Below, one piece after another: positions 1-20,019 of a stretch of 20,019 bases of DNA (within the stretch, counting starts at the first letter, position 1; every line of letters begins with the position of its first letter). Both the position numbers and the translations under genes were made by a program. The DNA comes from a virus, in the IMG/VR virus record IMGVR_UViG_3300042868_008383, positions 1 through 20,019 of that record; one strand, written 5' to 3'. The notes under the pieces were generated by a model. It was not told the origin of the DNA. It saw nothing but the letters and a program-made list of their open reading frames with translations, and ran no database searches.

Positions 1-99
1 GCACTGGCGGTCACCTTTCGGGCAGGCCGTCGTGTAGGCCACGGACGATACAGTAACAGGGCCGCAGCCAGCGACCAAGAGGACGAGTGCTAGTCTCAT
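1..99 (-). CDS. Partial lipoprotein gene, possible outer-membrane spanin subunit
   Basis: The ATG at 99 opens a frame that stays open to the window edge (33 codons seen). The product begins MRLALVLLVAGCGP: a charged residue, a hydrophobic run and a V-A-G-C lipobox, so it is probably cleaved before Cys12 and lipidated. Two further cysteines follow at about residues 26 and 33. Its start overlaps the stop of the upstream gene as ATGA (96-99), which suggests translational coupling. A small lipoprotein directly after a short membrane/coiled-coil protein is the arrangement of two-gene spanins, where the lipoprotein is the outer-membrane subunit. This is inference, because only the N-terminus is visible. 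Another exported phage lipoprotein is possible. Confidence 0.6.
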   Translation of the reverse strand, partial: MRLALVLLVAGCGPVTVSSVAYTTACPKGDRQC

Positions 100-338
100 T
101 TGGCGAGGCTCCGCATCAGTTCGTCGATCTTCTTGTCCAAGTTATCCAGCCGCGAGATGACCCGGTTCATGTCGGTGTGCATGTCGGCCCGCGTAACGTA
201 GTCACGGGCTACTTCTTCCCGCGTCCTGTTCAGCAGGATTTGCAGCCGCTTCAACTCTTCGACGTTGGTTTGCAGCACCCAGCCAATGAGGCCGAGTGCT
301 GCGCTAAGGCCGAGGCTCCAGAGCATTTCGGTGGTCAT
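96..338 (-). CDS. Small membrane-anchored coiled-coil protein (holin or inner spanin candidate)
   Basis: The 80-residue protein has one N-terminal hydrophobic segment (about residues 6-24, LWSLGLSAALGLIGWVLQT). A charged, heptad-like helical region fills the rest, with hydrophobic residues spaced through VEELKRLQILLNRTREE and ISRLDNLDKKIDELMRSL. One membrane segment plus a coiled coil fits an inner-membrane spanin or a small holin-like protein. It follows the tail-assembly chaperone by 3 bp, with a CCGGAG ribosome site, and overlaps the lipoprotein gene by 4 bp. Position after the tail genes is usual for lysis genes. At 80 residues it is short for an inner spanin, and no endolysin is visible here, so the role is inferred. 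Confidence 0.6.
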   Translation of the reverse strand: MTTEMLWSLGLSAALGLIGWVLQTNVEELKRLQILLNRTREEVARDYVTRADMHTDMNRVISRLDNLDKKIDELMRSLAK

Positions 339-341
339 GGT

Positions 342-614
342 TTACTCCGGCTTTGTCGGCCAATTCACCGAATGTGGGAAGCTTGCTTGCGTTGTGATGT
401 CGCGCAGGGCTTGGCGATACGCGGCCCATGCGACCTTATCGGCGGTGGCATCAGCAACTTGCGTCCAATCACTCTCTGCTAAGAGTGAGTTCCTGATCGA
501 CCTAACAGAGTTTGACGTGCTTTCTACAGCAGCGGCAATTTCTTCCGCAGTGTAGGGTCGAATGGTCTGTTGGCCTGTGTTAGCGTCAGTGATGACTTCG
601 AAATAGTCAGTCAT
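342..614 (-). CDS. Phage tail assembly chaperone-like protein
   Basis: The 90-residue protein starts MTDYFEVITDANTGQQTIR. Its C-terminal half (about 40-90) has the pattern R..LLAESDWTQ..D......AW..YRQALRDI......P..V.WP..P. That is the signature of the small phage tail-assembly chaperone family (Phage_tail_APC), usually found just after tail fibre genes. These proteins help fibre or tail proteins fold and are generally not virion components. The ATG follows the fibre stop codon after a single base (TAATATG), so the two genes are probably translated together, which supports a functional partnership with that fibre. Confidence 0.75.
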   Translation of the reverse strand: MTDYFEVITDANTGQQTIRPYTAEEIAAAVESTSNSVRSIRNSLLAESDWTQVADATADKVAWAAYRQALRDITTQASFPHSVNWPTKPE

Positions 615-615
615 A

Positions 616-1983
616 TTATTTTACCCCATAGACGCGAATAGAGCCGCTGTCAAAAGTGTTGCCACTAACCACCGTAAGGCTTGTTGTGGCGGTAGTTATT
701 GTGCTTCGACAAGTGTACGAGCCTACCGTGCTCGAGGAAAGGGGCGGTGTGCCAGTTACTAACATCGATCCCGTCATGGCTATTCCTACCCCAGTAGCCA
801 AATCTATCTGAATAATGCCGCTCAGACCACTGGTCGTGGCAACGTCATTGGTGACTCTGATGCCGTTTAGCTCTATCCGCCCGGTATTGACGACAGAGAC
901 GTTTTGCACTGAGAGGACCAGAAAACTATATGCCCCAAGACTGAGACCGGAAAGTGTCTGGCTTGCGCCACTTGTGGTCGTGATGGTGCCGAGGAGGGTG
1001 TATGAATTAGTGTTGACCGTAGCCCAACTCGGAGCCGCGCCAGAGCCGCCAGAAGTCAGGACTTGGCCAGACGTGCCGTAGTTTGCCCCGCCAATGCCGA
1101 GTTGGCCTGCGGTGCCAATGCGAACGCGTTCTCCGCCGTTTACTACGAAGGCCATAGCCTTGCTTGCTTCAGCGCCAAGCTCAACCGCGTTAGGGGTTGA
1201 AACCCAGTAGCCTGACCGCACACCGCTGTCATACAGAGAAATGTAGGGATTGCCTGTTCCCTCAAACCTTGCCACTTCATCGTCCGTGGTAATGCTGACG
1301 TGTAGCTTCACCGCAGGGGAAGTTGTCCCGATCCCTAGATCACCAGCCGCATCCAGCGTCATAGCCTGCGTGAAGGTGATCGCGTTGCCTGCGGTGCCGG
1401 AGGGGGCGGTGAACCATCTGAAAGAGTTTTCATTCAATTGAAAGAGTGCGGCTGGCCCTGTTGATCTGTAAATGTCATTAGAGCCATTGTAGTACGCATT
1501 GTTGTAGAGATAAGAAAAATGCGCTGTGCCAGAACTGTAGCTAGCGACAGAGGCGTTACCAACTGTCAATGCCGGGCCAATGACACTCCAAGCACTCGGC
1601 GTAACCCCCAACCCGAGGTTGCCTGATGCGTCGATGCGCATACGCTCAGTCCCAGCCGTCTCCACCGTCACGGTATCAGCCGCAGGGAAACGAATGGCGG
1701 TGTTGGTGTCGCCAGCGTGGATGATCTTGTCGGGGATGGTGATGTCAGCCGTGAAGGTGTTGGTGTCAAGCTGGTTTAGCTCAGCAGCAGTGGGTGTTAC
1801 CGCCGTCCCGTCAATCTTCCACAGCCCGCCTTCGAGGTTCGGCTTGGCTTTTTGCGCGCCAGTGCCGCCAAGAAGGGCGTCAACGGCATCAAGGTCGCTG
1901 TTCAGCTTGGTTCCCCAAGTATCCGAGCTTGCGCCGACTTCTGGCTTTACCAAGCCATAGTTGGTAGTTGTGGTATCTGCCAT
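616..1983 (-). CDS. Tail fibre / receptor-binding protein
   Basis: The 455-residue protein starts [20 protein letters not shown], followed by [18 protein letters not shown]. This N-terminal motif is shared by many phage tail fibres and likely attaches the fibre to the virion. The centre holds a T-A-A-E-L-N-Q-L-D segment, also typical of fibres, and repeats of the type [11 protein letters not shown] and [14 protein letters not shown] common in beta-rich trimeric shafts. The C-terminal 130 residues are Ser/Thr/Gly-rich and are probably the receptor-binding tip. No intramolecular chaperone (S74-type) end is visible; the adjacent small chaperone gene may do that job. Host specificity would be determined here. 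Confidence 0.85.
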
Positions 1984-1995
1984 AAGTCAGGCTCC

Positions 1996-2712
1996 CTACT
2001 CTGCCGCCCACGATTCTACATCAGGCGCAATTGGTGTCCATGTTGAACTTTGCGCAGACTGCGCGCCCCATGACTCTGACGTTGAGCTGACTGGAGTCCA
2101 TGCCTCTGTGTCCGGGCTTTCTGGAGTCCAAGTCTCAATGTCAGGAGCTTCTGGTTCCCACAGCAAGCGTCCGTTGGCGCTGACTATACACGAAATGGGG
2201 ATCGTTGCACTAGTCAGATGAACGCGATTGCCTACGGCAGTCAGCGCGCTGGTTAGCGTGATCTGCGCGCTGTCCAGATAAATGGCAGTCGCTGTAGCTG
2301 CGACAGCGGTTTCTACGGCAATCAGGCTGCCGCTTTGGCGCACTGCGGTAGCGTCAGCAGTCAGGCTTGCGGCAACAGAAATAGCGGCAGGCGATAGCTG
2401 GATACGCTGGCCTGCCGCAGTCAGCGCAGTGCTGATCGACAGCGACGCAACGCCTGCTTTGACCGCAACGCAAGCAGCAGTCAGGCTGATCGCAGCCGAG
2501 ATTGCAGAGGCTGATTGTCTGACGCGAACAGCAGAGGTTGTCGTCGTGCTGACAATTGCCAGCGCAGAGACCCCGTTTTTAACCCGCTGTCCTGCTGCTG
2601 TTGTGGTGGTAGCGGCTGAAATGGCAGAGGCAGCATCAACGATGCTGCCGTCTAATCCATAAGCGTAGGCGCTGTAAGCCCCAGTGCCGTAGCCTGTGCG
2701 GTATACGGTCAT
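1996..2712 (-). CDS. Internally repetitive virion or tail protein (8 x 20 aa plus 5 x 10 aa)
   Basis: This 238-residue protein of no recognised family is built almost entirely of repeats. After a Tyr/Gly-rich N-terminus (1-27) come eight contiguous 20-residue units (28-187). They follow a loose pattern A-S-A-I-S-x-A-x-S-L-T-A-x-x-x-x-V-x-x-x, for example VASLSISTALTAAGQRIQLS and PAAISVAASLTADATAVRQS. Five decapeptides follow (189-238) of the form (A/S)PDxExWTPx, each with Trp at position 7. The alternating small and hydrophobic residues suggest a beta-solenoid or fibrous rod with a Trp-rich tip. It lies between a small tail protein and the tail fibre, so it is probably a virion appendage or fibre accessory. 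The ribosome site AAGG lies 7 bp before the ATG. Confidence 0.75.
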   Translation of the reverse strand: MTVYRTGYGTGAYSAYAYGLDGSIVDAASAISAATTTTAAGQRVKNGVSALAIVSTTTTSAVRVRQSASAISAAISLTAACVAVKAGVASLSISTALTAAGQRIQLSPAAISVAASLTADATAVRQSGSLIAVETAVAATATAIYLDSAQITLTSALTAVGNRVHLTSATIPISCIVSANGRLLWEPEAPDIETWTPESPDTEAWTPVSSTSESWGAQSAQSSTWTPIAPDVESWAAE

Positions 2713-2724
2713 GGGGTGGCCTTA

Positions 2725-3105
2725 TCAGTTCAGGGTGATGTCCAGATCGCCCGCCGGGACGCGGAACACGTCGCCAGTGTCGATAGCTTTGGATGTGGTC
2801 AGGTTGCCGTAGGCAATCAAGTTGCCGCCGCTTATAGCGTCAAAGACACCGACTGCGACGAGCGTTCCCCAAGACGAACCAGCGACAGGAAATTCGACGT
2901 TGGCGGCGTTGGTGGCGGTGTCGCCGGACACAGTAAACGTGAAGGACTGTCTGGCGTAGGACGTGCCGCTGCACTCAGTACCGCCGCCGCCTTCGCCGGG
3001 AGCGACAGTAAACAAGGCAAGAAACCACGTCGTCGGGCGCGTGACTGCCGTAGTGGTGAACAACCACTGCAAAGTGCGCGTTTCAAAAGTGTTTGACAGG
3101 CTCAT
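2725..3105 (-). CDS. Small phage tail protein (widespread family starting MSLSN)
   Basis: The 126-residue protein begins MSLSNTFETRTLQWLF. It contains the pattern T.PTTWFLALFT..PGEGG.GTE.SGTSYARQ followed by beta-rich segments (NAANVEFPVA, GTLVAVGVFDA, LIAYGNLTTSKAI, VFRVPAGDLDI). This layout is typical of a common small phage tail or virion protein, often annotated as tail fibre or tail protein, and predicted to be a compact beta-sandwich. The start overlaps the adaptor stop codon (ATGA at 3102-3105). The exact virion role is unknown; a tail-tip or fibre-attachment role is inferred from position. Confidence 0.7.
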   Translation of the reverse strand: MSLSNTFETRTLQWLFTTTAVTRPTTWFLALFTVAPGEGGGGTECSGTSYARQSFTFTVSGDTATNAANVEFPVAGSSWGTLVAVGVFDAISGGNLIAYGNLTTSKAIDTGDVFRVPAGDLDITLN

Positions 3106-3728
3106 GCGACAACTCCCGGCATCATGGGACGGAGCGGGCTGCCCGCGTATCGCCGTCCGGCTTCAGCATCTTTGACGGACTGCAAGGTCTCGTCGTATTC
3201 GTTCTTCCACAATACCACGCGCTCGTCGTCCTTCAAATAGGCAGGAGTGTGGCGCAGAACAGCATAGGTGTAGAGGTCGAGATACTCGTCTGCGAGCCAT
3301 GACGAGTTGGTCGCGGCAAAGTCAGGGACTTTGGCGTAGTAAGTCATCGTCACAGTGCGCGGAGGATTGTCAGTCGAAGCCATTGGTCCGACGAAGAAGA
3401 TGGCGTTGCCTGCGATGGTGTAGATCGGCTGGAACGTCGAGGCGTTTGCCAACTTGATCCGCTCGCGCTCGTAGGGGCTGACATACTGCATCGGAGCAGG
3501 CGGACTGTCCGACGTGATTGTCCGCATTTCGTTGTAGTCAGAAGGCAGGACCAGCGTGTCAGCAGTCAGCGGAGCCTCGGCAGTCACAACCATGCGCTGA
3601 ATCCGCAGATCGCGGTTCAGTCGCGCATGGGCCATGTCGATCATGTTGTCCAAGTCAGCCTCGAACACTGTGTCGCCGTTGCGCCAGACAAAGCGAGCCA
3701 AATAAGCCTTGAACTGTGAGTAGTTCAT
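3102..3728 (-). CDS. Head-tail adaptor protein (SU10-adaptor-like)
   Basis: The 208-residue protein starts MNYSQFKAYLARFVWR. It has the helical opening of phage neck adaptors, then D.DNMIDMAHARLNRDLR, a beta-rich middle (LVLPSDYNEMRTI, PIYTIAGNAIFFVGP, VTMTYYAKVPDF) and a helical end (LDLYTYAVLRHTPAYLKDDERVVLWKNEYDETL). This order fits the adaptor that binds under the portal dodecamer in SU10/phiEco32-like phages. I chose the ATG at 3728 rather than one 27 bp upstream, because it overlaps the previous stop as ATGA and gives the family-typical N-terminus. The long nozzle protein that often follows an adaptor is not in the window. Confidence 0.7.
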   Translation of the reverse strand: MNYSQFKAYLARFVWRNGDTVFEADLDNMIDMAHARLNRDLRIQRMVVTAEAPLTADTLVLPSDYNEMRTITSDSPPAPMQYVSPYERERIKLANASTFQPIYTIAGNAIFFVGPMASTDNPPRTVTMTYYAKVPDFAATNSSWLADEYLDLYTYAVLRHTPAYLKDDERVVLWKNEYDETLQSVKDAEAGRRYAGSPLRPMMPGVVA

Positions 3729-4027
3729 TTCTGATGCACCCTCAGACGCGCCCAAGTGCCGTCTTTCAGCTTCGTTTTAGCATACTTTGCCCACTCGCGC
3801 GACCCCACAGCAGCACCACATTCTTTCGCCCACTGCTGGGCAATCAGAACAGGCACAGTGCCGAGGTATTTGCTGCCGACCGGGCCAGTGTTCGGTTTGA
3901 GCGTGTCCGCTGCGTCTTTGGCAGCGTCGAGGATAACCTGCACGTTCTGCTGTTTGATGATGTGGAACGACTTGCCGTCTGAGTCCAGATACAGGCGCTC
4001 GACAATGGGCTGAACGGGCAGGCTCAT
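3725..4027 (-). CDS. Small conserved head/neck-region protein, function unknown
   Basis: The 100-residue protein starts MSLPVQPIVERLYLDSDGKS. Its C-terminal half has a W-A-K-E-C and S-R-E-W-A-K-Y-A-K pattern with several basic residues. Similar small proteins occur between the capsid and adaptor genes of other phages with this head type, so a virion assembly or neck role is likely but unproven. It begins 3 bp after the preceding stop and overlaps the adaptor start by 4 bp, so it belongs to the capsid-neck translational unit. No catalytic motif is visible. Confidence 0.55.
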   Translation of the reverse strand: MSLPVQPIVERLYLDSDGKSFHIIKQQNVQVILDAAKDAADTLKPNTGPVGSKYLGTVPVLIAQQWAKECGAAVGSREWAKYAKTKLKDGTWARLRVHQK

Positions 4028-4030
4028 GTT

Positions 4031-4270
4031 TTAGTCCCCGATGTAGGGCTTCAGGTAGCCAAGATTGTTGTAGTGCTTGGCTTGGTCAGTCGTCAGCTCA
4101 ACGATAGAGCCGGGTTGAATAAGCGCGGAGCGGCCACCACCATTCGGGGCAATAGGGCCGCCGATGACCATGTATTTGGTCAAGGCAGGAGCCTCGTCTT
4201 TCTTGGTCTTACGCTTCGGCAAGTCGTCAGCAGCATCTACGACAACTTCGGCAATCGGTTCGTCAGACAT
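4031..4270 (-). CDS. Small hypothetical head-region protein
   Basis: The 79-residue protein has an acidic N-terminus (MSDEPIAEVVVDAADDL), a basic stretch (PKRKTKKDE), then a compact domain (YMVIGGPIAPNGGG, IQPGSIVELTTDQAKHYNNLGYL). The second half looks like a small beta-rich fold of the kind found in minor capsid or head-completion proteins placed just after the major capsid gene. I do not recognise a named family with confidence. A GAGGG ribosome site precedes the ATG. The gene is separated from the capsid gene by a 57-bp gap that holds a perfect hairpin, so its output may differ from that of the capsid protein. Confidence 0.55.
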   Translation of the reverse strand: MSDEPIAEVVVDAADDLPKRKTKKDEAPALTKYMVIGGPIAPNGGGRSALIQPGSIVELTTDQAKHYNNLGYLKPYIGD

Positions 4271-4293
4271 GTTGTCCCTCGTTCTTGGGTGGA

Positions 4294-4317
4294 GAGGCGG
4301 CAGTTGCCCGCCGCCTC
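4294..4317 (-). other. Hairpin between major capsid gene and next gene
   Basis: GAGGCGGC (4294-4301) and GCCGCCTC (4310-4317) are perfect 8-bp inverted arms around an 8-nt loop, in the only sizeable gap in this part of the operon. There is no T-run after it on the minus strand, so it is not a classical terminator. It could stabilise the 3' end of capsid mRNA, mark a processing site or act as a leaky pause. Differential expression after a capsid gene is common in phages, but the role here is inferred. Confidence 0.5.
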
Positions 4318-4327
4318 AGTTGGTTGG

Positions 4328-5326
4328 TTAGGCCGGAGCGTTACCAGTGGTCGCGTGGACGGCACCGTGGGCCTTCTCGTTGGAGACCTTCAGGGTGTAT
4401 TCGCAGTGAACCATGCGGCGCTTGGCGTGGCCAGTCTGGGCCAGTTCGGTCTGACGCGGGGTTTCGAGGAAGCACAGTTCCGCGTATTCCGGGTCAAGGA
4501 CGTAGACCGAGAAGTTGTTCGACGCGGTGGTCTGCTGGAAGCGGTTCGGAACCACAGTCAGCTCGCCAAAATCCGAGTCATAAACGTCGATGGCCGCAGT
4601 CAGACGCTTGTCGATAGCGTCCTTGTAGCGGGTCGAGTTGCCCGTGAAGGACTGCGAAATCACGCGCTTGTTGTTCGCGTTGACCATGATGATCGACGGC
4701 GTAGCGCCTTCGATCCAGCAGTCTTCGATCACGTTGTTCAGGTTGGCTTCAGTCAGCGCAACAGCCGTACCCGGAGTCAGGGTAGCGTTGGGATGACCAG
4801 CAGTCGTGCCGGACAACGTAGGAGCAGCGCCGCCCGAACCCAGAACGATGTTCGTGCGCAGCCAAGCAGGCAGACCAGCGGCCACACGAGCAGTACCCGA
4901 CGAGCCAGCAGCAGCAGCGACGTTCTGAAGGAGCATGGATTCCATGTCACGCTTCATTTCTTTCAGCTTCAGAGTGATCTGAGCTGCAAGGCGCTGCACG
5001 TTTTCGGCGGCTGCATCAACAGCTTCCGAGGTGTTCGACACCGAGACAACTTTGTCGCTGATCTGGGTGTAGTTACCGAAACGCTTGCCGAGGGTGCCGT
5101 CGTCTTCAGCAGGCGTGTCTTCGCCTTCGATGACGCGGTTCGAGGTCGAGGGGTTCGCCAGTTCGACGACAGTCCACTCGTGGTAGGTGGCAGTGGCTTT
5201 CGGACCAACGCCGATAGCAGTCTGGAACGGAGTCTCCTCGGGGGAGATCATCGTGTACTGCTGTTCGAGGTCTTCACGAATGACAGTGTTGTCATACGTT
5301 TCAATAGTTTGTGCATCAACGCCCAT
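4328..5326 (-). CDS. Major capsid protein, SU10-like (DUF5309-type)
   Basis: The 332-residue protein starts MGVDAQTIETYDNTVIRED and continues with LEQQYTMISPEETPFQTAIG, the hallmark N-arm of the SU10 major capsid family (HK97 fold). Further family features are W-T-V-V-E-L-A-N-P, V-I-E-G-E-D-T-P-A, the G-N-Y-T-Q-I-S-D-K-V-V-S-V-S-N-T segment, I-I-M-V-N-A-N-N-K-R-V-I-S, and the C-terminal L-E-T-P-R-Q-T-E-L-A-Q-T-G-H-A-K-R-R block. It forms the icosahedral head and is assembled on the scaffold encoded 6 bp upstream. Length fits the family. The ATG is preceded by AAAGGTGA. Confidence 0.93.
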   Translation of the reverse strand: MGVDAQTIETYDNTVIREDLEQQYTMISPEETPFQTAIGVGPKATATYHEWTVVELANPSTSNRVIEGEDTPAEDDGTLGKRFGNYTQISDKVVSVSNTSEAVDAAAENVQRLAAQITLKLKEMKRDMESMLLQNVAAAAGSSGTARVAAGLPAWLRTNIVLGSGGAAPTLSGTTAGHPNATLTPGTAVALTEANLNNVIEDCWIEGATPSIIMVNANNKRVISQSFTGNSTRYKDAIDKRLTAAIDVYDSDFGELTVVPNRFQQTTASNNFSVYVLDPEYAELCFLETPRQTELAQTGHAKRRMVHCEYTLKVSNEKAHGAVHATTGNAPA

Positions 5327-5332
5327 GTTTCA

Positions 5333-6364
5333 TCACCTTTTCGGTTTGCGCACAAGAAGCGTGGCGGCGATGTCTTCGACCCTGCCAGTCTTGCGCGCGG
5401 TTTCCAGAGCGGCCTTCTGCTGCCTCGCTGACGCGGTGGCTGCTGCGACAGCACGAGTTGCTCCGGGGCGCATGACAGTTGTTGCTTTATTCGGCTTGAC
5501 TGGAGCTGACTGCCCTTTCGCCTTGAGGCGATGGTAGGCACCCAGATCGGCAAGCGCGAGATAAACCCGGTGATCCAAGAATCCGGCCAGCTCTGCGTCG
5601 TTGATACCGTAGGCGGTAGCGCCTTCCCGCATCAGCTTCTGCAATTCTGGGCCTTTTACCGGGTCGCGCAAGGCGGGCATAGCTTCGACCAGCTTATGAG
5701 CCGTTTGGACTCGCATCTGCTCTTGCTGCTGCGCTTCTTGCTCTTGAAACAACTTAACAGCCTGTTGGACCTTGGCGCGCTTCGCTTGAAGCTCCACCTG
5801 ATCTTCCCTCCAAGCCTCCATTTGCATGAGGTATTGGGTCGGGTTGGTCTGGCGAAGTGCCGGGTCAGGCTGACTGACTTGCGGTTGGAACATCATGCTC
5901 TCGAAAGCAGAAAACGCTTTCACGAGGTTTTGACGGCCAGTGTTTAGCTCCTGCTCCACTTGGACCTTCAGGTTTTCGGCCTGTTTTTTGGCTTCAGTGG
6001 CAACTTGCAGGCGCTTCTCAATTGCTCCTTCTCCCGAGTAGGCGCGTTTCAAGTCAGCGAGCGTGACTTCTTTGTCCTGTCCATCAACTGTCACCGGAAT
6101 GAGCGTGTCATCGGTTAGTTGGAAGGTCTCGAAGTTTTCATCGTCTGCTTCGTCAGCGTCATCGGTAGGAACGTCGCTGTCGGCGTCGTAGTCGCTTTCA
6201 GCGTAGTCAGCGTCGTTTTCAGACGCAGTTTCGACGGTTTCAGCCTCGTCAGCGGCTCTCTTGTCGTCCTCCTGCGGTGCAGGGTCGGCTTTGACAAGCA
6301 TGGATGCAGCGATGTCGTCCATCGACATTGGCTGCGTGGTCTGTGTAGCGGCTTCCAGAGCCAT
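5333..6364 (-). CDS. Capsid scaffolding protein
   Basis: The 343-residue protein has the layout of phage scaffolds. The N-terminal third is strongly acidic (Asp/Glu/Ala-rich, about residues 28-80). The centre (about 118-235) is a long Gln/Glu/Lys-rich coiled coil (KKQAENLKVQVEQELN, KLFQEQEAQQQEQM). The C-terminus is basic (about 275-343, ending RKPKR) and would contact the capsid protein. The DGQDKEVTLADLKRAYSG segment before the coil recurs in scaffolds of podovirus-like phages. It lies between portal and capsid genes, as expected. It starts one base inside the upstream stop (TAATG), with AAGGGA upstream. No protease domain is seen, so it probably exits or is cleaved by another enzyme. Confidence 0.85.
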   Translation of the reverse strand: MALEAATQTTQPMSMDDIAASMLVKADPAPQEDDKRAADEAETVETASENDADYAESDYDADSDVPTDDADEADDENFETFQLTDDTLIPVTVDGQDKEVTLADLKRAYSGEGAIEKRLQVATEAKKQAENLKVQVEQELNTGRQNLVKAFSAFESMMFQPQVSQPDPALRQTNPTQYLMQMEAWREDQVELQAKRAKVQQAVKLFQEQEAQQQEQMRVQTAHKLVEAMPALRDPVKGPELQKLMREGATAYGINDAELAGFLDHRVYLALADLGAYHRLKAKGQSAPVKPNKATTVMRPGATRAVAAATASARQQKAALETARKTGRVEDIAATLLVRKPKR

Positions 6365-6591
6365 TAGGGCTTCCCTTCATCGACCGTCCGCGCGAGGTTG
6401 CGCAGTGTTGCTCGAAATGTATCCACTGCCCTGACTCGGGCGTGAATATGGCCCATCTTTACTGTGTCTTGTGCGTCAACGGAACAAAATTCTGCAAACG
6501 CTTCTGCCACCATCTGATTCAAGATGTCCGTGACTACGGAATCTTGCAACAATTCCCGTGCTTTACGGGCCTTTGTGAAAGCATCAGACAT
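6364..6591 (-). CDS. Small helical protein between portal and scaffold
   Basis: The 75-residue, mostly helical protein (starts MSDAFTKARKARELLQDSVV) overlaps the portal stop by 8 bp and the scaffold start by one base (TAATG). No purine-rich ribosome site precedes it, so it probably depends on re-initiation after the portal gene. No family is recognised. Small helical proteins at this place in podovirus-like operons are often head-assembly factors, but that is only positional inference. Confidence 0.55.
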   Translation of the reverse strand: MSDAFTKARKARELLQDSVVTDILNQMVAEAFAEFCSVDAQDTVKMGHIHARVRAVDTFRATLRNLARTVDEGKP

Positions 6592-8737
6592 TGGGTGGAG
6601 TCACAGGTTCTGTTTCGGGAGGAGTATACGGTGCAGACCGAATCTTCTCTTGTTCAAGTTTGACTTTGCGCTCGTCGATCCTTGCCTTTGAGGCAGCGAT
6701 CTGAAGGTCTTGCGCCATCTTATCGCGTTCCAGATCGTCCTTGGCCGCAAATTCCAGCGCCTTGATCTGGTTGTCGAGAGCGATGCGGCGCTCCTCCAAG
6801 AGAGCGTTGACGTAGAGTTCGCGTTCTTTGAGCTGTGCCTTGATCTTCTCGGCTTCGATCATGGCGGTGCCGGGGTCAACGACAGGCTGCTGGTTGGCAG
6901 CGGCTTGCTGGGCCTGCTGGGCAAGCATGGCTTCGACTTCTGGCGTCACTGCGGAGAAGTAGCGGCTGACGTTGTAGATGCCGTAGAGCTTCGTCATGTC
7001 TTCGAGGGTGTTGTAGACATTCCGATAGGTCACAATGGGGTTCTGCGGCCCCAGAGCGGCGATAATCTCTTTCTGCTGGGCCAAGACGCCCTGCAAGCCA
7101 GCCAGTTTCTCGGTAGCGTCCCCTGTCCCAAGGCCGACGTTGGCCCGCATGAACAGGTTGGCGTCGAACATGGTGGTGTCTACGGGCAGGTAAGCGCCGT
7201 TGACTTCCATGACTTGTTCACGCGGCAGGTGCCACATTGACAGCTTTAGGATGCCGTTGAAGACGGTCTTCAGACCCTCTGCGATGTTGCGCGCCATGAC
7301 TTCGATCTGGCCCTGCGAGAGCTGGATCGTGTTCATGGCCGCTTCGCGGGTGGTTGACTGCAAGGCGTCGTGATCCAGACCCATTGCAGCGCCAGTGATG
7401 CCGACTTTCTTTTCGGTGTCTTGCTGAAGGAACTGCAAGAGAGGCAGCATCGACGAAATCGTTGACTGGACGCCGATTTCTTGGATTTGGCCCGATGCTT
7501 TGGTGCGGATCGGCGCGCCAATGGCAGGGTTCATCACGTCGTCGAGGTTGACGAGAGTGTCGTGGACGGCCAGACGGCGGTTGTTGGACAAGTGCGCGTT
7601 GTCTACAGTCGCCCGCATCAGCGAGGTCATGGTGTCCTGCGGCTGCTTGGTTACGTCAAAAACGGACTTACCGAACACGGTTCCCGGCTCTGGGTCGATG
7701 GAAATCAGACCAAACGGGATTTGAGCAGCTTTTTCGTAGGCCAGAAGCTCGTAATTGGTGCCGCCAAGCCAGAAGCAGTAGAGCTGCGGGACTCCGATGC
7801 CTTCGAGGTCGTAGTAGGCGTAGCACTCAGTCACAAGAATGAGCCGCATCATGCGGTCCATAGATTCCTGTTCTTCGACTTTGACGTAGCCACGGCGGTA
7901 CTCGGATTCGCCTGCGCCAGCGTAAAGTTCGGGGTCCAGAGTGTCCAAACCGTCCAGAACTTCAAACGGCAGACCCATTGCGACGGCAGTGCCGACCCGC
8001 ATCTGGCGGCGGTGGCCGACAACGCGGAAATCGTCCAGTCCAGAGGCGTTTTCGTCGATGAAAAACTCCTCTAGCGGCACACTTTCGACCCGAATTTCGC
8101 CTTTTTTGTCAAAAACGGCGACTTTGGCGTCGAAAAGCTGAATCGGAGTGCCGTCAGGCGTAATAATGACAGGCATGGCCTCGGACGGCATGGCAGACAT
8201 GATCTGCACGTCGTCGCGGGCAGCGATACGCTCCATTTCGTCGGCTGGAACGGCAGTGACATCGACGTATCTGACTTCAGTCGAGTCATCGAACCAGAAT
8301 TTCATCACGCCGAGCTTCTTCAGCATGGAATTTTGGATCACGTCGTAGAGTGCGCGGTAGCCATTTGAGCGGAAGAACAGCGAATTGACGTATTTGGACT
8401 GCTGGACAGCCAATTCAGCAGACCGGATACCGTCAGGAACGTACTCGACGATGGTGTCTGCCTGCACAAAGACGCGCAACAGCGACGGACGTGCGCTGCG
8501 AATGGCGTCGCGCACCGCAGTCATCACGACTTTGGAGCGTCCGGTCACTTCTGGCAGGTCAGTCAGGCCGTCGTAATACTTCTGAGCAGTCTCCCACTCA
8601 GGCATAAACTGCTCGTCGATGAAGTTGCAGGCAGTCTCAATGAGAGCGCCTAGCTCATGCACGGCGTCTTGTAAGTCAATGACTTCATCCTCGGCAGGAG
8701 GGACGTAGTTTTCGACGTTCCAGATGTCTTCAGCCAT
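6584..8737 (-). CDS. Portal protein
   Basis: The 717-residue protein forms the dodecameric portal through which DNA enters the head. Family features: the N-terminal helical segment (about 25-60, with E-W-E-T-A-Q-K-Y-Y-D-G), G-R-S-K-V-V-M-T-A-V-R-D-A-I-R, V-Q-Q-S-K-Y-V-N-S-L-F-F-R-S-N-G-Y, and K-L-G-V-M-K-F-W-F-D. A central E-C-Y-A-Y-Y-D-L-E-G-I-G segment and the stem/clip part with T-K-Q-P-Q-D-T-M-T-S-L-M-R follow. The C-terminal 110 residues are a Gln/Glu/Lys/Ala-rich coiled-coil barrel (from about 600), as in P22-like long portals. Length (about 700) fits phiEco32/P22-type portals rather than the roughly 500 residues of siphovirus portals. A GAGGGCAGGAA site precedes the ATG. Confidence 0.92.
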   Translation of the reverse strand: MAEDIWNVENYVPPAEDEVIDLQDAVHELGALIETACNFIDEQFMPEWETAQKYYDGLTDLPEVTGRSKVVMTAVRDAIRSARPSLLRVFVQADTIVEYVPDGIRSAELAVQQSKYVNSLFFRSNGYRALYDVIQNSMLKKLGVMKFWFDDSTEVRYVDVTAVPADEMERIAARDDVQIMSAMPSEAMPVIITPDGTPIQLFDAKVAVFDKKGEIRVESVPLEEFFIDENASGLDDFRVVGHRRQMRVGTAVAMGLPFEVLDGLDTLDPELYAGAGESEYRRGYVKVEEQESMDRMMRLILVTECYAYYDLEGIGVPQLYCFWLGGTNYELLAYEKAAQIPFGLISIDPEPGTVFGKSVFDVTKQPQDTMTSLMRATVDNAHLSNNRRLAVHDTLVNLDDVMNPAIGAPIRTKASGQIQEIGVQSTISSMLPLLQFLQQDTEKKVGITGAAMGLDHDALQSTTREAAMNTIQLSQGQIEVMARNIAEGLKTVFNGILKLSMWHLPREQVMEVNGAYLPVDTTMFDANLFMRANVGLGTGDATEKLAGLQGVLAQQKEIIAALGPQNPIVTYRNVYNTLEDMTKLYGIYNVSRYFSAVTPEVEAMLAQQAQQAAANQQPVVDPGTAMIEAEKIKAQLKERELYVNALLEERRIALDNQIKALEFAAKDDLERDKMAQDLQIAASKARIDERKVKLEQEKIRSAPYTPPETEPVTPPNV

Positions 8738-8753
8738 TTCCTGCCCTCAAAAG

Positions 8754-8888
8754 TCAGCGGTTATCGACAATCGCCACAAGGATTTGAGGCTTCGTCTCGT
8801 CGATTTTGCGGTGCTTCACATGGTTGACGGTGGCGTAATACGCACTCGCCTTGTTGTTTGGACTGGGCGGCGAGATTGTGGTTGCCAT
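8754..8888 (-). CDS. 44-residue micro-gene upstream of portal
   Basis: The ATG at 8888 overlaps the previous stop by one base (TAATG) and the frame runs to TGA at 8754, just 16 bp before the portal ATG. The product starts MATTISPPSPNNKASAYYAT and contains TVNHVKHRKIDETKPQILVA. It is short and basic, with no recognised family. The exact stop/start overlap and the filling of an otherwise empty gap argue for a real gene. It may serve mainly to couple translation into the portal gene. Confidence 0.5.
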   Translation of the reverse strand: MATTISPPSPNNKASAYYATVNHVKHRKIDETKPQILVAIVDNR

Positions 8889-9058
8889 TAGCTCTTACCG
8901 ACTTTGCCGTTGGACCGCATCGCTTCAGCAACGGTCTTTTTGACGATTGCCGACTGTTTCACGGGGTCCATTTTCTGTGTCCCGTTTGCAGAGAACATTC
9001 CGCCATTGGTCGGCGGCATGACTTTCGGAAAGGGGTTCTTAACGCCACGAATAGGCAT
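8888..9058 (-). CDS. Small basic hypothetical protein
   Basis: The 56-residue protein starts MPIRGVKNPFPKVMPPTNGG and ends A-E-A-M-R-S-N-G-K-V-G-K-S. The start at 9058 is chosen because GGAGG lies 6 bp before it; an in-frame ATG 63 bp upstream lacks such a site. It lies between large terminase and portal genes, with its stop overlapping the next micro-gene (TAATG). The Pro/Gly-rich front and basic helical tail do not match a family I know. A DNA-packaging accessory role is only positional. Confidence 0.55.
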   Translation of the reverse strand: MPIRGVKNPFPKVMPPTNGGMFSANGTQKMDPVKQSAIVKKTVAEAMRSNGKVGKS

Positions 9059-9128
9059 GTCCAGCCTCCAAGCTGACAGTTCTGACTGCCGCATCCTACC
9101 AGTCAGCGCCCTTGCGGTCAACGAACCC

Positions 9129-10550
9129 TTAGTAGATCGACGGTGCGATCCAGTTCAGCGGCTTTTTCCAGCTATTGCGACCGTTCGACCGACCGACTGC
9201 AATGGCCCCACCGCCAGCGAAAGTCAGGCACAGGGCGTCGGCCAAGTTGGGCGACCGAACCCCGCGCTGCTTCATCGCTTGCTTTGACTCGACATCTGCT
9301 TTGCCAGTGGACGTGAACGTCGCTTGAGGTTCCGCCAGTTCCGCCATGAGCTTTTCAGTAAGGGCCAAGTCCTTCGGAAACGCGACATTTCGTTGCTCCA
9401 GCCAATCCCTGACTGCGTACCACAGCTCCGCCCGCAACCGCGTGAAGCGGTCTTTCATCGACGGCGATTCCGCGACGTTTACGTCAACAGCCGGAAGGCC
9501 CAACTCTCGCAGGCGGTCGGCAACCCCGGCTCCAAGACCGATGGAGTCAACGTATATGCTAACAGGTCGCTCCTTATCGGGCGTCCTGTCCCACCGCTCT
9601 TTGACTCGGCCTGTGACTCGCATGAGGTCAGCGTCGTACCACTCGACAAGTTCTTCGAGCATGTTTTCTGCCCGAATACAGAATCCGGTAGGGTCGCCGC
9701 CCCGTCCGGGGTCCACACCCCAAACGCGCTCTGCGCCGCGAAGTGCCTCAACGTCTCGTCCCCATGCGCCATCAATCAGCTCCTTCGGAATGACGGTATC
9801 GGACACGCTCTCTGGAAACTCGCCCAAGACCTTGTAGCGGTAGGTGTTGGAGCCAGTGCCGTAAGTCAGCGCAATGTTGTCAACGAAGTCTTGGGTCACG
9901 CGAGAGCTGTCGAAAGACGACACCTTTTTGGTGAACCACTTGTGCTTGAGGATCGTATGCGTCTTGTGGAAGTAGCCAGTCGGTCGCGTTGGGTTGCCGA
10001 TCAAGATAAAGATCGAACCCGCACTCGACATCGTGCCTTCGGCAAACTCGAAGACAATATCCGGCACACCGCTCGCCTCGTCCACAATCGCCATGACGTG
10101 CGAGGCGTGGATACCAGCAAGAGCTTCGGGCGAGTCAGCGCGGGCAGTACGGAAGGAAATGAAGTTGTTGTCGCCGCCCGGTACACGCCGGATGCGATCC
10201 TCAGTCATTTCGATCTGGACGCGCAGAAACTCTGGCAACCGACTAATCCACCGCTTCGTCTCTGGGATCAGACCGTCCTTCAACTGACTACTCGACGGCG
10301 CAGTCACAGGAATCTTCACGTCGTCGCGGAACAGCAGGTAGTGGACAGACAGCCAAGCGCACAAAGCCGTCTTCCCAACGCCGTTGCCGGAGCGAATGGA
10401 AATCCGCGTCTCGCCAGCATCAAGAGCAGCCATAGTCTCGCGCTGCCAGTCTTCGACTTTCTCGACGCCCAAAATCTCAGTGACGAAGAAGTACCGATCT
10501 ACGGCACACTTCGCCACTAACGCTGCATATAGCTGGTCGTCGCTGCTCAC
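9129..10550 (-). CDS. terL: Terminase large subunit (packaging ATPase/nuclease)
   Basis: The 473-residue packaging motor pumps DNA through the portal and cuts concatemers. Visible motifs: adenine-binding D-W-Q (34-36), Walker A GNGVGKT (55-61), Walker B IVDEA (155-159), coupling motif GNP (185-187). The RNase H-like nuclease domain has the acidic triad expected at Asp280 (WGVDPGRGGDP), Asp335 (IYVDSIGLG) and Asp438 (NLADALCL). Length is normal. Translation starts at GTG, which overlaps the preceding stop as GTGA (10547-10550). The gene lies upstream of the portal, the usual order. Confidence 0.95.
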   Translation of the reverse strand: MSSDDQLYAALVAKCAVDRYFFVTEILGVEKVEDWQRETMAALDAGETRISIRSGNGVGKTALCAWLSVHYLLFRDDVKIPVTAPSSSQLKDGLIPETKRWISRLPEFLRVQIEMTEDRIRRVPGGDNNFISFRTARADSPEALAGIHASHVMAIVDEASGVPDIVFEFAEGTMSSAGSIFILIGNPTRPTGYFHKTHTILKHKWFTKKVSSFDSSRVTQDFVDNIALTYGTGSNTYRYKVLGEFPESVSDTVIPKELIDGAWGRDVEALRGAERVWGVDPGRGGDPTGFCIRAENMLEELVEWYDADLMRVTGRVKERWDRTPDKERPVSIYVDSIGLGAGVADRLRELGLPAVDVNVAESPSMKDRFTRLRAELWYAVRDWLEQRNVAFPKDLALTEKLMAELAEPQATFTSTGKADVESKQAMKQRGVRSPNLADALCLTFAGGGAIAVGRSNGRNSWKKPLNWIAPSIY

Positions 10551-10708
10551 TTGCGCTTCTTGCCTGCTTCGCTCAGAGCAATGGCAATCGCTTGCTTGCG
10601 GGACTTCACCACAGGCGCTTTCTTAGGACCAGCAGGGTCTTTCCCACTGTGCAAAGTGCCGCGCTTGTACTCGCCCATGACTTTGGCGACTTTAGTCTTC
10701 GCTTTCAT
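10547..10708 (-). CDS. Small basic protein (DUF6496-like)
   Basis: The 53-residue basic protein reads V-A-K-V-M-G-E-Y-K-R-G-T-L-H-S-G-K, then a G-P-K-K segment and V-K-S-R-K-Q-A-I-A-I-A-L-S-E-A. This is the pattern of the small DUF6496-type proteins found in many phages and bacteria, of unknown function and possibly nucleic-acid binding. The first of two adjacent ATGs is 3 bp upstream; I prefer 10708 because GAGGAG is then 7 bp away. The front overlaps the end of the cysteine-rich gene in another frame, and the stop overlaps the terminase GTG. Confidence 0.7.
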   Translation of the reverse strand: MKAKTKVAKVMGEYKRGTLHSGKDPAGPKKAPVVKSRKQAIAIALSEAGKKRK

Positions 10709-11060
10709 CATCCATCTCCTCGTCTTCCTCGAAGTCTTTTCGCTCCCACGCCAAGCAAGAGCGCAAGTCATGGCAGATGAATTGCAGCTTCGTGCAGTAG
10801 CCACGGAACCCAGCCCCAGCGTCAAAGGCATTGAATGGGATCGCTTCCATCTCAGCTTTTGTCTCAGGCGTATTGTCGTAGTATTCGCAGTTCGCGCACA
10901 GTTGCCGACGCGCTTCTTTCTCTGACAGCAGCCAAGCAGCCGCCATTTCACGCCAGTAGTCACGATTGTCAGTCGGACGGTTGCTAGGCTTGTCCGGCCC
11001 AAGCATCCAGTTATCAATCGCGTTCTGGGTATTCTTGCGGTTCTCGGCAGCAGAAATCAT
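10692..11060 (-). CDS. Cysteine-rich, probably metal-binding protein
   Basis: The 122-residue protein starts MISAAENRKNTQNAIDNWML. A helical part (about 30-52, YWREMAAAWLLSEKEARR) is followed by a cysteine cluster: C-A-N-C, then G-Y-C, I-C-H and S-C. This CxxC...C...C...C spacing suggests zinc or iron-sulfur binding. The tail is very acidic (EEDEEMDDESED). I place the start at 11060 rather than an in-frame ATG 33 bp upstream, because 11060 overlaps the stop of a 14-codon gene as ATGA. Its place ahead of the terminase gene suggests a link to packaging or late regulation, but function is unknown. Confidence 0.65.
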   Translation of the reverse strand: MISAAENRKNTQNAIDNWMLGPDKPSNRPTDNRDYWREMAAAWLLSEKEARRQLCANCEYYDNTPETKAEMEAIPFNAFDAGAGFRGYCTKLQFICHDLRSCLAWERKDFEEDEEMDDESED

Positions 11061-11101
11061 TTCCGCTTCTTCCCGTACTTCTTGCCTTTGCATCCGGCCA
11101 T
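11057..11101 (-). CDS. 14-codon basic micro-gene (MAGCKGKKYGKKRK)
   Basis: An AGGAG ribosome site with 6 bp spacing leads to an ATG at 11101, giving MAGCKGKKYGKKRK and TGA at 11057. Its TGA overlaps the next ATG as ATGA. The combination of a good ribosome site, exact overlap and half of the residues being Lys/Arg suggests real translation, either as a tiny basic peptide or as a leader that delivers ribosomes to the cysteine-rich gene. Fourteen codons cannot be judged by similarity, so this rests on local signals only. Confidence 0.45.
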   Translation of the reverse strand: MAGCKGKKYGKKRK

Positions 11102-11110
11102 AGTCAGCTC

Positions 11111-11162
11111 CTGAAAAAGAGAACCTGCGGCCACGCTGGAGGAGGAGGGTCGTGGCCGCAGG
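11111..11162 (-). terminator. Intrinsic-terminator-like hairpin inside the late operon
   Basis: The arms CCTGCGGCCACG (11124-11135) and CGTGGCCGCAGG (11151-11162) are a perfect 12-bp inverted repeat with a 15-nt loop. On the minus strand the stem is followed by TTCTCTTTTT (11114-11123). This is a textbook Rho-independent terminator for leftward transcription. Yet the next ribosome site begins only a few bases later with no room for a promoter, so it must be leaky or overcome by antitermination for the late genes to be made from the upstream promoter. Confidence 0.75.
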
Positions 11163-11194
11163 AAATAACCAAGGGAGGTGAGCGAAGACTACGC

Positions 11195-11593
11195 TCAGTT
11201 GCCCTCGTCGTCAACTTTTGTCGCAGCCTTCGCTCCGCGCAGCTCCGGCAAGTCAAGACTGCCAGCAAGTGCGCGCAAATGCGACGGCAGCGCACCAGCC
11301 ACGCTGTCCTTGTCTCCGACCAACTTCTCGTCCGCAGTCACAGTCTCAACGCGGCCAAAGGCACGAGTCAGCGCCAGCTCAATCAGCGCAATCTGGTTCC
11401 GAGGGCCAACTTGATCCCACTTGTCGTCCTCACCCAAGAGCGCAAAGAGCCGCAACGCTGCGCGCCGCCCTGTCTCCTTCAAGAGCTTCTGACTGACCGT
11501 ATCCATCGCGTAGCGTGACTGCACCGCCGCCCGCTGAATCGCGTCATCGCCTTCTCGGTCCTTTGCAGGAACCAACTGTAGCTTCGATCCCAT
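11195..11593 (-). CDS. Candidate terminase small subunit or packaging-region protein
   Basis: The 132-residue, mostly helical protein starts MGSKLQLVPAKDREGDDAIQ. Segments such as LLKETGRRAALRLFALLGED and R-N-Q-I-A-L-I-E-L-A-L-T-R-A-F-G-R-V resemble the helical repeats in small-terminase-like phage proteins, and it is the first gene of the operon that leads to the large terminase. No clear helix-turn-helix is seen, so TerS is a positional suggestion. The start at 11593 is preceded by AGGAGG with 7-bp spacing; the longer in-frame start at 11716 would read through the structured leader and lacks a comparable site. A terminator-like hairpin follows the gene. Confidence 0.5.
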   Translation of the reverse strand: MGSKLQLVPAKDREGDDAIQRAAVQSRYAMDTVSQKLLKETGRRAALRLFALLGEDDKWDQVGPRNQIALIELALTRAFGRVETVTADEKLVGDKDSVAGALPSHLRALAGSLDLPELRGAKAATKVDDEGN

Positions 11594-11635
11594 AATGGCA
11601 CCTCCTGAGCAGAGTATAGAGTTACTTTGCCCTCC

Positions 11636-11714
11636 CTGTCCACTGGACAGCAAGCGGACGCCCGCGCGCTGTCCACCTGTAGTGGACTGCGCAATGTAGT
11701 AAATCACCTTGCGC
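11636..11714 (-). promoter_or_regulatory. Structured 5' leader with three inverted repeats
   Basis: Between the putative late promoter and the AGGAGG of the first late gene lie three successive inverted repeats: GCGCAA/TTGCGC (11689-11694 and 11709-11714), GTCCAC/GTGGAC (11671-11676 and 11682-11687, 5-nt loop), and CTGTCCA-C-TGGACAG (11636-11650, perfect). The last two share the TGTCCA/TGGAC element, so they could be protein-binding operators. In the transcript they would be adjacent hairpins, possibly a translational control leader. Confidence 0.5.
11687..11714 (+). repeat. 28-bp stem-loop repeat, copy 1
   Basis: This 28-bp sequence matches 13156-13183 at 25 of 28 positions in the same orientation. 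The shared core is GTAGTAAA-n-CACCTTGCGC with a GCGCA...TGCGC stem. This copy has 6-bp arms around a 14-nt loop. It lies within the late-operon leader. Conservation of the loop as well as the stem suggests a binding site or a structured RNA rather than chance. Confidence 0.65.
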
Positions 11715-11737
11715 ATACGCCTTAAAGCATCGCGCTC

Positions 11738-11773
11738 GTTAACAAGTTTGCGATTACATAGTCAAACTTGACG
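11738..11773 (-). promoter_or_regulatory. Putative late promoter with palindromic operator
   Basis: Read leftward, TTGACT (11765-11760) and GTTAAC (11743-11738) are separated by 16 bp, a plausible sigma-70-type promoter with a weak -10. The -35 hexamer lies in a near-palindrome GTCAAACTTGAC (11761-11772, + strand). The same arrangement, palindrome over a TTGACT -35 and 16 bp to a -10, occurs at 13319-13354 in front of the rightward genes. This suggests one regulator controls both promoters. No earlier promoter is obvious for the minus-strand operon. Confidence 0.5.
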
Positions 11774-11813
11774 ATGCACGAATTGCAAACATCTAACTAA
11801 CCCATTGTTTTTA

Positions 11814-12341
11814 TTATCGACTGCCGTGGTTATTGTGGTAGCCATATCTGATTTCAGCTTCTTTTCGCGCAGCTACAGCGTCCTCAAATTCTTTGAAGCG
11901 CCCCAGCACAATCGACTTTCCTTGGTGTCCGATGGTAGCGACGTAAGTCGTTTTGCTTTCTTTTCTGACTCCAAGCACACCAGTTGCGGTATTAGCCGGG
12001 ACTTTGCGGTTGCGCATATTGTCGCCGGGTCTGACTGACCGCAGGTTCTCCAGCCTGTTGTCAGCCGGGTTTCCGTTGATGTGGTCAATGTGATCCGGCC
12101 ACTCCCCGTGAGCAGCAGCCCACGCTACGCGGTGAGCGAAATAAAACTCGCTCAAAATTTTTCCGCCCTTATACCCATAGGTCCGCAAAGCAGTCAGCGC
12201 AGGCTTTCCTGCATACTTTGCGTTCCATGCGTCGAGCTTTTTAGCTGACCACGGAACCAAGTCAGCGGTTCTGATTCGCCAAGTCAGGCTCCCAGTGCTG
12301 GGGTCATAGTCTACAAATTGCGTGATCCGTTTCGGGTCCAT
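11814..12341 (-). CDS. HNH homing-type endonuclease with AP2 domain
   Basis: The 175-residue protein starts MDPKRITQFVDYDPSTGSLT. It has three parts: an N-terminal domain with Y-D-P-x-T-G-x-L-T-W and W-N-A-K-Y-A-G-K (12-46); an HNH core (70-101) with His70, D-H-I-D-H-I-N-G-N at 83-91 and N-R-L-E-N-L-R at 95-101; and a C-terminal AP2-type DNA-binding domain (about 117-165, G-V-L-G-V-R-K...Y-V-A-T-I...L-G-R-F-K). Such proteins are free-standing phage homing endonucleases that nick or cut DNA and spread themselves. All core residues are present. The start at 12341 has AGGAGG 5 bp upstream. It sits at the boundary of the two transcription units, a usual insertion place. Confidence 0.9.
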   Translation of the reverse strand: MDPKRITQFVDYDPSTGSLTWRIRTADLVPWSAKKLDAWNAKYAGKPALTALRTYGYKGGKILSEFYFAHRVAWAAAHGEWPDHIDHINGNPADNRLENLRSVRPGDNMRNRKVPANTATGVLGVRKESKTTYVATIGHQGKSIVLGRFKEFEDAVAARKEAEIRYGYHNNHGSR

Positions 12342-12402
12342 AGCGTCCTCCTGTTGGTAAAAACAGCATAGGCTAATACACCACAAAACACCATAAAAAT
12401 TT

Positions 12403-12428
12403 GACCGCAGAAAAATTTTTCTGGGGTC
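12403..12428. repeat. 26-bp near-perfect palindrome upstream of the HNH gene
   Basis: The core CAGAAAAATTTTTCTG (12408-12423) is a perfect 16-bp palindrome. It extends to GACC (12403-12406) and GGTC (12425-12428) with one mismatched pair between. It lies about 60 bp upstream of the HNH start, where an operator or a DNA-bending site would fit. Its A/T core is unlike the GC-rich surroundings. Confidence 0.6.
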
Positions 12429-12509
12429 GCCAGCTAGTTACACCGTCAAAATCATTCTGCCCCCCGCCGGGCCACCGGGGTGGGGGGTCGCGCGCCCGAT
12501 CCCAAGCCC

Positions 12510-12699
12510 TGACTCGGCGCAAGCCCCTGATTTTGCTACACTTTCCAGCCCCTGACTTGCGCTGACTCGCCATGACTGCGCGTCGCTGACTGCGTGCCGC
12601 GTGCTGACTTGCCTTTGTCGCTCATTGTTTAACGTCAAACGGTTTCGCGGGCTGACTGCGCCGCGCCATGCGCCGCGTGCCGCTTGGCGCTGACTGACT
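12510..12699 (+). repeat. Cluster of nine same-strand TGACT motifs (mostly CTGACT)
   Basis: TGACT starts at 12510, 12553, 12563, 12573, 12587, 12605, 12653, 12691 and 12695, all on the plus strand with no AGTCA in the interval. Eight of nine are preceded by C. Three lie exactly 10 bp apart, on one face of the helix. By chance about 0.2 would be expected in 190 bp. The stretch has no supported gene, so codon usage cannot explain it. It could be an array of binding or priming sites. Confidence 0.7.
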
Positions 12700-12757
12700 G
12701 CGCAGCGCAGCGACGCAAGCGGGCGGGTGCGTGCATGTTACGTTATCACATCCAAGT

Positions 12758-12809
12758 CATTGGTATGCAATTGGTCTGCTTTCCGTGAATTGGTCTGCAA
12801 TTGGTATTA
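12758..12809 (+). repeat. Two pairs of 11-bp ATTGGT iterons
   Basis: Four 11-bp units: CATTGGTATGC (12758-12768), AATTGGTCTGC (12769-12779), AATTGGTCTGC (12788-12798), AATTGGTATTA (12799-12809). They form two back-to-back pairs separated by 8 bp. An 11-bp period is close to one helical turn, so a protein could bind all four on one side. This is the form of replication-initiator iterons or of a tandem operator. Confidence 0.65.
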
Positions 12810-12820
12810 TGTGCGTTTCT

Positions 12821-12845
12821 GCACAATCACATCTACGCACAATCA
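12821..12845 (+). repeat. Two GCACAATCA direct repeats
   Basis: GCACAATCA occurs at 12821-12829 and 12837-12845, 16 bp apart, immediately right of the ATTGGT iterons. A related GCACAA occurs at 12886. They may be part of the same control or origin region. Confidence 0.45.
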
Positions 12846-13155
12846 GCGCCATGCGCCGCCCTTTCTGCGCGCTGGTGCGCAAAACCGCACAAAGCAGCGC
12901 CGCATCCCGATATGTCCGAAAAGCCATATTGCCCGTAGACGCGCTAGAACGGCCCTTGCAGCGCGAAGTCAGTTTTTGGCGGTCACCATATGGGAAACGC
13001 CCGACTTCGCATTTTGGGGCTTTTCTGCGCGCTGCCGCGCCTATCCCCGAAACACGGATGCACAAGCCGTCCCATCCTTGGCTGACCTGTCACCACCTAG
13101 GGCAACGGGGTGCGAGCAAGCGCGCTTTGCGCGCGCGCGAGCAACCCTTTAGTTG

Positions 13156-13183
13156 CTGCGCAGCGTAGTAAAGCACCTTGCGC
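13156..13183 (+). repeat. 28-bp stem-loop repeat, copy 2
   Basis: The second copy of the repeat at 11687-11714 (25 of 28 identical, same orientation). Here the stem is GCGCA/TGCGC with the same GTAGTAAA-n-CACC loop. It lies about 140 bp upstream of the rightward promoter, not in an equivalent position to copy 1, which is inside a leader. Just left of it AGCAAC/GTTGCT (about 13139-13157) forms another small hairpin. Confidence 0.6.
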
Positions 13184-13205
13184 GGTGTCTTATGCCGCTG
13201 CGCCT

Positions 13206-13287
13206 GTTAACACTCTTAAACCCTTGATTTCATTAGGGGCGAAAATGCACTTTTTCGGGCTTTTTTGAGAGTGTTAACGGCCGTTAA
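13206..13287. repeat. GTTAACACTCT inverted repeat and adjoining TTAACGGCCGTTAA palindrome
   Basis: GTTAACACTCT (13206-13216) is matched by its exact reverse complement at 13268-13278, 51 bp apart. The right arm merges into a perfect 14-bp palindrome TTAACGGCCGTTAA (13274-13287). The enclosed DNA is A/T-richer than its surroundings and ends with a T-run (13261-13266) after CGAAAA...TTTTCG, which could weakly terminate rightward transcription. The placement 40 to 110 bp upstream of the promoter fits operators that loop DNA. Confidence 0.55.
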
Positions 13288-13318
13288 TACGCGCAACACG
13301 TTGATTTTAAATGCATCA

Positions 13319-13354
13319 AGTCAAGCTTGACTATGACTGCTTTTATCGTGTAAC
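13319..13354 (+). promoter_or_regulatory. Putative rightward promoter with palindromic operator
   Basis: TTGACT (13327-13332) and TGTAAC (13349-13354) are 16 bp apart. The -35 hexamer is the right half of a perfect 14-bp palindrome AGTCAAGCTTGACT (13319-13332), so a repressor bound there would block polymerase. The late promoter at 11738-11773 shows the same design. A first gene starts 51 bp after the -10. Confidence 0.55.
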
Positions 13355-13363
13355 TCTGGGACA

Positions 13364-13385
13364 CCGCCCGCAATCCCGTGGGCGG
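13364..13385 (+). other. Leader hairpin upstream of the AAA+ operon
   Basis: CCGCCC (13364-13369) and GGGCGG (13380-13385) form a 6-bp GC stem around a 10-nt loop, within the presumed leader and about 20 bp before the first ATG. It might shape translation of the small membrane peptide; no T-run follows. Confidence 0.35.
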
Positions 13386-13405
13386 CACTGCTAGGAACCT
13401 GACCA

Positions 13406-13498
13406 ATGAAACCGACACTGACTGACTTGATTGATGCGGCCTGCGGGTGCGCTGTTTTGTTTGGCCTTCTGGCCCTTGGCCTTTGGGTGACCCCATGA
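13406..13498 (+). CDS. 30-residue single-pass membrane peptide
   Basis: The ATG at 13406 (AGGA 9 bp upstream) gives 30 residues starting MKPTLTDLIDAACGCAVLFG, followed by LLALGLWVTP. Residues about 12-28 form one membrane segment. The TGA overlaps the AAA+ ATPase start as ATGA (13495-13498), so translation is probably coupled. It is the first gene after the rightward promoter. No family can be assigned at this length; it could anchor, regulate or signal for the downstream ATPase system, or be merely a translational leader. Confidence 0.5.
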   Translation: MKPTLTDLIDAACGCAVLFGLLALGLWVTP

Positions 13499-14682
13499 CC
13501 GCGATTTCAAACGCACAACGCGCTGCCCTGCGCCGCGCCATTGCCGCAAGCCCTGACTGGCCCGCCTATCGCCGGACGCATGGCGTTGACACTGCATCCC
13601 TTGGATCAGCCCGCGCTGTTGACGTTGCGCGACACCTTGGCCTTGACGTTGAAGCAATCATTGGGGGCGCGGCCCCCGCACATGAGGAAACCCCCGACAT
13701 GAACGCTATTCCTGCCCCCGCTGCGCCCGCTGGCCTGTTTGACAAGCGGACCCCTGTTGCCCCCGCCATTGCGGCCCCTGTTGTGCCTGCGGGCGACGTT
13801 GGCGCGGCTTTGGCCGTGCTGGCCGGGGCTTTTGGTGGTGGCAATGTGCAGCCTGCCCTTGACGCCTTGGGGGCGCGAATTGCTGCCCTTGAAAGCGCCG
13901 CGCCCCGCCTGCTTGTGATCGACACAGAGGGCCGCGCCCTTGGCGACGAATTGCCGGAAACCCGTCACCCCATGCTTGAAACCCTTGTTCGCCTTTTGGG
14001 GGCGCGGGATGCGGCTGGCCGCAGGCTGAACGTGTGGATTTCTGGCCCGACAGGATCAGGCAAAACGCACGGGGCCAAGCAGGCCGCTGCGGCCCTTGGT
14101 CTTGCTTGGGGTTTCCATGGGGCGATGTCCATGGCGCACGAATTGGTCGGATTTATCGACGCAGGCGGGAATTACCATGAAACGGTTTTCGTTGACCGTT
14201 TCCGCAATGGCGGGCTTTGCCTGCTTGACGAATTGGACAGTTGGTCCGCTGAAGCGACGCTTTGCCTAAACGCTGCGCTAGCCAATGGCGAGATTTCCTT
14301 GCCGACAGGCGAGATTGTTTCCCGCCATGCTGACTTTGCCTGCGTTGGCGCTGGCAACACATGGGGCGCGGGCGCAACAGCCGAATTCGTCGGGCGCAAT
14401 CGCCTTGACGCTGCGTTTCTGTCACGCTTTGCCGCAAAACTTGCTTGGGGATATGATGAAAAACTGGAAAGCGCCATTTGCGGCAATCCCGCTTGGGCCG
14501 CGCAAGTGCAGCGCGCCCGCAAAAAAGCCGCAACGCAGGGGCTGAAAATCATCATTGACCCCCGCGTCAGCATGGCAGGGGCCGCAATGATTGCTGCGGG
14601 TTTCACTGCGCAGGAAGCGGCCAGCATGACGTATCTTTCCGGTCTGACTGACGCGCAAGCGGCAATGTTGGCGGGGGTCTGA
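13495..14682 (+). CDS. MoxR/CobS-like AAA+ ATPase
   Basis: The 395-residue protein starts MTAISNAQRAALRRAIAASP; this start overlaps the upstream stop. The N-terminal 60 residues are helical and may bind DNA or protein. A Pro/Ala-rich linker (about 59-100) follows, then an AAA+ core: Walker A GPTGSGKT (184-191), Walker B LCLLDE (241-246), sensor-1 region GAGNT (285-289), and N-R-L-D-A-A-F-L-S-R-F (302-312) with arginine-finger-like residues. The core order resembles MoxR, CbbQ and CobS ATPases, which remodel partners carrying von Willebrand A domains. The next gene looks like such a partner. The gene is richer in G+C and in Leu CTT codons than its right-hand neighbours, suggesting separate acquisition. 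Confidence 0.85.
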   Translation: MTAISNAQRAALRRAIAASPDWPAYRRTHGVDTASLGSARAVDVARHLGLDVEAIIGGAAPAHEETPDMNAIPAPAAPAGLFDKRTPVAPAIAAPVVPAGDVGAALAVLAGAFGGGNVQPALDALGARIAALESAAPRLLVIDTEGRALGDELPETRHPMLETLVRLLGARDAAGRRLNVWISGPTGSGKTHGAKQAAAALGLAWGFHGAMSMAHELVGFIDAGGNYHETVFVDRFRNGGLCLLDELDSWSAEATLCLNAALANGEISLPTGEIVSRHADFACVGAGNTWGAGATAEFVGRNRLDAAFLSRFAAKLAWGYDEKLESAICGNPAWAAQVQRARKKAATQGLKIIIDPRVSMAGAAMIAAGFTAQEAASMTYLSGLTDAQAAMLAGV

Positions 14683-14685
14683 TCT

Positions 14686-15546
14686 ATGGAAACCCTGACC
14701 CTTCCCCACAATATCGCAGGGGCGCGCTTTTCAGACCCCGCTGACTTTGCGGCCTATTTGCGCGGCCCCTGCGCGGTCTCGCCCTATTTTAAGGGCGGGC
14801 GCGATGATTGGGCGGGCGCAAGCCCTGCGGAAACCCGTGACCGGGCAAGCGCAGGCAACGCCAAACTGACTGCGCCCTGCGACCGCCTGCTTGACCGCAT
14901 GGAAACCGTTGACTTTGCAACATCCCGCTTTGCCACGGTTTCAGCCGTGGCAGGGGGCGCGCCCTGCGTCCCTGCCTATCTGGCAGGGTCACCCCTTGCC
15001 ATGCGTCGGCGGGTTCGCATTGCTGACGATCTGGCCCCGCTGGCCGTTGCCGTTGACATTGGCGTGTCGTGCAGCGTCAAGCACGACACAATTCAACGCA
15101 GGGGGGCCGCAGCACTGGCCCTTGTGCGATTGCTGGCCGCAACCCGCCCCGTGTCGCTTTGGGTTGTCTGCGGTCAAGCAACGGACCTATACGGCACGCC
15201 CCGCGATGCGGCCTTCGCAATTCGCCTAGACACGGCCCCGCTTGACGTTGCGCGGGCCGCTTGGCTGTTGGCCGCGCCCGAGGCTTTCCGCATGGCAGGC
15301 TTTGCTGCCACACACGCTATTGCTGGCCATGCTGACAAGCGGGGGGTCAATTGGCTACAGGACGATCACAGGGAGCATCCGCAATTGCTGCGGGATTGCC
15401 TGCCCGCCCTGACCGCCTGCGATGATTTCCTGATTGTGCCTTCCCTTATCACTGCGGGCGAAACCCAATTTGCCAGCGACGAAAAAGCGGCGGCATGGGT
15501 TCAGGCACAATTGGACCAGCACGGGGGCGCGGCAATGGCGGCCTGA
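14686..15546 (+). CDS. vWA-like partner protein of the AAA+ ATPase (DUF7192-like)
   Basis: The 286-residue protein begins METLTLPHNIAGARFSDPAD. The middle reads S-P-L-A-M-R-R-R-V-R-I, then P-L-A-V-A-V-D-I-G-V-S (118-128), followed by R-R-G-A-A-A-L-A-L-V-R-L-L and V-S-L-W-V-V. This strand, D-x-G-x-S, helix, strand order resembles a degenerate von Willebrand A metal site, as seen in phage proteins of the DUF7192 type; I name that family from memory. It starts 3 bp after the ATPase stop. MoxR-type ATPases act with vWA proteins, so the pair probably forms one chaperone-like system. Target and role are unknown. Composition matches the ATPase gene. Confidence 0.6.
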   Translation: METLTLPHNIAGARFSDPADFAAYLRGPCAVSPYFKGGRDDWAGASPAETRDRASAGNAKLTAPCDRLLDRMETVDFATSRFATVSAVAGGAPCVPAYLAGSPLAMRRRVRIADDLAPLAVAVDIGVSCSVKHDTIQRRGAAALALVRLLAATRPVSLWVVCGQATDLYGTPRDAAFAIRLDTAPLDVARAAWLLAAPEAFRMAGFAATHAIAGHADKRGVNWLQDDHREHPQLLRDCLPALTACDDFLIVPSLITAGETQFASDEKAAAWVQAQLDQHGGAAMAA

Positions 15547-15610
15547 CTGGCCGCCCCCTGCCTGCCCTGCCTTGGCGGCCCTTGCGGGGGCCGTCGTGCT
15601 TTCCCGCCCC

Positions 15611-15780
15611 TGCCTGCGGCCCTCTGGCCCTGCCTGCGGCCCTCTGGCCCTGCCTGCGGCCCTCTGGCCCTGCCTGCGGCCCTCTGGCCCTGCCTGCGGC
15701 CCTCTGGCCCTGCCTGCGGCCCTCTGGCCCTGCCTGCGGCCCTCTGGCCCTGCCTGCGGCCCCTGCGCCCTGCCTGCGGC
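15611..15780 (+). repeat. 20-bp minisatellite, seven perfect copies plus degenerate ends
   Basis: The unit TGCCTGCGGCCCTCTGGCCC occurs seven times without a mismatch from 15611 to 15750, then a variant copy (15751-15770) and a half copy (15771-15780). Related half units precede it. Each unit holds two GGCC sites. Because 20 is not a multiple of three and the unit lacks stops, all frames stay open here, so long frames crossing it are artefacts. Perfect identity implies recent expansion. It lies just after the vWA-like gene and before a promoter. Confidence 0.95.
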
Positions 15781-15782
15781 CC

Positions 15783-15815
15783 GACCGCCCCCGGACCGCC
15801 CCCGGACCGCCCCCG
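15783..15815 (+). repeat. Three copies of GACCGCCCCCG
   Basis: GACCGCCCCCG is repeated perfectly at 15783-15793, 15794-15804 and 15805-15815. It directly follows the 20-bp array and forms a C-rich, purine-poor strand, which could adopt unusual structure. Confidence 0.85.
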
Positions 15816-15837
15816 GCCTAACTGCCAGATCGGACCC

Positions 15838-15880
15838 AAGGCAAGAGCAAGACAAGAGCAAGGCAAGACCAAAGCAAGAA
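15838..15880 (+). repeat. Purine-rich CAAG(A/G) short repeats
   Basis: About seven irregular units of (G)CAAGA/G follow each other (GGCAAGAGCAAGACAAGAGC and onward). They lie just upstream of the -35 of the next promoter. Two more GCAAGA/CAAGA copies lie around the promoter and leader. CAAGA is also frequent in the genes downstream. Confidence 0.6.
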
Positions 15881-15886
15881 TATAGC

Positions 15887-15914
15887 TTGACACTAAAGCA
15901 AGAGCCGCTAAACT
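15887..15914 (+). promoter_or_regulatory. Strong sigma-70-like promoter
   Basis: A consensus -35 TTGACA (15887-15892) is followed after 16 bp by TAAACT (15909-15914, four of six matches to the -10). The gene start lies 34 bp later with AAGGAG 8 bp before the ATG. This is the best promoter match I saw in the window and likely drives the operon that begins with the DUF2958 gene. Confidence 0.7.
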
Positions 15915-15948
15915 AAAGACACCTGCTAGACCAAAAGGAGCAAGACCG

Positions 15949-16293
15949 ATGAAATTCCTGACCAAAGACAACCTGACCCGTCTTCACAAGAACGCGGCGG
16001 AAACAGAAGCGGCGCAAGGCGCTGATCTGGGCCATTGGCCCGTCGTCAAACTGTTTTCCCCGTGGGGTTCCGCAACGTGGCTGCTGACTGAACTAGACGC
16101 GGACGGCGTGGCTTTCGGCCTGTGCGATTTGGGCATGGGAGAGCCGGAACTGGGCTACGTTGACTTGCAAGAACTGACCGAGGTTCGCGGCCCCTTCGGG
16201 CTGCGGATTGAGCGCGACTTGCACTTCAAGGCGACCAAGAGCCTGACTGACTACGCGGACGAAGCGCGGCTGATGGGAAGCATAGCCGCATGA
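15949..16293 (+). CDS. DUF2958 family protein
   Basis: The 114-residue protein starts MKFLTKDNLTRLHKNAAETE. The family signature is clear: V-V-K-L-F-S-P-W-G-S-A-T-W-L-L-T-E-L-D-x-D-G-V-A-F-G-L-C-D-L, then E-L-G-Y-V-D-L-Q-E-L and G-L-R-I-E-R-D-L-H-F. DUF2958 proteins are small cytoplasmic proteins common on plasmids, conjugative elements and phages; their biochemical role is unknown. It is the first gene behind a strong promoter. The TGA overlaps the ATG of a small HTH gene (ATGA at 16290-16293), so both are likely made together. Confidence 0.85.
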   Translation: MKFLTKDNLTRLHKNAAETEAAQGADLGHWPVVKLFSPWGSATWLLTELDADGVAFGLCDLGMGEPELGYVDLQELTEVRGPFGLRIERDLHFKATKSLTDYADEARLMGSIAA

Positions 16294-16463
16294 CTGACTC
16301 GCCTTACCACCCCGCCTATGGCCTGCCGGATGACTTCCGGCAGGCTGTGATCCGCATGGCAAAGCAAGACGGCGCAAAAGCCGCCGCTGCCGCCTTCAAC
16401 GTCGCCGCATCCACTGTCTACAAGTGGGCCAGAGATTTTGAGGCCAAGACATGCGCAAGATAA
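16290..16463 (+). CDS. 57-residue helix-turn-helix protein
   Basis: The ATG at 16290 overlaps the DUF2958 stop. The product, MTDSPYHPAYGLPDDFRQAV and onward, has a helix (FRQAVIRMAKQDG) followed by A-K-A-A-A-A-A-F-N-V-A-A-S-T-V-Y-K-W-A-R-D-F. That is a helix-turn-helix of the transposase/Psq type, with the turn at NVAAST and the recognition helix at TVYKWAR. It is probably a small DNA-binding regulator, perhaps for the nearby promoters. Its end overlaps the next gene by 13 bp in another frame. The overlap and the HTH pattern make it convincing despite the small size. Confidence 0.7.
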   Translation: MTDSPYHPAYGLPDDFRQAVIRMAKQDGAKAAAAAFNVAASTVYKWARDFEAKTCAR

Positions 16464-16681
16464 CCATACCAGCACCAGAGGAAGCCCGCGCAAGCCGCGA
16501 TATTTGGCTGACTTTGCCAGAGCAAAGGCGCGTCATTGGCTTTGTGTGCAAGACCGATCTACCGCTGCGCTGGAAGGCCGCATTTTATGGCCCCTGCGGC
16601 ACTGCAAGAGAACTGCGCGCCCGCACCCTAACCGCGCTGCGGGCCGCTATCGTCACCATCTGGAACGAGGAAAGAGCATGA
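16451..16681 (+). CDS. Hypothetical protein, 76 aa
   Basis: The 76-residue basic protein starts MRKITIPAPEEARASRDIWL. It contains a Trp-rich middle (LPLRWKAAFYGPCGTAREL) and a C-terminal helix (ALRAAIVTIWNEERA). No family is recognised. It overlaps the HTH gene at its start and the next gene as ATGA at its end (16678-16681). It is part of the run of small early-type genes, where proteins that act on the host are common, but no function can be claimed. Several Arg residues use AGA, unusual against the GC-rich background. Confidence 0.6.
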   Translation: MRKITIPAPEEARASRDIWLTLPEQRRVIGFVCKTDLPLRWKAAFYGPCGTARELRARTLTALRAAIVTIWNEERA

Positions 16682-16944
16682 ACACCCTGCCCTATCGCTT
16701 GAGCGAAATTTACGACAACAAGACAAGAGAGGCGCTGTTTCAGGACGTAATCGCCCATTACAACGACCCTGACCTGACTGCGCTTCTGTGGGCCATCGAC
16801 GGCGCTATGACCGCCGATCCCGAAACCATCGCTGACTTGAAAAGCGAGATTGAGTGCCTGACAGGCGAAATCCGCGACATGGAAGATGCCTTGCAAGAGC
16901 AGCGCGAAGATGCTGCCTACTGGCGGGGGATTGCGGAGCAATGA
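16678..16944 (+). CDS. Hypothetical acidic coiled-coil protein, 88 aa
   Basis: The 88-residue protein starts MNTLPYRLSEIYDNKTREAL. The front half is helical (LFQDVIAHYNDPDLTALLWA). The rear (about 45-88) is an acidic coiled coil (ADLKSEIECLTGEIRDMEDA, LQEQREDAAYWRGIAEQ). I chose this start because it overlaps the previous stop (ATGA) and has a GAGG site; longer in-frame starts upstream run through the previous gene. It likely forms oligomers. No family recognised. Confidence 0.65.
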   Translation: MNTLPYRLSEIYDNKTREALFQDVIAHYNDPDLTALLWAIDGAMTADPETIADLKSEIECLTGEIRDMEDALQEQREDAAYWRGIAEQ

Positions 16945-17498
16945 GCCTGCCCCCTGACATTGCAGACAAGCTGCGGGCCATCCTGACGCTAGACGGCGAA
17001 AAGATCGTGTGGTTGCCAAGAACGGCTGACTTCTACGCCAATAGCTTCAGCCGCGCCTACGATCCACAAGGCGCTGCCGACAACTGGAACAGCACAAGAG
17101 CAGGCAAAGCCCCGGCTTGGCGCTACGACAGCGCAAGAGGCGACTTCATGGCCCAAGCGCACTTGCGCAAGGTCGCCCTGAAAGACCTGTGCGAGCTGCT
17201 GGGCGCTGACTACCCTGCGCAGCGCGTGGCCGTTGACTTGGCTATCAAGGCCGACAGCCGAGAGCGTGGCAAGAGAACCATCGTGCAGAGCGTCGAAGTC
17301 AAGGGCGGCAAGGTCTACTGGACCCGCCGAACCCGCAAGACGCACCCAAGAACAGACCAATTACTGCTGGACGAGTTTAACCGCAAATATGCAGGGAAAG
17401 AGGTTCTCCCGCGTAAGGACGGGATGTATCGAATCGCGTTTCACTATGTCACGCTGCCTGACTTGAAGGCGTGGCTGAAAGAGAAGGAAGCCAAATGA
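16941..17498 (+). CDS. Protein with two HNH-associated N-terminal domains but no HNH
   Basis: The 185-residue protein starts MSLPPDIADKLRAILTLDGE at an ATG overlapping the previous stop. Residues 18-60 (G-E-K-I-V-W-L-P-R-T-A-D ... N-W-N-S-T-R-A-G-K-A-P-A) resemble the N-terminal domain of the HNH-AP2 endonuclease in this window (G-S-L-T-W-R-I-R-T-A-D ... A-W-N-A-K-Y-A-G-K-P-A). Residues 119-156 repeat it (G-G-K-V-Y-W-T-R-R-T ... E-F-N-R-K-Y-A-G-K-E-V). No HNH residues are present. It may be a DNA-binding protein derived from homing endonucleases; a link between the two copies (about 70-105) is helical. Function is not known. AGA is used repeatedly for Arg. Confidence 0.65.
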   Translation: MSLPPDIADKLRAILTLDGEKIVWLPRTADFYANSFSRAYDPQGAADNWNSTRAGKAPAWRYDSARGDFMAQAHLRKVALKDLCELLGADYPAQRVAVDLAIKADSRERGKRTIVQSVEVKGGKVYWTRRTRKTHPRTDQLLLDEFNRKYAGKEVLPRKDGMYRIAFHYVTLPDLKAWLKEKEAK

Positions 17499-17965
17499 CT
17501 AAGACGCCTGAAAAAATGCTGAAGTATCTGAAGAAGATCGACAACCTAGGGCTAAAGCAAGTCCGAGTCATCGTGCCTGCGGACGACGAACACAAGGTCG
17601 CCGCCTACGCTGACACGCTGCGCCATGACTACCTGAACAAGATTGCCACCACGGCAGACGCAGACGATCCGCGCTTGCAAGAACTGGCGACAGGGCGGCT
17701 GGCTTCCGCAATCAAGCCTGCGCAGATCGCAGCTTGGAGGCAAGACCTGAGTCAGAGTCAGCATATACTGTTCGACAGAAAAGTATTGACCATGCAACAA
17801 GAATGGTCGAAGATGGTCCTAGCTGTTCAGACCAAACACGCGGCCATTATGCGCGGTGAGACTGATACGGAACGTCATAGCGCCTTGGCTGCGGTTGCCG
17901 CCATGTCCTACCGATCCGCCAAAGACGACTTGATCCAATACGTCGCCGCCAGCATCGCGGCATAA
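17495..17965 (+). CDS. Hypothetical protein, 156 aa
   Basis: The 156-residue protein starts MTKTPEKMLKYLKKIDNLGL. The first 45 residues have a basic helix followed by a strand (VRVIVPADDEHKVAAYADTL). The rest is mainly helical (LSQSQHILFDRKVLTMQQEW, then KMVLAVQTKHAAIMR). The start overlaps the previous stop (ATGA at 17495-17498), so it is translationally coupled. No known family or catalytic motif is apparent. It belongs to the operon leading into the helicase gene. Confidence 0.65.
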   Translation: MTKTPEKMLKYLKKIDNLGLKQVRVIVPADDEHKVAAYADTLRHDYLNKIATTADADDPRLQELATGRLASAIKPAQIAAWRQDLSQSQHILFDRKVLTMQQEWSKMVLAVQTKHAAIMRGETDTERHSALAAVAAMSYRSAKDDLIQYVAASIAA

Positions 17966-17982
17966 CCAAGAAAGGCTCTGCT

Positions 17983-18381
17983 ATGACCATGAAAATCGTG
18001 CGCTCGAAGGAAGAATTTATCGACGTGGCGTCGAAAGAACTCTTTGACGATATGCGCCAGAATATGCACGACCTAGACGAACAAGCGACTGCGGCGGGCT
18101 TGGACGATGCCGAAATCCTTTTGCAGATGTCTGCCAACATCGCCATGTTTGCGGCGTCCTACGCTGCCTATTTGCTGGCTGGCCTCTATATGTCCGCTGA
18201 CAAAAGCGATCTGGTTGTGGCCGAAGGCGTCGCGGCGCTGGAAGGAGATATTCGGGACGCCATGAGCGGCGGCGTCAAGTTGGCGATCCGCAACATCATC
18301 GCTGCGAAGAAGATGACAGCGCAGGCTGAAGCTGACACGGACGCGCTGCTGAAGAAGGTGGTCAAGACGTGGAAACACTGA
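17983..18381 (+). CDS. Hypothetical helical protein with hydrophobic segment, 132 aa
   Basis: The 132-residue protein starts MTMKIVRSKEEFIDVASKEL with AAAGG 7 bp upstream. It is helical throughout. Residues about 50-69 (ANIAMFAASYAAYLLAGLYM) are hydrophobic enough for a membrane segment or a buried helix. The C-terminal part has charged helices (LLKKVVKTWKH). It is separated by 17 bp from the previous gene and overlaps the helicase start by 13 bp. No family is recognised. A helicase or replication accessory role is only positional. Confidence 0.65.
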   Translation: MTMKIVRSKEEFIDVASKELFDDMRQNMHDLDEQATAAGLDDAEILLQMSANIAMFAASYAAYLLAGLYMSADKSDLVVAEGVAALEGDIRDAMSGGVKLAIRNIIAAKKMTAQAEADTDALLKKVVKTWKH

Positions 18382-19661
18382 CTCCACTGCCCACCCAAAT
18401 CGCTGACGCTGCCTATCTGGCTCGCAAGAAGCGCGCTTGTCTGTTCTCGGAACCGGGGACAGGCAAGACGCTGACTGCGCTAGAGGCGTGGAAGTTGGTC
18501 GGCGGCAAGATGGTTGTCGTCGCCCCGCCAATCGCACTGCGCATGTGGGAGAAAAACATCATTGCCCACTGTGGGGCGACTGTGCAGCGCATCAAGACAG
18601 GCAAGGACAAGATTGATCCGACTGTCGATGCCTATGTGCTGTCCTACAGTCTGGCGGGCAAATTTGACTTCGCTCCTGAAGTGCTGGTGCTGGACGAGGC
18701 TGACGCGCTGAAAACGCTGAACAGTGAGCGGACCAAATCGATCTTTGGCAAGAACTGCGGGATGAAAGACTGCTTGGCTGCCGGGGTGGAAAACATCTGG
18801 TTCCTGACTGGAACGCCGATCCGCCGCTATGCCGACGATCTGTATCCGATGCTCAAGGCGCTGTTCCGCGATGACCTTGCGCAAGAGCTGTCGGTGACTT
18901 CAATTGATGACTTCCGGCAACGCTTCTGCGTGGCGCAGCTACGGCGCTTCCATCCGCGCCAACCTGCGACGTGGACAGTCATGGGCAATAAGAACGAGGA
19001 CAAGCTGCGGGAGTTTATCTACGGCAACGAGATTGCTGTGCGCAGGACGATCCATGACGTTGCTGCCCACATGCCGCCGCTGACTGTGCGGACAGTGACT
19101 GTGGACTTTGAGAACAGCGACGAGCTGCGGGAAGCAACTGGCGAGGCTGTCTACGCTGACGAGGCTGATCCGATCATGGCGAAGGCGCGCAGGCTGCTGG
19201 GGACGGCTAAGAGCAAGGCTGTGGCGGAATACGTCTACGAGACGTGGGAGCAACTAACCTGCCCTGTGCTGGTTCTCTACTGGCACAAGGACGTAGGGAC
19301 GGCGCTGGCGGGCTACTTTGCGCAGCGTGACTTGGTGGTGCATAAGATCGACGGCTCTACGAGCGCGGCTGACAAGCAGAAATACGAGGACGCCTTCAAC
19401 GCGCAGGAGTCAGACATTCTGCTGGGCCAGATCGCCTCTATGGGGGTCGCTATCAATCTCCAGAAAGGCAGTCACTACGCTGTCTTTGCGGAGCGCGATT
19501 GGTCGCCTGCGGCCCAAGAGCAAGCCCTGCGCCGCCTGTGGCGGCTTGGACAAGAGACGCATGTGCATATCGACATCTGCGAGGCAGAGCATCCGATTGA
19601 CGAGGCAGTCGGCATGGTCGTGAAGCGCAAAGACAAGTCAGCAAACAAGATCGTAAACTGA
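18369..19661 (+). CDS. SNF2-type superfamily 2 helicase/ATPase
   Basis: The 430-residue protein has the SF2 motifs in order: Q-like start (TQIADAAYLA), Walker A EPGTGKT (28-34), motif Ia V-V-A-P-P (50-54), DEAD (109-112), motif III LTGTP (146-150), a helicase C domain with V-L-V-L-Y-W-H-K and G-S-T-S-A-A-D-K-Q, and motif VI Q-E-Q-A-L-R-R-L-W-R-L-G-Q (383-395). The order and the R-x-x-R-L-G-Q type motif VI point to the compact phage SNF2-like ATPases that translocate on double-stranded DNA and act in replication, recombination or remodelling. All ATPase residues are present. It starts at GTG inside the end of the previous gene. Confidence 0.92.
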   Translation: METLTPLPTQIADAAYLARKKRACLFSEPGTGKTLTALEAWKLVGGKMVVVAPPIALRMWEKNIIAHCGATVQRIKTGKDKIDPTVDAYVLSYSLAGKFDFAPEVLVLDEADALKTLNSERTKSIFGKNCGMKDCLAAGVENIWFLTGTPIRRYADDLYPMLKALFRDDLAQELSVTSIDDFRQRFCVAQLRRFHPRQPATWTVMGNKNEDKLREFIYGNEIAVRRTIHDVAAHMPPLTVRTVTVDFENSDELREATGEAVYADEADPIMAKARRLLGTAKSKAVAEYVYETWEQLTCPVLVLYWHKDVGTALAGYFAQRDLVVHKIDGSTSAADKQKYEDAFNAQESDILLGQIASMGVAINLQKGSHYAVFAERDWSPAAQEQALRRLWRLGQETHVHIDICEAEHPIDEAVGMVVKRKDKSANKIVN

Positions 19662-19671
19662 GGAGAGAGAA

Positions 19672-19887
19672 ATGTTCTGGAGAAAGACAGAGGCAGTCAT
19701 GCCTAAGCGTGACGTGCAGGCAGAGGCAGCACTGGGGATCAGCAACGCAGCATCCGTGTTGCCGCCCAAGCGGTTCATGGACTTAGTTTACTGGGCCATT
19801 GTAGCTAACCGCCAGATCAGCACCGAGGACATGGACACGCTGGCGAACCGCCTGTCGCGCATGGCGTGGGAACGAGGGCGGAAATGA
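19672..19887 (+). CDS. Hypothetical protein, 71 aa
   Basis: The 71-residue protein starts MFWRKTEAVMPKRDVQAEAA and has two predicted helices (KRFMDLVYWAIVANRQ, then TEDMDTLANRLSRMAWERG). A GAGGAGAG site precedes the ATG by a few bases, 10 bp after the helicase stop. The stop overlaps the next gene as ATGA. No family is recognised. A later in-frame ATG at codon 10 is possible but lacks a ribosome site. Confidence 0.6.
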   Translation: MFWRKTEAVMPKRDVQAEAALGISNAASVLPPKRFMDLVYWAIVANRQISTEDMDTLANRLSRMAWERGRK

Positions 19888-20019
19888 AAGAGCTGACAAG
19901 CGAAGCCCAACAGGGCGCGATCCACCTGAAGTGGGGCTTCTTGCCTGTGTTTATGGTCCGCATGGCGGTGCCAGCCTACGCGCCGGGGACTTGGAAGTGG
20001 GGTCGCTGGCGCTATGCGC
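19884..20019 (+). CDS. Partial gene running off the right edge
   Basis: The ATG at 19884 overlaps the previous stop and the frame is open to the window end (45 codons seen). The product starts MKELTSEAQQGAIHLKWGFL and is Trp/Tyr/Pro-rich near the edge (TWKWGRWRYA). No family can be named from the visible part. Confidence 0.55.
   Translation, partial: MKELTSEAQQGAIHLKWGFLPVFMVRMAVPAYAPGTWKWGRWRYA

Follow-up and report, generated by a model that had tools for sequence, protein, structure and literature searches.

A TGACT word enriched across a podovirus-like phage genome, its conserved intergenic array, and their association with a phage-borne CobS-like ATPase and DUF7192 protein

Gene pairs resembling cobS and cobT, in which an AAA_5/MoxR ATPase adjoins a vWA-like partner, are widespread in tailed phages. 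Among related pairs of this kind, NorQ–NorD and CbbQ–CbbO remodel protein complexes. In the available part of PMC8651126 the viral CobST pair is described as a putative cobaltochelatase, with no mention of hyper-enriched words alongside it, and the ATPase family phrog_249 carries the annotation 'porphyrin biosynthesis'. A literature search for a TGACT-type motif found no described phage precedent, in line with the initial annotation of the DNA considered here.

The window (the whole 20,019-nt stretch of viral DNA that was analysed) covers part of the genome of a podovirus-like phage of roughly 41 kb, with a terminase and a portal related to their counterparts in Sinorhizobium phage phiM5. At 12510–12699, on the + strand, it carries an array of nine TGACT pentamers in the same orientation, starting at 12510, 12553, 12563, 12573, 12587, 12605, 12653, 12691 and 12695. 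Eight of these are CTGACT, the exception being ATGACT at 12573, and the sites at 12553, 12563 and 12573 are spaced by exactly 10 bp; a recount thus confirms the array as first described. The 0.2 sites originally expected by chance agree with a dinucleotide model (33 TGACT per 20 kb on both strands, or ~0.16 per strand per 190 bp). However, this baseline is the wrong one for the array, because TGACT is ~4-fold over-represented in the window as a whole, and at the window's own density ~0.7 sites are therefore expected in the 190-bp span. If the observed sites are placed uniformly, the probability of at least nine falling within 190 bp is ~1e-4. Nor does a Markov background of order 3–4, proposed at the outset as the test that could refute the array, predict its density: across 200 simulated versions of the window, no 190-bp stretch held more than five same-strand sites at order 3 or more than six at order 4.

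The array is flanked by an HNH endonuclease gene on one side and an ATPase gene on the other, and no conserved gene was identified over it. The earlier view that codon bias is not the cause holds good: the signal acts at the DNA level and is oriented on one strand in a non-coding slot. The region has no match to an Rfam structured RNA family, contains no tRNA, shows no excess of predicted promoters or terminators over shuffled sequence, and has an unremarkable predicted fold (z -0.24) when structured RNA or single-stranded DNA is considered. On the terminase side lies a small conserved ORF (11195–11590, - strand), terS-like by position and character, which is found in G001–G006 and in the distant relative L018 and has no phrog or NCBIfam match. 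G001 and G002 lack the HNH gene (11814–12386, - strand; phrog_99) at this position, their alignments to the window skipping 11794–12445, and the gene appears to have been inserted between the array and the small terS-like ORF. Immediately to the right of the array, at 12759–12816, are four ATTGGT(A/C)T units in two direct repeats, partly kept in G001–G003.

Loss of the array in close relatives had been named as a second possible refutation; instead, it is kept in G001, G003, G004 and G005 and in the genome fragments L006, L011 and L013. In the full-length relatives it occupies the same intergenic slot with 8–9 same-strand sites per 200 bp, the fragments have similar clusters of the same density, and 10–11-bp tandem units around CCCTGACT are frequent in the relatives' arrays. 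Across the close relatives TGACT ranks first or second among enriched pentamers, with 2.4 to 4.1 times as many sites as expected; in L018 it is depleted. Individual sites are also conserved beyond what is seen for permuted pentamers in the same alignments: 0.88 of aligned TGACT sites versus 0.72 between the window and G001, and 0.55 versus 0.41 in G003, with a small difference in G004.

TGACT is also frequent outside the array. In the window as a whole (1–20019), TGACT/AGTCA is the most over-represented pentamer, with 137 occurrences (78 on the + and 59 on the - strand); a dinucleotide model predicts 33, and a third-order Markov model 78. When the protein sequence and codon usage are held fixed in a synonymous-codon shuffle, genes still contain more TGACT than expected, 68 versus 23 on the coding strand and 41 versus 10 on the template strand; a further 26 lie in 3 kb of intergenic DNA. 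TGACT is selected at the DNA level across the genome, on both strands and both inside and between genes, and the array is the densest patch of this genome-wide signal. The initial annotation was right that the array is an oriented, non-coding signal at the level of DNA, but treated as local a word that is the top pentamer genome-wide. Outside the arrays, TGACT spacing gives no clear 10-bp peak of the kind that helical phasing would produce. A second, small group of sites lies by the start of the ATPase gene (13319–13427; + strand at 13328, 13334, 13419 and 13423, - strand at 13319), and equivalent sites are present near the ATPase start in G001–G003 and G005. As regards other words, CCWGG is wholly absent from the window (~23 expected per strand word) and nearly so from its relatives, TGAGT is depleted (8 versus 33), and CTCAC/GTGAG is strongly depleted too.

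The related phage phiM5 has a word of its own. Its genome contains 423 TGACA versus 62 expected, with no enrichment of TGACT. With codon usage controlled, the ratio of observed to expected TGACA lies between 4.7 and 6.4 for each strand in each quarter of the genome, and its density is about equal in intergenic DNA and in genes. The TGACA clade has no array comparable to that of the window. There is no TGACA excess in 50-kb stretches (rather than whole replicons) of the Sinorhizobium meliloti plasmid pSymB (53 versus 63 expected) or of S. meliloti phage 16-3 (61 versus 77), and TGACA therefore seems to be a property of the phage lineage rather than of its host.

When gene content is compared among the motif-bearing lineages (phiM5, the window family, G015 and G016 with TAGCT, G030 with GTTAA, G010 and G011), the only genes common to all of them are an ATPase and a DUF7192 protein, which in the window are encoded beside the array (13447–15546). 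The first gene (13447–14682, + strand; 411 aa, Pfam AAA_5, phrog_249) likely starts at the ATG at 13495. Its product is a MoxR/CobS/CbbQ-type AAA+ ATPase, as found in CobST and MoxR–vWA pairs: its top fold matches place it closest to CbbQ/NorQ, its sequence matches include both CobS and CbbQ/NorQ, and it is 45% identical in alignment to the phiM5 ATPase. The second gene (14686–15546, + strand; 286 aa, Pfam DUF7192, phrog_1909) encodes the partner. In its structure model (pLDDT 91) the top fold match is the vWA domain of NorD, a weak one (E 0.0098, TM 0.27), which hints that the protein may be vWA-like. In bacterial genomes, relatives of DUF7192 were found at only two loci. Just downstream of this gene, 15608–15782 holds 8.8 copies of a 20-bp tandem repeat, CCCTGCCTGCGGCCCTCTGG, with a 98% match.

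Scanning IMG/VR with the two proteins gathered phages with many different hyper-enriched words, TAGCT, GTTAA, GGCCA and AGTAC among them. We compared non-redundant, length-equalised 10-kb segments with two control sets, one selected by DNA polymerase and one by portal protein. The top pentamer reaches a z of at least 9 in 28 of 79 pair-bearing segments versus 7 of 78 controls (Fisher, 5e-5), a difference that is modest against the portal control alone (P 0.01), and for hexamers the difference from the two control sets together has P 7e-9. Isolates point the same way: the top hexamer is enriched 10.7-fold in phiM5, 8.1-fold in P106B (CCTGGA), 7.5-fold in the Tunturiibacter phage Tunturi_4 (locus L262; TCCTAG) and 5.4-fold in Kudefre (GCTAAG), versus at most 3.4-fold in eight phages lacking the pair and a host plasmid stretch. 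Lineage-specific, hyper-enriched 5–6-mers are thus strongly associated with the phage-borne ATPase/DUF7192 pair, although shared ancestry inflates simple counts of pair and word, and IMG/VR contigs are partial. Some phages carry the pair with no strong word (G019/L147, L148, L150 and L053), which means that having the pair is not enough to predict a word. In the more distant CobST-type viruses HHTV-2 and P-SSM2, composition or structural-gene codons dominate the word counts, and Staphylococcus phage EW1 was left out of the count because its top word is Shine-Dalgarno-like. Further words seen in the survey include GTTAA at 5.3-fold in a T7-like phage (L096/G030), GGCCA at 3.8-fold with 760 sites (L082/G029), and GGTAC at 3.7-fold (354 versus 97) in Lactobacillus phage 3-521 (L265), which has a related AAA ATPase.

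The word also tracks the front end of the ATPase. In the structure model, four helices at approximately residues 20–74 (13504–13668, + strand) form a separate N-terminal domain, modelled with a confidence above 90. An iterated profile of this domain converges on 22 ATPases, all 22 of them from genomes enriched in the TGAC core, and a scan with it found no additional lineage. Pair-bearing genomes without the domain lack this core enrichment. The better of the two ratios, for TGACA or for TGACT, has a median of 4.5 at loci with the domain (1.97–7.0, n=21) and of 0.95 at pair-bearing loci without it (0.5–2.1, n=94). Carriers of the domain do not form one clade on the AAA-domain tree, since L079 and L138/L139 fall elsewhere; among these, L079 is a weak case at 1.8–2.0-fold only, and the word of L138 is best given as CTGAC/CTGACA. 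Across all ATPase N-terminal clusters, pairs from the same cluster share a top-3 pentamer in 51% of cases, against a comparison value of 5.5%. The TGAC core is strongly associated with one type of ATPase N-terminal domain, and we propose from these sequence comparisons that the variable front end of the ATPase is probably what reads the word. The domain matches no known DNA-binding or other family, and its binding to DNA is therefore something that we infer.

Several other explanations have to be weighed against recognition of the word by the ATPase. The array could be a separate local element, such as origin iterons, a packaging site or an operator, serving another phage protein, with the genome-wide enrichment caused otherwise. 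Its 10–11-bp phasing, its conserved position and its slot, which lies between the terS-like small ORF and the early genes and in phiM5 holds the genome ends, would suit such an element, and binding of an initiator or repressor at the array itself, as originally suggested, is possible. We nevertheless regard a purely local role as unlikely, as the array pentamer is also the first or second genome-wide word in the relatives that bear the array, and ~250 scattered sites would titrate a packaging or origin protein. Somewhat more doubtful is the notion that the ATPase/DUF7192 pair merely marks lineages in which some other factor, or a mutational or compositional bias specific to the lineage, makes the words. 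The common ancestry of many loci, the pair-bearing phages with no strong word and the modest pentamer contrast with the portal control are compatible with it; the extra conservation of individual sites, the enrichment that remains with protein and codon usage fixed, and the tracking of TGAC by the N-terminal domain across separate positions in the AAA tree and otherwise dissimilar genomes are not what it leads one to expect.

Primase start sites, another of the original suggestions, would make TGACT/AGTCA the priming signal of the phage and the array a priming-rich origin. The array is indeed non-coding, lies beside early genes and has local strand polarity, the relatives encode PrimPol and PolA, and the T7 primase site, given as (G/T)2GTC (PMC12839067), has a GTC core that also occurs in AGTCA and in TGTCA. 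However, lagging-strand sites should be skewed, whereas in phiM5 the two strands are equally enriched in each quarter of the genome. Related motifs moreover occur with unrelated primases, PrimPol in G001 and phiM5 (with no BLAST match between the two) and a T7-gp4-like primase-helicase in G015 and G030, while G019 has a PrimPol and no motif, and phage T7 has no such enrichment (top pentamer 2.1-fold). On account of strand symmetry and primase diversity we reject a link to priming and consider it improbable as an explanation. Chi-type sites are short words that occur at genome-wide density, which the length and density of the pentamer resemble, and a host recombination or repair signal protecting phage DNA had likewise been suggested. 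This we think highly improbable: the phiM5 motif is in excess neither in the pSymB stretch nor in that of phage 16-3, controls on which a host Chi is rejected for phiM5, its enrichment is strand-symmetric, and pair-bearing phages of related hosts differ in motif. Equally remote is a target of a phage DNA methyltransferase or another anti-restriction effect. According to the available part of PMC8651126, viral genomes encoding Dam can be rich in GATC, and the avoidance of CCWGG indicates that restriction-type selection acts here, but over-representation is the opposite of avoidance. We reject a methyltransferase target on a search of 16 motif-bearing genomes for PF01555, PF00145, PF02086 and PF05869, none of which scored above its cut-off there; control genomes did give matches.

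The explanation that we favour, to which we assign a probability of about one half, is that the N-terminal domain of the ATPase reads TGACT as a self-tag and that the array serves it as a platform for loading or autoregulation, a function that we infer. Under this explanation, binding of TGACT by the N-terminal domain would recruit the ATPase ring and its vWA-like partner to phage rather than host DNA, and the ring would then probably remodel or evict DNA-bound proteins during takeover or replication. Since pairs of the NorQ–NorD and CbbQ–CbbO type remodel complexes, the most likely activity would be to displace or remodel proteins bound to phage DNA. The phased array, which lies upstream of the ATPase gene, could serve as a high-affinity loading site, as an autoregulatory operator, or as both.

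More broadly, and more tentatively, these observations may reflect a self-recognition system of tailed phages. In it, a vWA-like partner and a CobS-like AAA+ ATPase, the N-terminal domain of which reads DNA and can be swapped, would act on a lineage-specific 5–6-bp word selected genome-wide, and many viral 'CobST' pairs would not be cobaltochelatases. If so, one protein imposes a global sequence constraint on the evolution of phage genomes, and a single phage module moulds an entire genome into a readable tag of self versus non-self. It would also give a new function to the widespread viral CobST pairs, which are now annotated as porphyrin or cobalamin enzymes. A DNA-recognition code of this kind would be directly testable because each lineage brings its own word and its own reader domain, and word statistics could be applied to any phage genome to predict the word that its module reads.

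How, then, does this system relate to those already described? With the viral CobS/CobT-like pairs it shares an AAA_5/MoxR ATPase, here beside a possibly vWA-like partner, the CbbQ/NorQ-like fold of the ATPase and the profile match to CobS, but it differs in its lineage-specific, hyper-enriched 5–6-mers and in a variable N-terminal domain that tracks them, neither of which metal chelation would predict. Like T7-type primase sites, its sites are short and dense and contain GTC (in AGTCA and TGTCA); unlike them, they show no strand skew in phiM5 and accompany unrelated primases, and T7 itself has no comparable enrichment. The array resembles origin iterons and terminase-binding repeats in being a non-coding, same-strand array phased at 10–11 bp in a conserved slot near packaging genes, whereas its TGACT unit is spread genome-wide. 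As in Chi, KOPS and DNA uptake sequences, a short asymmetric word is dense across the replicon and apparently has one protein reader. In contrast to these, the word here is phage-specific, not enriched in the host DNA examined and strand-symmetric in phiM5, it changes between lineages, and its reader is apparently a phage AAA+/vWA module.
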